Origin: Bacillota bacterium
GTDB taxonomy: Bacteria; Bacillota; Sulfobacillia; Sulfobacillales; Sulfobacillaceae
DNA: 64,000 bases
Reading direction: 5' to 3'
Assembly: GCA_023511625.1 (NCBI GenBank)
Contig: JAIMBD010000001.1
Coordinates: 124,001 to 188,000 of the forward strand
Part shown: piece by piece, positions 1 to 64,000 of the stretch
How positions within the stretch are numbered: the first letter of the stretch is position 1
Layout of the letters: each line of letters starts with the position of its first letter
The notes under the pieces: generated by a model
Told to the model about the DNA's origin: nothing
What the model saw: only the letters and a program-made list of their open reading frames with translations
The model's database searches: none
Translations under genes and position numbers: made by a program

Positions 1-74
1 GCCAACCCGGCCTTGACCGTGAAGGTGCCGGTACGCTTTTCTGCAGTGGGATTTTGCCCTGCCGCTTCTGTCAT
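1..74 (-). CDS. pdxS: Probable PdxS (pyridoxal 5'-phosphate synthase lyase subunit), N-terminus only
   Basis: Only the first 24 or so codons lie in the window; the gene runs off the left edge. The ATG at 74 is preceded by GGAGG about 7 bases upstream. The peptide starts MTEAAGQNPTAEK and continues into GTFTVKAGLA, which resembles the start of PdxS proteins, where a similar stretch leads into the KGGVIMDV strand. PdxS with PdxT makes pyridoxal phosphate from a pentose phosphate, glyceraldehyde 3-phosphate and glutamine. A pdxS gene downstream of gyrA is also found near the Bacillus origin. The call rests on about ten informative residues plus synteny. Confidence 0.5.
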   Translation of the reverse strand, partial: MTEAAGQNPTAEKRTGTFTVKAGL

Positions 75-86
75 CCTGGTGCCTCC

Positions 87-155
87 TTACATGCAATCCA
101 AACCCACGGGGCCAAGACGCCCCTGCCGCTTGCAGACAAGCCGCATGCGGCCCAT
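87..155 (-). CDS. Possible 22-codon leader ORF between gyrA and pdxS
   Basis: On the minus strand AAGGAG lies about 6 bases before an ATG at 155. It opens a 22-codon frame (MGRMRLVCKRQ...) that ends in TAA immediately before the ribosome binding site of the downstream gene. It has the geometry of a leader peptide or small translated ORF, but there is no homology evidence and chance is a fair explanation. Confidence 0.15.
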   Translation of the reverse strand: MGRMRLVCKRQGRLGPVGLDCM

Positions 156-170
156 GGCCTACTCCTTTTT

Positions 171-2612
171 CTACCCCTCTTGGCGCGGCTCGTCATCCGT
201 GTTCAAGAGCGCAAAAGCCGACACTTGCTGACCGGATTCGAGACGCATGACCATCACGCCTTGGGACGGTCTGCCTTGGAGGGAGACGTCGGCCACATCG
301 AGACGAATGAGGGTCCCGTCGGACGAGATGACCATGCAGTGCTCCTGCCCGTTTACCGGTCGAATGCCCACCAACTCACCGGTCTTGGGCGTCACGTGAA
401 ACCCGATTACGCCGATGCCACCGCGTCCCGTCAGCCGAAATTGGTCCAGGCGCGTGCGCTTTCCGTACCCATTTTGCGACAGCACCAAGATCTCGGGCTC
501 ATCCCGTACGGCCGCCAAGGACACCACCCGGTCTTCGGGCCGCAACCGGATCCCCGTCACTCCATGCGCGCCTCGGCCCATAGGCCGCACCTCATCCTCC
601 GAAAAGCGGATCACCTGGCCCAAAGCCGTCGCCAAAAGGATATCGCGATGGCCGTCGGTCCGCTCCACGCCGATGAGTTCGTCGTCCGGATTGAGGCTGA
701 TGGCGATGATACCGCCTCCCCGCCAGGCTTCGTACTCCGACAAGGCCGTGCGCTTGACCACGCCGTGGCGGGTGGCGAAAAACCAGTAGGCGTCGGCTGG
801 TTCCGGCCGCAACGCCTGGATGGCCGTGACCCGTTCGTCGGGCAAAAGCGGCACCAGATTGCTGATGAGCATCCCCTTGGCCTGCCGACTGGCCTCGGGA
901 ATCTCGTGCACCTTGACCCGATAGATGCGGCCGCGATTGGTGAAGAAGCAGATGGCGGCATGGGTCGAGGCGATAAAGAGATGGCGCACGAAGTCGTCGT
1001 CGCGCACGGTGCCACCGGTCACGCCGCGGCCGCCACGACGCTGGGCGCGGTAGGCGTCGACAGCCACCCGTTTGACGTACCCGCGGTGGGTCACCGTAAT
1101 GACCATGTCTTCTTCGGTGATCAGATCCTCGATGGCGATGTCCTCTGCCTCGTCTACGATCCGGGTCCGGCGGGGGTCGGCGTACCGCTCTTTGACGGCC
1201 CGCAGCTCTTCGGCGATAAGGTCTAACACCAACCGCTCATCGTTCAAGATGGCCTTCAGGCGTGCAATTTCTGCCGCCACTTCGGCGTACTCGGCATCGA
1301 TCTTCTCCCGCTCGAGCTGCGTCAAGCGCTGCAACCGCATCTCCAAAATAGCCGTGGCCTGTTTTTCGCTCAACCCAAACCGTTCCATCAAGCCGCTGCG
1401 GGCGGCATCCGGAGACTCGGCGGCGCGAATGAGGGCGATGACCTCATCTAAAAACTGGAGCGCAATGCGGAGGCCCTCGAGGATGTGGGCCCGGGCCTCG
1501 GCTTTGGCCAAGTCGTGGCGCGTGCGCCGGATGACGATCTCTCGCCGATGCTCGATGAAGTAGCGCAAGAGGTCTTTGAGGGACAGGATCTGCGGGCGGC
1601 CGTGGACCAAGGCGAGCAAGATGATGCCGAAGGTTTGCTGCAGCATGGTGTACTTGAACAGCTGGTTTAAGACCACCTTAGCCACGGCGTCGCGTTTGAG
1701 CTCGACCACGATGCGGACGCCATTGCGGTCCGATTCGTCCCGAAGGTCTGAAATCCCCTCCACTCGGCGCTCGTGCACCAACTGGGCGATTTTCTCCAAC
1801 AGCCGCGCCTTGTTGACTTGGTATGGGATCTCGGTCACCACGATGCGGCTGCGCCCACCTGACCCTTCTTCCACCTGGGCCACACCGCGGATGGTGATGA
1901 TTCCGCGGCCGCGCGCGTAGGCTTGGCGAATGCCATCCCGACCCAAGATGACGCCACCGGTGGGAAAGTCTGGTCCGGGAATGCGCGCGATGAGGGCCTC
2001 CAAGTCGGCCTCAGGGTGCTCAATCAGGTAGATGGCAGCGTCGACCACCTCGCCCAGGTTGTGCGGGGGAATGTTGGTGGCCATCCCCACCGCGATGCCG
2101 GCCGAACCGTTGATCAACAGGTTGGGAACCTTGGCCGGCAACACCACCGGTTCCTGCTGCGTCTCGTCAAAGTTGGGCACGAAGTCGACCGTGTCGCGAT
2201 CGATGTCGGCCAACATCTCCATGGCTATCGGCGATAGGCGTACCTCGGTGTACCGCATGGCTGCCGGGGCATCCCCATCCATGGAACCGAAGTTGCCGTG
2301 GCCGTCGACCAACGGGTAGCGAATGGAGAAGTCCTGCGCCATGCGCACCATGGCGTCGTAGACCGCGACGTCTCCGTGAGGGTGGTAGCGGCCCAGGACC
2401 TCCCCCACAATGCGGGCCGACTTTTTATGGGGGTGGTTCGGGGTGTTGTTGAGCTCGTACATGGCGTAGAGGATGCGGCGGTGAACCGGCTTCAGTCCGT
2501 CGCGCACATCCGGCAGCGCACGGCTGACGATGACGCTCATCGCGTAATCGATGTAGGAGCGTTTCATCTCCTCCTCGATATCCACCGGCAAGACTCGTCC
2601 GATCTCTGCCAT
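171..2612 (-). CDS. gyrA: DNA gyrase subunit A
   Basis: GyrA cuts and religates DNA in the A2B2 gyrase, which introduces negative supercoils using ATP bound by GyrB. The 813-residue protein has normal length. The N-terminal breakage-reunion domain contains the catalytic tyrosine at residue 121 ([11 protein letters not shown]). The C-terminal beta-pinwheel region contains the GyrA box QRRGGRGV near residue 525, which marks it as gyrase rather than topoisomerase IV. The quinolone-determining region reads [10 protein letters not shown], with valine where E. coli has Ser83 and the Asp87 equivalent kept. It follows gyrB by 44 bp and is probably co-transcribed with it. Confidence 0.98.
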
Positions 2613-2656
2613 CTACCGCCATCCTCCGTTTCTCTGCATACCGATACCGGCGATCA

Positions 2657-4639
<1,983 letters not shown>

Positions 4640-4891
4640 TTATTCGTCTTGCAGAGCCCGGCTTTGGGCCCGGCGCATCAAGGTTACCGCCGAGATCGGC
4701 GAACAGTAGACCCCGTTGGGAACGATGACCAGCGACTTCGCCTCGCGCTCGTCACCGAAAATCTGACCCAACCCCCTAAGCCGATTGAACCACTGCCGCG
4801 TCTCTGGAGACCGGCGCAGCAGCTCGCGATCGATGATGGCAATGACCTCCCCTTGCGGCACCGTGACGTCGTGCCCGATGTGCAGGTACAC
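4640..4891 (-). CDS. remB: DUF370 / RemA-RemB family regulatory protein (YaaB-like)
   Basis: An 83-residue protein starting MYLHIGHDVTVPQGEVIAI, typical of the DUF370 family. In Bacillus the homologue YaaB (RemB) sits in the same place between recF and gyrB. RemA/RemB are small DNA-binding regulators of biofilm matrix genes; the role in this organism is unknown. The family signature is the N-terminal half, where a strand pair is followed by the invariant IIDRE-like stretch (AIIDRELL). It belongs to the same minus-strand gene series as dciA and gyrB. Confidence 0.8.
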   Translation of the reverse strand: MYLHIGHDVTVPQGEVIAIIDRELLRRSPETRQWFNRLRGLGQIFGDEREAKSLVIVPNGVYCSPISAVTLMRRAQSRALQDE

Positions 4892-4930
4892 CGCTCTTCC
4901 CCCCTTTGTTTTCCGGCCTCGCCGACGGCC

Positions 4931-5467
4931 TCAGAAGTTTTCCCTATAGGTGCAGGTGGCGCAGAGGACATAAGGGCGCAAGGTAGGACTGTGGCAGCGC
5001 TGACAGGGGTGGTAATCCAGGCGGAACCATTCCCGGGAGGCCGCCAAATGGCTCCGGGCCGCGCGATCCAGGGCCTCGACGGCACTTTGGGCGCGCGCCG
5101 TGGGAAGCCCGCCTCCGCCCCGTTCTCTGCCCTCGCCCATCCCGACCGGCGCCCGCCGAAAGGCGCGCGGCTCGACCCGCACCTTCAAGTCCTCAATCGG
5201 CCCCACGGTTTCGGCCACTCGGGCATTGAGGCGCTGCAGGATTTCTCCTTTCCAATAGGTCAACTCCTGCGCCCAGGTCGATGCCGGCACGGCCACCACC
5301 ACCGTCCGCTCCCGCAATCCCCATAGGCGGGTATGGCGGCTGAGCGTCTCTCCCAGCGCTTCGCGCCAAACGGCCGCCACTGCCGCCCCGAAGAGCGCCG
5401 GCTGCCACCCCCACGCTTCGGCCTGGCGCCGCAGGATGCCGGCCAACGCCATGGGAGCGCGGGTCAC
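4931..5467 (-). CDS. dciA: DciA/DUF721 family helicase-loader-like protein with C-terminal zinc ribbon
   Basis: A 178-residue protein. The N-terminal 100 residues match the DUF721/DciA fold (GILRRQAEAWGW, then WREALGETLSRHT, then VVAVPASTWAQEL). DciA is the ancestral operator that loads replicative DnaB helicase where DnaC or DnaI is absent. The C-terminus adds four cysteines as CxxC (155, 158) and CxxC (169, 172), a predicted zinc ribbon. The start ATG overlaps the recF stop (ATGA), so translation is coupled to recF. The position between recF and gyrB matches actinobacterial dciA. Function is inferred from family and place. Confidence 0.75.
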   Translation of the reverse strand: MTRAPMALAGILRRQAEAWGWQPALFGAAVAAVWREALGETLSRHTRLWGLRERTVVVAVPASTWAQELTYWKGEILQRLNARVAETVGPIEDLKVRVEPRAFRRAPVGMGEGRERGGGGLPTARAQSAVEALDRAARSHLAASREWFRLDYHPCQRCHSPTLRPYVLCATCTYRENF

Positions 5468-6525
5468 CGTGTCCGTGTGAACCGGCCCCCTTCCACCCGG
5501 TACACCCAGGGCGCCAGGTCCCGATAGGCCTCGCCACCGGTGTCTGTCACCACTGCCTGCTGGTCGCCAGCAGCCAAAAGCCGCAACAATGCCTCGCGGC
5601 GCCGGCCATCCAGCTCCGATAGGACGTCGTCCAACAACACCAACGGACGCACTCCCAGCCGTTCCTCCATCAAGGCATGCGTCGCCAGTTTCATCCCAAG
5701 GGCCATGGTTCGCGCCTGGCCTTGGGAGGCGTAAAGCCCGGCCGGTTGACCCTCAAACCACAATAGCAGATCGTCGCGGTGCGGCCCCACCAACGTCATC
5801 CCGCGGGCCTCCTCCTCGTATCGACGGGCCGCCAAGAGGCGGCAATACCCTTCGGGATCGGTTGCAGGCTCGGCCGCTCCTCCCCACTTCATGCCAATCG
5901 CCACCTGTTCGTTGCCCCCGACGTTCGCCTGAAAGGCGCGCAGTCGCGGCTCCAAGGCGGTGACGACTGCCGCCCGCGCCTTCCACACGTAGACGGCTGG
6001 CCCTGCCATCACCTCGCCGAACCGGTCCACCACCGTTCGGCCCAACCCGTCTTTGATGGCGCGGTTGCGTTGCTGCAGGCCGCGTTGGTACTGGCGCAGG
6101 GCACGCCCATAGGCCGGATCGACCCCCTCGAGCAGGGTGTCCAGAAACGCCCGCCGATCGGTCGGGCTGCCCTTGACCAGGGCCAAATCGTCCGGACTGA
6201 AGAGGACCACCGGTCGCACCCCGCCTTCGCGCAGGCGCTTTTTCACTGGGTGCCACGCCACCTGATAGCGCAGCGCCACGGCCACGCCGCCGCTCTCTTC
6301 CCAGCGCCCGCTCACTCCCATCCAGGCACTGCCGCGTTGGGTCCATTCCGCCTCACCTCCCGGACGGATGCCCCGTCCCGTCAGCAGTACGTGAATGGCC
6401 TCCAACCCGTTGGTTTTCCCCTGCCCGTTGGCTCCCAACCACAACGTCAGCGCAGGAGCCAAGAGGATGTCGGCCTCGGCGATGTTGCGAAAATGGCGGA
6501 TGGCGACGGCTTGCAGCGGCATCAA
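5464..6525 (-). CDS. recF: DNA replication and repair protein RecF
   Basis: RecF is an SMC-like ATPase that with RecO and RecR loads RecA at single-strand gaps. The 353-residue protein has normal length. The Walker A motif GANGQGKT lies at residues 31-38. The ABC-type signature region (LYASQGQARTMALGMKLA) is followed by Walker B, LVLLDDVLSELD. The start codon overlaps the dnaN stop (ATGA) and the stop overlaps the dciA start, so dnaN, recF and dciA form a translationally coupled series. Confidence 0.96.
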   Translation of the reverse strand: MMPLQAVAIRHFRNIAEADILLAPALTLWLGANGQGKTNGLEAIHVLLTGRGIRPGGEAEWTQRGSAWMGVSGRWEESGGVAVALRYQVAWHPVKKRLREGGVRPVVLFSPDDLALVKGSPTDRRAFLDTLLEGVDPAYGRALRQYQRGLQQRNRAIKDGLGRTVVDRFGEVMAGPAVYVWKARAAVVTALEPRLRAFQANVGGNEQVAIGMKWGGAAEPATDPEGYCRLLAARRYEEEARGMTLVGPHRDDLLLWFEGQPAGLYASQGQARTMALGMKLATHALMEERLGVRPLVLLDDVLSELDGRRREALLRLLAAGDQQAVVTDTGGEAYRDLAPWVYRVEGGRFTRTR

Positions 6526-7634
6526 ACCAATTGGCGCAGCGGGAGGAGGATGTGTTGGTAGGTGGAGCCCCCGACCTCCCGAAACCGCGCAGGCGACTGC
6601 GTGCCGGCGAACTCCACGACGATTTCCGCACTGCTGAGCGATTTTAACACGTCGGCGATGAAGTGGGGATTAAACAACAGGTCGAGCGGTTGGCCGGTGC
6701 TTTGACACTCCACCACCTCGCGCGCGTGCCCGATGTCCTGCGACACCGTGCCGAGCTCCAGCATCCCAGGCTCGTGAACAATGCGTAGCGACGCCGATCG
6801 GTCCTTCTGGGCAATGAGATTCACTCGCTCCACGGCCCCGCGCAACGCCGACAACTCCACGCGGCATTCGGCGACGTACTGCTGGGGAATCACGCGTTGG
6901 TACTCCGGGTACTGACCCTCTAACAGCCGCGAGGTCAACCGGAATCCCGCCGTTTCCAACTGGACCACATGGGGACTCATCCACAGCGTCACCGTGTCGA
7001 GTCCGGCCGTCAACCGCGACGCTTCCGTGACCGCCTTGGCCGGCCACACCCACTGGCGCGGTGCTTCGAGATGGTCTGGGACGGCATACCAAACCTGGGA
7101 GAGTCGGCTCCCATCCGTGGCCGCGAAAACCAGCCGTCCCTCGCCGAGCTCCATGGCTACGCCTTTGAGAATGGGACGCGCCTCATCGCGCGCGCAGGCG
7201 AACAAGACCTGGCGAGCGACTTCGGCCAAGACGTGGCCCGGAATGGTGACGGCCACGGCCGCGTTGCGGGGAAGATGGGCAAATTCTGGCAGGCGGTCCT
7301 CGGCGAACCCGTGAATGGTGGCCTGGTTGCGGCCGTACCGGATCACCGCTTGGGCCGAGGTCTCAGCGGCAATGTCGACCAGCGCCGTCGGCAGGCGCTG
7401 GATAAGGTCGGTCAGGGTCCCGGCCGGCAACACGATGTGGCCGGGTTCGGAGACTTCCGCCGGCACGTCGGCTTCGAGGGCCGTGGTGAGGTCGGTGGCG
7501 TAGAGGTGAAGGGATTGCCCTTGCGCCGTCAATTCTACCCCACTTAAAACCGGCAAGGTGTTCTGCGGTGCGACGACGCGGGTGGTTTGGGACAGAGCTC
7601 GAGCTAAGGAGGCTTGTTCAACCGTTACGCGCAT
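6522..7634 (-). CDS. dnaN: DNA polymerase III sliding clamp (beta subunit)
   Basis: The clamp ring that tethers the replicative polymerase. The protein begins MRVTVEQASLARALSQ at the ATG at 7634, preceded by GAGGAGAGG; 370 residues is the usual clamp length. A longer reading frame continues upstream into the dnaA-dnaN spacer, but those codons are low-complexity and cross the DnaA-box region, so the longer start is rejected. Three repeated clamp folds are expected; NTLPVLSGVEL in domain 1 is recognisable. It overlaps recF by 4 bases. Confidence 0.96.
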   Translation of the reverse strand: MRVTVEQASLARALSQTTRVVAPQNTLPVLSGVELTAQGQSLHLYATDLTTALEADVPAEVSEPGHIVLPAGTLTDLIQRLPTALVDIAAETSAQAVIRYGRNQATIHGFAEDRLPEFAHLPRNAAVAVTIPGHVLAEVARQVLFACARDEARPILKGVAMELGEGRLVFAATDGSRLSQVWYAVPDHLEAPRQWVWPAKAVTEASRLTAGLDTVTLWMSPHVVQLETAGFRLTSRLLEGQYPEYQRVIPQQYVAECRVELSALRGAVERVNLIAQKDRSASLRIVHEPGMLELGTVSQDIGHAREVVECQSTGQPLDLLFNPHFIADVLKSLSSAEIVVEFAGTQSPARFREVGGSTYQHILLPLRQLV

Positions 7635-7904
7635 GGTCCTCTCCTCGTCCAGGGCAGTGGGGCGGTCGTTACTGCTGATAAGGGTATTGTAAAAGACAGT
7701 CGTCGTCGTAGGTACTGCGGATAGTGGGGATAAGCCAGCTCCGCCGCGAATCGACAAGGTTTTCGGGCGGGGATGGCGGTGGGGATAACTCGACGGTTTT
7801 CCCCACGGTCCCGCGACGCGTGTCGGGGGGGCGGGAATGCTGGGGATATTCCCCGCCTTTTCCCCCGGCCTGTCCACACCTTGTGCGGGCGGTTATCCCC
7901 ACCA
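7635..7904. other. dnaA-dnaN spacer with DnaA-box-like sequences; probable part of oriC
   Basis: This 270-bp spacer contains three copies of TTATCCCCA, one mismatch from the consensus TTATNCACA. Two are in reverse orientation (7725-7733 and 7780-7788) and one is forward (7893-7901). Weaker matches are ATATCCCCA reversed at 7841-7849, TTTTCCCCA at 7797-7805 and CTGTCCACA at 7870-7878. The cluster and its place between dnaA and dnaN support an origin function. A reverse-strand TACAAT near 7685 could be a dnaN -10. No AT-rich unwinding stretch stands out. Confidence 0.7.
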
Positions 7905-9278
7905 TCATCGCGGCTTTAGGCGTTTCTTGAGCTGGTCTAGGGTCTGGGCCAATTGCGGATCGCTCAGCCGGGCTTGGGCGATCTTTTCGCAGGCGTGCAT
8001 GACGGTGGTGTGGTCGCGCCCGCCAAACTCCTCGCCGATCTTGGGCAGGGAGGCGTCGGTCAACTCGCGCGCGAGGTACATCGCGATTTGGCGGGGGAAG
8101 GCCACGGCGCGGGCACGGTTTTTGGCCTTGAAATCCTCGGGCCTCAGGTCAAAGTGGCGGGCCACCTCTTCTTGGATGGCGCGAATGGTGACCGGGCGGG
8201 CCCGCGTGTCCGGGATGACGTCTTTGAGGGCCTCTAAGGCCAGTTCCGGCGTCAATGGCCGGCGGGTGATGGAGCCGTAGGCGATGACCCGGATCAACGC
8301 CCCTTCTAGTTCGCGGATGTTGGTGTCGATCCGGGAGGCGATGAAGTGAATGATGTCGCTCGGTACCGATAATCCCTCGAGCTGTGCCTTTTTGGCCAAG
8401 ATGGCAATGCGCGTCTCCAAGTCTGGCGGTTGGATGTCGGTGATGAGACCCCATTCGAACCGCGATCGCAGGCGCTCCTCCAGCGTGGGGATCTCTTTGG
8501 GAGGGCGGTCGCTGGAGATGACGATTTGCTTGCGGGCTCCGTGCAAGGCTTCGAAGGTGTGAAAGAACTCCTCCTGGGTACGCTCTTTGCCGGCTACAAA
8601 CTGGATGTCGTCGATCAACAACACGTCGATGCCGCGATAGCGGTTGCGGAACTGGACCATGCGGTCATCCCGAATGGCGTTGATGAGCTCGTTGGTAAAC
8701 GTCTCCGAGGAGACGTAGAGCACCCGGGACTCGGGATGATGCTTGAGGACGTAGTGGCCGATGGCGTGCATCAGGTGGGTTTTCCCTAACCCGACACCGC
8801 CGTAGACGAATAGCGGATTGTAGGCGCGCGCCGGCATCTCGGCCACTGCCAGGCAGGCAGCGTGGGCAAAGCGGTTGGAACTGCCCACGACAAAGGCTTC
8901 GAAGACGTAGCGCGGGTTTAGCCGGCTCTCCACGTCAGACGGGTTGGGCGCCGACGGCGCGCTCGGCGCCGGTTGGGGCCGCACCGGGAATGGCACCGGC
9001 TCTGGTTCCTGACTAGCTTGAAGATCCGGGTTGACCGATAACTGAAAGGTGAGCGGTCGGCCCGCGACACGGCTCAAGGTCTCGCGCAAGAGTTCCGCGT
9101 AGCGCGTCATGATCAAATTGCGCGTAAACTCCATCGGCACTTCGAGTAGGATCACGTCGCCTTCCCAGGCGCGTGGCGTGATCGCCTTGGCCCAGGTTTC
9201 GTAACTGGGAGTGGGTAGTCCGCTCTGCAGTTGCTCCACGACTTGGGCCCACAGGGCGTCGACGCCGACTTCCAACAT
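7905..9278 (-). CDS. dnaA: Chromosomal replication initiator protein DnaA
   Basis: Initiator AAA+ ATPase that binds DnaA boxes and opens the origin. I take the ATG at 9278, which has AGGAGG 10 bases upstream; an in-frame TTG at 9287 would lie one base from that site. The protein has 457 residues. Domain I starts [10 protein letters not shown] proline-rich linker near residue 110 is followed by the AAA+ core with Walker A GGVGLGKT near 161 and Walker B LLIDDIQF. Domain IV carries the DNA-binding signature [12 protein letters not shown] near 420. Confidence 0.97.
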
Positions 9279-9432
9279 GATTCCCAATCCTCCTGAGCTG
9301 GCAACCGTAGCGAAACCGGGACGGCTTAAGCCATCCGCATCCCGTCCACAGGGTTATCCGCAAGATATCCCGAGTCCCAATGGCAGATAAAATAAGAGGT
9401 CCTCCGCGGACGGGTCGGGAGGTGTGTTCCTA

Positions 9433-9461
9433 ATCATACCAAGGCGGTTGGGCAAACTCAA
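9433..9461 (-). promoter_or_regulatory. dnaA promoter
   Basis: Reading the minus strand, TTGAGT (9461-9456) and TATGAT (9438-9433) are separated by 17 bases, a good SigA-type arrangement pointing toward dnaA. The long leader between it and dnaA contains DnaA-box-like sites, which would allow autoregulation as seen in other bacteria. Confidence 0.55.
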
Positions 9462-9564
9462 TCGGGAGGGGAGAATTAATCCACAGGACGGCCAAGGGCC
9501 GCTCGGGGCGCGCGCTTGGCGCCGTGCGGCGGGGACAGTGCACCGGGAGGGAGCGTGGGCTTCC

Positions 9565-9594
9565 TTGACCCTGAAGATCGGGCTCGACTATAAT
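9565..9594 (+). promoter_or_regulatory. rpmH operon promoter
   Basis: TTGACC (9565-9570) and a perfect TATAAT (9589-9594) are separated by 18 bases. The element points to rpmH, whose GTG start is about 40 bases downstream, and probably drives rpmH-rnpA-yidD-yidC. Confidence 0.75.
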
Positions 9595-9632
9595 GAAGAC
9601 TACATTTGCCCAGCGTAGGGGGTGAGAGGTCG

Positions 9633-9767
9633 GTGAAACGGACGTATCAGCCCAACCGCCGCCATCGGGCCAAAGTGCACGGCTTTCGCAAGCGCATGTC
9701 CACCCGAGCGGGCCGCTTGGTCTTAAAGCGGCGGCGTCGCAAAGGGAGGAAGCGGCTTACGGTCTGA
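9633..9767 (+). CDS. rpmH: 50S ribosomal protein L34
   Basis: A 44-residue, strongly basic protein ([18 protein letters not shown]..., ending KRLTV), the full length of bacterial L34, a structural protein of the large subunit. The GTG start follows GGGGGTGAG. It lies directly before rnpA, as in nearly all bacteria with an L34-RNase P operon at the origin. Confidence 0.97.
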
Positions 9768-9770
9768 GCC

Positions 9771-10139
9771 ATGAAACGGGCCTTCCGCCTTCGGTCCCGC
9801 AAGGTTTTCGCCCAGGTGCTGCGGCAGGGGCGCACCCTGGGCAGTCGGCACGTGGTGGTGTTTTGGCTCAGGGACGGCGGGGATGGCGGCCAGCGGCTAG
9901 AGATCGGGTTTGCCGTGCAGCGGGCGGTCGGTTCAGCGGTCCGGCGCAACCGGGTCCGGCGGCGACTGCGGGCATTGGCACAGGTCCTGGCCGAGGAGCT
10001 TCCCGCCCAAGGTCGGATGGTCTGGTTGGGGAAGGTGTCCGCACTGGACGCACCGTGGGGAGAACTGGTCGACGGGACGCGGCGGATGCTGCGGCGGCTT
10101 CGCGCGGAGCGGGATCCCCAGGACCGGGGTGCAGGGTGA
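9771..10139 (+). CDS. rnpA: Ribonuclease P protein component
   Basis: The protein cofactor of RNase P, which trims tRNA 5' leaders. It has 122 residues; the family motif appears as [21 protein letters not shown] (the RNR box, with RNRVRRRLR as its core). The N-terminus [15 protein letters not shown] is typical. It starts 3 bases after the rpmH stop. Its stop overlaps the start of yidD (GTGATG). Confidence 0.95.
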
Positions 10140-10351
10140 TGGTGGGCAAAGGGTTGATCTGGCTCATTCGGGGCTACCAGCGGTGGATTTCGCCCTGGAC
10201 CGGGCCGTCTTGCCGTTATGTGCCGACTTGCTCCCAGTATGCGGTAGAAGCGATCCAGCGGTATGGGGCGTGGCGAGGGGCTTGGCTTGGGCTCAAGCGC
10301 ATCCTACGCTGTCATCCGTTGCATGCCGGCGGATACGATCCGGTACCGTAG
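10139..10351 (+). CDS. yidD: Membrane protein insertion efficiency factor YidD
   Basis: A 70-residue protein with the family core [24 protein letters not shown] and a [13 protein letters not shown] ending. The three conserved cysteines are present. YidD assists YidC-dependent membrane insertion. The ATG at 10139 or the in-frame GTG at 10136 could be the start; both overlap the rnpA stop, so translation is probably coupled. Confidence 0.93.
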
Positions 10352-10374
10352 GCGAGGACCGAGGAGGATCGGGG

Positions 10375-11043
10375 ATGGGGGTCTGGAACGGGTTTTTGCA
10401 TTTATTGACGCACCTGTTGTTGGTGTTCACTGGGTGGACGGGCAATTATGTTTTGGGCATCGTCTTGCTCACCCTGTTGGTGCGGTTGATTCTCCTTCCC
10501 CTCGGCATCAGTCAGGCGCGGTCGCTGCAAAAGATGGCTCGACTCGGTCCCCGCACTCGGGAACTGCAACAGCGCCACAAGGGCAATCCGCAGGTGTTGC
10601 AGGCCGAGATCGCCAAGCTATACCAAGAGGAAGGGGTCAACCCGGCATCCGGTTGCTTGCCGCTCTTGTTGCAAATCCCGGTCATGTACGGGCTGTTCGA
10701 CGTGTTGCGGGGGTTTCCCTACAAACCTAATATGGGATGGCTGGTGTGGCACAATCTGGCCCAGCCGGACCACACTTTTGTGCTGCCGGTGTTGGTCGCC
10801 GCGAGCACGTTCTTCATGCAAAAGCAAGCCATGGCCATGACTCCGCCGCAACCGGGGATGGAATCCAGCCAAAAGATGATGTTGTGGCTGATGCCGGTGG
10901 TTTTTGGCTACGTCGCCTTGCAGTTTCCGTCAGGGCTGTCCATTTACTACGTCGTATCCAACCTTTTTCAGCTCGGGCAGACGCTGCTGTTGTTGCGCAC
11001 GCCCATGGATAAAAAGGCGACGGGGGCCCGGGCGGCTCGGTGA
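10375..11043 (+). CDS. yidC: Membrane protein insertase YidC/OxaI family
   Basis: A 222-residue insertase. It begins at the ATG at 10375 after GAGGAGGATC; in-frame codons further upstream overlap rnpA and yidD and are not coding. The expected five membrane spans are visible, with the cytoplasmic loop RSLQKMARLGPRTRELQQRHKGN after the first and the conserved EGVNPASGCLPLLLQIPV segment. The functional arginine is in the LVRLILLPLG segment. No lipobox is visible at the N-terminus, unlike Bacillus SpoIIIJ. Confidence 0.93.
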   Translation: MGVWNGFLHLLTHLLLVFTGWTGNYVLGIVLLTLLVRLILLPLGISQARSLQKMARLGPRTRELQQRHKGNPQVLQAEIAKLYQEEGVNPASGCLPLLLQIPVMYGLFDVLRGFPYKPNMGWLVWHNLAQPDHTFVLPVLVAASTFFMQKQAMAMTPPQPGMESSQKMMLWLMPVVFGYVALQFPSGLSIYYVVSNLFQLGQTLLLLRTPMDKKATGARAAR

Positions 11044-11087
11044 AGGGCTCGTGGGGATCAGATGGAGGGCAGGGCGAGCCGAGTCCC

Positions 11088-11801
11088 ATGGATTACAGCC
11101 AGGAGTTGGCGGCGCGGGGGGTAGATGCCGACCGCGTCTTCCGTTTTTTGCGGCGGCTGCGGGCAGAGCCGCGGAACCTGACTGGGTTTGCGGGGGAGGC
11201 CGTGTGGGCGCGCGGGGTGTTGGAATCGCTGGCCCTTTTGCCGTGGCTGGACGGGGTTCACCGGTGGGTCGATGTCGGCACCGGGGCCGGCTGGCCGGGG
11301 CTGGTGCTGGCCATCGCTCGGCCGACGGTGGAGATGTGGCTTGTGGAACGGCGGGTGAGTCGGGCCAGTTTTTTAGAGACGGTGTGCCGCGAGTTAGGGT
11401 TGAAGGCGGTGCACGTGGTGGCGGAGCCCATGGAAGAGGCCGTGCGGCGCGTGGGGGTGTTGCGAGAGGGGTGTGACGGAGCCTCGGCCCGGGCTGTGGG
11501 CCCGTTGGGGCTGAGCCTAGAGCTTACCTTACCGGCTGTGCGGTTGGGCGGGGTGGTGTTGCTACCGCGCGGGAGCCGGGCAAGGGAAGAGGTTTCCGAG
11601 GCGGAAGGGTTGCTCGAAAGGTTGGGGGGCGTCCTCGAAAGGGTGGTCTCGTTGCAGCCGGTGGAAGGGACCTTGGCGGGGTCGCTCTTGGTGGTGCGCA
11701 AGGTGCGGCCCACCCCCGACCGATTTCCGCGCCGGCGGCCAAGGCTGGGACGGGTGGAGGCCGTTGGACCGCCCGCGCGCTCGGGGCCGGGCGCGGTATA
11801 A
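11088..11801 (+). CDS. rsmG: 16S rRNA (guanine-N7)-methyltransferase RsmG
   Basis: RsmG (GidB) methylates G527 of 16S rRNA with SAM. The protein has 237 residues from the ATG at 11088; an in-frame GTG at 11040 overlapping the yidC stop would add 16 residues, and neither has a strong ribosome binding site. The SAM-binding motif VDVGTGAGWPGLVLAIARP and the LTGF motif (PRNLTGF) are clear. It follows yidC directly; the jag, mnmE and mnmG genes that usually lie between are absent. Confidence 0.9.
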   Translation: MDYSQELAARGVDADRVFRFLRRLRAEPRNLTGFAGEAVWARGVLESLALLPWLDGVHRWVDVGTGAGWPGLVLAIARPTVEMWLVERRVSRASFLETVCRELGLKAVHVVAEPMEEAVRRVGVLREGCDGASARAVGPLGLSLELTLPAVRLGGVVLLPRGSRAREEVSEAEGLLERLGGVLERVVSLQPVEGTLAGSLLVVRKVRPTPDRFPRRRPRLGRVEAVGPPARSGPGAV

Positions 11802-11802
11802 T
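11797..11802 (+). promoter_or_regulatory. Possible soj promoter -10 box
   Basis: A perfect TATAAT overlaps the rsmG stop codon, 48 bases before the soj start. No -35 box at the right spacing is obvious (the nearest TTGGAC is 27 bases upstream), so strength is uncertain. Confidence 0.35.
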
Positions 11803-11849
11803 GGCTAGGATGGGACGGCAGAAGCGCCGGCACGGCGGGAGGAGCTACC

Positions 11850-12617
11850 GTGGCACGGGTATTGGCCATCGCCAATCAAAAGGGTGGCGTCGGCAAGACC
11901 ACGACGGTGATTAATGTGGCGGCCTTTTTGGCCGATCAGGGCCAACGGGTACTGGCCGTCGACCTCGATCCGCAAGGCAATACCACCACTGGGCTTGGGG
12001 TGGACAAGGCCTCCGGCGAGGCCACGCTGTACGAGGTGCTCATGGACGGATTGCCTATCGGGCAAGCGGTGGTGGCCACGGAGGTTGTCGGGTTGCACGT
12101 CGTCCCGGCCACGATCGAGTTGGCGGGGGCGACGGTGGAACTGGCGGCGCGGGAGGGGCGCGAGCGGCGCCTGCGTGAGGCCTTGGCCCCCGTGATTGCG
12201 CGCTACGACTACATCCTGATCGATTGTCCGCCGTCCTTGGGTCTTTTGACCGTCAACGCCTTAGTGGCGGCCGATGCGGTGTGGATTCCAGTGCAATGCG
12301 AGTTCTTCGCCCTGGAGGGGTTAGGCCAGCTGTTGCAGACTATCGAGCTCGTGCGGCGGCGACTTAATCCACAGTTGCAGGTTGAAGGGGCGATTTTGAC
12401 CATGTACGATGCCCGCACCAATTTGGCGGCCCAGGTCGCGGCGGAGGTGCGGCGGTTTCTCGGCGAGCGGGTGTTCCCGGTGCCGGTGCCGCGCACCGTG
12501 CGATTAAGCGAAGCACCGAGTCACGGCCTGCCGATCTCGCGGTACGATCCCCGCTCGCGGGCGGCAGAAGTGTATCGGCTCATCGCGCAGGAGGTGGTCC
12601 GGCGTGGGACGGCCTAG
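11850..12617 (+). CDS. soj: Chromosome partitioning ATPase ParA (Soj)
   Basis: Walker-type ATPase that acts with Spo0J in origin segregation and modulates DnaA. It has 255 residues. The deviant Walker A KGGVGKTT lies at residues 11-18, with the signature lysine KGG. Further motifs are DLDPQGN (residues 39-45) and YILIDCPPSLG. The GTG start is preceded by GGGAGGAG. It overlaps spo0J by 14 bases. Confidence 0.95.
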   Translation: MARVLAIANQKGGVGKTTTVINVAAFLADQGQRVLAVDLDPQGNTTTGLGVDKASGEATLYEVLMDGLPIGQAVVATEVVGLHVVPATIELAGATVELAAREGRERRLREALAPVIARYDYILIDCPPSLGLLTVNALVAADAVWIPVQCEFFALEGLGQLLQTIELVRRRLNPQLQVEGAILTMYDARTNLAAQVAAEVRRFLGERVFPVPVPRTVRLSEAPSHGLPISRYDPRSRAAEVYRLIAQEVVRRGTA

Positions 12618-13464
12618 AGGGTTGGGCCGGGGGTTGTCGGCTTTGATTCCGCCGCCGGCGGGAACGGAGGCGGGGGCCGGCGTGCAAGAAATACCGGTCG
12701 ACCGCATCGCGCCTAATCCGTTTCAGCCGCGGCGTCGATTCGACGCGGGGCGGATGGAGGAGTTGGTGGAGTCGGTCCGCCGGCATGGGATTCTGCAACC
12801 GGTGGTGGTGCGCCGGACGGGGGACGGGTTTCAACTGGTGAGCGGGGAGCGGCGGTGGCGGGCGGCGCAATTGGCGGGGATGGAGGCAGTGCCGGCCGTG
12901 ATTCGAGAGTGTGACGACCGGGCCATGGCCGAGCTCGCGCTGGTCGAAAACTTGCAGCGGGAAGACCTCAATCCCATGGAAGAGGCGGAAGCCTATCACC
13001 GGCTGATCCAGGAGTTTGGCTGGACGCAGGAGGCGTTGGCTGAGCGGGTGGGCAGGTCCCGCCCGCATGTGGCCAACATGATCCGGCTGTTGCAGTTGGA
13101 GCCGGAGATTCGACAGTGGATCGCGGACGGACAACTGACCGCGGCTCACGGTAAGGCGCTCTTGGCGGTAGCCGGAGCGCGCAGGGTGGCGCTGGCCGGG
13201 GAAGCGGTGCGGCGGGGATGGACGGTGTCGGAACTGTCGCGGCGCCTGGCTGAACGAGGCGGTCGAGATCGGGCAAAGACCGAGGACGTCCATTTGGAGT
13301 CGGCGGCGGAGGCCTTGCGGCGCAGGCTTGGAGTCCCGGTGAGGATTCGACCGCGGGGCGAGGGAGGACGGGTGGAGGTGTGGTATCGGAATCTCGAGGA
13401 ACTCGAGCGCATTCTCGAGACCTTGGAGGGCGAACCGGAAGTCGGTCCGGAGTTTGTGGTGTGA
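12604..13464 (+). CDS. spo0J: Chromosome partitioning protein ParB (Spo0J)
   Basis: CTP-dependent DNA clamp that loads at parS and spreads. It has 286 residues. The N-terminal ParB/Srx domain shows the nucleotide-binding GERRWRAAQLAG patch and the ENLQREDLNPMEEAEAY motif. The central helix-turn-helix WTQEALAERVGRSRPHVANMIRLL is followed by a C-terminal dimerisation part. The GTG start has AGGAGG 9 bases upstream inside soj. Two candidate binding sites lie just after the stop. Confidence 0.95.
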   Translation: MGRPRGLGRGLSALIPPPAGTEAGAGVQEIPVDRIAPNPFQPRRRFDAGRMEELVESVRRHGILQPVVVRRTGDGFQLVSGERRWRAAQLAGMEAVPAVIRECDDRAMAELALVENLQREDLNPMEEAEAYHRLIQEFGWTQEALAERVGRSRPHVANMIRLLQLEPEIRQWIADGQLTAAHGKALLAVAGARRVALAGEAVRRGWTVSELSRRLAERGGRDRAKTEDVHLESAAEALRRRLGVPVRIRPRGEGGRVEVWYRNLEELERILETLEGEPEVGPEFVV

Positions 13465-13471
13465 TCCGGAA

Positions 13472-13523
13472 TGTTCCTTGAGGAACATCGCGGCCGGAGC
13501 AGTGCGGTGTTCCTTGAGGAACA
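13472..13523. repeat. Two identical parS-like palindromes
   Basis: TGTTCCTTGAGGAACA occurs at 13472-13487 and again at 13508-13523, in the same orientation with a 36-bp repeat distance. Each has 7-bp inverted arms (8 bp in the first copy, where flanking A and T extend it) around a TG centre. The canonical parS is TGTTNCACGTGNAACA; the outer TGTT/AACA arms match, while the CACGTG core is replaced by CTTGAG. The position immediately after spo0J makes them good candidates for this organism's ParB sites, or else a local operator. Confidence 0.6.
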
Positions 13524-13558
13524 TTCCCGTTTGCGGGGAGCGAAAGCGAGGGGCGGCG

Positions 13559-14248
13559 GTGTTCGAAGGGGCGTTGGTCAACGGCCTCGGTATCCTGGCG
13601 GGTGGCCTTTTCGGCCTCATCGGCGGGCGCCGCCTGTCGGACCGATTTCGCATCCAAGCGCAGCGGCTGTTGGGCTTGGCCGTGGGATGGATTGGGCTCG
13701 GGATGGCCAACGGACCGACCTCGCCCGCGCTGTTGATGGCGGCGCTCTTGGTGGGCGGATGGATCGGGGACGCCCTCCAGCTCGAGGAGCGGCTGGCGCG
13801 CTGGCAAGACGCCGCCCTCGGGCGGTTCGGCTCGTGGATCCACCCATTGATCCAAGCTGCGATGATCTTCAACGTGGGGGCGCTGGCGGTGTTGGGTTCG
13901 GTACAGGCCGGCACCACCGGAACCGCCTCTATCTTGGAGGCCAAAGCCGTCCTGGACGGGATCACCGCCGCCCTGCTAGCGGCTGCTACAGGACCCGGAG
14001 TACTGGGTGCGGCGGTGGTGACGACGGCTTACGAAGGGGCCTTGACGGCACTCGCTGCCCCATTACAGCGCCTGTTGACTGCGCCGACGGTGCACGCCCT
14101 CAACGGGGAAGGAGGACTTATCATTCTAGCCATCGCAGCGAATCTCGTGACATCGCGCCCATGGTTTCGCGTCGCCAACCTCTTGCCGGCCATCGTCGTG
14201 GCACCCCTGCTGGCTGGATTTACGGCGCGGACGCCGATTCGCTTCTAA
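13559..14248 (+). CDS. DUF554 family membrane protein
   Basis: A 229-residue hydrophobic protein starting MFEGALVNGLGILAGGLFG from a GTG at 13559. Upstream in-frame codons pass through the parS-like repeats and are rejected. The DUF554 family (Bacillus YdfK type) has six or seven predicted spans and no established function; NVGALAVLGSVQAG and the glycine-rich N-terminus are characteristic. The gene sits between spo0J and the DUF4446 gene. Confidence 0.8.
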   Translation: MFEGALVNGLGILAGGLFGLIGGRRLSDRFRIQAQRLLGLAVGWIGLGMANGPTSPALLMAALLVGGWIGDALQLEERLARWQDAALGRFGSWIHPLIQAAMIFNVGALAVLGSVQAGTTGTASILEAKAVLDGITAALLAAATGPGVLGAAVVTTAYEGALTALAAPLQRLLTAPTVHALNGEGGLIILAIAANLVTSRPWFRVANLLPAIVVAPLLAGFTARTPIRF

Positions 14249-14272
14249 CCGCGCCCATTCGGAGGGAAGGGC

Positions 14273-14779
14273 ATGGCATCGTGGTGGACAATCTGGATAC
14301 GAACTGCGCCTGCTCCACTCCTGGCCGGACTGGCAGTGGCTGTGGGCCTCGCCCTGCTGGCCGGGCTCGGCGCCTTGGTGGCTTGGCGGCGAGCGGCTCG
14401 CTTGGAACGGAGGCTACGGGTTTGGCTCGACGGACCCTTAGACAGCCCCCTGAAAGAAGCCCTAGATCAAAGTTTGCGCCAAGGCGCCGAACTTCAGGAC
14501 TTGCGCGAGCAACTTGAGCGGTACCAACGCCGGGGCCAACACACCTTGAGCCGCTTCGGGTTGGTCCGCTACAACGCGTTTCCCGATTCCGCGGCCGAGC
14601 TCTCGTTCTCGTTGGCGTTGCTCACGGAAGGCGGCGATGGCTTGGTCCTCACCGGGCTGTGGGGCCGAGACGAGGTGCGGGTTTACGCCAAAGAGGTGGC
14701 GCAAGAACATAGTCGCCACGTGCTCACGCCAGAGGAGCGGCAAGCCATCGCCCTGGCGATGTCGCGGCGGTTGCCCTAG
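14273..14779 (+). CDS. DUF4446 family protein, single-span membrane anchor with coiled coil
   Basis: A 168-residue protein with one N-terminal membrane helix (residues 13-38), then a charged helical part (LKEALDQSLRQGAELQDLREQLERYQRR) and the DUF4446 C-terminal domain, seen in FGLVRYNAFPDSAAELSFSLALL and GLWGRDEVRVYAKEV. The family often neighbours spo0J in Firmicutes; its function is unknown. ATG start after GGAGGGAAGG. Confidence 0.8.
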   Translation: MASWWTIWIRTAPAPLLAGLAVAVGLALLAGLGALVAWRRAARLERRLRVWLDGPLDSPLKEALDQSLRQGAELQDLREQLERYQRRGQHTLSRFGLVRYNAFPDSAAELSFSLALLTEGGDGLVLTGLWGRDEVRVYAKEVAQEHSRHVLTPEERQAIALAMSRRLP

Positions 14780-14830
14780 GCGTAAGGCCTGACCAGACAA
14801 CATACACCTCTCCCATAAGGAGGGGTGACC

Positions 14831-15796
14831 GTGTCGCGGTGGGTGTCGGTGGCGCTGACCATCGTCGGTACCGTGATCGGCGCCGGATTTGCCAGCGGGC
14901 AGGAGATCTACCAATTCTTCACCCGCTACGGTGCTGGTGCCGGCCTCGGCATCGCGCTGGCGATGAGCCTGATGGTCCTGGCCGCCGGTACGGCGTTAGA
15001 GCGCGGCCGTTGCGGGGAGACCTACCTCGAGTATCTACGCGGCGTTTTCGGCCGTTGGGCCGACCTCTGGGACGCTTTCGTGGCCGCGTTTTTGACCGTG
15101 TCGCTCGGTGCCGTGGGCGCTGCGGCAGGAAGCATCGGCCACACGGCGGTGGGCGGTCCTGCCCCCCTGGGGGCGGTGCTGTTTCTCGGCGCCGTGGGGT
15201 GGTGGGCCAATGCCGGGGCCGGCGCGGTGCTGCAGGCGCAGCGGTGGGTGGTGCCTTCCTTGTTGACGGCTGTGGCCGTCCTGACGTGGGCGAGTTTACG
15301 GCTCCCTCTGACCTTGCCGCCGCCGGCCCCCCTCCTGCCTTGGTGGGTTATGGCCTTGACCTACGCCTCTTACAACCTGCTGACCGTCTTTCCCCTCCTC
15401 TTTACCCTGGGGGCCACGATGACAGCGCCGTGGCAGCCGTGGCTGGCTGCCTTCACGGCGGGCGGGTTGTTGTACCTGGCGGCGTGGGGCGAACACCTGG
15501 TCCTGCTCCGGCTGGATCAACCGGCGGACCTTCCGCTGTGGGCCGTAGCCCACGCCCTCAATCCGGCTTGGGGGCATCTGTGGATGGGGGTCCTTTTGGC
15601 GGCGCTGCTGACGACGGCGCTCGGGGTCGGGTTGGCCCTGCGCGAGCGGTGGGGTCCACGCCACTGGGTCTTCTGGGGCTTGGCCGCCGTCTTAGCGCTG
15701 TGGCCGTTGCCGACGTTGGTCGGTGGTCTCTATCCCCTCTTGGGCGCCGCTTCCGCCGGATTGTGGCTGCCGCTCTGGTGCCGGGCGCGCCGCTAG
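14831..15796 (+). CDS. YkvI-like membrane protein (LeuT-fold-related transporter family)
   Basis: A 321-residue integral membrane protein with about ten predicted spans. The start is marked by GTVIGAGFASGQEIYQFF, the hallmark of the YkvI group, distantly related to amino acid transporters with an unwound first helix. I choose the GTG at 14831, about 7 bases from AAGGAGG; the GTG at 14825 is too close to it. The substrate is unknown. Confidence 0.7.
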   Translation: MSRWVSVALTIVGTVIGAGFASGQEIYQFFTRYGAGAGLGIALAMSLMVLAAGTALERGRCGETYLEYLRGVFGRWADLWDAFVAAFLTVSLGAVGAAAGSIGHTAVGGPAPLGAVLFLGAVGWWANAGAGAVLQAQRWVVPSLLTAVAVLTWASLRLPLTLPPPAPLLPWWVMALTYASYNLLTVFPLLFTLGATMTAPWQPWLAAFTAGGLLYLAAWGEHLVLLRLDQPADLPLWAVAHALNPAWGHLWMGVLLAALLTTALGVGLALRERWGPRHWVFWGLAAVLALWPLPTLVGGLYPLLGAASAGLWLPLWCRARR

Positions 15797-15925
15797 GGCT
15801 TGGGGCGTCGGGCAGCGACCGTGGACGGTAGGCGGCGGGCGGGGTATGATCGGGGGCAGGAGGCGATTGCGTGCACTCGGCCCAAGACGTGGGGTCTTTG
15901 ATCCCCCACCAGCGGGTAAGCTGAA

Positions 15926-16282
15926 GTGAGCCGCCGACATTCGCGCAAGGCCGGTGGAGAGCCGCGGTATCCCATCGTGCGCCTGTTGGGCTCATGGGTT
16001 CTTCCGGTGGTGGTGGTCATGGCCCTGACCCCCCATCTCCACCTCGTTCGCGGGTTGGCAGATTGGGGGATCACCACAGCGGCCGCCCTCTTGGCAGGCT
16101 GGCTCCCGCTTCTAGGCACGGGTCGCGCGGCCCGGGGACCGCTGATGCGCGTGGTTACGGCAGGGCTGTTGGCAGTGGCAGGATGGGCTTCTGCCCACCT
16201 TGCGGCGGCGGCCGGAGGCGGTCCCGTGGATCCAGCGCTGGAGGGCGTCGCGGCAGGGTATTTGGCCGTATGGGGCCTTTGA
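15926..16282 (+). CDS. Small hydrophobic protein of unknown function
   Basis: A 118-residue open frame from a GTG at 15926, with a basic N-terminus (SRRHSRKAGG) and three likely membrane spans (residues 24-40, 51-66 and 77-95). I do not recognise the family. It overlaps or abuts the CvpA-like gene downstream and fits the local plus-strand series of membrane proteins. Confidence 0.5.
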   Translation: MSRRHSRKAGGEPRYPIVRLLGSWVLPVVVVMALTPHLHLVRGLADWGITTAAALLAGWLPLLGTGRAARGPLMRVVTAGLLAVAGWASAHLAAAAGGGPVDPALEGVAAGYLAVWGL

Positions 16283-16302
16283 ACGCGGCGGCGGAAGGGG
16301 GG

Positions 16303-16890
16303 ATGCCGGTGGCGCACAGTGCGGCCAGCTGGGTCACGTGGCTGTTGGCCCTGTACCTGTTTTGGGGAGCCCTCAGTGGCCTACGCCGGGGTCTTATCCT
16401 GGTGGCGGCGTCCCTCCTCGGGTACCTCGTGGGATTTGCCTTGGCGACCCGCTACCAGTACGCGTTGACCCATTGGGTGGCGAGTCACCTGCCGCTGTCC
16501 CGCTGGGTGCAAAGCGCCTGGCCGCCCGGGCTGCCCCTCTCATCCCAGACCACCGCCACAGCGGTCACCTTCGCCCAGGCATTGCTCGGGGTGTTGGTCT
16601 TCATCGCCGTCATCGCGCTGACCGAACGCGTGGCGCGGGCAGTGGGCGCCATCGTGACGCGGGTGGTGGGCGTCGTGCCGTTTACCGGAACCTTAAATGC
16701 CCTCGGCGGCGTAGCCGCTGGCGTGTTGGAACACGGCGTGGTGGCGGCAGTGGTGATGACGGTGGTCTTGGGGTTTGCGCCCTTGGCCCACACGCCGGTG
16801 GCCGCCGCGCTGCAACACAGCCCCTTGGCCATGGCCCTCACGGGCTGGACCCAACGCCTCGAAGCCGTGACCGGAGGCCATATCCCATGA
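16303..16890 (+). CDS. CvpA family membrane protein
   Basis: A 195-residue protein with four predicted spans. The CvpA/YshB-like pattern shows in the first helix pair (LYLFWGALSGLRRGLILVAASLLGYLVGF) and the third-fourth helix region (GVVPFTGTLNALGGVAAGVLE). CvpA proteins are needed for colicin V production in E. coli, with no agreed molecular role in Firmicutes. I prefer the ATG at 16303, which follows GGAAGG; an in-frame ATG at 16270 adds 11 residues. The stop overlaps the mscS start (ATGA). Confidence 0.7.
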   Translation: MPVAHSAASWVTWLLALYLFWGALSGLRRGLILVAASLLGYLVGFALATRYQYALTHWVASHLPLSRWVQSAWPPGLPLSSQTTATAVTFAQALLGVLVFIAVIALTERVARAVGAIVTRVVGVVPFTGTLNALGGVAAGVLEHGVVAAVVMTVVLGFAPLAHTPVAAALQHSPLAMALTGWTQRLEAVTGGHIP

Positions 16891-17651
16891 CGGCTATCGA
16901 CCATTGGCTGTTGCTTTTGGGACGCGTCGCGGCGGAACTTTTGGGGTTTGCTATCGCCGCGCGCCTGGTGGGTGCGGCGATGGACCGCATGGCGCGCCGG
17001 GCGGCGCCGACCGAAGCCCTGGCGGCGCGCCGCGCGACCGTGTGGCGACTTTTGCGTTCAGCCGTGCGCTATACCATCGATTTCGTGGCCTTGGTGGCAG
17101 TGTTGGAAACCTTGGGGGTGCGCGCCACCTCGCTTTTGGCTGGAGCCGGGGTGGTCGGCCTGGCGGTAAGCTTCGGAGCACAGGGATTGGTTCAGGACAT
17201 GGTGACGGGCGTGTTTTTGCTCTACGAAAACCAGTTTGCCGTAGGCGACCAGGTTTCGCTGCCCCAACTCGGTTTATCCGGCACCGTCGAGGAAGTCGGC
17301 CTGCGCATCACCCGCCTCCTGGGCCCGCGCGGCGAAGAGATCATCGTTCCCAACCGGTTGATCTTGCAGCTGCAAAACTTCTCCCGGGGCGATGCCACCG
17401 TCTCGGTGCCGGTACCGTTTGCAGCCGACCAAGACCCTGAGGCCTTGGGCAAGAGCTTGGAGCGCGTCTTGGCGCCGCTGCGGGAGCGATGGCCTACGGT
17501 TGAGCTAAGTCCGGCCACGGCCTTTGGCCCTGGGCAGGTGACGTGGACGGTAGAGGCGCGGGTGGCGCCCAAGGACAAAGTGGCTTGTGAAACCGCTATC
17601 CGCCGGGCGATTTTGGATGCCGTGTACCGGGATGGACTGCGTCTGGCCTGA
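16887..17651 (+). CDS. Small-conductance mechanosensitive channel (MscS family)
   Basis: A 254-residue MscS-type channel that would open under membrane tension to release solutes. Three N-terminal helices are present; the pore-lining helix is SLLAGAGVVGLAVSFGAQGLVQDMVTGVFLL, followed by the beta domain (FAVGDQVSLPQLGLSGTVEEVGLRITRL) and the IIVPNRLIL motif. The ATG overlaps the stop of the preceding CvpA-like gene, so the two are coupled. Length and motif order fit the YkuT-type small channels. Confidence 0.9.
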   Translation: MTAIDHWLLLLGRVAAELLGFAIAARLVGAAMDRMARRAAPTEALAARRATVWRLLRSAVRYTIDFVALVAVLETLGVRATSLLAGAGVVGLAVSFGAQGLVQDMVTGVFLLYENQFAVGDQVSLPQLGLSGTVEEVGLRITRLLGPRGEEIIVPNRLILQLQNFSRGDATVSVPVPFAADQDPEALGKSLERVLAPLRERWPTVELSPATAFGPGQVTWTVEARVAPKDKVACETAIRRAILDAVYRDGLRLA

Positions 17652-17666
17652 GCCGAGGAGGAAACG

Positions 17667-17882
17667 ATGGTCCCTGTTCGCTACGAAGTCAACCAAATCG
17701 TCGAGTTGAAGAAGCCCCACCCTTGTGGCAGCACCCAGTGGGTCATCCTGCGCACGGGCATCGACTTCGGCCTGCGCTGCGTGGGCTGCGGCCACCGGGT
17801 GCTGATTCCCCGCTCCAAATTTGAACGGGCGGTACGGCGGATCGTGGCTCTTCAAGCCGAGACCTCCGCCCCCGGCCAATGA
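17667..17882 (+). CDS. DUF951 family protein
   Basis: A 71-residue protein (MVPVRYEVNQIVELKKPHPC...) matching the DUF951 family (Bacillus YyzM). It carries the conserved KPHPCG, a GIDFGLRCVGCGH stretch with CxxC, and IPRSKFERA. The cysteines suggest metal binding; function is unknown. A clear AGGAGG precedes the ATG. Its place just before rpsF is conserved in Firmicutes. Confidence 0.88.
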   Translation: MVPVRYEVNQIVELKKPHPCGSTQWVILRTGIDFGLRCVGCGHRVLIPRSKFERAVRRIVALQAETSAPGQ

Positions 17883-17972
17883 TTGCGCCGCCCTTCGAGC
17901 CCTGTTATACTGAGGGCGCCTGGGACGAGGCGGTCCCTCCCACTTCTGCTCCGCCGCTTTGGGCGGAGCCCC
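17883..17972 (+). promoter_or_regulatory. rpsF promoter and leader hairpin
   Basis: TTGCGC (17883-17888), 17 bases, then TATACT (17906-17911) is a plausible SigA promoter. The leader downstream holds a strong hairpin: GCTCCGCC (17948-17955) pairs with GGCGGAGC (17962-17969). In many bacteria the rpsF leader binds the S6:S18 complex for autoregulation, so this hairpin is a candidate for that element; I cannot confirm the bulged CCG arrangement. Confidence 0.45.
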
Positions 17973-18004
17973 CGGGGTAGGGGTCCAGAGAAGGAGGAAC
18001 GAGT

Positions 18005-18292
18005 TTGGCTCGATACGAGCTCATGTATATTTTGCGGCCGGATTTGAGTGAGGAGCAACAAACCGCCGACATTGAACGGTATGCCGAATTTCTGGCGCGC
18101 AACGGAGCGCAGGCCGAGAAGACTGACCGCTGGGGTCGGCGCCGGTTGGCGTATGAAATCAAAGGGTACAACGACGGCGTCTACGTGGTGGTGACCTTTA
18201 CCGGCACCGGCACCATCGCCAACGAGGTGCAGCGCTGGTTGGGTATCCAGGAAGACGTGCTCCGGAGCATGGTGGTGCGCCTGCCGGAATAA
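18005..18292 (+). CDS. rpsF: 30S ribosomal protein S6
   Basis: A 95-residue protein (MARYELMYILRPDLSEEQ...) with the S6 fold, ending MVVRLPE. S6 binds S18 on the platform of the small subunit. The start is a TTG, 7 bases after AGGAGG; no better ATG or GTG is available in frame. First gene of the rpsF-ssb-rpsR-rplI series. Confidence 0.96.
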   Translation: MARYELMYILRPDLSEEQQTADIERYAEFLARNGAQAEKTDRWGRRRLAYEIKGYNDGVYVVVTFTGTGTIANEVQRWLGIQEDVLRSMVVRLPE

Positions 18293-18316
18293 GCTGCCCG
18301 AAAGAAGAGAGGGGCC

Positions 18317-18712
18317 GTGCTGAATCGCATTATTTTAATCGGGAGGCTGACGCGCGATCCGGAGCTGCGGTATACGCCGCAGGGCACTCCGGTGGCGGCG
18401 TTTTCGCTGGCCGTAGACCGGCCCTTCACCAACCAGCAGGGCCAGCGTGAGACCGACTTTATCGACTGCATTGCGTGGCGCAAGTTGGCGGAGACCGTAG
18501 GCAACCATTTGGCCAAAGGGCGCTTGGTGGCCGTAGAGGGCCGACTGCAGGTGCGGAGTTACACCGCCCAGGATGGCACCAAGCGGCGGGTCGCCGAGGT
18601 GGTGGCAGACACGGTCCGGTTTTTGGATCGGCCTCGAGAAGGCGGCGCGCCGGTGGAGCCGGAATTGGCCGGCGAAGAAGAGGTCCCGCTGCCAGACGAC
18701 TTGCCCTTTTAG
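18317..18712 (+). CDS. ssb: Single-stranded DNA-binding protein
   Basis: A 131-residue SSB. The N-terminal OB fold is typical (MLNRIILIGRLTRDPELRYTP, FIDCIAWRKLAE). The C-terminal tail ends PDDLPF, the acidic tip that recruits replication and repair partners. The tail between is short, giving a compact protein. GTG start after GAGAGGGG. It lies between rpsF and rpsR as in most Firmicutes. Confidence 0.96.
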   Translation: MLNRIILIGRLTRDPELRYTPQGTPVAAFSLAVDRPFTNQQGQRETDFIDCIAWRKLAETVGNHLAKGRLVAVEGRLQVRSYTAQDGTKRRVAEVVADTVRFLDRPREGGAPVEPELAGEEEVPLPDDLPF

Positions 18713-18831
18713 CCCTTTTTATTGCGAAGACACCGGACGTTCTCCCTGGGCCAAAGAGCCAAGGGATGCGACCGGCTGGGGCCATCGGCGCGACGGCGGC
18801 AAAGAGGACGGACGGAGCGTAAGGAGGGACC

Positions 18832-19062
18832 ATGCGCAAGGAACGGGGACGTCGACCGAAAAAGAAGGTTTGCCAGTTCTGTGTGGACAAGGTGGAGTGG
18901 GTGGATTACAAAGAGGCTGCCCGCCTGCGCCGGTTTATAACCGAGCGGGGCAAGATCTTGCCTCGCCGGATTTCCGGGAACTGCGCAAAGCATCAGCGGC
19001 AGATGACGGTAGCGATCAAGCGGTCGCGGATCATGGGGCTTTTGCCCTTCACCCTCGAATAG
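18832..19062 (+). CDS. rpsR: 30S ribosomal protein S18
   Basis: A 76-residue protein with the S18 signature [19 protein letters not shown] followed by [15 protein letters not shown]. Two cysteines (CQFC) at the N-terminus and a cysteine and histidine in GNCAKH suggest the zinc-binding form of S18. The ATG follows AAGGAGGG. Confidence 0.96.
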
Positions 19063-19159
19063 TCGCCTTCTGCCCCGGCGCCGGCGAGGGCGAGCGCCCC
19101 GCCGGCTTGCCGCGTGTGGGCAGAGTGCCGGGCAAGGCCGATGCGCAAGGAGGGGGATC

Positions 19160-19600
19160 ATGCGGGTCATTCTCTTGGCCGATGTCAAAGGACAAGGCCG
19201 CAAGGGAGAGATCGTTGAGGTCAAGGACGGCTTTGCGCGGAATTACCTCATCCCCCGCGGCTTGGCGGAACAGGCCACACCGGGTCGCGAGCGCGACCTG
19301 CGCCAGCGTCAGGTGCAAGAGGCGGCCCGCAAGGCCGAAGAGGCCAGACGGCTGGCAGACATGGCCCAGGCTCTCGACGGTCGGACGGTGGCGGTCTCGG
19401 CTCGGGCCGGGCAGAATGGGCGCCTGTTCGGTTCGGTGACCAACACCGATGTGGCCGAAGCCCTGCGGGCCTTGGGATATGATGTGGATCGGCGCAAAAT
19501 CGTCATGGATCCCATCAAAACGGCGGGAGACCACCGCGTCAAAATTCATTTTCAACCGGGCGTGGAAGCGCACATCACCGTGCGCGTGCAATTAACGTAA
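19160..19600 (+). CDS. rplI: 50S ribosomal protein L9
   Basis: A 146-residue two-domain protein. The N-terminal RNA-binding domain shows the family signature [20 protein letters not shown]; a long connecting helix ([22 protein letters not shown]) leads to the C-terminal domain. Normal length. ATG start after AAGGAGGGGG. Confidence 0.96.
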
Positions 19601-19631
19601 GCCCAAGGGAACGGAAGGGGGGGGGCCGCTC

Positions 19632-21503
19632 ATGGCCGAAGAGGCGCAGAAACCGTCGCGGGGCGGGTCTTTGGAACGGCGGGTCAATGCCCTGCAGGAC
19701 ATCCTCATTCAGATTTACGGCCCGGAGCGCTTGGTGCTGCGAGCCGGTAAACTGCAGGCGCTCAAGGGGTTGCGATCCGAGGACTTAGGGGCACGCGTCC
19801 TGGCCCTGCAGAAGCTGATCCTGGATGACCCCTCGTTGTCTCGCGTCCCTACGCGCCGCGAGATCCCGGCCATCTTGCGCAGCCTCGAAGATGCCTTGGC
19901 CGACCTCCTCGCCCGCCGCACCTTGGAGGAGGACCTCGAGAAGCGCATCAACGAGCGCATGCAGGAGCGGCACGAAGAGTACGTGCGAGACATTCGGGCC
20001 CAGATCCTCAAAGAGGACGCCGGGCCCGAGACACCGGAAACCCTGAAGAAGCTGGCCAAGCTGATCAAGTACGACGAAGGCGGCTTGCGCCGACACCTCG
20101 GGGACACCGTGCGCCCGCGGGACCTGTCCGAGGTGGTGGGACAGGAACAGGCCATTCAGAGTCTCTTGGCCCGGCTCTGCTCGCCGTACCCCCAACACAT
20201 CCTGCTGTACGGTCCGCCGGGGGTAGGAAAGACCACCGTGGCCCGTTTGGCCTTGGATGTGGCGCGCAAGGTGCCGCACAGCGCCTTCGCCGAGGATGCG
20301 CCCTTTGTCGAGGTAGACGGCGCGACGTTGCGCTGGGATCCGCGAGAAGTCACCAATCCGCTCCTTGGGTCCGTCCACGACCCCATTTACCAAGGGGCCC
20401 GGCGGGAGCTGGCTGAGGGCGGCATTCCCGAGCCCCGCACGGGACTCGTGACCGAAGCCCACGGCGGGGTCCTTTTCATCGACGAGATTGGGGAGATGGA
20501 CCCCCTCCTGCAAAACAAGCTGTTGAAGGTCCTGGAAGATAAGCGGGTGTACTTTGACTCTCCGTACTACGACCCGACGGATCCCAACGTGCCTCAGTAC
20601 GTGCGCAAGCTGTTCGAGGAGGGGGCGCCGGCAGATTTCATCCTCATCGGGGCCACGACCCGCAGCCCGGAGGAGATCAGCCCTGCCCTGCGCTCGCGGT
20701 GCGCCGAGGTCTACTTCGATCCCTTGACGCCGGCCGAGATCCGCACCATCGCCATGAATGCCGCTCGGCGGTTGGGGGTGGAGTTGGAGCCGAGTGCGGC
20801 TGACCTCATCGGGCGCTACACCCTAGAGGGGCGGCGGGCGGTCTCCCTGGTCCTCGATGCGTACGCGCTGCGGTACCTGCGCGACCAGGCCGCGCCGGAG
20901 CGACTGGACGAAGCGGTGGTGCGCAAGGCCATCGCAGGGGCGCGGTTGACATCGGTCAAACCGCCGGTAGGCGATCGGGCGCCGGAGGTGGGCCGCGTCT
21001 TAGGCTTGGCCGTGGCAGGGTTCATCGGGGTGGTCCTGGAGATCGAGGCGGCGGTCTTTCCCGCCCGCGAGGCCGGGCGAGGGCAGTGGCGGTTCAACGA
21101 GACAGCCGGAAGCATGGCGCGCGACTCGGTGTTTAACGCGGGAGCTGTGCTGCGGCGGCTGTTAGGGCGCGACCTGTCGCAATACGACATCCACGTCAAC
21201 GTGGTCGGCGGGGGCAACATCGACGGTCCCTCGGCTGGATTGGCCATCTTTCTAGCGCTCTACAGCGCCTTGACGCAAACGCCGGTGCGGCAAACGGTCG
21301 CTGTGACGGGAGAGATCTCCCTCAGCGGGCGCCTGAAGCCGGTGGGGGGCATTCCCGAGAAGATTTTGGGGGCAAGACAGGCCGGCGTCTTGACGGTGAT
21401 TATCCCGTGGGAAAACCGCGACGACGTGCCGGACCTGCCCGATGGCCCTCGGGTGATGGCGTTGGATACAGTCGACGCGGTCTTGAGCGAGGTATTGGCG
21501 TGA
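19632..21503 (+). CDS. lonC: Lon-type ATP-dependent protease LonC
   Basis: A 623-residue Lon-family protease lacking the classical Lon N-domain. The first 160 residues are helical and charged. The AAA+ part has Walker A GPPGVGKTT near residue 195 and Walker B LFIDE. The C-terminal protease domain has the catalytic serine in GPSAG near 534 and lysine in PEKILGARQAG near 577. Both nucleotide motifs look intact. The rplI-lonC-dnaB order matches spore-forming Firmicutes. The stop overlaps the dnaB start. Confidence 0.88.
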   Translation: MAEEAQKPSRGGSLERRVNALQDILIQIYGPERLVLRAGKLQALKGLRSEDLGARVLALQKLILDDPSLSRVPTRREIPAILRSLEDALADLLARRTLEEDLEKRINERMQERHEEYVRDIRAQILKEDAGPETPETLKKLAKLIKYDEGGLRRHLGDTVRPRDLSEVVGQEQAIQSLLARLCSPYPQHILLYGPPGVGKTTVARLALDVARKVPHSAFAEDAPFVEVDGATLRWDPREVTNPLLGSVHDPIYQGARRELAEGGIPEPRTGLVTEAHGGVLFIDEIGEMDPLLQNKLLKVLEDKRVYFDSPYYDPTDPNVPQYVRKLFEEGAPADFILIGATTRSPEEISPALRSRCAEVYFDPLTPAEIRTIAMNAARRLGVELEPSAADLIGRYTLEGRRAVSLVLDAYALRYLRDQAAPERLDEAVVRKAIAGARLTSVKPPVGDRAPEVGRVLGLAVAGFIGVVLEIEAAVFPAREAGRGQWRFNETAGSMARDSVFNAGAVLRRLLGRDLSQYDIHVNVVGGGNIDGPSAGLAIFLALYSALTQTPVRQTVAVTGEISLSGRLKPVGGIPEKILGARQAGVLTVIIPWENRDDVPDLPDGPRVMALDTVDAVLSEVLA

Positions 21504-22828
21504 GTATTCCGGCCACGCGTCTGCCGCCTCACAGCCCCGAGGCGGAAGCTTCGGTGTTGGGCGCCATGTTACTGCATCCCGAAGCCGTAGCCAAGGCGAT
21601 GGAGATCTTGGAGCCCGGCGATTTCTATCAACAGGCGCACCAACGCATCTTTGAAGCGATGACGGCGCTCTTTCAAGCCACCCAGCCGGTGGACGTGGTC
21701 ATGGTGGGCGAGGAGTTGCGGCGCCGGGGCGAACTCGACGCCGTGGGGGGGCTTCCCTATCTCATGGAGCTGGCGGCCCTTGTGCCGACGGCGGCGCACG
21801 TCGAGCACTACGCCCAAGTGATCCGCCAGGCCAGTTTGCGGCGGGCCCTGATCGCCACTGCCAACCACCTCATCGTCGAATCGTACGAAGGGGAGAAGGC
21901 GCCGGCCGAGTTGCTTGACTACGCGCAAAACGCCCTCTTCCAACTGACCCAACGCGGACAGCGCGAGGTGGTACCGCTGCACGAGGTCCTGATCGACGCC
22001 TTTCACCGGTTGGAGCAGTTGTACGAAAACCGGGGCAAGTTGGTAGGCTTGCCCACCGGGTTCATCGACCTCGACCGGCTGACGGCGGGGCTGCAGGCCT
22101 CTGACCTCATCGTGGTGGCCGCGCGCCCCTCCATGGGCAAGACCATGTTCTGCCTCAATCTGGCGCGGCACGTCGCGACCCGGGAGAAGGTGCCGGTGGC
22201 TATCTTCAGCTTGGAGATGTCCCGGGAGCAGTTGGCTCTGCGCCTGTTGTCGGCTGAGGCGGAGATCGAAGGGCATCGGTTGCGCAGCGGCGAACTCGAC
22301 GAACGGATGTGGGCACAACTCAGCATCGCCCTCGGGCGGCTCGGGGAGGCACCCATCTTCATCGACGACACGCCGGCCATCTCGGCGCTGGAATTGCGCG
22401 CCAAGGCCCGGCAACTGAAGTCGCAGCACAACATTGGGTTGATCATCATCGATTACATGCAGCTCATGCAGGGTCGCCGGTCCGAGAATCGGCAGCAAGA
22501 AATTTCCGACATTTCCCGTTCGCTCAAGGCGCTGGCTCGCGAGCTCAACATCCCGGTGGTGGCTCTGTCCCAACTGTCCCGGGCGGTCGAGAGCCGAACC
22601 GACAAGCGTCCGATGTTGTCGGACCTGCGCGAGTCAGGGGCCATTGAACAGGACGCGGACGTGGTCGCCTTTTTGTACCGCGAAGACTACTACTCGCGGG
22701 AGGCCGAGCAGCCGGACTTGACCGAGGTTATCGTGGCAAAACAGCGGAATGGACCGACGGGCACTGTGCGCCTGTTGTTCAAGCGCGAGATCGGCAAATT
22801 CTTTAACACCGCGCCGCTCAGTGAGTGA
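21500..22828 (+). CDS. dnaB: Replicative DNA helicase DnaB
   Basis: The ring helicase of the replication fork (DnaC in Bacillus nomenclature), 442 residues. The GTG at 21500 overlaps the lonC stop; the protein begins [24 protein letters not shown], the standard DnaB N-terminal domain. The RecA-like C-terminal domain has Walker A ARPSMGKT at 208-215, Walker [11 protein letters not shown] and the SQLSRAVE motif. The start is chosen because the longer in-frame extension lies within lonC. Confidence 0.97.
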
Positions 22829-22847
22829 GATAGAGGGGAGAGCGCCA

Positions 22848-24131
22848 ATGCCAGCCGTGATCGTGGTGGGGACCCAGTGGGGGGACGAAGGCAAGGGCAA
22901 GGTCATCGACTACCTGGCGGAGCAGGCCGACATGGTCGTCCGCCATCAGGGGGGCAACAACGCGGGACACACCGTGGTGGTGGGAGACGCCGAGTACAAG
23001 CTGCACTTGATCCCTTCGGGCATTTTGTATCCCGACAAGTTGTGCGTCATCGCCAGCGGGGTAGTGGTGGACCCTAAGGTTTTGCTCGACGAGGTGGCCT
23101 ATCTCCACAACCGCGGCATCTCCACCGACCGCTTGCGCGTATCGGCCGACGCCCACTTGATCATGCCGTACCACGAGCTGTTGGACGGCTTGGCGGAAGA
23201 TCGGGCAGGGGCACACAAATTAGGGACCACCCGCCGCGGCGTGGGGCCGGCGTACATGGACAAGGCGGCCCGCGTGGGCCTCAGAGTGGGGGACTTGTTG
23301 CGGCCCGCCACCTTTGCAGCGCGCCTCAAGCGCGTGCTGGACGAGAAGAACCGCCTGTTGGCGAAGGCCTACGACATGCCCGGGTTCGACTTCGACGAGA
23401 TCTTGCAGACCTACTTGGCCTACGGCGAGGCCATGCGCCCTTACATCGCCAACACCTCGGTGGTGATCAACGACGCCATCGACGCCGGGGAGCGCGTGCT
23501 GTTCGAAGGAGCTCAAGGGACCATGTTGGACATCGACCACGGCACCTACCCCTATGTGACCTCGTCCCACCCCGTGGCCGGCGGCGCCTGCATCGGCGCC
23601 GGCGTTGGGCCGACGAAGATCACCGCCGTCTACGGAGTCGTCAAGGCGTACACCTCGCGCGTCGGCGATGGGCCTTTTCCCACCGAGCTCGACGACGCTT
23701 TGGGGCAGGAGATTCGCGAGCGGGGCAACGAATACGGCACGACCACCAGCCGGCCGCGCCGCATCGGGTGGCTCGACGCCGTGGTCCTGCGCCACGCCGC
23801 CCGCGTCAACGGGTTGAGCGGGCTTGCAGTCACCCGGGTCGACGTGTTAAGTGGGCTCTCGGAGCTGAAAATCGCCATTGCCTACCGCTATCAAGGGGAA
23901 CTCATGTACGAGTTTCCCGACGGACTCGACATCCTCCACGAGGTCGAGCCGGTCTACGAAACCTTGCCCGGCTGGCAGGAACCTATCGGGGACGTTCGCC
24001 GATTCGAAGACCTTCCGCCTCAAGCTCAGCGCTACCTGGAGCGAATCAGCGAACTGACCGGAGTCCCCCTGGCCTTGGTGTCGGTGGGGCGGGACCGCGC
24101 CTGCACGATTGCCCTGCGCGAGCTCTTTTGA
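22848..24131 (+). CDS. purA: Adenylosuccinate synthetase
   Basis: Converts IMP and aspartate to adenylosuccinate using GTP, the committed step to AMP. It has 427 residues with the N-terminal [13 protein letters not shown] loop (residues 12-24), GNNAGHT, and the active-site [10 protein letters not shown] segment. The ATG at 22848 follows GAGGGGAGAG. It is the last gene of the conserved plus-strand arm before the accessory region. Confidence 0.97.
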
Positions 24132-24461
24132 CGGTGAGGGGGGCGATCGGACCATCTTCGGGGCGTGCGAGTAAACCCGGACCACATACGCCCGCGCCCA
24201 GAGCACTCAAAAGTACCGGACTGCGCTCCCCTGCTCATTATCTTTGCATCCCCCGGTACCGGGGAGGGGGCCACGGGAGATGGCCCCTTCTGCGGTCTGG
24301 AAGCCCCGGTCGGCCCTAGGCTAAAGCGCCGCCGGGGCCTACGCTCTGGGGGCGCGATTGGGCGTAGGCGACGTGCCCCGAGGGCCATCCCATCGCGATG
24401 GGCGAGAGCCGGCCGCCCCTTGACCAGGGGTTGCGCCAACAGCTATAATAGGCGGCGAAAA
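24132..24461. other. purA-tRNA spacer with hairpins and tRNA promoter
   Basis: No gene is visible. The 14-bp palindrome CCCCGGTACCGGGG lies at 24251-24264. It is followed by a hairpin with 7-bp arms (GGGGCCA at 24267-24273, TGGCCCC at 24281-24287), which may end the purA transcript although the T tract is poor. The right end carries TTGACC (24420-24425), 18 bases, TATAAT (24444-24449), a strong promoter for the tRNA gene. Confidence 0.6.
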
Positions 24462-24537
24462 GCGGAAGTAGTTCAGTTGGTAGAACGTCGGCTTCCCAAG
24501 CCGAAAGTCGCGGGTTCGAGTCCCGTCTTCCGCTCCA
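24462..24537 (+). tRNA. tRNA-Gly (anticodon CCC)
   Basis: 76 bases including an encoded CCA. The acceptor arms GCGGAAG and CTTCCGC pair fully. The anticodon stem TCGGC/GCCGA encloses TTCCCAA, giving anticodon CCC for the glycine codon GGG. The T arm GCGGG-TTCGAGT-CCCGT is standard. It has its own strong promoter and terminator. Confidence 0.96.
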
Positions 24538-24544
24538 GTCTTTT

Positions 24545-24570
24545 CCTCGCCCGGCGAGGGTTTATTTTTT
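24545..24570 (+). terminator. Intrinsic terminator of the tRNA-Gly gene
   Basis: CCTCGC (24545-24550), loop CCG, GCGAGG (24554-24559), then TTTATTTTTT. This is a textbook hairpin plus T tract 8 bases after the tRNA. Confidence 0.85.
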
Positions 24571-24590
24571 GTGGTCCAGGAGGTCGGGTC

Positions 24591-25253
24591 GTGGTCGATC
24601 CCCTGATCCTCTTTGGTTGGCGCCTGGAGCAAGATGGCTTGGCCCACGGCACCTCGGGCAATCTCAGTCGCCGAGTGCCAGGAGATCGATTTCGCATCAC
24701 CCCGAGCGGGATGGCGTACCGCCATCTCACCGATGCCGATTTGGTGGAGATCGAGCTTCCCTCGGGGAGGCCGGTGGCTGGAACCCGCCGTCCGTCGAGC
24801 GAGTGGCGCCTCCACCAAGCGCTGTACCTGCGCCGGTCGGACGTGCAGGCGGTGGTGCACGTGCATGCCCCCTATTCCACGGTATTGGCTTGTCTTGGCC
24901 GCTCCATCCCCCCGTTGCACTACGTCATCGCCCGACTGGGCGACGCCATTCCGCTGGTGCCCTACGCCACCTTCGGGACCCAGGCCTTGGCAGATGCCGC
25001 CGCCGAAGGCATCGGAGAAGCCCAGGCCATCCTCCTACAAAACCACGGATTGGTGGCGGTCGGTCGAAGCCTGGCGGAGGCCTATCAACACGCCCTCGAT
25101 GCCGAGTGGTTAGCGACCCTGTACTATCGGAGTCTTGCCGTTGGGGAGCCCATCCAGCTTTCTACGCCCGAACTCGATCGCGTGCGCCAGGCTTTGGCTC
25201 ACTACGGTCAGGCCGACCACCGCACGCCGGGGCGCCGCCCGCCGGCGCGGTAA
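24591..25253 (+). CDS. Class II aldolase / L-fuculose-phosphate aldolase family protein
   Basis: A 220-residue zinc aldolase-type protein. Recognisable motifs are GTSGNLSRR near the start, SEWRLHQALY, the zinc-binding HVHAPYSTVLA, and QNHGLVAVG with the third histidine. Family members cleave fuculose, rhamnulose or ribulose phosphates, or act as decarboxylases or dehydratases in methionine salvage; the substrate cannot be told. The GTG at 24591 has AGGAGG 7 bases upstream. It is alone between a tRNA terminator and a convergent gene, whose 3' end overlaps it by 46 bases. Confidence 0.82.
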   Translation: MVDPLILFGWRLEQDGLAHGTSGNLSRRVPGDRFRITPSGMAYRHLTDADLVEIELPSGRPVAGTRRPSSEWRLHQALYLRRSDVQAVVHVHAPYSTVLACLGRSIPPLHYVIARLGDAIPLVPYATFGTQALADAAAEGIGEAQAILLQNHGLVAVGRSLAEAYQHALDAEWLATLYYRSLAVGEPIQLSTPELDRVRQALAHYGQADHRTPGRRPPAR

Positions 25254-25651
25254 CATCCCCACGCGATGGCGGCGAAGACGAATGCGAGCAGCACGGCGTA
25301 ACAGAAGGGCCACCATAGGGAGTGGAGGTCCCACGCCATCACCCAGGATCCGATGCGGCCAGCCCCTTCCCAGAGCGCGAGATTGCGGGCCACTGCCATC
25401 TCTGGTGCCGGAAGGTGAAGGATCAGCTGGTTGACAAGCCCCCCAATCATCCCCGCCCATCCCCCGAGCCACACCACTTCGCCGGCATCGCGGGCGGCTT
25501 GGGCCGCCAAGAACAGGAGGCGGACCACCAAGCCCAGACTAACGAGATGGAGCCACGGAAGCCACGTCGGCGAAAGCCCGGCCAACCATAGCAGATTGGG
25601 AGCCACCAGCAGGAAGCTGGCGATTCCAGTCAGCGTGCCCCAGGGCCGCAT
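25208..25651 (-). CDS. Hydrophobic protein of unknown function
   Basis: A 147-residue protein from the ATG at 25651, which follows AAGGAGG. Four membrane spans are likely (SFLLVAPNLLWLAGL, LHLVSLGLVVRLLFLAAQA, GGWAGMIGGLVNQLIL, and WPFCYAVLLAFVFAAIAWG). No family recognised. A longer upstream frame exists but lacks coding character. Its 3' end overlaps the aldolase gene convergently. Confidence 0.55.
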   Translation of the reverse strand: MRPWGTLTGIASFLLVAPNLLWLAGLSPTWLPWLHLVSLGLVVRLLFLAAQAARDAGEVVWLGGWAGMIGGLVNQLILHLPAPEMAVARNLALWEGAGRIGSWVMAWDLHSLWWPFCYAVLLAFVFAAIAWGCYRAGGRRPGVRWSA

Positions 25652-25890
25652 GCACTTTCCTCCTTGGATCTGACCTGCAAGCCTTCCCTCCAAAAGTCCT
25701 CGATCCCCTCGATGCCTTCGACCTTGAGCGTAGCAGACAGGAACCAGGCACGGCGCGCGCCTGCGGCACTGCGCCTGCCCGTTGCGAGCCTTCTGTCCTG
25801 AGGTATGAGGGGCTCTGAGAGAACATGCCATCGGTGGTCTTGGACGCGTGGGCCGCGCATACACCCAAGGTAGAAGGGGGCGGACAAGAG

Positions 25891-26283
25891 GTGGCGCGGA
25901 AACTGATGATCCTGGCCTCCAGTGCACTCATGGTGGTAGGGATGGCAGTAGTGACGATGGGGTTTCGGGACCTACCTTTGGACGAGCGGCCGGAGTGGAT
26001 GGCGTGGCAAATGATCCTCTGGCCGATGGTGGCGCTCGGCGTGATGGAGGTGGGCCGCCTGCGGCAGTGGACTCGACAGGGCATGCGCCTGCGTGCCGAT
26101 CGGTTTCGCCTCGTGGTCCACGGACTGCCGGCCTTGGCCATCGCGACGGTTCCCGGAGGGACCTTCACCAATTGGGCGGGCGTACAAAGCCTGTTGGCGC
26201 TCTTGGATTTTCCCACCGCCAAAGTGATGGCGGCGATTTGGCTGAGTTACACCTTGTGGGCAAGTTGGGAAGTGGGGACATGA
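25891..26283 (+). CDS. Small hydrophobic protein of unknown function
   Basis: A 130-residue protein with three or four predicted spans (LMILASSALMVVGMAVVTMGF; WQMILWPMVALGVMEV; LVVHGLPALAIATVPGG). I take the GTG at 25891, about 11 bases after AAGGGGG; an ATG at 25825 would add 22 non-hydrophobic residues. The stop overlaps the start of the L,D-transpeptidase gene (ATGA), so the two are probably co-translated and may act together at the envelope. Confidence 0.5.
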   Translation: MARKLMILASSALMVVGMAVVTMGFRDLPLDERPEWMAWQMILWPMVALGVMEVGRLRQWTRQGMRLRADRFRLVVHGLPALAIATVPGGTFTNWAGVQSLLALLDFPTAKVMAAIWLSYTLWASWEVGT

Positions 26284-27020
26284 AGGAGGCGAGGTGGACC
26301 TGGATTCACCGCGGGTTATGGGCCTTGGCAGCGGCTTTGGTTTGGACGGGGTTGCGTCCGACGGTCAGTCACGGTGCCCCACCCCCAGCGACCGCAACGC
26401 ACATCGTCATCGACGTCGCTGCGCGGCGCCTGACGCTCTACCGGGGAGCTGCGCCCATCGCCACGTGGCCTGTCGCAGTGGGCAAGCCCAACACCCCGAG
26501 TCCCCGGGGCGAGTTTGTGATCACCCAGAAGGCGATCTGGGGAGATGGATTCGGCACGCGGTGGATGCGCATCTCGGTACCGTGGGGCATCTACGGCATT
26601 CACGGTACCAACAAGCCCTGGACAGTGGGTACCGTGGCGTCGCACGGCTGTTTTCGGATGTACAATCGCGACGTCGAAGCCCTGTACGACCAGGTGCAAA
26701 TCGGGACACCGGTCACGGTGGTTGGGCCTACTCCCTATGCCACCATCCGACGAACCCTGACGCCTGGGCGCCTTGGACAGGATGTGGTGGAGCTGGAGCG
26801 GCTGTTGCGGCAAGCCGGGGTCTACCCCGGGCCCCTGGAAGGGCTTTACACCGACGCCGTCACCGAGGCCGTGCGGCGGTTTCAGGCCATGACAGGCCTT
26901 TCGCCGACCGGCATCGCCGACGCCGCTACCGTCGAACGCCTGAAGGCATTTACTGCCGCGCCGCAAGCAGCAACTCGGCCTGAAAAGCGTTTCGGTGGAA
27001 GGCCCCATCCTCCAGGTTAG
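26280..27020 (+). CDS. L,D-transpeptidase (YkuD) with peptidoglycan-binding domain
   Basis: A 246-residue exported protein. A signal peptide covers about residues 1-31 (WALAAALVWTGL...SHGA). The YkuD domain (about 40-155) has the catalytic SHGCFRM motif with Cys124 and His122 and the upstream IYGIHGT motif. The C-terminal part (about 165-225) is a PG_binding_1 repeat (GQDVVELERLLRQAGVYPG, FQAMTGLSPTGIAD). It would crosslink peptidoglycan or attach to it, giving beta-lactam-tolerant bonds. Coupled to the upstream small membrane protein. Confidence 0.88.
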   Translation: MKEARWTWIHRGLWALAAALVWTGLRPTVSHGAPPPATATHIVIDVAARRLTLYRGAAPIATWPVAVGKPNTPSPRGEFVITQKAIWGDGFGTRWMRISVPWGIYGIHGTNKPWTVGTVASHGCFRMYNRDVEALYDQVQIGTPVTVVGPTPYATIRRTLTPGRLGQDVVELERLLRQAGVYPGPLEGLYTDAVTEAVRRFQAMTGLSPTGIADAATVERLKAFTAAPQAATRPEKRFGGRPHPPG

Positions 27021-27644
27021 GAGACAGCGCTTGCGCCAACCCACCGAAATCGGGGCGGTTTTGCGCGACCCCCGGTGGATCGCGAGGTAGCCGAGCGATG
27101 GCGGGCGGCTCGTCGTCTGGGGCCGGCAGGGGGTAGGATCTTACGGGACGGGACGGATGACCACGCTGCCAGCAGACCCTGTCAGCAGCGACTGCCGTCG
27201 GGCATGGGTGGGCCCTGCCGTCGCGGAGAAGAACGGGGGTGAAGGCGCACCTGACCTCCTACGGCAACCTGCGCCGAACGCGCGGGTCGGTCAATCTGTC
27301 CAGCCGGTCGCGGAGTTGGCCCGGTGGACTTCTTCGGGACTCCCAAAAGGCGATCGGGGTGGAAGCGCCCGATTACCAGAGGAGGCGCTGCGAGCCGCCA
27401 ACGTCCGGGTTCGCTCGGGAGACTTGAACCGGGCCGCGATCGCGAAAATAAAATGGGGAGCCAAAGCGTCCGAATAAATAAGTGTTCAGACGTTTGAGGA
27501 CGGCTCGCGAATCCTGGGCCGAGCCCGCCCGCCACCGGGACGACCGCGGGCCTGCGGATGCCGTTACCATGCGGTAACCCCTTCCCTTCCATCGGCGTTA
27601 TAGAGATCGCGGGACTCGCACAAAGCCGGAGGAGGCGAAGACGC
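27021..27644. other. Non-coding spacer
   Basis: 624 bases without a convincing gene. An open frame at 27157-27477 has no ribosome binding site or recognisable composition and is not called. CCACCG (27041-27046) and CGGTGG (27073-27078) could form a weak hairpin after the transpeptidase. An A/T-richer patch with AAATAAATAAG lies near 27474-27483, and TTATAGAG near 27599 could be a -10 box for the lipoprotein gene. Confidence 0.45.
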
Positions 27645-28706
27645 ATGGGATGCGCGCGATGGACAACGGCGGGGATTGGGGCGGCGCTATTCGCGCTGGC
27701 AGGCTGTGGCAGCGCCAGCCTCTCGCCATTCCAGCCGTCTACGCCGCCCTCGCTGGGAACGTCCCACCTCTCGCCAACGCCCCCGGCCCCTCTCCCATCC
27801 TCCCCTCGTGCGCCCTCGCCCGTTCGGCGTGTCCGTCTTGGCCGACTCTCGATCGCGATTCCCGCGAGATGGGTGGTAGGCCCAGCGACCGGATTGCCCC
27901 CGGCTGGGTCGACATTGGCCATCTCAGGCAGCGACGGGGTGCAGGTTACGTTGCAGTTTCAGGATCCGGTCGCAGGCACGTTCTTTCAATTGGTGCCCCA
28001 GCTGCCCAAACCCCCCGACCTTACGGCGAACCCCTGGAACCGGAGCCCCTTCTTCACCGAGACCTGGGCCCAGGAACACGGAATGCTGATTGCGAGAGTC
28101 TCGGACCTCAGCGGCTCGGGGACGCTGTATCAGGTGCTGCTCCGAGCCCCCGCCGATGCAGCCGGCACGGCCAAGGCGGTGCTCCACTCGATGACCCTGC
28201 CGCCCCCCGCCACGGTCACCCAGGCCGTGCACCTCTTGCTCACCAAGCCCACCCCCGGCGCGGCCCCCCCGCTGGCCACGACCCAGGCAGGCGGGGCCGG
28301 GTGGTTGTTGGCCGGAGGGGCGCCGGCCGGCACGCAGGAACCCTGGTTTCTCTTTCGCACCACCGATGGCGGGCGGCGGTGGACACTCCTCGCGGATACC
28401 ACTTGGACGGCCTCCAAGACGTTTCCCGACACGGTCGGGGTCCCTGGACTCTTGTTTTGGAATGCCCACGACGGGGTGATCGTCCAGCCCGCGGATGCAG
28501 GGGCCTTCCTGATCGTGTATCGCTCCACCGACGGGGGCCGATCGTGGCGCCGCAGCACCATTGCCTGCCCAAGCCCCCCGGTAAATACCCAACCGCCGCA
28601 CTTGGCGCGCTTTGCCGACGGCCGTCTGATCCTGACCGCGCAACTCATGGACGGCATGCGGTTCCAGGTCGTCAGTACGGACGGCGGGCGGACCTGGAAC
28701 TCCTAA
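27645..28706 (+). CDS. Lipoprotein with BNR/Asp-box repeats
   Basis: A 353-residue predicted lipoprotein. The signal peptide ends in the lipobox LAGC (Cys22 modified). A Pro/Ser-rich linker follows (about 25-60). The C-terminal half contains Asp-box motifs RTTDGGRRWTLL, RSTDGGRSWRRS and STDGGRTWNS, which mark beta-propeller blades as in sialidase-like and photosystem-assembly (YCF48-type) proteins. Only part of a propeller is evident, so the number of blades is unclear. ATG at 27645 after GGAGGAGG. No enzyme residues are identifiable. It is followed by a second protein of the same type. Confidence 0.7.
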   Translation: MGCARWTTAGIGAALFALAGCGSASLSPFQPSTPPSLGTSHLSPTPPAPLPSSPRAPSPVRRVRLGRLSIAIPARWVVGPATGLPPAGSTLAISGSDGVQVTLQFQDPVAGTFFQLVPQLPKPPDLTANPWNRSPFFTETWAQEHGMLIARVSDLSGSGTLYQVLLRAPADAAGTAKAVLHSMTLPPPATVTQAVHLLLTKPTPGAAPPLATTQAGGAGWLLAGGAPAGTQEPWFLFRTTDGGRRWTLLADTTWTASKTFPDTVGVPGLLFWNAHDGVIVQPADAGAFLIVYRSTDGGRSWRRSTIACPSPPVNTQPPHLARFADGRLILTAQLMDGMRFQVVSTDGGRTWNS

Positions 28707-28784
28707 GCGGCTCCCAATGGTCCGGGGGGCTCTCTGCAGCGCGTACGCGCTGCCCGGGTAATCGCTACGAGGGGAGGTGGCCTC

Positions 28785-30041
28785 GTGAACCGACGTCAGC
28801 GCATGATGTGGGGCACTGGGCTATTCGGCATGGGGGTCGTCATAGCCGCCTGTGGGGGGCGTCCGACTGCTGCCAGGCCCACTCCCCCCTCCCCGCGCTC
28901 GTTCAGCCGAGCGAGCGCGCACAGTAGCGGCACCGGGGCGCTGGCGCACGCTCCCGGCGCGTCTTCGGCTCGCCCGTCAGGTGGCCCAACGCCGCCCCAG
29001 GCGCCGCTGGCCCTCGTCAGTCTGACGATGGTGACCCCCCAGCTCGGCTGGGCACTGACCCAGGGCGGGGTGTACCGCACGCAGGACGGGGGGCGCCGGT
29101 GGGACAATGTGACGCCAAAAGGATACCCCGGACTCCCCGGGGCGGGCCCGCTGGATGCGCGCGGTGCCTACCCCGGTGCCCAATTTCCGAGTTCCCAGGA
29201 GGCCGTGGTGGCGGTCCCCCAAACTCAAGGCAGCAGTACCGTGGTGGTATGGGCCACCCAAAATGGGGGATCCTCCTGGTTCCGCGTGAACCTTCCCCAT
29301 GCCGGCACACCCGTCCTCGCCCTGAGCATGCCGGATCCCCGGCACGGCTGGCTGGAGACGCTGCTCGGCGGCGCTGCCGGGAGCGAGGCCGTCCGTATTT
29401 ATCAGACCCAAGACGCGGGCAAGACTTGGACGCTGGTCGGAGGCGCCGGCCTCAACCGCGCCGGCCCCGGCACCTTGCCGTTCGGCGGGGACAAAATCGG
29501 CTTGGCGTTTGGGAGCCCTGCCCACGGCGTGGCAGTCGGGGAGCAAGCGGCACCGGGCGCGTGGGTGTATGACACCCAAGATGGCGGCCGGACGTGGCAG
29601 CCCGCCGTCGTGCCCCCCGCAAGCGGCGCCCCAAGCCTCGTGACATGTGCCATCCCCCAGTTCTTCGGCCCCGCCCAGGCGGTGATGGCCGCCTATCTGA
29701 CGCCGGTTTCGGGCGGGACTCCCCACACGGTGGTCTACCGGACGACCGACGGAGGCGCCCACTGGATGCCGGGCGCGGCGCTCCCCGGGCGGGCGACTGC
29801 CGTCGACTTTATCTCGCCCACGGTGGGATGGGCATTGGACGGCCAGCTCTACCACACCGTGAACGGCGGCGTCACCTGGACCGCTGTCCCGACCAACGTA
29901 CAGCCCGGGGGATCGCTGGATTTTGTGAGTGCCACGATGGGCTGGCGGTATCCGGCGGTCGGTGAGCCCGGCGGGTTCCAGACGACGGAAAACGGCGGGC
30001 AGACTTGGCAGCCGTGGGCACCGTACGGGATCACCCCGTGA
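28785..30041 (+). CDS. Lipoprotein with YCF48/Asp-box beta-propeller
   Basis: A 418-residue predicted lipoprotein; the lipobox IAAC gives Cys23. A Ser/Pro/Ala-rich linker (about 25-75) leads to a propeller with blades marked by QDGGRRWDNV, QNGGSSWFRV, QDAGKTWTLV, QDGGRTWQPA, TDGGAHWMPG, VNGGVTWTAV and ENGGQTWQPW. Repeats containing GWAL and HGWLE fit the YCF48 pattern. The role is probably extracytoplasmic binding or assembly. GTG start after GGGAGGTGG. Probably paralogous to the preceding gene and co-transcribed with it (78-bp gap). Confidence 0.75.
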   Translation: MNRRQRMMWGTGLFGMGVVIAACGGRPTAARPTPPSPRSFSRASAHSSGTGALAHAPGASSARPSGGPTPPQAPLALVSLTMVTPQLGWALTQGGVYRTQDGGRRWDNVTPKGYPGLPGAGPLDARGAYPGAQFPSSQEAVVAVPQTQGSSTVVVWATQNGGSSWFRVNLPHAGTPVLALSMPDPRHGWLETLLGGAAGSEAVRIYQTQDAGKTWTLVGGAGLNRAGPGTLPFGGDKIGLAFGSPAHGVAVGEQAAPGAWVYDTQDGGRTWQPAVVPPASGAPSLVTCAIPQFFGPAQAVMAAYLTPVSGGTPHTVVYRTTDGGAHWMPGAALPGRATAVDFISPTVGWALDGQLYHTVNGGVTWTAVPTNVQPGGSLDFVSATMGWRYPAVGEPGGFQTTENGGQTWQPWAPYGITP

Positions 30042-30443
30042 CCACCGCGCGGGCGACAACGGCTTTCTCAGGTCCCCGCGGGCGGGCCGTTCTCGGGATC
30101 CGCCGGCCATGCCGCGGGCGGCTAAGGAGAGCACGCCGCCACCTTGATCGATTCGGCCGGGGGTCTGGGCGATCCGGTAGCCGGACTTGGAGCCGCCCCC
30201 TTTCGGCCTCCCCTAGCTCCCGGCGTCTGGTTCTGGAGCCGGGCTCTGGGCCGCGTGCCGTTGGCTTTGCCACGGCTTGAAAACGCCGAAGAAACCGCGC
30301 GCCTGCCATTAATGGCTCGAGGAACCCCAACATAATCGGGAGGGTTTAGCAATTTAGCAAAGGTACAGGGGCAAAGGCAGGCACTCCCGCAACGGGGCCA
30401 GATCCTTGTGGAGCACGGCGCCCCCTGGTATAATGACTGCGTT
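30042..30443. other. Spacer with tRNA-Thr promoter
   Basis: No gene is visible in about 400 bases. The right end has TTGTGG (30406-30411), 17 bases and TATAAT (30429-30434), a good promoter for the tRNA gene. An A/T-richer stretch, AGCAATTTAGCAAAGG, lies near 30348-30363. Confidence 0.6.
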
Positions 30444-30519
30444 GCTAGCGTAGCTCAGTTGGCAGAGCAGCGGTTTCGTAAACCGCAGGTCGTGGGTTCG
30501 AGCCCCACCGCTAGCTCCA
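30444..30519 (+). tRNA. tRNA-Thr (anticodon CGT)
   Basis: 76 bases with encoded CCA. The acceptor arms GCTAGCG/CGCTAGC pair fully. The anticodon stem GCGGT/ACCGC encloses TTCGTAA, giving anticodon CGT for the threonine codon ACG. The T arm GTGGG-TTCGAGC-CCCAC is standard. A run of six T follows at 30522-30527 without a separate hairpin. Confidence 0.96.
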
Positions 30520-30656
30520 GTTTTTTGTTTCCCTGCCTTCTCCCGACCAAACCCATGACGCCTTCGCCTTGCCTTGACACTGGCTGAATTCCAAGCGAAG
30601 ATGAATTTGCGAGAAGCGTCAGGCAAAGCACCGGTCTCCGTGCAGGGGGGAGAGCC

Positions 30657-32033
30657 ATGGGGAGCCTTAACGTGGCGGAGTGGATAGAGGCGCGGCCCAT
30701 CAGCACCTGGCAGTTATGGGTGTTTTTCCTCTGCGGTTTGACTGCGATCATGGACGGGATCGACCTCAATGCGCTGGCGTACGCGGCTCCGGTGGTGGTG
30801 CGCACCATGCACGTGGCGCCGGCGGCTCTGGCCCCAGCCCTTTCGGCATCGCTGTTCGGGCTGATGGTGGGCGCCCTCATCGGTTCGCCGCTTGCGGACC
30901 GTATCGGGCGCAAGATGGTGGTCGTGTTGTCTGTCTTAAGTTTTGGGGTGTTTTCCCTGTTCGTGGCCACAGCCACCTCGGTGCCGCAACTGGTGTTATG
31001 GCGGTTTTTGTCAGGGCTTGGCCTCGGTGGCTCCATGCCCAACGTCATCGCGATGGCCAACGAATATGCGCCCCGTCGCGCCCAGAAGGCCGCCGTCAGC
31101 ATCATGTTTATCGGCGTTCCCTTGGGCGGTTCGCTGGCCGCCTTAATTGCGGCCCATCTGTTGCCGGCGCGCGGGTGGCCGCCCTTGTTCATCGACGTGT
31201 TGGGGTTGCCGGCGATCGGGGTGGCAGTGGTGGACTTCCTGTGGCTACCGGAATCCATCCGGTACCTGGTGGTGCAGCAAAAACCCGCGCCGCAAATCCT
31301 CCAGATCCTGCGGCGCATCGATTCCCGTGCGGCCCTCGATCCAGAGACGCGCTTCTTTTTACCGGAGGCGACGAGCCGGGCGTTTCCGGTGTCGCGGTTG
31401 TTTGTCGGCGCCAACGCGCGCAACACGCCGCTGTTGTGGGTCATGTTCTTCATGAATCTAGCCATCGTCTACTTCTTAGGGAATTGGTTGCCCACCATTC
31501 TGCACGCCTCTGGGCTTTCGCTGGCCACAGCCATCTACGCCTCCCAGATGGAAACTGCGGGCGGCGTGTTGGGAGGACTCGTCATGGGCGCCTGGTTGCT
31601 ACAGCGCATGACCAACCAGAAGCGCTTGGTGGTCGGCATCTTTTCGGCCACAACCTTATCTCTGTTGCTCCTGGGCCTTCTTCCCAAGAGCCCTGCCGCG
31701 CTCTTTGTGTTGCTTTTTGTCAACGGATTTTTCGTCCTGGGCACCCAGTTTGTCATCAACGCTCTCGCGGCTGCCCTGTACGTCACGGCCGCCCGTTCCA
31801 CCGGCGTGGGCTGGGCCTTGGGTTGGGGCCGATTGGGCTCCATCCTCTCGCCCTTGGTGGGCGGGATTTTGGTGGCGGACCACGCCGGGTTGCCCACCGT
31901 GTTTGGCGTGGCTGCCGTCAGCGCGCTGTTGGGCGGCGTGGCGGGGGTGTTGCTGCGCGCTCGCTCCGGAGGGGCGCTCGGCGCCGACGAAGAACCGGGC
32001 GCTGGCATGGAACCTGTAGCGAACGCGCCCTGA
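30657..32033 (+). CDS. MFS transporter, aromatic acid:proton symporter-like (AAHS family)
   Basis: A 458-residue, 12-span major facilitator. The first helix carries DGIDLNALAYAAP, close to the DGxDxxxxGxxxP signature of the aromatic acid:H+ symporters (BenK/PcaK). The loop 2-3 motif appears as GSPLADRIGRKM. The substrate is probably an organic acid, but this is inference. ATG after GGGGGGAGAGCC. Followed 19 bases later by an alpha/beta hydrolase, probably an operon. Confidence 0.82.
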   Translation: MGSLNVAEWIEARPISTWQLWVFFLCGLTAIMDGIDLNALAYAAPVVVRTMHVAPAALAPALSASLFGLMVGALIGSPLADRIGRKMVVVLSVLSFGVFSLFVATATSVPQLVLWRFLSGLGLGGSMPNVIAMANEYAPRRAQKAAVSIMFIGVPLGGSLAALIAAHLLPARGWPPLFIDVLGLPAIGVAVVDFLWLPESIRYLVVQQKPAPQILQILRRIDSRAALDPETRFFLPEATSRAFPVSRLFVGANARNTPLLWVMFFMNLAIVYFLGNWLPTILHASGLSLATAIYASQMETAGGVLGGLVMGAWLLQRMTNQKRLVVGIFSATTLSLLLLGLLPKSPAALFVLLFVNGFFVLGTQFVINALAAALYVTAARSTGVGWALGWGRLGSILSPLVGGILVADHAGLPTVFGVAAVSALLGGVAGVLLRARSGGALGADEEPGAGMEPVANAP

Positions 32034-32052
32034 TTCCCAGCAGGGGGAGACT

Positions 32053-32910
32053 ATGGAAACGAGATGGCAGGCTGTTGAACTCGTGACCGTCACGGCCGAC
32101 GATGGAACCGTCCTCCATGGCGCCTTATTCGAGCCCGAGGCCAAACAGCGGGGCACGCCGGCTCTGCTTTTGACCGGGGGAACCGGTGCCGAATTCTACA
32201 GCGGCTTTTTGCCTCGTCTTGCTGCGCACCTTGCCGAGGCCGGGTATCCGGTGCTGGTCTTCAATCGGCGGGATCACGGGGCGGAGTTTGGATTCCACGG
32301 ATTTCGAGAGGCGGTGGACGACCTCGCGCTAGGGGTGGAGGCCCTGGCCGAGCGCGGGGTCGACCAGGTCGTCCTGGCGGGCCACAGTTATGGCACCCTT
32401 TGTGCGGCGCACTACGCGGTCCGGCACCGAGATCCCCGCGTGGTCGGCGAGATTTGGTATGCCCCCCTCCGCGACTTGCGCGAGGCCACGGTCCGGGTTC
32501 TAGGAAGCCTTGAGCGATATCGCGAATGGTGCCGCCAAGCGGAAGCGGCAGTGGCTCGGGGACAGGGTGAGGCGTTGGTGGTCTTGCCGGCCATCAGCCC
32601 CTTCGGCCGCCCGTTGCTTCACCAACAGGCGGTTTTTTTGGATAAGCGAGGGCCGGGAACTGCCGCCGTCATGCCGGGGCATACCGATACGCTGGGCGGG
32701 TTGCCGGTGCTGGTCGTGCGGCATGGGGACGACTTTGCGGAAGGGGCGCTGTTGCCGGGAGAGTTGGCGGGCTCCGTCACCTATCACCTCCTTCCTCCGG
32801 CTCATCCGCGGCTTCCCCCGGCCGTGGCCCACGGGTTCCTGGGGCTTGAGCGCGAGGTGGCGCGCATCACCGTGGGCTGGTTAAAGGATCGGGGCGCCCG
32901 CGCCGTTTGA
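32053..32910 (+). CDS. Alpha/beta hydrolase
   Basis: A 285-residue alpha/beta-fold hydrolase. The nucleophile elbow is GHSYG with Ser112; the preceding strand FNRRDHG and the oxyanion-region TGGTGAE fit the fold. The late histidine may be the one in AHGFLG. The substrate is unknown. The tight spacing after the MFS gene suggests that it processes what the carrier imports. ATG after GGGGGAG. Confidence 0.72.
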   Translation: METRWQAVELVTVTADDGTVLHGALFEPEAKQRGTPALLLTGGTGAEFYSGFLPRLAAHLAEAGYPVLVFNRRDHGAEFGFHGFREAVDDLALGVEALAERGVDQVVLAGHSYGTLCAAHYAVRHRDPRVVGEIWYAPLRDLREATVRVLGSLERYREWCRQAEAAVARGQGEALVVLPAISPFGRPLLHQQAVFLDKRGPGTAAVMPGHTDTLGGLPVLVVRHGDDFAEGALLPGELAGSVTYHLLPPAHPRLPPAVAHGFLGLEREVARITVGWLKDRGARAV

Positions 32911-33213
32911 CCACCCTCCTCAAACGCCGTGGCCCCACGACATTCCCTACATGTCCAGGAGGGCGGTCGGCTTTGGGCAGGATGGGCCTTCTTGGCGAAG
33001 CAGGCTTTGGGGCTTTTGCGCCAGAGGCGACGCGGGTCCATCCGTGTGGTGGTATGCTAAAATAGCGCTGACGGAGGGACCGTGCTGAAGGGTCGAGAAG
33101 GACCCTTCGGGGTGCCAGGACGTGCCGCATGCCTCACTTCCAGTACCTGGCCGGCGCCACGTCGTTCCAAGTGGGATTCCCAACTGAGGAGAGAGGAGAA
33201 CAACCGCGCCATC
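32911..33213 (+). other. Spacer with extended -10 promoter and structured leader
   Basis: The sequence TG-C-TAAAAT (-10 at 33058-33063) is an extended -10 box. It is followed by a leader of about 145 bases. The first hairpin has perfect 8-bp arms, GAAGGGTC (33087-33094) and GACCCTTC (33101-33108), with loop GAGAAG. Downstream, CCAGG and CCTGG, and GTGGGATTCCCAAC, could form further stems. No T tract follows the first hairpin, so it is not a simple terminator. No known riboswitch consensus is recognised. Confidence 0.45.
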
Positions 33214-33468
33214 ATGATTGCCGACCTGATTCAGGCCTGGCGGACGACCGGCGACAGCGAGCGCATCGCTGCCGACGCCGAGGCAGGTTCGCCCCTGGCG
33301 CAAGCGGTCCTGGAGGCATACGATCGCTTTGTCGCTGAGCCATCTCCCGAGGCTGCCGACCTTCTGCGGGAGGCCTACCGTGCTTGGCAGAGCGCCCGTC
33401 CACCGGCGACGCCGAAGCCTCCGCGCTTCGATCCCCTAGAGCGACTGCGGCGACTGGCCCGCTCGTGA
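33214..33468 (+). CDS. Small hypothetical protein
   Basis: An 84-residue, helical, acidic-then-basic protein (MIADLIQAWRTTGDSERI..., ending LERLRRLARS). I do not recognise it. The ATG follows GAGGAGA by about 14 bases, a long spacing; in-frame sequence upstream overlaps the structured leader and does not look coding. Converges with the hxlR-type gene, whose stop is 5 bases away. Confidence 0.5.
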   Translation: MIADLIQAWRTTGDSERIAADAEAGSPLAQAVLEAYDRFVAEPSPEAADLLREAYRAWQSARPPATPKPPRFDPLERLRRLARS

Positions 33469-33472
33469 TCGC

Positions 33473-33823
33473 TTATCGGCCCTCGGCGGAAACAGAGGGC
33501 TCGGGCGCCGGCGGGATGATCCACCGGTCGGCCCACTGATGCACGGCTGCCAAGACGGGAGCCAAGTCCTTTCCTTTGTCAGAGAGTTCGTAGACGATCC
33601 GCACCGGGATTTCGGGAAAGACCCGACGGATGACGATCCCCTCGGCTTCGAGCTCCCGTAGCCGCTCTGCCAACATCCGGTCGCTGACAGAAGGAATGGC
33701 CTGGGCGATCTCGCTGAAACGGGCGGCGCCGTTGAGCAGGACCTCGACGATGAGACCGGTCCAGCGCTTGCCCAAAATGGCCATGGCCGCTTCGAATTTG
33801 GGACACAACGCCCACTTCTCCAC
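33473..33823 (-). CDS. HxlR family transcriptional regulator
   Basis: A 116-residue winged-helix regulator. The N-terminus MEKWALCPKFEAAMAILGKRWTGLIV is the HxlR signature with conserved Cys7; RMLAERLRELEAEGIV is the recognition segment and the C-terminus has the YELSDKG wing motif. HxlR proteins respond to electrophiles, oxidants or aromatic compounds, often through that cysteine. GTG start after AGGGGGG. Divergent from the enoyl-CoA hydratase-like gene, which it may control. Confidence 0.9.
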   Translation of the reverse strand: MEKWALCPKFEAAMAILGKRWTGLIVEVLLNGAARFSEIAQAIPSVSDRMLAERLRELEAEGIVIRRVFPEIPVRIVYELSDKGKDLAPVLAAVHQWADRWIIPPAPEPSVSAEGR

Positions 33824-33848
33824 TCGTGCCCGCCCCCCTACCGATCTA

Positions 33849-33864
33849 TTTTAGTATACTCGAG
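33849..33864. promoter_or_regulatory. Candidate operator/promoter in the hxlR divergent spacer
   Basis: The palindrome AGTATACT lies at 33853-33860 within TTTTAGTATACTCGAG. HxlR-type regulators commonly bind GTATAC-like palindromes. It lies between two divergent starts and also resembles a -10 box. Confidence 0.4.
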
Positions 33865-33942
33865 CCAAAAGGGAGAAAAACGCCCGAACCCACGGCTGCT
33901 TGGCCTTGGAGGCGAATGCGGGCAAAAGGAGCGTTTCGGGGC

Positions 33943-34713
33943 ATGCCGGTGTTGGAGGAGGAACGCGACGACGGGATCCTGCTTTTGGCCCTGAATCGGC
34001 CGGAAGCGTTAAATGCGCTCAACGACGAACTCTTGGAGGCGTTGCTGGACGGCGTTGGCCGCGCCGCGCACGACAACCGCGTGCGGGCGGTGGTGCTAAC
34101 TGGGCGCGGGCGGGGATTTTGCGCCGGCCAGGACCTGAAGGAATATCAACCCGACCGCGATGTCGGGGAGCATCTGAAAACCCGGTATCTTCCCTTGATC
34201 CGGGCGGTGGTGGAGTGCCCGAAACCCACCGTGGCCATGGTCAATGGCGTCGCGGCCGGAGCAGGGATGTCCTTGATGTTGGCCTGCGACCTCAAGGTGG
34301 CGGCCACCACCGCCACTCTGGTACAGTCCTTTGTCCGCATCGGCCTAGTGCCCGACTCCGGGTCGAGCTACTTTCTGACGCGCCTGGTGGGCCCGAGTCG
34401 GGCGCTCGAGATGGCTCTGCTGGGCGACCCCATCGATGCCTCCACGGCGTACCAGTGGGGCCTGGTGAACCGAGTAGTGGAGCCGGAGATCCTGCGCGAG
34501 GCGACCTGGGAGTGGGCTCGGCGTCTGGCCGAGGGACCGCCGCTGGCGCAGGGATGGATCAAACGCGCCATTCGCGCGGCGGCCCACTCGACTCTGGAGG
34601 AGGCCATGGAGCGCGAGGTGGCGTTTCAGGTCCAAGCGGCGGCGAGCCAGGACCATCGCCGAGGACTTGAGGCGTTCCGCGAGCGGCGGGCGCCGCGTTT
34701 CGACGGGCGCTGA
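33943..34713 (+). CDS. Enoyl-CoA hydratase/isomerase family protein, PaaG-like
   Basis: A 256-residue crotonase-fold enzyme. Motifs: NRPEALNALN, the oxyanion-hole segment GRGFCAGQDLKEY, VNGVAAGAGMSL, and GLVPDSGSSYFLTRLVG. The aspartate in PDSG, rather than glutamate, is typical of PaaG-type isomerases of phenylacetate degradation (ring-epoxide to oxepin isomerisation). Other paa genes are not in the window, so the exact substrate is open. The ATG at 33943 lies 11 bases after AAGGAG; an upstream in-frame ATG at 33916 is possible. Confidence 0.82.
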   Translation: MPVLEEERDDGILLLALNRPEALNALNDELLEALLDGVGRAAHDNRVRAVVLTGRGRGFCAGQDLKEYQPDRDVGEHLKTRYLPLIRAVVECPKPTVAMVNGVAAGAGMSLMLACDLKVAATTATLVQSFVRIGLVPDSGSSYFLTRLVGPSRALEMALLGDPIDASTAYQWGLVNRVVEPEILREATWEWARRLAEGPPLAQGWIKRAIRAAAHSTLEEAMEREVAFQVQAAASQDHRRGLEAFRERRAPRFDGR

Positions 34714-34739
34714 CGGCAGGTCGCAGGCCACGCCTTGGG

Positions 34740-35702
34740 TCAAGCGGGTTCGTACCGCCCGTCCCGCCACCGCAAGAGGCCGTGGTGGCGCAGGTGTTCG
34801 AGATGAGCTAGCGTTTCGTCCAGGGCTAGTTGCAGGTGCGTCGCGGTCAGGCGCGGGCCAAATAGGGCCTGCAGTACGGCGTATGCCGGTGCGCCGGTGC
34901 CCACGGCCTGCCGCACGGCCTCGAGGCGCTGGCGGTGGTGGGCCTCCAAGGCCTCGATGCGCGGACTGAGGGCCGCGAGAGGGTCTTCGTGGGCCGGCCA
35001 CGTCCATTGCACCGGCAGCGCCGCCAAGGCCGGAAGTGCCTTAAGATACGCCCCCAGCGGATCGGCCAGTCCTCCCGGGCGATACCCGATGTTGGGCGTG
35101 ACGCGGGAGAGGATTTGGTCTCCGGCGAAGAGGATCTGGCTTGCTGGATGGTAGGCCACCAGGTTCCCATCGGTATGGCCGGGCTGGGCCAGGATGACCA
35201 CGCGGTTGGCCCCGTGTCCAAAGGCATCTCCATGCTGGAGGATGAGCCAACGGCTGGGCAGGTGCACCGTAAGGCGTAGCCGCTCGGCGCGCCGCCGGAT
35301 GCGGGCGAGGTCGATGTCTGGCACTCCGTGCTGGCGATAGTGGGCCAAAAGGGTCTCCCATCCCTGCCAGGACCTGAACAACGCCTCAGACCACGCCGCG
35401 TCCGCTGGCAAGAGCGCCACGGGAGCCTGCCAACGTTCTTCGGCCCAACGCGCCAACCCGACGTGCTCCCAGTGGGCGTGCGTGACCACGGCGACCCGCA
35501 CCCGGCCGGGTCTGAGACCGAGCCGGCGCTCCGCCGCCATCCAGGCCCGACGGGCTCCGGGAAGGTCCGGGCCGAGGTCGATCAACACCCACCCCTCGTC
35601 GGTGTCGACGGCGTAGGCGCTCAACCGGCGCAGGGAAAACGGCACCGGCACCGGCACTTCGTACACGCCGGGAGCGATTCGACGCGGGCCCTCGGTTGCC
35701 AT
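34740..35702 (-). CDS. MBL-fold metallo-hydrolase
   Basis: A 320-residue metallo-beta-lactamase-fold protein. The metal motif near residue 77 reads THAHWEHVG, with glutamate in place of the usual aspartate of HxHxDH. The third and fourth ligands fit PGHTDGN and GDQIL. The C-terminal half (PAHEDPLAAL, then a helical tail) resembles LACTB2/glyoxalase II-like hydrolases with a winged C-terminal region (HHGLLRWRDG). The ATG at 35702 follows GGAGGAACCG; a longer frame upstream has no support. Confidence 0.82.
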   Translation of the reverse strand: MATEGPRRIAPGVYEVPVPVPFSLRRLSAYAVDTDEGWVLIDLGPDLPGARRAWMAAERRLGLRPGRVRVAVVTHAHWEHVGLARWAEERWQAPVALLPADAAWSEALFRSWQGWETLLAHYRQHGVPDIDLARIRRRAERLRLTVHLPSRWLILQHGDAFGHGANRVVILAQPGHTDGNLVAYHPASQILFAGDQILSRVTPNIGYRPGGLADPLGAYLKALPALAALPVQWTWPAHEDPLAALSPRIEALEAHHRQRLEAVRQAVGTGAPAYAVLQALFGPRLTATHLQLALDETLAHLEHLRHHGLLRWRDGRYEPA

Positions 35703-36059
35703 CGGTTCCTCCTTGCCGTTCTCGAACCGGCGACAGGGTCTTCTGGTTCCACTATACCAAAACCCTGTAGGCGGCTGCTGTTGGCGGAACATGCGGCGCT
35801 CGGCGTCCGAGTGGCGCAACAGCCGGGGCTTCCCCGCGCGGCGTCCTGCCGCCTCCGGCCTGCGGTGGACTGGCCATGGCGGGAGGACTGGGTTCGCGTG
35901 GCCGGTGTGGGGCCGTCACGCGCTAGACCCTCTAGACGTTGGCTATCGCGCCGGATGGCAAGGGGCTCCCGGTGGGGCGGGATCTCCCATGGGCATGCAG
36001 GGACGAAAGGCGCCTCCTTGTCGTGCGGCTCGCAGCCAGCCGTCCCCGGGGATCCAGCT
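35703..36059. other. Non-coding spacer
   Basis: About 357 bases between the MBL gene start and the HEPN gene end. The minus-strand sequence GAACCAGAAG...TATAGTGG near 35748-35760 may hold the MBL promoter (a TATAGT -10 like sequence). Open frames here have no recognisable content. I looked for a nucleotidyltransferase (MNT) antitoxin signature and saw none. Confidence 0.4.
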
Positions 36060-36509
36060 TCATGCATCCACGTTGCGATCTACGTCCACCTCATGGGCTG
36101 TGGCGCGTCCTCCAACGTTCGCCTGGCACGTGCGCAAGACCCGATCGGTGGCGGCCACGGCGTCTTTGCCGTTCTGGGCGGTCAAGGTCCTCGCCGGCCC
36201 CACGCCCAACGACACCGTCGGATAGCGGGTCGCGAGGTAAAAAGTGTCCAACAGCGCCGCGACGTCTCGGTGGGCGGTTAAATCGGCGTACCGGGAGCGC
36301 AGACCGTGGAGTAACCCGGCCACCGAATGCATGCGGGGCACCTCCTAGCCGTTGACGGCGTACACGGCGTTGAGGGCCTTGCCGGCGCTTTGCCGGGCGC
36401 AGCAGCAACTTACGTACGGGCGCGGGGCGGCCAGTTCTTTCGCGGTCTCGGAATCTTCCTGGGCCTGACCCAGCCACAGGGCGGCCTTGTCTAGAAAATC
36501 TTCGCTCAC
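36060..36509 (-). pseudogene. HEPN domain protein interrupted by an in-frame TAG
   Basis: The minus-strand frame from the GTG at 36509 gives a HEPN N-half (FLDKAALWLGQAQEDSETAKE, then CCARQSAGKALNAVYAVNG). It stops at TAG (36347-36345) and resumes in the same frame with EVPRMHSVAGLLHGLRSRY and LLDTFYLATRYP, the HEPN C-half, ending at 36060. The joined product would be about 149 residues, normal for HEPN. AGGAGG (36346-36341) overlaps the stop and lies 8 bases before an in-frame ATG at 36332, so re-initiation to make a 90-residue second part is also possible. HEPN proteins are often RNases or toxins paired with MNT partners; none is seen here. Confidence 0.75.
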
Positions 36510-36692
36510 AACCTCACGCCTTCTTCCAAAATCCGGCGGGGGAAGGCGCTGGGCCCGACCCTTTTGCAGCACACTGGCCGGGATGACCACGGGGTCGATG
36601 GGCGCGAACCTGGCCGCCGAGGCGCCGGGGGAGGAAGGCGGTCAGCCTGGCTCCGGACTGGGGGCGGCTTGGCGCCCCGCTCGACGTCCCCG

Positions 36693-39600
36693 CTACCCGG
36701 TGGCGCGCGGCGCTGCCTGAGCCTCCTGCACGAACGCGCACAGCGCGTTGACCCCGGGCAGGGCCTCCGGCTGGGCGGGCAAGGCGTCGAGGAGCGCGGG
36801 GCTGCCGACCAGGACCGCGAGCCCCTGGGCGCGCGAGATCGCGACGTTGATGCGGTGGAGGTTGAAGAGGAACGCCTGGCCGTGGGGCAGGTGGTCGGGG
36901 TCGGAGGCGGTCAGCGAGTAGAGCACCACCGGCGCCTCCTGGCCCTGGAAGCGGTCGACGGTGCCGGCCTGCACCCCCTCGGGCAGGGCGGCCTGGAGCC
37001 GGTGGACCTGGGCGTTGAAGGGGGCGACCACCAGGATGTCGGCGGGCGCCAGCGCCCGTTCGCGGCCCGAGGCCTCGCGCCACCGGCACCGGAGCAGCTG
37101 ATCCACGATGGCGGCCACCGTCTCCACCTCCTCTGGTGCGGTGGTGCGGTGGCCTTGGTGCGGCACCTCCACCCACCGCAGCCCGGCCCCGCCCCAGGGG
37201 GCCGGCCCCAGGACCGTCTGCCGGCCGCAGTGCTCGGCGCTGCCGAGCCGCCCGCCGTAGGCGATGCGGCCGAGGTAGTCGGCGATGGCGGGGTGGCAGC
37301 GGCGCGTGACGGGGAGGAAGAGGCCGAGGTCGGGGGGCATGGTGGGCCGGCCGGCGAGGAGGTGGCCCAGGGCGGAGACGGCCACGCCGTCGGGGTGATG
37401 GGCCTGGACGGGGTGGGGGAGCTGCTGGGGGTCGCCGAGGAGGATCAGGTTGCGGGCCGCGCCGCCCACGGCGAGCGTGTCGGCCAGGGCGAACTGGCCC
37501 GCCTCGTCGACGACGAGGTAATCCAGCTGGCGGTCCCACTCCGCGCGGGCAAAGACCCAGGCGGTGCCGGCGACGAGCCGCGCCCCCTGCCGGAAGGCGC
37601 GCCAGCCAGCCTCCGAGCCGGTGACGACGGGGACGGGCTCGCCGGGCGCGGGCGCTTCGCTCCGCCCCCCGACCCGGACGCCGGGCAGGGGCTCCGGCCC
37701 CCAGGCGCCCTTGATGGCGGCCAGCAGGTTGCGGATGACGAGGTGGCTGGGGCCCGTGACGCCCACGGTGTGGCCCGCCCGCAGCAGGGCCGCGACGACC
37801 CGGCCGCCGAGGTAGGTCTTGCCGGTGCCGGGCGGCCCCTGCACGGCGAGGTAGCTCTGGTCGAGGCGCAAGGCCAGGGCGACGGCCTCCGCCACGGGGT
37901 CGCTACCGGGGGCCGGGAGCGCCGCGCCGTGGGCGAAGCGGGGCGGGGTGCGGGCCAGGAGCGCCGCGAGCGCCGGGTGGGCGCCGGGATCCGCGGCGAG
38001 GGCCAGGGCCACGCGGTGGACGGCGCGCTGCAGGGGCCGAGTGTCGACCGGCCCGCCCGCGATGAGGTGGAGGGGGTGGCTCTCGTGGTGGGCGGGGCGG
38101 CGCAGCACGAGCCGCCCGCGGCGGAGGTCGAGGGCCTGGAGAACGCCCGCCTCCCGGCCGGTCTCGGGGTCGACCACGGTGTCGCCCACGCGGATCTTGA
38201 CCTCCTGCTCGGCGGGGAAGGCGTAGGCGTCCGCGACGGCGCGGGAGCCGGCCGGCGCTCGTTCCAGGTGCTCCAAGTGGGCGATGGCCTCGGGGTCGTC
38301 CCACCACGCCTCCGGCGACCCTGCTCGCCGGCGGTAGAACGCCTGCCAGGCGACCCGGTCCTCCCGCCGGTGCCACCCGCAGCAGCGGGCGAGGAGGTCG
38401 GCCTGCGGGCCCCGGCCCACCGCCGCCGCGGCCGCGACCTCCTGGGCCGCCCGCTCCTGGGCCTCCACGGCCTCCGAGGGGGTCGGATCGAGGCGCGGCG
38501 GGCGCTCGGCGATCCCGGCTGCCGCCCGCAACCCCTCCAGCCAGGCGCGGCACTCGGCGGTGGAGCGGCAGTCGTCGGCGTTGTACCGGGCCAGCTCCGC
38601 TAGCAGCGCGTCGTCGCCGGTGGCCAGCCACCGGCGGTAGGCCGCCACGCTGGCGCCGCCCTTCTGGACGGCGGTGGTGCGGCCGGCGCCCCGGTAGCGG
38701 TGCTCCAGGGCCTCGATCGCGTACGACGCCTCGGAGACCTGCACCGCCTCGCGGACGACGCGGTAAAGGTCCACCAGGACCTCGCCCCGCAGGAGGCGGT
38801 CGACTGCGGCCTCGCGGGTGCCGTGGCGGCCGGCCAGGCGCTGCAGCGCGTCCACCGCGTCGTGGTTGTAGTCGTGGTTGTAATGGTAGACATGCATCCC
38901 CTGATGCTGCGTCCAGCGGGCCATCACCCAGTCGATGAACGCCGCAAACGCCACCTGCTCGCCCTCGGGGGTGTGGCCCCAGAGGCATCGGTACTGCCAG
39001 GCGCCGTCCTCGTCCCAGTAGCCCCAGCCCCACAGATACTCGCGCTGCCCACCCGCGGCCCAGGGGTCGCCCTCGAGGGCGAAGAAGACGTCGCCCGGGT
39101 CGGGCTCGGGGAGGCGCGCGAGGCCCCGGCCGGGGGCGGGGGGCAGGAGCTCCCAGCAGGGGGCGCCGGTCTCCCGCGCCCGGTGCTGGAGCCGGGCCTG
39201 GCGGACGAGGCGCTCTAGGGGCGCGGCCCCGATCCCGGGCACCGGCCGCGCCGGGTCCCAGGCGGCGAGGTCGGCCAGCGTGCGGACGCCGGCCTGTCGG
39301 AGCTTGCGGATCTGGTCGCGGCGGATGTCGGCCACCAGGCTCAGGTGGTCGGCCGCCCGGCGCTGGGCGTCGCACAGGGCCTGCCACCGGCACTCTCCGC
39401 AGGCGGCGATGCGGTCAGGGCAGGGGAGGGCGTCCGGGAGCGGGGCTGTGGCTGCGGCGAGGAGCCGCCGCCGGGCACGCTCCACGAAGGCGTCGGCGTG
39501 GGCCACGGGGAGCCGCTCCTCCGCCCCCGTGCCGAGGATGAGCGCCATGGACGCCGGCCGCCGTCCCTGGATCTTGTCCAGCAAGAGGCTGTCGAAGGCC

Positions 39601-40040
39601 GTCTGCGCCCAGGCCAGCACCCGTGGGTGGTGGGCGAGCGTCGCGTCCCAGACCTCGTAGTGCCAGGGGCCGAGGTCCGAAGCCCCCTCGACTCGCACCA
39701 GGAAGTCGGGCCGCCCGAACCAGGGCGGGTCGAGCAGGACGCCTTGGGCGATGACCGGCGCGCCCGCGCGCATCGCGGCGGCGGTGGCGGCGGCCTGGGC
39801 CGCGGGATCGCCATCGCCGGGGATCCGTGCCACGGCCCGCCCCTGGGCCTCGAACCGGGTGGCCGCGGCGGCCTCCTGGGTCCCCGCCAGGGCCTGGACC
39901 ATGGCCCGCTCGGTGTCGTCGCCTGCCGGCGGCCCAGCGATTCGTCCCGCCTCCGCCCACCGCACCCAGGCCAGGCGGTGCGGGCAGGCGAGGAAGTCGA
40001 CAAGGTCGGTAGCGGTCCACCATCGTGCAGACCCGGCCAT
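36693..40040 (-). CDS. TM0106-type RecB-like nuclease / Upf1-like helicase fusion
   Basis: A 1115-residue protein from the ATG at 40040 (after AAGGGGGG). Order: RecB-like nuclease region (about 1-200; GRPDFLVRVEG and YEVWDATLA), cysteines CGECRWQALC near 215, an RNase H-like region (about 310-500; FFALEGDP, DLYRVVREA, YNADDCRST), then an SF1 helicase with Walker A GPPGTGKT near 738, DEAG near 843, GDPQQLP, DRFQGQE and NVAISRAQG. TM0106-family proteins normally carry a D-x-K in the nuclease strand and FDIEGDP in the RNase H part; here the lysine position is threonine and the first aspartate is alanine, so the nucleases may be inactive. The gene is much richer in G+C than its neighbours. Confidence 0.85.
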   Translation of the reverse strand: MAGSARWWTATDLVDFLACPHRLAWVRWAEAGRIAGPPAGDDTERAMVQALAGTQEAAAATRFEAQGRAVARIPGDGDPAAQAAATAAAMRAGAPVIAQGVLLDPPWFGRPDFLVRVEGASDLGPWHYEVWDATLAHHPRVLAWAQTAFDSLLLDKIQGRRPASMALILGTGAEERLPVAHADAFVERARRRLLAAATAPLPDALPCPDRIAACGECRWQALCDAQRRAADHLSLVADIRRDQIRKLRQAGVRTLADLAAWDPARPVPGIGAAPLERLVRQARLQHRARETGAPCWELLPPAPGRGLARLPEPDPGDVFFALEGDPWAAGGQREYLWGWGYWDEDGAWQYRCLWGHTPEGEQVAFAAFIDWVMARWTQHQGMHVYHYNHDYNHDAVDALQRLAGRHGTREAAVDRLLRGEVLVDLYRVVREAVQVSEASYAIEALEHRYRGAGRTTAVQKGGASVAAYRRWLATGDDALLAELARYNADDCRSTAECRAWLEGLRAAAGIAERPPRLDPTPSEAVEAQERAAQEVAAAAAVGRGPQADLLARCCGWHRREDRVAWQAFYRRRAGSPEAWWDDPEAIAHLEHLERAPAGSRAVADAYAFPAEQEVKIRVGDTVVDPETGREAGVLQALDLRRGRLVLRRPAHHESHPLHLIAGGPVDTRPLQRAVHRVALALAADPGAHPALAALLARTPPRFAHGAALPAPGSDPVAEAVALALRLDQSYLAVQGPPGTGKTYLGGRVVAALLRAGHTVGVTGPSHLVIRNLLAAIKGAWGPEPLPGVRVGGRSEAPAPGEPVPVVTGSEAGWRAFRQGARLVAGTAWVFARAEWDRQLDYLVVDEAGQFALADTLAVGGAARNLILLGDPQQLPHPVQAHHPDGVAVSALGHLLAGRPTMPPDLGLFLPVTRRCHPAIADYLGRIAYGGRLGSAEHCGRQTVLGPAPWGGAGLRWVEVPHQGHRTTAPEEVETVAAIVDQLLRCRWREASGRERALAPADILVVAPFNAQVHRLQAALPEGVQAGTVDRFQGQEAPVVLYSLTASDPDHLPHGQAFLFNLHRINVAISRAQGLAVLVGSPALLDALPAQPEALPGVNALCAFVQEAQAAPRATG

Positions 40041-40859
40041 GGGAGGATCCCCCCTTGCCCTTCGCAACGGTTGCCAGGGCCAGGGATTCGACGCCGGGGC
40101 GGCGGATCCCTACCTCGGCGGGCGGGGCGTGCTCCACCCCATCAATCGCCATCCTTCGTGCCACGCCCTGCGAGTGGTGGCTCGGGAGCGTGAGCAGGAT
40201 TCCGAGGCGGATCACGAAATGGGCCGTCGAATCCGACAAAGCAGGGAAAGGGCGGCGACATGGGCGCCTGAGACAGGCGGGGGCCGGGCGCGGCGGGTGG
40301 GAGAGCGACGGGACTGCCTCTTTGCCGTCGTGGCCTTGCCCGATGGCCGCAAACTCGGCCTCCGCCGGTGCAGGCATTTTGGAAACCTTACGGTCCCTCT
40401 GGCTGCGATGGCCATGGACGCGTGGCCGGCCCTGGTATCAATGGGGGCACGTGCCCCCGCACGCCCAACGGGTGTGGGAAGGGCTGGGCATCCCCTGGTA
40501 TGTCCGCGGCGAACCCAGCTAAGCCACCCCCAAAAAATCCAGACAACCGGCGACTATAAGACGCGGAAGCCGAGTTCCTCCGTTCGGCCCCAAGACCTGC
40601 GCTAGGCTCCGTCTTGAACGGCGCCGTCGCGACCTGAAATTTTGGCCTCAGACCAAGTCAAAACCGCCTATCCCGCTCCCACGCCGTTCCCAGCCGTTCC
40701 GAGGCGCCCGCTCTGCCTCTTTGGGGATTCACCGCGATCGCGGTAATCTACGGAATCCCGACAAAATAGTAATAAATTCTGGTATGGCGGATTTGGTTTA
40801 TGATCCCTTATAATGCCGTTGCTTCGCCGAGCGATGGTTGCTTAGGAGGGAGGGAGAGC
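40041..40859. other. Non-coding spacer with palindromes and CocE-gene promoter region
   Basis: About 820 bases with no supported gene. A perfect 16-bp palindrome GGGGGCACGTGCCCCC lies at 40443-40458, and ACCGCGATCGCGGT (14 bp) at 40731-40744. The right end is A/T-rich (ACAAAATAGTAATAAATTC) and contains TATAAT at 40809-40814, 45 bases before the next gene; no convincing -35 box. Confidence 0.5.
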
Positions 40860-42521
40860 ATGGCGGAGTTTACCTATCGGTTTCGCGCGCCAATTGCCCC
40901 ACCCGAGGCGGGGGGGATCGGTATGCCCGCCTATCGCCAGACGGTGGCCGACGGGATGCGGATTGAACGCGACGTGGCCGTCCCCTTGCGTGACGGCACC
41001 CGGATCTACATTGACCTCTTTCGGCCGGTTGACGAGTCGAACCCAGTCCCCGTGTTAATCGGCTGGTCGCCGTACGGTAAGCACGCCCGCATCCAATACG
41101 ACGTCTTTTTCCCTGGCAGCGAGGTCAATCCGGACCATGTTTCCTCGTACGCCGCCTTCGAAGGCCCCGACCCGCTCTATTGGGTCCCCCGCGGATACGC
41201 CGTCATCAACGCCGACATCCGCGGCGTGTGGAATTCCGAGGGTAAGGCCACATTCTTCTCGCCTGAGGAGGCCCAAGATTTTTACGACCTCATCGAATGG
41301 GCCGGAACCCAACCGTGGAGCAACGGCAAGGTCGGCTTGACCGGAGTGTCATACCTCGCGGTCATGCAGTGGAGGGTCGCCGAACTCCACCCGCCGCACT
41401 TGGCCGCCATCAACCCCTGGGAGGGCTGGACCGACACCTACCGCGAGGTGGCTACCCACGGTGGCATTCCCGACAGTTGGTTTTGGCCGTTTTTGCAGAC
41501 GCAAATGACTTTCGGCCGCTTTGAGGTGGAAGATCTGGTCGCCGAGACCCAAGCGCATCCCTTTTTCGACGCGTTCTGGGAGTCGAAAGCGGCGGCCCTC
41601 GAGCGGGTTACCGTTCCCGCTTATGTGGTGGCCAGTTTTTCGGACCAGGGACTACATCTGAGGGGCACTCTGGAGGGATTCAAGCGCATCGCCTCGCCAC
41701 AGAAGTGGTTGGAGGTCCACCGACGCAAGAAGTGGGCTTACTATTATCAGCCCGAGAGTAAAGAGCGCTTGAAGTGGTTCTTTGACCATTTTCTTAAAGG
41801 AGAATCGGACGCGGTATTGTCGTGGCCTCGGGTGCGCTACGAACTGGCCCATCGGTTTTACGTCGGCACTTGGCGCGAAGCCCGTGACTGGCCCCTGCCG
41901 GAAACCCGCTACATCAAGTTCTACCTCGACACTGCCCGCGGAACCCTAGATACCGCGCCGGCCCCGACGACCTCCCACGCCGTCTACCACTCCCTGGGCG
42001 GTGGACCCGGACCTCACCGCGCCACCTTCGACTGGGTCTTTACCGAGCCGACCGACGTGGTCGGCCACATGGCGGTGCGCCTTTACATGGCCGCGGAAGA
42101 GGGGGAGGACCTCGATGTCTTCGTCGCCATTTGGAAACTGGACCGAGAGGGACAGGTGGTGCCATTCCCGTACTACGCGCAATTCAATGACGGGCCGGTG
42201 GCCTTGGGGTGGATCCGCGCTTCGCACCGCGAGCTCGATCCGGAACGGTCCACGGAATTTCAGCCGGTGCTGGCGCACCGCCGCGCACTGCCGGTGCGGC
42301 CGGGCGAAATCGTGCCGCTGGACATCGAGATCTGGCCGTCTGCGACCCACTTCGACGCGGGCGAGGGCCTGCGCCTCGTCGTGCAGGGAACCGACGTCAA
42401 CAAGTACCCCAAACCGGCGGTGTACTGCCGCCACGAGGAGAGCGTCAACCGGGGCCTGCACCGGGTCTACACCGGTGGTCCGTACCCCGCTTACCTACTG
42501 CTGCCCATTGTCTCTGCCTAA
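40860..42521 (+). CDS. CocE/NonD family hydrolase (X-Pro dipeptidyl-peptidase-like)
   Basis: A 553-residue serine hydrolase. The N-terminal alpha/beta domain has VPLRDGTRIYIDLFRP, DIRGVWNSEG and the nucleophile GVSYLA (Ser164). The C-terminal jelly-roll domain (about 370-553) is typical of PepX_C (TFDWVFTEPTDVVGHMAVRLY). Family members cleave cocaine esters, acyl amides or prolyl peptides; the substrate is not predictable. No signal peptide. The ATG follows AGGAGGGAGGG. The sequence is lower in G+C than the preceding gene. Confidence 0.88.
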   Translation: MAEFTYRFRAPIAPPEAGGIGMPAYRQTVADGMRIERDVAVPLRDGTRIYIDLFRPVDESNPVPVLIGWSPYGKHARIQYDVFFPGSEVNPDHVSSYAAFEGPDPLYWVPRGYAVINADIRGVWNSEGKATFFSPEEAQDFYDLIEWAGTQPWSNGKVGLTGVSYLAVMQWRVAELHPPHLAAINPWEGWTDTYREVATHGGIPDSWFWPFLQTQMTFGRFEVEDLVAETQAHPFFDAFWESKAAALERVTVPAYVVASFSDQGLHLRGTLEGFKRIASPQKWLEVHRRKKWAYYYQPESKERLKWFFDHFLKGESDAVLSWPRVRYELAHRFYVGTWREARDWPLPETRYIKFYLDTARGTLDTAPAPTTSHAVYHSLGGGPGPHRATFDWVFTEPTDVVGHMAVRLYMAAEEGEDLDVFVAIWKLDREGQVVPFPYYAQFNDGPVALGWIRASHRELDPERSTEFQPVLAHRRALPVRPGEIVPLDIEIWPSATHFDAGEGLRLVVQGTDVNKYPKPAVYCRHEESVNRGLHRVYTGGPYPAYLLLPIVSA

Positions 42522-43272
42522 GACCTCACGGTCGCCTGCGAAGGGCCGACTCCCGTGCCGACATCGTTCCGTGCCCCGCGGTGGGTTGCACTGCGGGGCA
42601 CGCCATCGAGGTCCGCTTCATTTTTCTACGAATTTCCCCAACGATGCTTGTCCCGGATTTTCCGACTGTCGATCAGCTGGGCTCAACTCGCATGTACAAC
42701 GGCACGCCCAAGGCCGTTAACCCCTGTCGCCTGTTGCGCATGGGGGTTGTGACCCCACGGATGCCGGTGGCATCCATGAGGCCACCGGCTTCGGTGCCCA
42801 GAGGGTGGTAGTGACAGGAGGCTCGGTTGGAGGGACGGCATCTCAATGGGGTGGGGAGCCGGGGAGTCGGCTGAGGATTCGTCGGTTCAGACGGTGATCA
42901 CAGAATGAACGGGATCTGGACATGCCCCAAATGATCTATAGACCGTAGGCCAATGAGCAGCTTTGTCAAGCCTCACTTCGGGCCCCATCTTGCCTGCGGA
43001 AATCCCCCCTCTCATCTCCTCGGCCGTGTCTCGGGTGCTGCTGTTCCTAGATGGAGTGGCTTTCCTGCCTGATTAAAGACCAACGAAAAAAGCTTGTTCC
43101 GCGGGCACTAGCACACGGCGAATGGCCCTCATAGTCCATTTCGCGACCCCAGGGAGGTTCGCAGAGCCCCTCGTCGTGCGCGTTTACGCGATGGGTCGTG
43201 GAGACCGTGGCCGGTCACCACGCGACGGCTGGGAGCCGTAGAGGTTCCCCGCCGCTACGGCCTTCCGCGCCG
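42522..43272. other. Non-coding spacer with hairpins
   Basis: About 750 bases without a supported gene. Inverted repeats: GTGCCCCGC (42571-42579) with GCGGGGCAC (42593-42601), followed 18 bases later by ATTTTTC; GCCGGTGG (42763-42770) with CCACCGGC (42782-42789); and GCCGTAG (43235-43241) with CTACGGC (43255-43261), just after the minus-strand peptidase gene. The first may terminate the hydrolase transcript. AACGAAAAAAGCTTG near 43081-43095 is an A-rich patch. Confidence 0.5.
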
Positions 43273-44718
43273 TTAACCCAAGATCATGAACCCATCGCCA
43301 GACGAACCAGACTGGCCCGGCGCGTAGAGCGCCGCCACATCGTAGACCAGGTTGGCCACGTTCGGCGGGCCGAAGCCGATCTGGGCTGTGAAGGGCGCGG
43401 GCCAGCCAAACGCCTGGTCGAGGAACGCCGGGAGCACCTCGGGGGCGGGGCCGGTGGCGTTGGCCACATGGTACAACACATCCGGCACGATGGCACCCTG
43501 CAGGTCCGCGCCATAGGTCTGGGCGTAGTGCGCCTGGACCAAGGCCCAGATGCCCGCCCAGCAGGGGGCGGCGAGGCTTGTGCCACCGCTGGGTTGGAGG
43601 ACGCCGTTGGCGACGATCGGCGCGTTCCATGCCAGGAAGCTCACGTCGGGTAGGTAGCGGTGAACCAGGCCGGGCACCAGGGCGTCGAGGGGCGAGCCCA
43701 AGAGGCCTAAACGGACCCATTCGTCGGCCTGCCACCGGGCCATGGGATAGTCCGAAAAGCCGTAGCCCCCGGCGTCCCAGGGGTATGGCACCCCTTGCCA
43801 CCAGACGTCCTGGCCGAGCGGCGTGATCATCGTGCCGCCCACGGCGACCATGTATTCATTGGCGGCAGGCCAATCCAAGCGGTCTTGTGTGCCTGCCAAG
43901 CCAAAATCGCCAGCGGCGGCAAATAGGCCGACCCCCGCCTTCGCCGCGCGTTCGATCTCGAGGTTGTCGGCGGGGGCGGTGAGATAGCCCTCAGCGCGGA
44001 ACCCCCTGGGATCGTAGTAGGAGAGAGAGAAGGCAGCGGCGCCAATCGCGGCGGCGTACCGCACGGCGTGGTTGTAGGCGTCCCCCGTGTAGGGGGCTTC
44101 ATACAGCACGAGGTGGGCTTGCGGCGCCATGGCGTGGACCCACTCCACATCCATGGTAGCCTCCAACTGCGCAGCCCCCACGATGCCGATCGGGCCGTCA
44201 GGCGCCACCGTCGCTGCAGAGACCGGCGGCAGGCCAAACAGCATATCGAACTGGGCCACATCCGACCAGAGGACATCGCTCGCCTCGTACAACACGATGG
44301 TCTGCCCCTGGCCAAAATCGCCCTGCTGGAACACTGGCAGCACGTGGTAGTGACGATAGACGAAGAAAGGGTCGAACAGACCCTGACCGGTGATCTGGCT
44401 GCGCACGACAGCATCGGGCGTCACGGCGAGGGCCGGCCCCGTCCACATCGACCGCAGTGGTCCTGCGCCGATGTCGGCCTCCAACGTGTACAGGCCGCCC
44501 GGCAGAGCCTGCGGGATCTGCAAGATGGCCGGGGTGGTGGTCGCCGACAACAGGGGATACATTGCACCGGTTTCGGCGGAGATGAGAAACCAGAACACGG
44601 AGGCGCCCGGCGGCGCGTTAGGCGCGGCCACCGTGATCGACTGCCCGGCCGACACCGTCCAGGCAGGTTCGGGCGTGGGCACCCCCTGAGCGGCGGCGGA
44701 GGCAGGCCAGGCGGCCAA
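43273..44718 (-). CDS. Sedolisin-type serine-carboxyl peptidase (S53), start uncertain
   Basis: A 481-residue exported S53-like protease from the TTG at 44718. The acid-type catalytic residues are visible: Glu and Asp in QLEATMDVEW near residue 186 and Ser in SGGTSLAAP near 379; the oxyanion aspartate may be in AAGDFG. The kumamolisin-like prodomain is very short or absent. The sequence upstream in the same frame encodes a clear signal-peptide core (RRFLTAVAAAAVLAAWP) but there is no start codon between it and a TGA at 44778; a GTG at 44774 in another frame hints at a missing base. Such proteases work at low pH outside the cell. Confidence 0.75.
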   Translation of the reverse strand: MAAWPASAAAQGVPTPEPAWTVSAGQSITVAAPNAPPGASVFWFLISAETGAMYPLLSATTTPAILQIPQALPGGLYTLEADIGAGPLRSMWTGPALAVTPDAVVRSQITGQGLFDPFFVYRHYHVLPVFQQGDFGQGQTIVLYEASDVLWSDVAQFDMLFGLPPVSAATVAPDGPIGIVGAAQLEATMDVEWVHAMAPQAHLVLYEAPYTGDAYNHAVRYAAAIGAAAFSLSYYDPRGFRAEGYLTAPADNLEIERAAKAGVGLFAAAGDFGLAGTQDRLDWPAANEYMVAVGGTMITPLGQDVWWQGVPYPWDAGGYGFSDYPMARWQADEWVRLGLLGSPLDALVPGLVHRYLPDVSFLAWNAPIVANGVLQPSGGTSLAAPCWAGIWALVQAHYAQTYGADLQGAIVPDVLYHVANATGPAPEVLPAFLDQAFGWPAPFTAQIGFGPPNVANLVYDVAALYAPGQSGSSGDGFMILG

Positions 44719-44778
44719 TACCGCCGCCGCGGCGACCGCCGTTAGGAACCGTCGGACAAACCGCGCCGTAGCACCTCA

Positions 44779-45645
44779 CCTCGCGACGGAGGATTCGCGG
44801 GATTCCGTCAGATTTCCTGCTGGTGAGGAGTGGGCTACGGCCTAGAACTATCGGTCGAAAGCCGGCGCTACCAGACGGCCTGCTGCGCGGTGCTAGACGA
44901 CACTGTGGTGGGGGACGCCCATGCGGCGGTGCTCCGTAGCTCTGGGCTCCGTTCCCCAGTCGATCCGTCTGAGGGCACGCCGCCTGCCGGACAGCCGAGA
45001 CGGGCGGTGGGGGAGGGGCTTTTTCGCCGGGGACTGGGGCAGATCGAGACGCCCTGGCCTTCAGGGGTGAAAGCATCCCGAAGGCCGTCTTTGTCGGGAC
45101 TCAGGGCGCGCCGATTCCCTCGCGGCTTCCCAAGATGCGGCATAGCGCCCACCGCCTCCGTGGGCGCCGGTGAGCGCCTGACGCCCTTCGTGGCAGGGGT
45201 GACGTCCCAAAGGTTTCGGGCGGCCGCCGGCTCGGCGGTCTTTTCCCCTCCCCGCCTGCCCGTCCCAATCGAGAGTCGGCCGGGCCTCTTGCGATGGCAC
45301 GGTCTTTAAGAGGGCAGAGCGCGCTTTGGGCACCCCTGTCGCCACCATGTGGTGGCCGTCTTGCGTGGACCGCCGTTTTGCGTTTGGAAGAACGCCCCCG
45401 GGGCGCCCCATGTCGACTGCTTCCGCAAGGCCCCTTTTGGGGGCAACTCGGCCAGAACCCGCGGGGCCTTTTCGAGAGCAGGGGAGCCTGGTCGCCCTCC
45501 CACCCATCCTCCAAAACCCTGGGGCTTAGGGCCGCCGCTGGGGCGCGGCCGGTCCGAGTCGCCCGCCCCGAAGCACTAAGGGAGCAGGTCCTAAAGCCGG
45601 GGACCGGCTCATATCTAGTCCCCAAAAGGAGGGCAAGGAGCGAGC
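44779..45645. other. Long non-coding spacer with hairpins
   Basis: About 870 bases with no supported gene in any frame. It contains a hairpin, CCGCC-GGCTC-GGCGG followed by TCTTTTCCCC, at about 45227-45251, which is terminator-like on the plus strand. CCCGA/TCGGG arms lie near 45077-45098. GGGGAC and GTCCCC arms flank CGGCTCATATCTA just before the htrA ribosome binding site (45600-45625). The latter could affect htrA expression. Confidence 0.45.
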
Positions 45646-46668
45646 ATGGGGATGCGACTGGCCGCGACGTTTTGGGTCGGGCTTCTTGGGGTGGTGGCCG
45701 GAGCCTTTTTGGTATGGGGGCTTATTCGGGGCGGCGAAAGCCAGTTTCAGTGGCCCGTGGCGCAGGTGGTGGCCAAGGTCAACCCCTCGGTGGTGATGGT
45801 GGTCAATCACGAAGGGCGCCCTCCGCAGGAGAAGGTAAAGGGCATTGGCTCTGGGGTCATCATCGATCAGGCGGGGGATATCGTGACCAATTACCACGTC
45901 ATCGCGGGGGCCAGCCGGGTGACGGTGCAGCTGGCCGATGGGTCTAGCTACCCGGCCGTGGTGGTGGGAGCCGATCCGCCCACCGACTTGGCGGTGGTCC
46001 GCATCCGCTCGACGCGGCCCTTGGTTCCCATCACCTTTGCGAGCTCGGGCCAGATTCGGCCCGGGGACTTGGTGGTGGCCATCGGGAACTCGCTCGGATT
46101 GCGCCACAGCGTCACCGTGGGAGTGGTCTCGGCCAAGGAGCGGGTGTTGTACCGCGACGGCTGGGAATTCCACCTGATTCAGACCGATGCCGCCATCAAT
46201 CCGGGAAACAGCGGCGGCCCGCTGTTGAACCTCCAGGGTCAGCTCATCGGCATCAACTCGAGCAAAATCGCTCAGGCCGGCGTGGAGGGGATCGGGTTTG
46301 CCATTCCCAGTGACGTCGTGCGGACCGTAGCCACCCAACTCATTCGCTATGGACAAGTGCGGCGCCCGTGGTTAGGGATCACGGTGGCTACAGCGAGGCC
46401 GGGGGACGTCGGGCTATTCGTGGTCGCGGTGGCACCGGGGGGGCCGGCGGCGCGGGCCGGCATTCGGCCGGGAGACTTCGTGACGGCATTGGGTTCCCAT
46501 CCCTTGCACACCGTGGCCGATTTACGCCGGACGCTGACTCGGCTGGACGTGGGCGAGACGGTCGTGGTGCGATTTTGGCGGGCGGGGGAGGCCCAGTCGG
46601 CGCCCCTGGTGGTCGGCCAAACACCTATCCCAAGCGGCGCCGGCACCTCACCGCGTCAGGCCGGCTAA
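45646..46668 (+). CDS. htrA: HtrA/DegP-type membrane-anchored serine protease
   Basis: A 340-residue envelope protease. One N-terminal membrane anchor (about residues 5-27) precedes a trypsin-like domain with catalytic triad His84 (NYHVI), Asp114 (TDLAVV) and Ser189 (GNSGGP). A single PDZ domain follows (about 245-330; GPAARAGIRPGDFV). It would degrade misfolded exported proteins. ATG after AAGGAGCGAGC. The htrA-rlmH order is the same as yyxA-rlmH near the Bacillus origin, though the walRK operon that usually precedes it is missing. Confidence 0.93.
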   Translation: MGMRLAATFWVGLLGVVAGAFLVWGLIRGGESQFQWPVAQVVAKVNPSVVMVVNHEGRPPQEKVKGIGSGVIIDQAGDIVTNYHVIAGASRVTVQLADGSSYPAVVVGADPPTDLAVVRIRSTRPLVPITFASSGQIRPGDLVVAIGNSLGLRHSVTVGVVSAKERVLYRDGWEFHLIQTDAAINPGNSGGPLLNLQGQLIGINSSKIAQAGVEGIGFAIPSDVVRTVATQLIRYGQVRRPWLGITVATARPGDVGLFVVAVAPGGPAARAGIRPGDFVTALGSHPLHTVADLRRTLTRLDVGETVVVRFWRAGEAQSAPLVVGQTPIPSGAGTSPRQAG

Positions 46669-47006
46669 CTGCTGGCAAATCCCGCCAGCCAATGAAAGTA
46701 CCAGGGCACGGCCCAACTTCCAGCCAAGGACAACCACACCATCGCCACCGACACCCAAAGGATCAGCTGGGGTAGCGGCCAAGAACGGCTGGGACGGAGG
46801 TCCCAGAACAGGCTTAAGCCGAGGAAGGCGGCCAACGCCGTCAAAGCCAGCACCACCACGGCGCTTTGCGGAGTGGGCCGGCGGGTGGCGGCGTCGGCTA
46901 CCAAGGCGCCTCCGGACATGCTGCCAACCAAAAGCGCAGAGGTCCACAACAGGGCGCTTAACGTGGTTTGACGCGCCTTGCGGGCTTCGTCCTCCATCGC
47001 TGCCAC
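46665..47006 (-). CDS. Small membrane protein of unknown function
   Basis: A 113-residue protein from the GTG at 47006 (GAGGGGGAG just upstream), with a short charged N-terminus (MEDEARKARQ) and three predicted spans (ALLWTSALLVGSMSGGALV; SAVVVLALTALAAFLGLSLFW; LPQLILWVSVAMVWLSLAGSW). The family is not recognised. It converges with htrA, overlapping by 4 bases. Confidence 0.55.
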   Translation of the reverse strand: MAAMEDEARKARQTTLSALLWTSALLVGSMSGGALVADAATRRPTPQSAVVVLALTALAAFLGLSLFWDLRPSRSWPLPQLILWVSVAMVWLSLAGSWAVPWYFHWLAGFASS

Positions 47007-47192
47007 GGCTCCCCCTCTCCTCACAGGCCTCATCGATGGCCCGAAACATTCGCGATGGCTCCGGAATTTTCCTGCTCTTTCGCCCGCTTCCGCTTTTGGC
47101 CCGAGGCCGGTCGGGTTTCTCTTGGGGCGAAGTGTTTCGGTAATCTATATGCCAACCGCACTGGATTTAGGACAGGCCAGGGGGCGACGACG

Positions 47193-47657
47193 GTGCGCAT
47201 GGTCACGGTGGGCCGGCCCCGAGCACCGGGGTTGGCCAGCGCAATGGAGGAATACCGGCGCCGCCTTTCGCGCTGGGAGGCCGTGGAGTGGGTGGTGGTG
47301 CCGGAGGCTCGGGGGCGGGCCGGATCCGACCCGGACGGGATTCGGCGCTGGGAAGGGGCCCACGTCTTAGCCGCCCTGAAACCGCGCGACTGGGTGGTGG
47401 CGTTGGCCGTCGAAGGGGTCGAGGACGACTCGTTCGCCTTTGCCCGGCGCCTGGAAAGCTGGCGTGCCACCGGAAGGCCGGTGGCGTTGGTGGTGGGCGG
47501 GGCTTTTGGGCTCGACCGGCGGGTGCTGGACCGGGCGGACTGGCAGTGGTCGCTGTCGCGCCTGACCCTGGCTCACGAGGTGGCGCAGTTGGTCGCCCTC
47601 GAGCAGCTGTACCGCGCGTTTACAATCCTGACCGGCCATCCCTATCATAAGGGATAG
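47193..47657 (+). CDS. rlmH: 23S rRNA (pseudouridine1915-N3)-methyltransferase RlmH
   Basis: A 154-residue SPOUT methyltransferase that modifies pseudouridine 1915 in helix 69 of 23S rRNA. The SAM-binding knot shows in ALVVGGAFGLDRRVL and the family ending SLSRLTLAHEVAQLVALEQLYRAFTILTGHPYHKG is nearly canonical. I use the GTG at 47193 (MRMVTVGRPRAPG); the ATG at 47199 is two codons later. Confidence 0.95.
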   Translation: MRMVTVGRPRAPGLASAMEEYRRRLSRWEAVEWVVVPEARGRAGSDPDGIRRWEGAHVLAALKPRDWVVALAVEGVEDDSFAFARRLESWRATGRPVALVVGGAFGLDRRVLDRADWQWSLSRLTLAHEVAQLVALEQLYRAFTILTGHPYHKG

Positions 47658-47679
47658 TCGGCGAAGGGAGGGGTACACG

Positions 47680-48720
47680 ATGCCGAAGTTGTTTGAGCCG
47701 TTCCAGTATGGGGGGCTGGCGTTGAAGAACCGGGTGGTCATGTCCCCCATGTGTCAGTACTCGGTATGGGCCGAAGATGGGGTGCTCAATGAGTGGCACT
47801 GGGTGCACTACCTCAGTCGGGCAGTGGGCGGTGTAGGGCTGATCATCATCGAGATGACCGGAGTGGTGCCCGATGGGCGGATCACCGTCCACGACCTCGG
47901 CCTGTGGAATGCGGAGCAGGCGGAGGCGCTCGCTCGCTTGGTGCGCGAAATCCATCGCTATGGAGCCAAGGTGGGGATTCAGATCGCCCACGCCGGTCGC
48001 AAGACGGAATCGCCCAGCCTCCGGCCGGTGGCCCCCTCCCCCATCCCCTTCTCGGAGCGCTATCGGGTGCCGCATGCTCTGTCGGTCGCCGAAATCGCGG
48101 AGATCGTGGCGGCGTTCGGGCGGGCGGCGCGGTTGGCGGTCGAGGCGGGGGTGGATTTGGTGGAGCTTCACGGCGCCCATGGCTATCTCATCCACCAATT
48201 TTTCTCTCCTCTGTCGAACCACCGCGAAGACGCCTATCGCGAGCCTACCCGCTTTGCCTCGGAGGTGATTCGGGCGGTACGGCGGGAGCTGCCAGACCGC
48301 GTGCCGCTGGCCATTCGCGTCTCGGCTACGGAATGGGATCCGGCCGGGTACAACCTGGAGGCGTTTCTCCCTTGGGCGCGCGCGCTGCGCGACGCCGGTG
48401 CGGAGCTGTTCGACGTCTCGTCGGGCGGCAATTCGCCGGTGCGGGTGACCCCGACGCCGGGGTACCAGGTGCCCTTCGCGGCCGAAATTCGGCGCCAGCT
48501 TCGCGTACCGGTGATCGCCGTGGGCGCGCTCGACTCGTATCCGCTGGCGGAGGCCGTCCTCAATCGGGAGGACGCCGACCTCGTGGCCATCGGACGAGGG
48601 CTTCTGGCCAACCCCTATTGGGCCAACGCCGCTGCCCAGGCCTTAGGAGGGCGCGTGCAGGTGCCGAAGCAGTACTGGCGCGCCTTTCCTCCCGAGTTTT
48701 TAGCGGCGCCGCAGGCGTAG
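47680..48720 (+). CDS. NADH:flavin oxidoreductase, Old Yellow Enzyme family (YqjM-like)
   Basis: A 346-residue FMN-dependent ene-reductase. The N-terminus LFEPFQYGGLALKNRVVMSPMCQYS includes the conserved cysteine of the YqjM/thermophilic-like class. HGAHGYLIHQFFSPLSNHR carries the substrate-binding histidines, and VAIGRGLLANPYWA the phosphate site. It reduces activated C=C bonds of enones and may serve in stress or detoxification. ATG after GGGAGGGG. Confidence 0.9.
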   Translation: MPKLFEPFQYGGLALKNRVVMSPMCQYSVWAEDGVLNEWHWVHYLSRAVGGVGLIIIEMTGVVPDGRITVHDLGLWNAEQAEALARLVREIHRYGAKVGIQIAHAGRKTESPSLRPVAPSPIPFSERYRVPHALSVAEIAEIVAAFGRAARLAVEAGVDLVELHGAHGYLIHQFFSPLSNHREDAYREPTRFASEVIRAVRRELPDRVPLAIRVSATEWDPAGYNLEAFLPWARALRDAGAELFDVSSGGNSPVRVTPTPGYQVPFAAEIRRQLRVPVIAVGALDSYPLAEAVLNREDADLVAIGRGLLANPYWANAAAQALGGRVQVPKQYWRAFPPEFLAAPQA

Positions 48721-48747
48721 GTTACCGTCTGGAGGAGGTGGGGCGGC

Positions 48748-49089
48748 ATGGAACTCCGGGAAATACAGGAGCGCGTCGACGCGTGGATCGGGCGATTTGC
48801 CGAAGGGTATTTCTCTCCCCCGATCATGATCCTGCGCCTGGCCGAAGAACTGGGCGAATTGAGCCGGGAGGTCAACCACCGGTTTGGCCCCAAGCCGAAG
48901 AAGGCGTCAGAACCTGAAGGGTCCCTGGCTGAGGAGCTCGGGGACCTGCTTTTTGTGCTGGTGTCGTTCGCCAACGCGCTCGGCATCGACCTGGAGACGG
49001 CCTTCTTGGATGTGATGGCCAAGTACGAAGCGCGGGACGCCCACCGCTGGACGCCCAAGACGCCGCCGGGTGAAGAGCCCTCGGCCTAA
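48748..49089 (+). CDS. MazG-like nucleotide pyrophosphohydrolase
   Basis: A 113-residue all-alpha NTP pyrophosphohydrolase. The MazG metal motif ExxE...ExxD is visible as EELGELSRE and AEELGDLLFVL. The single-domain length fits the small MazG/YpjD group that removes non-canonical nucleotides. ATG after GGAGGTGG. 28 bases after the Old Yellow Enzyme gene. Confidence 0.85.
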   Translation: MELREIQERVDAWIGRFAEGYFSPPIMILRLAEELGELSREVNHRFGPKPKKASEPEGSLAEELGDLLFVLVSFANALGIDLETAFLDVMAKYEARDAHRWTPKTPPGEEPSA

Positions 49090-49163
49090 GCCGCTGGCTA
49101 CCGGGCATGGCCGTCGCCTTGCACCGGGGTCGGAAAAGGGATACAACAGGGGAAGGTGATGCC

Positions 49164-50771
49164 ATGTTCTCGATGTGGGGGGCGGCGCATCCTACCCCGA
49201 CGGTGTGGGCGCCACGCGCCATGGTGGCGAGCGGCCATCCCTTGGCCTCCGCTGCAGGTCTCGGGATGTTGCAGCGGGGCGGTAATGCCGCCGATGCGGT
49301 CGCGGCCATGGCCTTCGTCACGGCAGTGGTGATGCCCGACATGTGCGGACTCGGCGGCGACGCCTTCGCGGTGGTGGCCGGTGGAGGGAACGACCCCCGG
49401 GCGTGGCTCGGCAGCGGAGCTTTGCCAGCCGGATACCGCGAGGAACGACTTCCGCCGGGTCCGGTCTTGCCCTTGCGCGGGGGGGCGGCGGTGGCCGTGC
49501 CGGGAGCGACGCAGCTCGCTATTGCGCTGCACCGGCGCTACGGCCGCCTCTCGTTGACGGAGGTGGCGGCGCCGGCCATTCGCTTGGCGCGCGAGGGATT
49601 TTTAGTGGATGCGCGGCTTGCGGGCTCTGTGGCGGAATGTCAGGCGCTGTTGGCCCAAGACCCGGCCGCGGCGGCCCGGTTTTTGCCTGGGGGCGTGCCG
49701 GTCCCAGAGGGCGCACGGCTGGCTCAACCGGAGTTGGCCACGGCCCTGGAGGCGGTGGTGGCCAGCGAAGGCGAGGCGCTGTACAGCGGCGGGCTGGCGT
49801 CGGCCGTGGCGACGGCGGTGCAGGCGCAAGACGGATTTCTGACCGCGGCCGACCTGGCCCACCACCGTACCCGCGAGGAGGCGCCACTGGAGTTGGCGTG
49901 GGGTCCCTTCACGGTGTTGACGCCTCCCCCGCCCAGTGCGGGGGTGGTGCTGCTGGAGGCGCTCGGCATTTTGCGGGAGGAGGCCTGGGAGCCGGACTGG
50001 CGCCAGTCAGACGAGGCCGTCCACCGCGTGATCGAGGCCTTGCGGTTGGCGTTCGCCGACCGCCGGAACGCGGCTGGGGATCCGGAACGGGTGGCCTACG
50101 ATGCCCGGGCCGTCTTAGACCCGGTGCATCTTTCGGCCCAGCGCCGGCGCATCGGGCGCTCGGCCTTGAGGCTGCCTACGGCCTTGACCCCCGGGGACAC
50201 TACCTCGATGGTGGCGGCCGACCAAGACGGCCTGGTGGTGTCCTACATCCACAGCTTAGGCCTGGCCTTCGGTTCGGGGGTCTTCGTGCCCGAAGGCGGA
50301 TTCTTCCTCAACAACCGGGCGGGGCGGTCGTTCAACCGCATTCCCGGCCATCCGAATCAGGCGGAAGGGGGCAAACGCCCCATGCACACCTTGTTGGCCT
50401 GGATCGCCATGCGCGGAGGAGAGCCGGTGCTGGCGGGGAACACCATGGGCGGAGACGGCCAGCCCCAGTGGAACCTCCAGGTGTTGATCGACCTCGTGGC
50501 AGGCGGTCGCCTACCGGGGGAGGCGGTGTCCTTGCCCCGCCTGACGGTATTGCCCGCCACCGATGCCCATACGCTGGACGACCCGACGGTGGTGCACCTC
50601 GAGGCGCGCTTCAGCCCGGAGGTGGTGGCCAACCTGGAACGCCGGGGGCATCGCCTAAAGATGGTCGGCCCTTGGGGGGCGGGGGGGTCGGTCCAGGTGG
50701 TGCAGCGGGTAGCCAACGGGTGGGCTGGGGCCTCCGACCCGCGGGGGATCGGGCAGACCTTAGGCCTGTAG
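49164..50771 (+). CDS. Gamma-glutamyltransferase family protein
   Basis: A 535-residue Ntn-hydrolase precursor. The N-terminal ASAAGLGMLQRGGNAADAVAAM and GLGGDAF motifs are typical. The autoprocessing threonine is the one in GDTTSMVA; GSGVFVPEGGFFLNNR and GNTMGGDGQPQ follow in the small subunit. No signal peptide is visible, so it may be a cytoplasmic acylase or transferase (YwrD-like). The ATG at 49164 follows GGGGAAGG; upstream in-frame codons lack support. Confidence 0.87.
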   Translation: MFSMWGAAHPTPTVWAPRAMVASGHPLASAAGLGMLQRGGNAADAVAAMAFVTAVVMPDMCGLGGDAFAVVAGGGNDPRAWLGSGALPAGYREERLPPGPVLPLRGGAAVAVPGATQLAIALHRRYGRLSLTEVAAPAIRLAREGFLVDARLAGSVAECQALLAQDPAAAARFLPGGVPVPEGARLAQPELATALEAVVASEGEALYSGGLASAVATAVQAQDGFLTAADLAHHRTREEAPLELAWGPFTVLTPPPPSAGVVLLEALGILREEAWEPDWRQSDEAVHRVIEALRLAFADRRNAAGDPERVAYDARAVLDPVHLSAQRRRIGRSALRLPTALTPGDTTSMVAADQDGLVVSYIHSLGLAFGSGVFVPEGGFFLNNRAGRSFNRIPGHPNQAEGGKRPMHTLLAWIAMRGGEPVLAGNTMGGDGQPQWNLQVLIDLVAGGRLPGEAVSLPRLTVLPATDAHTLDDPTVVHLEARFSPEVVANLERRGHRLKMVGPWGAGGSVQVVQRVANGWAGASDPRGIGQTLGL

Positions 50772-50831
50772 AGGCGAGGGCGATATTTCCCCCTCGCCTC
50801 GCGCACACTGATGGAGTAAGGAGGCGCTCCT

Positions 50832-52238
50832 TTGGCAGCGAACGCGCAATACGATTTGGTGGTGTTGGGCGGTGGAACCGGCGGCTACGTGGCAGCCATC
50901 CGCGCGGCGCAGCTCGGCATGAAGGTGGCGGTGGTGGAAAAGGACAAGGTGGGCGGCACCTGTTTGCACCTCGGTTGCATCCCCACCAAGGCCTTGTTGC
51001 ACACGGCGGAGCTCTTGCACCAGGTTCGCCACGGCGACCAGGTAGGATTGGCCGTGGAGTCGGTGGCGTTGGACTACCCCAAGGCACTGAGTTATAAGGA
51101 ACGCGTCGTAGGCCAGCTCTACCGCGGAGTGCAGTACCTACTGAAAAAGAACGGGGTGACCACCATCAGCGGGCGCGGAACGGTGTTAGACGCCCACCGC
51201 ATTCGCGTGGAGACCGACGGCGGGCCGGAGGAGGTCTTGGGCCAGCACCTTTTGATTGCGACTGGGTCGGTCCCGCGGCCGCTGCCCGGCGTGCCCTTCG
51301 ACGGCCAACGGGTCGTCAGTTCGGACCATGTGCTCACGGCGCAAGACCTGCCCGGCTCGATCCTGATCATCGGCGGAGGCGCCATCGGGGTGGAGTTTGC
51401 CTCCATGTACCACGACTTTGGGGTGGAGGTCACGGTGGTAGAGATGATGGACCACCTGTTGCCGTCGGAGGATGTGGACATCGCCCACACCTTGGAGACG
51501 ATCCTCACCAAGCGCGGCATCCACGTCCTGACCGGGGCGGAGCTTTTGCGCGATCGCCTAAAGGTCGACGCCAGCGGCGTGACGGCGGCCATCGCCACGC
51601 GACAGGGCGATGTCACCACCGTGCGGGCCGACCGGATGTTGGTGGCCATCGGACGCGCGCCGTTGACTGAGGGGATCGGGCTGGAGGCAGTGGGCGTGGC
51701 CACCGACCGGGGGTTCATCCGCGTCGATGACCGGTACCGCACGAGCGTACCCGGGATCTGGGCCATCGGCGACGTCATCGGCGGCTATCTCCTGGCCCAC
51801 GTGGCGGCGCACGAGGGCATGATCGCCGTGGAGACCATGGCCGGCCAAGATCCCGAGGGCCTGTCGCCGCTTCGTGTACCGCGCGTCACCTATTGCCGGC
51901 CCGAGGTGGCTTCGGTGGGTTGGACGGCTGCGGAGGCTGAGGCGCAAGGGCATCGCGTCAAGGTGGGCACCTTCCCCTTCCGGGCCAACGGCCGCTCCCT
52001 CATCCTAGGAGAAGCCGAGGGGATGGTGAAGCTGGTGGCGGACCAGGAAACCGATGCCCTGTTGGGGGCGCACATCATCGGCCCCAACGCTTCGGACCTG
52101 GTCAACGAGATGGCTTTGGCGCGATTTTTGGAGAGCACCGGCTGGGAGGTCGCAGAGAGCGTACACGCCCATCCTACCGTCTCCGAGGTCCTGCACGAGG
52201 CAGCCCTGGCCCTGGATGGTCATGCAATTCATGTGTAA
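50832..52238 (+). CDS. lpdA: Dihydrolipoyl dehydrogenase (E3)
   Basis: A 468-residue FAD enzyme that re-oxidises the dihydrolipoyl group of E2. FAD motif GGGTGGYVAAIRAAQLG; redox-active disulfide Cys44-Cys49 in GGTCLHLGCIPTKA; NAD-binding GGGAIGVEFASM; C-terminal catalytic HAHPTVSEVL. It starts with TTG (the only start with a good upstream AAGGAGG). Separated by 278 bases from the E1 genes it is likely to serve. Confidence 0.94.
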   Translation: MAANAQYDLVVLGGGTGGYVAAIRAAQLGMKVAVVEKDKVGGTCLHLGCIPTKALLHTAELLHQVRHGDQVGLAVESVALDYPKALSYKERVVGQLYRGVQYLLKKNGVTTISGRGTVLDAHRIRVETDGGPEEVLGQHLLIATGSVPRPLPGVPFDGQRVVSSDHVLTAQDLPGSILIIGGGAIGVEFASMYHDFGVEVTVVEMMDHLLPSEDVDIAHTLETILTKRGIHVLTGAELLRDRLKVDASGVTAAIATRQGDVTTVRADRMLVAIGRAPLTEGIGLEAVGVATDRGFIRVDDRYRTSVPGIWAIGDVIGGYLLAHVAAHEGMIAVETMAGQDPEGLSPLRVPRVTYCRPEVASVGWTAAEAEAQGHRVKVGTFPFRANGRSLILGEAEGMVKLVADQETDALLGAHIIGPNASDLVNEMALARFLESTGWEVAESVHAHPTVSEVLHEAALALDGHAIHV

Positions 52239-52516
52239 GAATTTGCAATGGCCGGTGAATCCCCAGGTTTTCCGGGTAAGGGCCCCAAAGACTACCCTTG
52301 GGCAGTGGGAAGGATTACAATGGCGATGGCGCTTAGGAGAGTTCCGGACCCTCCCGCCGATCGCAACGCCTTGAGCAGTAAAAGACCCCGACCGCGACGG
52401 TCCGGGGACAGGCGGGGGCAAAACTGGTCTTAAGCATAAATATTCGGCGACCAGCTCCCCGGGGGGGCCGGCGGGCGGTCCCCTCGGCGCCACAGGCGGA
52501 AAGGAGAGGGAAGAGC

Positions 52517-53494
52517 TTGGCTGAGGCAGAGATGACCCCTGAGCTCATGAAGGAGATCTACTACTACATGGCGCTGTCCCGGGCAGTGGACGACCGCATG
52601 TGGATCCTCAACCGGCAGGGGAAGGCTCCGGTGGTCTACTCCTCCAACGGCCATGAAGCGGCCCAGGTGGGGTCGGCGTTTGCGCTCCGGCGCGGGGAGG
52701 ACTGGATCGCGCCCTACTACCGCGACTTGGCGCTGGTGCTGGCGTGGGGGATGACGCCGCGCGAGGTGATGCTGCACGTGTTGGCCCGGGCGGCAGATCC
52801 CAACTCGGGCGGCCGGCAGATGCCGGCCCATTGGGGGATGCGGCGCTTACATATCCTGAGCGGCGGGTCGGTGGTGGCGACCCAAAACGCCCACGCCACC
52901 GGCATCGCGTTGGCGTCCAAGATGCTAAAGGACGGCCGCGTGGCCGTGGCCTACTTCGGCGAAGGGTCAACCAGCCAGGGCGAGTTTCACGAGGCGTTGA
53001 ATTTTGCGGCGGTGTGGAAGCTGCCGGTGGTGTTTTTCAACGAGAACAACGGCTACGCCATTTCGGTGCCGCAGCGCAAGCAGATGGCCGTGGTGGACGT
53101 GGCGGCCAAGGCGGCCGGGTACGGGATCCCCGGGGTGATCGTCGACGGCAACGACCCGGTCAAGGTCTGGGAGGTGACGCGGGCCGCGGCGGAGCGGGCC
53201 CGCCGGGGGGAGGGCCCGACCTTGATCGAAGCCAAGACCTACCGGTTCGTCCCCCACTCCAGCGACGATGACGACCGCGCGTACCGCAGTCGCGAAGAGG
53301 TCATGGAGTGGAAGAAGCGCGACCCCTTGGTCACCTTTGAACAGCGGTTGGAGGCCGAGGGTATCTTGAGCGCGGAAGAGAAGGCGGCAATGGCCAAGCA
53401 GATCCGGGACTTGGTCAACGACGCCACGGATTACGCCGAAAAGGCGGCGCTGCCGGACCCGGCCACGTTGGAGCGCTACGTGTACGCCGAGTAA
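52517..53494 (+). CDS. bkdAA: 2-oxoacid dehydrogenase E1 alpha subunit, branched-chain type
   Basis: A 325-residue thiamine diphosphate enzyme subunit. GGRQMPAHWG and GSVVATQNAHATGIALA resemble branched-chain oxoacid dehydrogenase E1 alpha. The cofactor motif is GEGSTSQGEFHEALNFAAVWKLPVVFFNENN. It would decarboxylate branched-chain 2-oxoacids with E1 beta; pyruvate or acetoin remains possible. TTG start after AAGGAGAGGG. First gene of an E1a-E1b-E2-lipA-lipB series. Confidence 0.88.
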   Translation: MAEAEMTPELMKEIYYYMALSRAVDDRMWILNRQGKAPVVYSSNGHEAAQVGSAFALRRGEDWIAPYYRDLALVLAWGMTPREVMLHVLARAADPNSGGRQMPAHWGMRRLHILSGGSVVATQNAHATGIALASKMLKDGRVAVAYFGEGSTSQGEFHEALNFAAVWKLPVVFFNENNGYAISVPQRKQMAVVDVAAKAAGYGIPGVIVDGNDPVKVWEVTRAAAERARRGEGPTLIEAKTYRFVPHSSDDDDRAYRSREEVMEWKKRDPLVTFEQRLEAEGILSAEEKAAMAKQIRDLVNDATDYAEKAALPDPATLERYVYAE

Positions 53495-53563
53495 GGCTCC
53501 AAGCCCAGACTTTGGACAAGGAGGGGAAATCCGGCCAAGGCAGGGGCGGGCCGGGCAAAGCGT

Positions 53564-54547
53564 ATGGCGGTAATGACCTATCTCGAGGCGATTCGCGCCG
53601 GCTTGCGCCAGGAGATGCAGCGCGACCCGCGCATCGTGATCTGGGGCGAAGACGTGGGGGTCCGGGGCGGTGTATTCCGCGTCACCGAAGGCTTGCAACA
53701 AGAGTTTGGCGAGGACCGCGTCATCGACTCGCCACTGGCCGAAGGGGCTATCGTGGGCGTGGCCATCGGGGCAGCCATCAACGGCCTGCGCCCCATCCCC
53801 GAGATTCAATTCGGTGACTTTATTTTCCCCGCCATGAACCAAATCGTGGAGGAAGCGGCGCGCATGCGCTACCGCTCCAACAACGATTTCCACGTGCCCT
53901 TGGTGATTCGCGCGCCCATTGGGGGCGGCATCCACGGTGCGCTGTATCATTCCCAGTCGGTGGAGGCGTTCTTCGCGCACGTTCCGGGCCTGAAGGTGGT
54001 GGTGCCGGGCACGCCCTACGATGCCAAGGGGCTTTTGGCGGCGGCCATCGCCGACGAAGACCCGGTGCTGTTCTTTGAGCACAAGGCCGCCTATCGCTCC
54101 CTGCGCGGGGAGGTGCCAGAGGAGCGCTACCTGATTCCGATCGGTAAGGCGGATGTGAAGCGCGAGGGCCAGGACCTGTCCATCATCACCTACTCCCTCA
54201 TGGTCAGCTACGCTCTGCGGGCCGCCGAGGCCCTGGCTCAGGAGGGCATCTCGGTCGAGGTGCTGGACCTTCGCACGGTGCGGCCGCTGGACCGGCAGGC
54301 CATCCTAGAGACCGCGAAGAAGACGGGCAAGGTGTTAATCGTGCATGAAGACAACAAGACGGGCGGAATCGGGGCGGAGGTGAGCGCCATCCTGGCCGAG
54401 GAGGTGCTGTTCTACCTCGACGCCCCGATTCGCCGCCTGTGCGGCCCGGACGTCCCGGCGATGCCTTACAGCCCACCGCTGGAGCATGCGTTCATGATCA
54501 CGCCGGAGAAAATCGCCCAGGCCGCCCGCGAACTTGCGCGCTTTTGA
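53564..54547 (+). CDS. bkdAB: 2-oxoacid dehydrogenase E1 beta subunit, branched-chain type
   Basis: A 327-residue transketolase-like subunit pairing with E1 alpha. Motifs: GEDVGVRGGVFRVTEGL, DSPLAEGAIVGVAIGAA, PIGGGIHGALYHSQSVEAFF and VVVPGTPYDAKGLL. The residues around GALYHSQS match branched-chain-type beta subunits. ATG at 53564; the upstream spacing to a GGGCGG stretch is weak. Confidence 0.9.
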   Translation: MAVMTYLEAIRAGLRQEMQRDPRIVIWGEDVGVRGGVFRVTEGLQQEFGEDRVIDSPLAEGAIVGVAIGAAINGLRPIPEIQFGDFIFPAMNQIVEEAARMRYRSNNDFHVPLVIRAPIGGGIHGALYHSQSVEAFFAHVPGLKVVVPGTPYDAKGLLAAAIADEDPVLFFEHKAAYRSLRGEVPEERYLIPIGKADVKREGQDLSIITYSLMVSYALRAAEALAQEGISVEVLDLRTVRPLDRQAILETAKKTGKVLIVHEDNKTGGIGAEVSAILAEEVLFYLDAPIRRLCGPDVPAMPYSPPLEHAFMITPEKIAQAARELARF

Positions 54548-54586
54548 GCGAGGTCTTGGGCGAGACGGGGAAGGAGGTCCGGCGGG

Positions 54587-55888
54587 ATGACGGAAAAGGT
54601 ACTGATGCCACAGCTGGGCGAATCGGTGACCGAGGGGACCATCGGTCATTGGCTGAAGAAGGTGGGGGAGCCGGTCGAAAAGTACGAGTCGCTGTTGGAA
54701 ATCCTCACCGACAAGGTGAATGCCGAGGTGCCCTCGCCGGCCAGCGGGGTATTGGCCAAGATCTTGGTGGAAGAAGGCCAAACCGTCCCGGTGGGGACGC
54801 CCATCGCCGAAATCGCGGTGGAAGGGGCAGAGGGGGAGGCGGCCCCGACGGCTGCGCCGGCCGAGCCCTCGGCCGAGGCGGCGGCTGTGTCGGCTCCGGC
54901 GGCGGCGGCCGCCCCAGTGGCGGCCCCGAGTCCTTCGGCCGAACGCGGTCGATTTTCCCCGGCGGTGCGGCGGCTGGCCCGCGAACACGGCATCGACCCG
55001 GCGTCGGTGGCCGGCACGGGTGCAGGTGGACGGGTCACGCTTCGGGACATCCTGCGGGTGGCTGAGAGCGCGGCGCATCCTGCTCCAGACACGCCGCCGG
55101 AGGCGGCTCCGACCCCAGCGCCTTCGCCTGCTCCGGCACCGGCCCCCGCTCCAGCGGAAAAGCCGGCGGCCTCGCCGCGGCCGCTCGAGCCCGGCGATCG
55201 GGTGGAGCCGCTCAGCCAAATCCGCCGATTGACGGCCGAACGCATGGTCGAGGCCAAGACCACCATCCCCCACGCCTGGATCATGGTGGAGGTGGACGTC
55301 ACCGGGTTGGTGGCCTTGCGCGAGCGGTGGAAGGCTCAGTTCCAGGAGCGGGAAGGAGTCAACCTGACCTACCTGCCTTTCATGTTGCGCGCGACCGTGG
55401 AGGGGCTGCGGGCCGTCCCGCAGCTCAACGCGCAGTGGAACGGCGACAGCATCATCTACAAGCAGCGGATCCACCTCGGGATCGCCGTGGCCACCGAGCG
55501 AGGACTGGTGGTGCCGGTGATTCGTGACGCCGACCAAAAGAACGTGGTGGGATTGGCCCACGCCGTGCACGATCTGACTGAACGGGCCCGCAAGGGACGG
55601 TTGACCGTCGACGACCTTCGCGGCGGGACCTTCACGGTGGACAATACCGGGGCCGTCGGCACCTATTTGACCTACGCCGTGATCAACGCCCCCGAGGTCG
55701 GCATCGTGACCATGGAGTCGATCGCGCGCCGACCGGTGGTGGTGGGCGATGCCATCGCCATCCGCTCGATGGTCAACCTGTGCCTGTCCTTTGACCACCG
55801 GGTGGTGGACGGCGCCGATGCGGCCCGCTTTCTCAATGTGCTCAAGCGCCACCTCGAGGCCTTGGGCCCCGACAGCGCCCTCTATTAA
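54587..55888 (+). CDS. bkdB: Dihydrolipoyl acyltransferase (E2) of a 2-oxoacid dehydrogenase complex
   Basis: A 433-residue E2. One lipoyl domain (1-78) has Lys43 in TDKVNAEV as the lipoyl site. An Ala/Pro-rich linker (about 80-120) precedes the peripheral subunit-binding domain (about 122-157; RFSPAVRRLAREHGIDP), and a second Ala/Pro linker follows. The catalytic domain ends with SFDHRVVDGADAARF (His404). ATG after AAGGAGG. LipA and LipB next door would supply the lipoyl group. Confidence 0.92.
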   Translation: MTEKVLMPQLGESVTEGTIGHWLKKVGEPVEKYESLLEILTDKVNAEVPSPASGVLAKILVEEGQTVPVGTPIAEIAVEGAEGEAAPTAAPAEPSAEAAAVSAPAAAAAPVAAPSPSAERGRFSPAVRRLAREHGIDPASVAGTGAGGRVTLRDILRVAESAAHPAPDTPPEAAPTPAPSPAPAPAPAPAEKPAASPRPLEPGDRVEPLSQIRRLTAERMVEAKTTIPHAWIMVEVDVTGLVALRERWKAQFQEREGVNLTYLPFMLRATVEGLRAVPQLNAQWNGDSIIYKQRIHLGIAVATERGLVVPVIRDADQKNVVGLAHAVHDLTERARKGRLTVDDLRGGTFTVDNTGAVGTYLTYAVINAPEVGIVTMESIARRPVVVGDAIAIRSMVNLCLSFDHRVVDGADAARFLNVLKRHLEALGPDSALY

Positions 55889-55954
55889 CGGGTTCAAGAC
55901 CCCTAGGCGACGTCTTGGGTGTCGCCATCGGGTATCGGGAAAGGAGGTGCGCCC

Positions 55955-56857
55955 ATGGCTGAGCTTCCTCGGCAGGGCGCCCCATCAGGCGCTCGCCCTG
56001 CCCTCCCCCCCTGGATTCGGGTCCGACTGAGCCTTGGGCCGAATTACCAGGAGCTCAAGGACCTCATGCGCTCGCAGCGGCTGCACACCGTGTGCGAAGA
56101 GGCCCGCTGTCCCAACATCTACGAGTGCTGGGAGGCGCGGACGGCCACCTTCCTCATCTTGGGGGACATCTGCACGCGCAACTGCGGGTTCTGCGCCATT
56201 ACCACCGGTCGCCCCAAGGGGCTCGACCGCGAGGAGCCGGCTCGGGTGGCCGCGACGGTGCGGGCCATGGGCCTCCGCCACGCTGTCATCACCTCGGTGA
56301 CGCGGGACGATCTTCCCGACGGGGGCGCCGAAATCTTTGCCGCCACCATCCGCGCCATCCGCGAGGCCGTGCCCGGCTGCGGTGTGGAGGTGTTGACGCC
56401 GGACTTCCAAGGCAATTGGGAGGCGTTGGCGACGGTGGTGGCGGCACGGCCCGACATCTACAACCACAACATCGAAACCGTCGAACGCCTGTACCCGCGG
56501 GTGCGCCCGCGCGCCCGCTATGCCCGCAGCCTAGAACTGTTGGCCCGGGTCAAGGCGCTCAAGCCCGAGGTGTTGACCAAGTCGGGCTTCATGGTAGGGT
56601 TGGGCGAGGACCGCGCAGAGGTCAGCCGCTTGATGCGCGACCTCAGGGACCATGCGGTCGACATCTTGACGGTGGGGCAGTATCTTCGGCCTGACCCGCG
56701 CCACCTGCCGGTGGTGCGCTTTTGGGCGCCGGAGGAATTTGACGCCTTGCGGGAGGAGGCACAATCGCTCGGCTTTCTGCACGTCGAGGCGGGGCCGTTG
56801 GTCCGCAGCTCGTATCACGCCGCTTCGCAAGTCCCGAGGGAGGCGGCCCGCCCATGA
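55955..56857 (+). CDS. lipA: Lipoyl synthase
   Basis: A 300-residue radical SAM enzyme inserting two sulfurs into octanoyl-E2. The auxiliary cluster cysteines are Cys47, Cys52 and Cys58 ([12 protein letters not shown]); the radical SAM cluster is CTRNCGFC (Cys73, Cys77, Cys80). Conserved tail RSSYHA is present. ATG at 55955 after AAGGAGGTG. Its stop overlaps the lipB start (ATGA). Confidence 0.96.
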
Positions 56858-57555
56858 ACCGGACGGGGTGGCTCATCGACCTCGGGCGCATGGAATACGC
56901 TGAAGCCTGGGCCTGGCAGCGGCATGCCGCCCACGGCGTGCGTACCGGCCGGCACCCAGAGGTGCTGTTCTTGGTCGAGCATCCCCCCGTCTACACGGTG
57001 GGGCGCGGCGCCCGTGGCTCGCTCGAGAACTTGTTGTGGGACGAGGCCACGCGCCGGGCGGCGGGGATCGGGCTGTTCGAGGTCGACCGCGGCGGGGACA
57101 TCACCTATCACGGCCCGGGTCAGCTGGTGGCGTATCCCATCGTCGACCTCAAGACGCGGGGGCGGGATTTGCACCGGTACCTCCGATCCCTGGAGGAGGC
57201 CATCATTCGCGCCCTGGCCGCCTTCGGCGTCACGGCCCAGCGCCTGCCGCCCCACACCGGCGTGTGGGTGGAAGAGGAGAAGGTCGCGGCCATCGGCGTC
57301 AAGGCCAGCCACTGGGTCACCCAACACGGCTTGGCCCTGAACGTCTGTCCCAACCTGGCCCACTTCGCTGGCATCATCCCTTGCGGCATCCGCGACCGGG
57401 GGGTCACCTCGCTCGAGCGGCTCCTCGGACGACCGGTGTCCGTCGAGGTGGTCAAGCCGCACCTGGTGGCGGCCTTGGAGGCGGTACTGGAGACCCACTG
57501 GGAGACGCAGGCGCTGGATGTCTTAGGCCCGCGCCCGGTAGAGGCGGGGGCGTAG
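56854..57555 (+). CDS. lipB: Octanoyltransferase LipB
   Basis: A 233-residue enzyme that transfers octanoate from acyl carrier protein to E2. Catalytic Lys150 ([10 protein letters not shown]) and Cys177 (IIPCGIRD) are present, along with the family segment GRGARG and [18 protein letters not shown]. Translationally coupled to lipA. With lipA it gives a full endogenous lipoylation route. Confidence 0.95.
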
Positions 57556-57624
57556 GCCGAGCGCCTCTTAGGGGGGCGGCAGGGAGTTCCGGGGGGTTCC
57601 GTCAGGGGAGGTGCATCGCCCGTG

Positions 57625-58320
57625 ATGCAGCCGGACCGGGTCCACACGCCCGCGGCCCGGGCCATTCGCGAGGTGGTGTTTGGCGTCAACGACGGGCTCG
57701 TCTCCATCACGGGACTGGTGGTGGGGGTGGCCTCTTCGCACATGACCGGGCCCGAAGTGCTCAAGGCAGGGATAGCCGCGGCGGTGGCAGCCACGGTGGC
57801 CATGGGACTCGGGGCCTATCTGTCTACGGCTGCCCAGAACGAGTATTTTTTGGCCGAACGGGCCCGCGAGGCCAGAGAGGTGCGCGAGATGCCAGACGAC
57901 GAACGGGCCGAGGTGGAGGGGATCTACCGCGCGCAAGGGTTCCCCCGCGATTTGACCCGTGTCCTGACCGATCACGTGACGGCAGATCCGGAACGCTGGA
58001 TCGACTTCATGATGAAAGAAGAGCTCGGCATCCACCTCGACCGCCTCGACAACCCCTGGCAGTCGGCAGGCGTCATGGCCCTGGCCGTGCTGCTCGGCTC
58101 CCTGCCGCCGTTGGCGCCGTTCCTCTTGCTGCCGCGGGTGGCGGATGCCCTTCCGTGGACGCTGGGGCTCGGCATGGGCACGGCCTTCGTCTTGGGCGTG
58201 GTCAAGGCGCGGGTGGCCAAAGGCAACTGGTGGAAGAGCGGCATCCAGTTTGTGCTGGTGTCGGCAGCGGCGGCTTGTGCCGGCATCATTGCCGGGCATT
58301 GGCTCGGGGGTGGAGCATGA
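57625..58320 (+). CDS. VIT1/CCC1 family transporter
   Basis: A 231-residue membrane protein of the vacuolar iron/manganese transporter family. REVVFGVNDGLVSITGLVVGVASS is the hallmark first helix; MGLGAYLSTAAQNEYF leads into a cytoplasmic helical metal-binding region rich in Glu (EREAREVREM, DDERAEVEGIYRAQGF), then three more spans. It probably moves Fe2+ or Mn2+. ATG at 57625, with an in-frame GTG just before. Confidence 0.88.
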   Translation: MQPDRVHTPAARAIREVVFGVNDGLVSITGLVVGVASSHMTGPEVLKAGIAAAVAATVAMGLGAYLSTAAQNEYFLAERAREAREVREMPDDERAEVEGIYRAQGFPRDLTRVLTDHVTADPERWIDFMMKEELGIHLDRLDNPWQSAGVMALAVLLGSLPPLAPFLLLPRVADALPWTLGLGMGTAFVLGVVKARVAKGNWWKSGIQFVLVSAAAACAGIIAGHWLGGGA

Positions 58321-58520
58321 ACGTCGAGGCGTGGATCCACCGCGTGTGGCAGCGGTTCGCATTGCGGCAGGTGGCTTTGGGAGACGCCTTGTTTGGCCCA
58401 GAAGCGGCCGCGCTCTCCCCGCTTTCCCCACCCATCGGGCAGTGGGCAGAAGGCACGGCGGAATATCTTCTGAGTCTACCGGACGCCACCCTGAAGCCAC
58501 CGTCTCCCCAAGTCTCCTGA
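58317..58520 (+). CDS. Small protein coupled to the VIT1/CCC1 gene
   Basis: A 67-residue open frame (MNVEAWIHRVWQRFALRQVAL...) whose ATG overlaps the stop of the transporter gene (ATGA). No family recognised and no membrane span. The coupling is the main support; it converges with the penicillin-binding protein gene, 3 bases away. Confidence 0.45.
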   Translation: MNVEAWIHRVWQRFALRQVALGDALFGPEAAALSPLSPPIGQWAEGTAEYLLSLPDATLKPPSPQVS

Positions 58521-58523
58521 CGC

Positions 58524-60617
58524 CTACAGCCACTGGCGCAGCCACGGCGGAAGCCATCCGCCACCGAAGGTGGGCGGGGGGATGATCGGACTCGGCGTAG
58601 GCGGGGCGGCACCGTTGGTGCCGCCCCCGCCGAGACCGCACCCAGGGCTGACTTGGCGGGGCGTGTGGCCCCGGATGAACACCTCGCGCACGGCCGTACA
58701 GCATCCGTTGGCCAATAATCCCGTGCGCACGCAGACCCGGCGGGTGACGATGTTCGGAGGGACGGGGAATCCGGTGGGCGGCACGCCGGCCAGCGCACCG
58801 GCGAGAAAGTGCGCCCAAATGGGTCCGGCCCCGAGGTCGCCGGTCAGGCCTAAGGGCGTGTCGTTGTCGTTGCCTACCCATACGGCTGCGGCTAAGTCGG
58901 GGGTGTATCCGACCAGCCAGGCATCCCGCTGTTGGGAGGAGGTGCCGGTTTTCGCTGCCGCTGGGCGGTGAATGATGGCCTCAAGGTCGTGGGCGGTACC
59001 CTTGGGATTTAACAGCGGGGCCGAGAAGAGATTGGTGACGATGTACGCCACCTGGGGGGAGAGGACCCGGACGCGGTGCGCTGCCCCCGTGTACACCACC
59101 TGTCCTTGGGCATTGGCGATCTGGCTGATCGCGTAGGGGTCGACCCGAAAGCCGCCGTTGGCGAGGGTGGCAACGCCACGGGCCATCTCCAGGGGCGTGA
59201 CCGAGGAAGACCCGAGGGCCGTCGTGAGGTTGTCCGCTAAGGGACTGGTGATGCCCATGGCATGGGCCATGCGGATCATGGCGGCGGGGGTGACCGTCTG
59301 CATCCACTTCAAGGCCACGATGTTGTCAGACAGGGCAATGGCCCGGCGGATGGTCAGGGGACCGTTGTAGACGTCCCCGAAGTTGTGCGGCACGTAATAG
59401 CCCCCGTGGCCGTTGGGAAACCGCACCGGGGCCGAGACTTTGACCGAAGCGGTGGGGTAGCCGTCGTTGATGACGGTGGTGTACAGAAAGAATTTCATCG
59501 CCGATCCCGGGGGGCGGGCGGCATCGGTGGCCCGGTTGAGGGTCGTCAGGGCGTAATCGTCCCCGCCGACCATGGCCTCGATGGCGCCCGTCTTGGGGTC
59601 CAGAGCCACCAGCGCCACCTCGGGCTCGGGAACACCATCCACGAGGTGCGTAGGGGGGGCCCAGTTCGCGACGGCCTGGTCTGCCGCCCGCTGGGCCGTG
59701 GCGCTTAAGGTGGTGGTGATCCGCCACCCGCCGGTGTACAGCGTGCGCGCCACTTCGGGGGCGAGGTGGGGCAGTTGGCTTTGGACGTAGGCCACGAAGT
59801 ACGGAGCTTCGGTGGCAATCGGTCCCTTTGGGTTGAGTTCCAGGGGCGCTTGAGCTGCGGCCCGAGCTTGAGCCGGCGTCAGGTAGTGCAGATTGGCCAT
59901 GGTCTTTAGGACCAGGTTGCGGCGGAGGCGGGCGGCGTTCGGGTGCACGAGGGGGTCGTAGTAGCTGGGCGCGCTGACCAGGCCGGCCAAGAGCGCGGCT
60001 TGCGGCAGCGTCAGGTCTTGGGCGGGGTGTCCAAAGTAGGTTTCGCTGGCCGCCTCGACGCCCCATGCCCCCTCGCCGAAGTAGACGTCGTTGAGGTACA
60101 TGGTCAGGATTTGGCGCTTGGAGTAGACGGTGGAGAGCTTGACCGCCAGCAACAATTCTTTGAGCTTGCGACCCAACGTGCGCCGGTTGGACAGGTAGAG
60201 GTTCTTGGCCAGCTGCTGGGTGAGCGTGCTGCCGCCCTGGAGAATCTGGCGGTGCACGAGGTCGACGACGGCTGCCCGCAAGATGCCTACCGGGTCGACG
60301 GTGGGCTCGACCCAAAAGGTGTCGTCCTCCACCGCCACGATGGCGTTCTGCATCACCGCCGGGATCTGGTCGCCGGCAATGGGCAGCCGGTTTTGATTTT
60401 GGTAGAGCAGGGCGATGAGGTGACCAGAGCGGTCGAAGACTTGGGTGTCGGCGGGGAGGGTCGGTACCGGCAGGGTAACGGCCGTGGGAGCCAGCCACAG
60501 CACGGCCGCCAGGACCAACACCGGCAGGCTCGCCGCCGCGGCCGTGTCCCACAGTCGACGCCCCAGGGCGAAAATCCCCGAGCCCTTCTGACGGGTCCGC
60601 CCGGATTGATCGTCCAC
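58524..60617 (-). CDS. Class A penicillin-binding protein (PBP1A type)
   Basis: A 697-residue bifunctional peptidoglycan synthase. One N-terminal membrane anchor (about 25-50). The glycosyltransferase domain has VEDDTFWVEPTVDPVGILRA near 97 and GGSTLTQQLAKNLYL. The transpeptidase domain has SAMK (about 370), SDN (about 429) and KTGTSSQQRDAW (about 556). The tail has CVRTGLLANGCC and a Pro-rich end. The GTG at 60617 with GGGGAGG upstream is preferred to a longer frame. In the first transglycosylase motif a proline sits where many homologues have histidine. Confidence 0.92.
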   Translation of the reverse strand: MDDQSGRTRQKGSGIFALGRRLWDTAAAASLPVLVLAAVLWLAPTAVTLPVPTLPADTQVFDRSGHLIALLYQNQNRLPIAGDQIPAVMQNAIVAVEDDTFWVEPTVDPVGILRAAVVDLVHRQILQGGSTLTQQLAKNLYLSNRRTLGRKLKELLLAVKLSTVYSKRQILTMYLNDVYFGEGAWGVEAASETYFGHPAQDLTLPQAALLAGLVSAPSYYDPLVHPNAARLRRNLVLKTMANLHYLTPAQARAAAQAPLELNPKGPIATEAPYFVAYVQSQLPHLAPEVARTLYTGGWRITTTLSATAQRAADQAVANWAPPTHLVDGVPEPEVALVALDPKTGAIEAMVGGDDYALTTLNRATDAARPPGSAMKFFLYTTVINDGYPTASVKVSAPVRFPNGHGGYYVPHNFGDVYNGPLTIRRAIALSDNIVALKWMQTVTPAAMIRMAHAMGITSPLADNLTTALGSSSVTPLEMARGVATLANGGFRVDPYAISQIANAQGQVVYTGAAHRVRVLSPQVAYIVTNLFSAPLLNPKGTAHDLEAIIHRPAAAKTGTSSQQRDAWLVGYTPDLAAAVWVGNDNDTPLGLTGDLGAGPIWAHFLAGALAGVPPTGFPVPPNIVTRRVCVRTGLLANGCCTAVREVFIRGHTPRQVSPGCGLGGGGTNGAAPPTPSPIIPPPTFGGGWLPPWLRQWL

Positions 60618-60735
60618 CGGTATCGCCTCCCCTTGAAAGGGCGGCGGGCGGCCGCCTGCGCCGCCCACCCGCCTACCGCGTCTAGTATGGGAGACCGCGC
60701 GGTCCCTCATCCCTCCTCGCGGGCTTCGAGGTTTT

Positions 60736-60744
60736 TGCTATAAT
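60736..60744 (+). promoter_or_regulatory. Extended -10 promoter of the polyamine operon
   Basis: TG-C-TATAAT (60736-60744) is a perfect extended -10 box 32 bases before the GTG start of the arginine decarboxylase gene. A -35 box is not obvious, as is common with extended -10 promoters. Confidence 0.6.
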
Positions 60745-60776
60745 TGGCGAGGACTTTGAGACAAAGGGGGATCCGC

Positions 60777-61238
60777 GTGCTGCCCACACCCACCAAGTTC
60801 ACCCTGGTCGCCGGATCGGCCGAAGGGCCGACGCGCCTCAACGCCTTTGACAACGCGTTGCTTCGTGCCGGAATCGGGAATCTTAACCTCGTGCGGGTCA
60901 GCTCCATCCTGCCGCCGGGCGCTCAAGAGGTGCCGACGCTGGCAGTGCCGCCGGGAACGCTTCTGCCCTGCGCCTATGGCACCATCACCTCCGAGGTTGC
61001 GGGCGAGTGGATCGCCGCAGCCGTGGCGGTGGGCATTGGGGATCGAGACCGCTACGGGGTCATCATGGAGTTTTCGGGGCGTTGCGGTCGGGCCGAGGCG
61101 GAGGCGGCAGTGCGGGAGATGGCCGAAGCCGCCTTTGCCGAACGGGGCCTCAAGTTGGAACGCGTGTTGGTGCAGGCCACTGAGCACCAGGTGCGGTCCA
61201 TCGGGTGCGCCCTGGCGGCCGTCGCCCTCTGGTACTAG
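60777..61238 (+). CDS. pdaD: Pyruvoyl-dependent arginine decarboxylase
   Basis: A 153-residue precursor that self-cleaves to make a pyruvoyl cofactor and converts arginine to agmatine. The processing site is at Ser42-Ser43 in LVRVSSILPPG, as in the archaeal enzyme. Other family features are TLVAGSAEG, PPGTLLPCAYG and the C-terminal GCALAAVALWY. GTG start after AAGGGGG. First gene of the polyamine operon and coupled by short spacing to speE. Confidence 0.93.
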   Translation: MLPTPTKFTLVAGSAEGPTRLNAFDNALLRAGIGNLNLVRVSSILPPGAQEVPTLAVPPGTLLPCAYGTITSEVAGEWIAAAVAVGIGDRDRYGVIMEFSGRCGRAEAEAAVREMAEAAFAERGLKLERVLVQATEHQVRSIGCALAAVALWY

Positions 61239-61255
61239 GTCAGGAGGCGAAAACG

Positions 61256-62086
61256 GTGGAGGTGTGGTTTACCGAGCGCCAGACGGATGCCGTCAGCATC
61301 GGGCTCAAAGTCAAGGCGGTGTTGTGGCGGGAGCGGACCCCGTATCAGGAATTGGCCGTGGTCGATACCGAAGCCTACGGCCGGACCCTGGTGCTGGATG
61401 GAGCCATTCAGACCACCGAGCGCGACGAGTACGTCTATCACGAGATGATCGCCCAGGTGCCCCTGGCGGTCCACCCTCACCCGCGGCGGGTGGCGGTGAT
61501 TGGGGGCGGAGACGGTGGCGCCATTCGAGAGATCCTGCGCCACCCTGAAGTGGAAGAGGCGCATCTGGTGGAGATCGACGAACGCGTGGTGGAAGTGGCG
61601 CAGCGCTTTTTCCCCGAGATCGCCGTGGGCCTGACCGACGACCGCACGCGTCTGCACTTTACCGACGGCATCGCCTGGGCTCGCGAAGCCCGCGATTTCG
61701 ACGTGATCTTGGTCGATTCCACCGACCCGGTAGGACCTGCACAAGGGCTGTTTACCCCCGATTTCTATCGCACCCTGTACGAGGCCTTGGCGCCCGACGG
61801 GATCATGGTGGCCCAATCGGAGTCGCCGTTTCTGCAGCCTGAGCTTTTGCGGCAGATCGTCCAGGGCGTGCGGCAACATTTCCCCATTACGCGGGTCTAC
61901 CTGGCCACCATCCCGACCTACCCGAGTGGACTGTGGAGCTTTACCTGGGGTTCCAAGCGTCAAGACCCGGAGGCCGTGCCGGAGATGGTGGGCGAGTGGG
62001 CCCAGTCGCTGCGTTACTGGACCCCGGCGGTCCACCGGGCGGCCTTCTGTCTGCCGCCTTTTGTCCAGGAGCTGATCGATGCCTGA
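61256..62086 (+). CDS. speE: Spermidine synthase-family aminopropyltransferase
   Basis: A 276-residue aminopropyltransferase. SAM-type pocket GGGDGGAIREILRH, and the catalytic-site motif DSTDPVGPAQGLF are clear; DGAIQTTERDEYVYHEM is the family signature. It transfers an aminopropyl group from decarboxylated SAM to putrescine or agmatine. GTG at 61256 after CAGGAGG. The stop overlaps the speB start by 8 bases. Confidence 0.93.
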   Translation: MEVWFTERQTDAVSIGLKVKAVLWRERTPYQELAVVDTEAYGRTLVLDGAIQTTERDEYVYHEMIAQVPLAVHPHPRRVAVIGGGDGGAIREILRHPEVEEAHLVEIDERVVEVAQRFFPEIAVGLTDDRTRLHFTDGIAWAREARDFDVILVDSTDPVGPAQGLFTPDFYRTLYEALAPDGIMVAQSESPFLQPELLRQIVQGVRQHFPITRVYLATIPTYPSGLWSFTWGSKRQDPEAVPEMVGEWAQSLRYWTPAVHRAAFCLPPFVQELIDA

Positions 62087-62969
62087 AGGGTTTACTCGGC
62101 AAGACCGGTTTTTGGGCATGGAGGCGACCTACGCCGAGGCAGAGTGGGTACTGATGGGGGTGCCGTTCGACACCACGGCCTCGTTTCAGCCGGGGTCGCG
62201 CTTTGGTCCGCCCCGGATCCGCGAGGCGTCCTTTGCCTTGGAAACTTACTCCCTGGCTGCGGCGTGCGACCTGACCGAGCTTAGCCTGTGTGACCTCGGG
62301 GATTTGGAGCTGCCGTTCGGGAACGTGGCCAAGAGCCTGGACCGGATCCGCCAGGCCGCCGAGGGCCTCTTGGCCGATGGCAAGCGATTTGTGGCCGTGG
62401 GCGGCGAACACCTGATTACGCTCCCCTTGGTGCAGGCCGTGGTGGCTCGGTATCCGGACCTGGTGGTGGTGCATTGGGACGCCCATGCCGACCTGCGCGA
62501 CCAGTACCTCGGCGAGACGCTCTCCCACGCCACGGTGCTGCGCCGGGTGGCGGAGACGCTCAGAGCAGGCCACCTGTATCAGTTCGGGATCCGGTCGGCC
62601 ACGCGCGAGGAGGTGGATTGGGCGTGTCGCCATCACCACTTCTTCCCCCACGAGGTGCGGCGCCCGCTCGAGGCCTGTCGCCCCGAGTGGCAAGGGCGGC
62701 CGCTGTACGTGACCATCGACGTCGACGTGATTGACCCTGCCTTCATGCCCGGCACCGGCACGCCGGAACCGGGTGGGATTACCGCGCAGGAGGCACTGGC
62801 CGCGTTGGCCAGCTTTCGGGGCCTCGACGTGGTGGCGCTCGACGTGGTCGAAACCATGCCTGCCCACGACCTTTCCCAGCGCTCTAGCATCCTGGCGGCC
62901 AAGCTGGTGCGGGAGGCGCTGGCCTGGATCGCCGGGGGGACACCGAAGGAAGGGGGAGCGCGCGGGTGA
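62079..62969 (+). CDS. speB: Agmatinase / ureohydrolase family protein
   Basis: A 296-residue binuclear manganese ureohydrolase. Metal ligands: GGEHL, WDAHADLRD and TIDVDVIDPAFMPGTGTPEPGG. It would release urea from agmatine to give putrescine, or act on aminopropylagmatine to give spermidine. Coupled at both ends: it overlaps speE by 8 bases and argS by 4. Confidence 0.92.
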   Translation: MPEGFTRQDRFLGMEATYAEAEWVLMGVPFDTTASFQPGSRFGPPRIREASFALETYSLAAACDLTELSLCDLGDLELPFGNVAKSLDRIRQAAEGLLADGKRFVAVGGEHLITLPLVQAVVARYPDLVVVHWDAHADLRDQYLGETLSHATVLRRVAETLRAGHLYQFGIRSATREEVDWACRHHHFFPHEVRRPLEACRPEWQGRPLYVTIDVDVIDPAFMPGTGTPEPGGITAQEALAALASFRGLDVVALDVVETMPAHDLSQRSSILAAKLVREALAWIAGGTPKEGGARG

Positions 62970-64000
62970 GCTCGCGGTACGCCCAGGCCAAGGCCGCCAT
63001 TCAAAACCAACTGTCGGTCCTTGTTCAACGGTGGGACGCAGGATTGGTGCCCGAAGCGATCGCGGTGGAAGAGCCGACCGAGCCCGGCCATGGCGACCTC
63101 GTCAGCAATGTGGCCTTCCGCTTGGCCCGAACGCTCCGGCGGCCGCCGCGGGCCGTGGCCGAGGAGCTGGCGGCGGCATGGTCTCCGCATCCAGCGCTGG
63201 AACCGCCCGAAGTGGGGGGCGCTGGATTTCTCAACTTCCGCCTGAGGACTGCCTGGCTGGCCGAGGTGGTAAGGGAGGTGCTGGAAGCCGGGCCCCGCTA
63301 TGGGTCGAGTGACGTCGGCGGGGGGCAGCGGGCGCTGTTGGAGTTTGTCTCTGCCAACCCCACCGGCCCGTTGGTGGTGGTCAATGGGCGGTCGGCGGCC
63401 GTGGGCGATACCCTGGCCCGCCTCATGGCAGCGGCGGGATGGCAGGTGGAGCGCGAGTACTACGTCAATGACGCCGGCAACCAGATCGAGCGGCTGGGAG
63501 AGGCCATGTCGCTGCGCCTGCGCGAGCTTCGGGGCCAGCCGTTGCCGGATCCCTGGCCAGAAGGGGTCTACCCGGGAGAATACGTGCGGGATCTGGCCCA
63601 GCGCTGGCTTGCGGCGGGAAGGCCGACGCCCGAGACGGTGGAGGCGCTCGGCGAGTGGGCTGCCGAGGCCTTGCGGGCCGAGCAGGAGCAAGAATTGTTG
63701 CGCTTCGGCGTGCGCTACGACCGCTGGTTCTCGGAACGGGCCCTGCGCCGGTCGGGCGCCTGCGAGGCGCTCTTGGAGCGGCTGCGCAGGGAAGGGTTGT
63801 TGGTGGAAGCGGACGGGGCCGAGTGGTTTCTCTCCACGCGCTGGGGCGACGACAAGGACCGGGTGATGGTCAAGTCTGATGGCAGCTGGACCTATTTCGT
63901 GCCCGATGCCGCCTACCATGCCGACAAGCTGGCGCGCGGGTACGATGTCGCCATCGACCTTTTGGGGCCTGACCACCACGGCTACATCGGGCGGCTGAAG
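62966..64000 (+). CDS. argS: Arginyl-tRNA synthetase, 3' end beyond window
   Basis: The first 345 residues of ArgRS, starting with a GTG that overlaps the speB stop. The N-terminal additional domain (GHGDLVSNVAFRLAR, GAGFLNFRL) and the start of the catalytic domain (EFVSANPTGP, YYVNDAGNQIERL) are clear. At residues 137-140, where the HIGH signature normally stands, the sequence is VVVN. The rest of the core looks normal. Linkage with the arginine decarboxylase operon ties arginine use together. Confidence 0.92.
   Translation, partial: MSSRYAQAKAAIQNQLSVLVQRWDAGLVPEAIAVEEPTEPGHGDLVSNVAFRLARTLRRPPRAVAEELAAAWSPHPALEPPEVGGAGFLNFRLRTAWLAEVVREVLEAGPRYGSSDVGGGQRALLEFVSANPTGPLVVVNGRSAAVGDTLARLMAAAGWQVEREYYVNDAGNQIERLGEAMSLRLRELRGQPLPDPWPEGVYPGEYVRDLAQRWLAAGRPTPETVEALGEWAAEALRAEQEQELLRFGVRYDRWFSERALRRSGACEALLERLRREGLLVEADGAEWFLSTRWGDDKDRVMVKSDGSWTYFVPDAAYHADKLARGYDVAIDLLGPDHHGYIGRLK

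Follow-up and report, generated by a model that had tools for sequence, protein, structure and literature searches.

A probably nuclease-dead, Dna2-like protein of the TM0106 family in a member of the Sulfobacillales

In Dna2 and in Bad, an iron-staple RecB nuclease stands ahead of an SF1B helicase. In Dna2, a loop held up by the Fe-S staple turns the nuclease channel into a closed tunnel for the threading of ssDNA, and the catalytic Lys301, which is buttressed by the motif-IV Gln314, hydrogen-bonds the attacking water (PMC4716839). When the single mutations D277A in human DNA2 or D150A in Bad are introduced, cleavage is lost and the ATPase is kept, and the mutants display a processive 5'-3' unwinding that is otherwise masked by the nuclease (PMC5030094, PMC7430649). 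COG2251, which is the TIGR03491 family, has been assigned, among the RNase H-like proteins, to the clade of 3'-5' exonucleases, and its architecture combines tandem AAA domains with a PD-(D/E)XK-like domain (PMC3985635); the literature on TM0106 and TIGR03491 yielded nothing else relevant. The family is already known, and the new part of the present work is a variant that appears nuclease-dead, together with its comparative series. Nuclease folds without catalysis are also found in RecC and in other inactivated members of the RecB/AddB family. RecC, however, is a dead helicase as well, whereas the motor of the protein described here is intact in its motifs.

The window, i.e. the whole stretch of 64,000 nucleotides that was analysed, contains a gene for a TM0106-family (TIGR03491/COG2251) protein of 1,115 aa on the reverse strand (36693..40040). 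The reading frame is open from 36693 to 40067, but the likely start is the ATG at 40040, because the start of the protein of a congener aligns there, and residues are numbered from this ATG. The protein matches TIGR03491 with 244.6 bits, against a curated cut-off of 97.45, and gives Pfam matches to RNase_H_2 (PF13482, 57.9 vs 22 bits), AAA_11, AAA_12 and AAA_30. From the N-terminus, it consists of a RecB/Cas4-like iron-staple domain (about residues 6-226, 39363..40025), an RNase H-like domain (PF13482, about residues 312-506, 38523..39107) and an SF1B helicase core of the UPF1/Dna2 type (about residues 682-1111, 36708..37997), all on the reverse strand. The four cysteines of the iron staple, which span the nuclease domain (C19, C214, C217 and C223), are all present. 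In the helicase core, all the motifs are intact, among them GPPGTGKT (37815-37838), VVDEAGQ (37494-37514), LLGDPQQL (37419-37442), VDRFQGQE (36936-36959) and VAISRA (36828-36845), again on the reverse strand. The best Foldseek match of an AlphaFold2 model of the whole protein, built from eight sequences (mean pLDDT 74, pTM 0.58), was Dna2 (5ean), followed by IGHMBP2 and UPF1, although the matches listed mostly cover the helicase only. The main architectural difference from Dna2 and Bad is the RNase H-like domain, which lies between nuclease and helicase. The source genome has only one TM0106 copy, and the window gene was the only full-length relative in the wider sampling of the phylum.

While whole-domain match, architecture, Fe-S cysteines and helicase are those of the family, the catalytic residues are not: K134, Y150, D321 and E395 are replaced, in a family otherwise predicted to be nuclease-active. 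The sequence-only reading had pointed to the absence of the catalytic lysine and of the first acid of the RNase H-like site, and both observations were confirmed by the alignment with G001a, an 87%-identical protein from a congener of the same genus (genome G001). In the RecB-like domain, the window protein reads WDATLA at residues 131-136 (39633-39650), where G001a reads WDAKLA with no gaps; the catalytic Lys of the D-x-K motif is thus replaced by Thr (K134T, codon ACG, 39639..39641, reverse strand), while D132 and D112 are kept. In the RNase H-like domain, FFALEGDP at residues 319-326 (39063-39086) stands, in the same gapless register, against FFDLEGDP in G001a, so that the first catalytic Asp of D-x-E is lost (D321A, codon GCC, 39078..39080, reverse strand) and E323 is kept. 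An intact D-x-K or D-x-E shifted from these positions, which would have left the reading without ground, is absent; a shifted active site was ruled out by the gapless alignment to G001a and by 21 homologues from outside the order of the source bacterium.

The losses go beyond these two residues, and the initial observation, as far as it can be judged from the alignments, was right and larger than first reported. In the RecB-like site, the Tyr of the Q-x3-Y motif is also lost (Y150D, 39591..39593, reverse strand), with Q146 kept. In the RNase H-like domain, HYNHYE has become HYNHDYNHDA (38850..38885, reverse strand), where a short duplication inserting the four residues NHDY lies beside the replacements Y394D and E395A; in addition, the conserved YSIK motif carries K443E (38712..38714, reverse strand) and, two codons earlier, S441A. 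G001a is intact at every one of these sites. The only exception is the motif-I His of the RecB-like domain, which is Gln in both proteins, and must therefore have changed before their split; it is replaced also in some relatives from the order. According to this comparison, both active sites have lost residues on the own branch of the window gene since it separated from G001a.

The DEDD-type set of the PF13482 domain is left incomplete by D321A and E395A, with E323 and D490 kept, and we regard it as very probable that the RNase H-like site is inactive. The RecB-like D...D-x-K set is also incomplete, and this site too is probably inactive, but its death appears less certain: no more than Lys and Tyr have gone, and the two acids (D112, D132) and Q146 are still in place. 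Some PD-(D/E)XK enzymes tolerate a replaced Lys, and with these remaining residues weak cleavage would be possible. The claim that both nucleases are dead is therefore supported in that both sites are broken while the motor is intact, with more confidence for the RNase H-like than for the RecB-like domain. One might accordingly suppose that death is confined to the RNase H-like domain, and that the RecB-like domain still cuts, either with Thr standing in for Lys or using the metal in another mode. The retention of D112, D132, Q146 and all the Fe-S cysteines would agree with this, and a clade of relatives (G034/G039/G040) in which the RNase H-like site is lost and the RecB-like site is intact offers a precedent. 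We consider it rather improbable, however, considering that K134 and Y150, both invariant among 28 intact homologues, are lost together, that the motif-I His is missing as well, and that the corresponding Lys301 has the task, in Dna2, of positioning the attacking water (PMC4716839).

The losses are unevenly distributed over the protein. Sites were taken as invariant if conserved in at least 27 of the 28 intact homologues; the changes confined to the window branch affected 7 of the 52 invariant sites of the nuclease domains, none of the 74 of the helicase (Fisher p=0.0016) and one in the linker, while no change at such sites was found on the G001a branch only. The earlier statement that the helicase half keeps all its motifs was borne out. 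Within the nuclease domains, the changes fell on four of eight catalytic invariants and on 3 of the 44 others (p=0.007). When changes were polarised, the RNase H-like domain had 21 nonsynonymous changes on the window branch and 3 on its sister, with 11 synonymous ones on each (p=0.0096), whereas in the helicase the nonsynonymous changes (23 against 13) tracked the synonymous ratio (23 against 9), and the difference was not significant. Since the tests assume that sites are independent, and one pair of sequences was used, we read these statistics as moderate, not overwhelming, evidence for a loss of nuclease residues beyond chance.

Early decay of the gene, i.e. a recently acquired, unused gene drifting towards a pseudogene, with the nuclease residues lost first by chance, must also be considered. 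The gene is an isolated high-GC gene amid metabolic genes, frameshifts occur in some copies from the order (those in G038 and on contig 48 of G041), and the pairwise dN/dS between the window gene and G001a is about 0.2-0.33 across the domains. Because the interval is short and the helicase dN/dS is 0.33, early decay of the window copy remains conceivable, and retention of the motor is less sure here than in the relatives G008 and G016 discussed below. On the other hand, all 1,115 codons are open, the invariant residues changed only in the nucleases and linker, and dead homologues elsewhere persist with a helicase dN/dS of 0.14. On balance, decay appears unlikely, though it deserves more weight than continued RecB-like cleavage, and we think it quite likely that the motor is functional.

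A peculiarity of the gene is the type of its mutations, since A:T to C:G transversions account for six of the seven key nuclease changes. In the whole gene, as compared with G001a, A:T to C:G changes are in excess by 51:16; about 13-14 of them replace Glu by Ala, and most other regions compared with G001 show a weaker excess. Such a skew might suggest errors of assembly or base calling, in a stretch that is rich in GC and may have low coverage, and most of the key changes do fall in just this class. The A:T to C:G rate is, however, 21% at third codon positions and only 5.7% at positions 1-2 (p=0.0007); at positions 1-2 it is 3.2% in the helicase and reaches 9.1% in the RNase H-like domain, a difference that also speaks against decay; and no such change affects a helicase-invariant residue. 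Random base-call errors would strike all codon positions alike, whereas this distribution looks like selection acting on real mutations. As other genes of the source genome also look normal in comparison with G001, an artefact is very improbable.

The explanation we favour, a nuclease-dead protein with a retained motor, was also examined among relatives. Homologues from outside the order were intact at both sites in 21 of 21 cases (16 from plasmids, 9+7, and five from viral contigs), while in the order, together with one class-level relative, at least one nuclease site was lost in 8 of the 16 members sampled, a comparison with 0 of 21 that ignores relatedness. On a tree built from the helicase only, loss of the RecB-like site requires four changes, namely in the window gene, in G001b, in G008+G016 and in G035. 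The RNase H-like site is lost in the same four and in the G034/G039/G040 clade, the domain being mostly deleted in G035; this corresponds to five lineages if loss is irreversible, and to four changes if parsimony is allowed to restore the site. All eight nuclease-losing members retain the helicase residues and the four Fe-S cysteines. On the evidence of these alignments and of the tree, several lineages of the order have reached the same outcome independently of one another, with the residues of the motor and of the Fe-S staple untouched.

Between G008 and G016, in which both sites are dead, the dN/dS of the helicase is 0.14 at a dS of 1.1, which means that strong purifying selection has gone on maintaining the motor for a long time since the nucleases were lost. 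The corresponding values are 0.31 for the RecB-like and 0.19 for the RNase H-like domain, the latter to be compared with 0.04 in the active pair G029/G017; the inactive nuclease folds have thus also been kept by selection, to a lesser degree than the motor.

Some further copies are worth recording. G001 itself contains, alongside the intact G001a, which lies in a restriction island, a second TM0106 gene (G001b, L167:3066-6386), a 58% paralogue located beside metabolic genes, with both nuclease sites lost. The converse is seen on an IMG/VR contig (L138:3474-6848), where the four Fe-S cysteines have become S, A, R and A and the tested nuclease residues are all intact. In G038 (L015/L024) and on contig 48 of G041 (L023/L027), TM0106 is split between frames near the RNase H-like domain; these copies would be either frameshifted genes or assembly errors.

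The window gene occupies a high-GC segment (36600..40200, 72-80% GC, the flanks having about 60-71%) surrounded by metabolic genes (coding for an MBL-fold protein, an S15 peptidase, an enoyl-CoA hydratase and others), and neither a partner nuclease nor a defence gene was found among the window neighbours scanned. At the DNA level it is 88% identical to the G001a gene, against 67-79% for most of the other regions in which the two genomes were compared, and its flanks match those in G001 only over 55 bp. Vertical orthology with G001a is for these reasons unsupported, and horizontal acquisition of the window gene is indicated, with which the high GC of the segment is consistent. The matching 55-bp stretch (35837-35891 in the window, 86% identity) is found on the downstream side of the gene in either genome. 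Another candidate transferred gene, coding for a subtilase-like protease, is located at 43273-44718 and shows 85% DNA identity to G001, with about 67-71% in the adjacent compared regions.

Elsewhere, the gene context suggests a linkage of the TM0106 family to defence. The active G001a is found in a defence-like island with an NgoMIV-type restriction enzyme, a C5 methylase, an HhH-GPD glycosylase and an MZB-domain fragment. In 8 of the 16 plasmid loci (L080, L084, L085, L182, L183, L184, L189 and L190), a divergent gene for a WYL-domain protein, likely a family-specific regulator, lies just upstream of TM0106, and single plasmid loci are beside TIR, McrC plus an AAA ATPase, SIR2, HEPN or a ubiquitin-like operon. 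On a Phenylobacterium plasmid (L081:603-7336), a multiubiquitin/E2/ThiF-adenylyltransferase/DUF6527 operon is directly followed by TM0106. The dead TM0106 gene of G008 (L170:4442-10201) is convergent with a gene for a PLDc_2+ResIII/DEAD helicase protein of about 797 aa, beside a MazG-like gene; the gene order is repeated in G016 (L171:4567-10282), as judged by length and sequence start, the Pfam run having covered the G008 copy. The two proteins are a candidate functional pair. PADLOC has no model for the TM0106 family; its best matches were Mokosh MkoA/MkoC, through the C-terminal helicase alone, and, unlike in Mokosh, no MkoA/MkoB pair, no MkoC with a PLD domain and no PLD or kinase partner were present among the window neighbours scanned.

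Taken together, the protein belongs to TIGR03491 by descent and, on its residues, not as a predicted active nuclease. The reading we prefer, held with moderate confidence, is that of a naturally nuclease-dead Dna2-like helicase-nuclease, likely a nuclease-free translocase/helicase; the comparable forms of DNA2 and Bad were engineered. Since staple and motor are kept and the cleavage residues are lost, as in the mutants of those two enzymes, a nuclease-free 5'-3' activity is the best-founded expectation. We infer that the protein folds, threads and translocates without cleavage, and likewise its biological role: the RecB-like fold would survive as a ring or tunnel threading ssDNA ahead of the motor, as in Dna2, and the protein would be a processive ssDNA translocase/helicase of 5'-3' polarity, which would unwind or strip DNA without cutting it. 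The proposal of the sequence-only reading, a repurposed remodelling ATPase, agrees with dead nucleases and a kept motor; the remodelling role itself is unproven. The TM0106 family might act as an accessory factor against mobile elements, in which case loss of the nucleases could lower self-toxicity, or pass the cutting to a partner nuclease, for example the product of the PLD-ResIII gene adjoining the dead pair G008/G016. More tentatively, and with less confidence than we place in the loss itself, both nucleases may, in this one order, have been stripped repeatedly and adaptively from a defence-linked family, leaving an iron-staple ring and motor under selection with a function of their own.

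If so, these proteins would be a natural class of nuclease-free Dna2-like DNA translocases, which might clear or sense the replication intermediates of invaders, or feed ssDNA to a separate nuclease. With eight of 16 sampled members lacking one or both nucleases, the annotation as "RecB-like putative nuclease" would be wrong for a sizeable share of the family in the order. The long-distance motor of DNA2 and Bad, hidden by the nuclease, has been seen only through engineered mutations, and its natural purpose is unclear; repeated natural loss of the nucleases with a kept motor would make that purpose testable, through a pair of active and inactive proteins that are 87% identical.

Follow-up and report, generated by a model that had tools for sequence, protein, structure and literature searches.

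Kumamolisin-As and kumamolisin (PDB 4ne7, 1sio and 1t1e), members of MEROPS family S53, are the closest described counterparts of the peptidase studied here. For TPP1, both the catalytic residues (S475, E272 and D360) and a C-terminal Ca2+ site (D517, V518, G539, G541 and D543) are given in the literature (PMC2914745). The nearest described parallel to the start site of the gene is Streptomyces sigR, which starts with GTC; for this codon, translation was shown by experiment, and the non-canonical starts of both sigR and infC (ATT/ATC) are reported to be kept low by IF3 (PMC5472188).

The gene compared with these systems lies on the minus strand of a 64-kb window (the whole stretch of bacterial DNA that was analysed). 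Like sigR, it has a non-canonical codon at the start position, but this codon is ACG and, in contrast to the GTC of sigR, it is known from sequence alone. Our best explanation, to which we give a probability of about 0.85, is that this is the gene of a secreted S53-type peptidase whose start codon was substituted and whose frame was not shifted.

The start site of the peptidase gene

Counted from the ACG, the peptidase frame has 498 intact codons and a TAA (43273..44769, minus strand). The first-pass annotation had described a classic signal peptide core that lies upstream of the first usable start of this frame, and direct reading bears this out. The frame reads TGA(44778) GGT GCT ACG(44769) GCG CGG TTT GTC CGA CGG TTC CTA ACG GCG GTC GCC GCG GCG GCG GTA TTG(44718): the TGA (44776..44778, minus strand) closes the frame, the TTG (44716..44718, minus strand) is its first canonical start codon, and no ATG, GTG or TTG is found between the two. 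This stretch translates as ARFVRRFLTAVAAAAVLAAWPASAAA, by eye a typical signal peptide, and the complete signal-peptide-like stretch of about 28 codons (44686..44769, minus strand) has an R-rich start, a hydrophobic core and an ASAAAQ end, and is conserved in the orthologue described below.

Six nucleotides before the ACG (44767..44769, minus strand) is a Shine-Dalgarno-like GAGGTGA (44776..44782, minus strand), which contains the in-frame TGA and which is a seven-base match to the canonical anti-Shine-Dalgarno complement (the host's own 16S may differ from this consensus). With Shine-Dalgarno-like motif, start and signal peptide, the start site is complete but for the ACG at 44769. The window contains 14 copies of GAGGTGA (7.0 expected) and three of the combination GAGGTGA-N3..9-ACG (0.77 expected; 5 of 100 shuffles reach three): the motif pair alone thus proves nothing and the case depends on the orthologue. 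The leader mRNA pairs the Shine-Dalgarno-like motif in its minimum-energy fold, yet the stability of this fold is like that of shuffled sequences (z 0.34).

A mini-frame of ten codons in another frame (GTG...TAA, 44742..44774, minus strand) overlaps the start site. Its GTG at 44774 opens MLRR, as the first-pass annotation had stated, and the orthologue has a mini-frame of equal length at the equal place (TTG...TAA); its presence in both genomes is probably due to chance.

The orthologue has GTG in place of ACG

Three of the 42 genomes of the order that were searched have a match at E <= 1e-25: the window's own genome, a genome of the same genus (G001, 86%) and a genome of the same family (G025, 52%). 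The copy in G025 has an N-terminus that is extended by a long stretch, with an ATG close to the beginning of the open frame, and is uninformative on the ACG codon, and only one close orthologue is available among the 42 genomes, the G001 copy (L036, identical to L004). It is found on JAIMAE010000060.1 of Bacillota bacterium HOT.CON.99, a metagenome-assembled genome (MAG), with a contig name that gives a coverage of 238.8.

The orthologous protein is 86% identical to the window protein, and the 498 codons of the two genes can be aligned gap-free. The codon aligned with the ACG is GTG, and so is the codon that follows. The orthologue shares the architecture of the window gene, including the signal peptide, the Shine-Dalgarno-like motif (GAGGTGAT, 5 nt before the GTG) and the upstream in-frame TGA within this motif; it differs in its GTG start and in its neighbouring genes, which are unlike those of the window. 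The presence of GTG at the position of the ACG in a gap-free alignment indicates a substitution of the start codon, with no base lost or gained, and no indel or frame change is needed to read the protein. Of the three causes that the first-pass annotation had offered, frameshift mutation, sequencing error and recoding, only the second survives, and it does so as a substituted and not as a lost base.

The position and the frame of the ACG, the codon of the orthologue and the intact, conserved coding sequence are read directly from the two loci. The direction of the change, towards ACG, is assumed from a single close orthologue, and the ancestral codon could have been ATG or GTG. Most likely, the change to ACG, real or apparent, would be recent, and the allele would since have been either nearly silent or weakly translated from the ACG by the ordinary initiator tRNA. 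Three readings of the ACG at 44769 are thus left: an allele that lost its start recently, a start that is used weakly, or an error of one base in the sequence. We rank recent loss slightly ahead.

Through a substitution of this kind, readers and gene callers can mistake a secreted enzyme that is intact for a truncated or frameshifted one, and a single close orthologue suffices to tell such a substitution from a frameshift.

The coding sequence is not decayed

Between the window gene and the orthologue, dN is 0.077, dS is 0.432 and dN/dS is 0.18 over the whole gene. The ratio is 0.12 in the catalytic domain, 0.43 in the N-terminal region and 0.46 in the signal stretch, the latter from few sites. 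It reaches 0.74 over the first 50 codons, and this value counts against a mere substitution of the start codon, as do the five differences within the 15 bases that surround the start, a number beyond what one isolated sequencing error would produce. The higher divergence of the 5' end could mean that constraint is relaxed at this end, though both lineages have a share in it.

When the G025 copy (L005) is used as outgroup, the window branch receives 7 replacements and the branch of the orthologue 11; at sites that are identical in the other four of the five aligned proteins, the window protein has no replacement and the orthologue has one. Neither an internal stop nor an indel interrupts the window gene, replacements are not in excess on its branch, and the pattern of substitutions indicates a gene that is not decayed and is under purifying selection.

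These data bear on the possibility that the gene is a young pseudogene, which has lost its start and is unexpressed but still undecayed. We regard this form of the substitution as tenable, at less than even odds. The low number of replacements on the window branch indicates that the gene is not long dead, and the lack of decay speaks against a pseudogene in general, but a very recent loss remains compatible with both. Loss of the enzyme may be tolerated: the window's genome has two other open frames with a match to the Pro-kumamolisin activation domain (Pro-kuma_activ) over the cut-off and with, by eye, S53-like catalytic motifs (one of them, L001, is cut at the end of the locus). However, neither is matched by the window protein at E <= 0.001 (the window's own genome, G000, gave a single match), and proteins this distant may not replace it. 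No sigma-70-like promoter was found for the gene, a weak result as only 0.4 were expected by chance.

A pseudogene would also fit a horizontal movement of the gene. Its dS to the sister genome G001 is 0.43, compared to 1.46, 1.02 and 1.40 for three neighbouring genes, the first of which (40800-42521) shares no more than 60% identity with its G001 match, so that the two are perhaps not true orthologues. The matches of neighbouring window genes are on other contigs of the sister genome. The block that can be aligned to the DNA of the orthologue (43269..44825, minus strand, 85% identical) consists of the gene, 56 bp upstream of the ACG and 4 bp downstream of the TAA. Low dS and a homology block that barely exceeds the gene suggest that a small piece of DNA has moved horizontally, with little upstream DNA. 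If the promoter was left behind in this way, loss of the start codon would be free of cost. A fourth neighbour has a still lower dS, which weakens the argument: a predicted nuclease-helicase (RNase_H_2 and AAA_11/AAA_12 domains; 36693-40067, minus strand) has a dS of 0.24 to the sister genome, below that of the four other genes compared. Nuclease-helicase and sedolisin look more recently shared with the sister genome than the surrounding genes.

Viral contigs contained no close relative of the peptidase and plasmids contained no match to it. The only repeat in 43000-45100 is a direct pair of 18 nucleotides (78% identical, at 43609 and 44602); it lies within the gene, and no repeat flanks the gene.

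A possible sequence error

The ACG could also have arisen from the misreading of one base in sequencing or assembly, or represent a minority variant of a mixed population, with a canonical codon as the true start; we consider this possible, though less likely than not. An error would agree with a gene that shows no other damage and evolves under purifying selection, but the bases next to the ACG differ from the orthologue too, indicating that the region has truly diverged.

A survey of 43 window frames against their loci in the sister genome gives a rough base rate only, as the frames certainly include some that are no genes, and the shared codons some that are no starts. Under a tight rule, 13 of the 43 frames lack a shared canonical start, the peptidase gene among them. 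A looser rule leaves seven frames; the peptidase gene then had a shared GTG, but merely an internal one with no Shine-Dalgarno match. These seven and one further frame were inspected by eye: the frames at 5467, 27555, 33817 and 52436 apparently start at or near the matching place, the frames at 10141, 21137 and 25854 resemble shadow frames, with stops in the homologue, and the frame at 24489 was assigned to neither group. A region-wide loss of start codons was rejected, with the peptidase gene as the one clear case recognised among the 43 frames, and its isolation in this crude survey is in keeping with an error.

Possible initiation at ACG

The third way to account for the ACG, as a working but weak start that is held low by IF3, we find rather unlikely. 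It is made conceivable by the Shine-Dalgarno-like motif at normal spacing, the undecayed coding sequence, the presence of an IF3 gene in the genome (one PF00707 match, 7.8e-35, in an open frame of 177 amino acids) and the precedents of sigR and infC. An engineered E. coli variant with ACG in place of ATG is reported to initiate less than ATG and CTG (PMC10449621), and one metagenome study set its gene finder to accept ACG, with a statement in its methods that CUG, GUG and ACG occur in up to 10% of prokaryotic ORFs (PMC6314593). On the other side, the E. coli reconstituted system is reported to tolerate solely Watson-Crick pairs at codon positions 1 and 2 (PMC10158994); the mismatch at the middle base is thus disfavoured, which argues against much translation from ACG. 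The literature searched contained no demonstrated natural bacterial ACG start. The non-canonical codon is also not kept in close relatives: the sole close orthologue, in the sister species, has GTG, and weak initiation is thus not a conserved trait.

Nothing points to an altered initiation apparatus. An anticodon-loop pattern of initiator tRNAs that accepts CAU or CGU has two matches in the genome, both with CAU, and ARAGORN confirms a tRNA-Met (cat) at each; no CGU version was matched. An ACG-reading initiator tRNA was therefore rejected as an explanation, and so was a loss of IF3. One IF3 match and two CAU initiator-type tRNA-Met genes give no sign of a changed initiation machinery.

More doubtful than weak initiation as such is the idea that the ACG at 44769 is in daily use and that a good Shine-Dalgarno motif, read with the ordinary initiator tRNA at a low, IF3-limited rate, would keep a secreted protease scarce that lacks a prodomain and is hazardous to the cell itself. 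If initiation at ACG were proven, the few non-canonical bacterial starts characterised so far would gain one more.

Translation from the TTG at 44718, the first canonical start codon in frame, which would yield a cytoplasmic or truncated protein, is most improbable: orthologues that begin at this TTG had been named as the result that would overturn the first-pass annotation, but the aligned codon of L036 is TGG, the 20 bases before the TTG contain no Shine-Dalgarno-like motif, and the signal peptide would be cut. A base lost between the GTG at 44774 and the signal peptide, or a programmed frameshift that joins the two frames, was suggested by the opening of MLRR in the neighbouring frame but is effectively ruled out by the orthologue, which has its own in-frame GTG, no gap, and a mini-frame that likewise stops at TAA after ten codons.

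An S53-type peptidase with no detectable prodomain

The substituted-start gene encodes a predicted S53 catalytic domain (43330..44394, minus strand) with Glu 44163, Asp 44151, Asp 43908 and Ser 43578 (first bases of the codons) at the positions expected for S53. In an alignment of six proteins (A1; residues numbered with ACG as 1), the corresponding E203, D207, D288 and S398 are invariant and align with TPP1 and kumamolisin-As. By its catalytic Glu-Asp-Ser, oxyanion Asp and subtilisin-like domain, the protein is a putative member of S53. With a profile made from A1, the catalytic domain matches kumamolisin-As (4ne7) at 3.2e-53, sedolisin at 6.8e-36 and TPP1 at 7.7e-32; with the window sequence alone as query, TPP1 is matched at 2.1e-8. 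The sole Pfam match is to the related subtilase family Peptidase_S8 (8.6e-6), and NCBIfam gave matches below the cut-off only. The product would be exported and is expected, from these similarities, to be an acid endopeptidase of the kumamolisin/sedolisin type.

In contrast to kumamolisin-As and kumamolisin, the window protein has no detectable Pro-kuma_activ domain (PF09286, no match up to E 10). In place of the prodomain there is an N-terminal region of about 100 amino acids (~97; 44395..44685, minus strand) with no Pfam match; the very short prodomain of the first-pass annotation was a real peculiarity of the protein, better described as the absence of a detected activation domain. Up to E 1, PF09286 is likewise not matched by L036, L005, L037 and L038, although the same search recognises it in L040 (7.5e-12), and this indicates a prodomain-less subgroup, as judged by profile searches, that includes the window protein and these four relatives.

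The relatives L037 and L038 are prodomain-less S53-type proteins with other N-terminal regions, which have matches to PKD and Cu_amine_oxidN1 below cut-off. In L037, the PKD matches (below the curated cut-off) are in the place that corresponds to the N-terminal region of the window protein. A PKD/Ig-like N-terminal domain common to the window protein, L037 and L038 found no support in a profile comparison (probability 2.7%, E 0.017). L007 also has no detectable prodomain, and its catalytic domain follows soon after an apparent signal peptide (by eye).

A possible further difference to kumamolisin-As and kumamolisin concerns the Ca2+ site: judged from the alignment only, an Asp is present near the first position, but the window protein, L036 and L005 have nothing that corresponds to the second Asp. 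The quality of a model computed with AlphaFold2 from six sequences was poor (mean pLDDT 35.6).

A flagellin with an inserted peptidase domain next to the orthologue

The orthologue has a neighbour with a Peptidase_A4 domain, which belongs to the glutamic-peptidase/eqolisin family. This neighbour, a flagellin (JAIMAE010000060.1, 4948-6444, minus strand; Flagellin_N 3.3e-19, Flagellin_C 1.6e-8) with the domain inserted in its middle (7.3e-17), lies downstream of the sedolisin orthologue at a distance of about 500 bp, in convergent orientation. Relatives of the inserted domain are absent from the window's own genome and present in 28 of 34 genomes of the family (E <= 1e-5); the check for flagellin domains covered the G001 copy. 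The known proteolytic flagellins are described as carrying a metallopeptidase (PMC5595980, PMC7643111), and among the titles found on flagellin and glutamic peptidases none was on such a fusion.

The same sister genome has a second fragment (G001:C87:3603-3788), part of an open frame of 140 amino acids, which shares 64% identity with the peptidase over residues 281-336 (numbered from the TTG); it is possibly a remnant paralogue.
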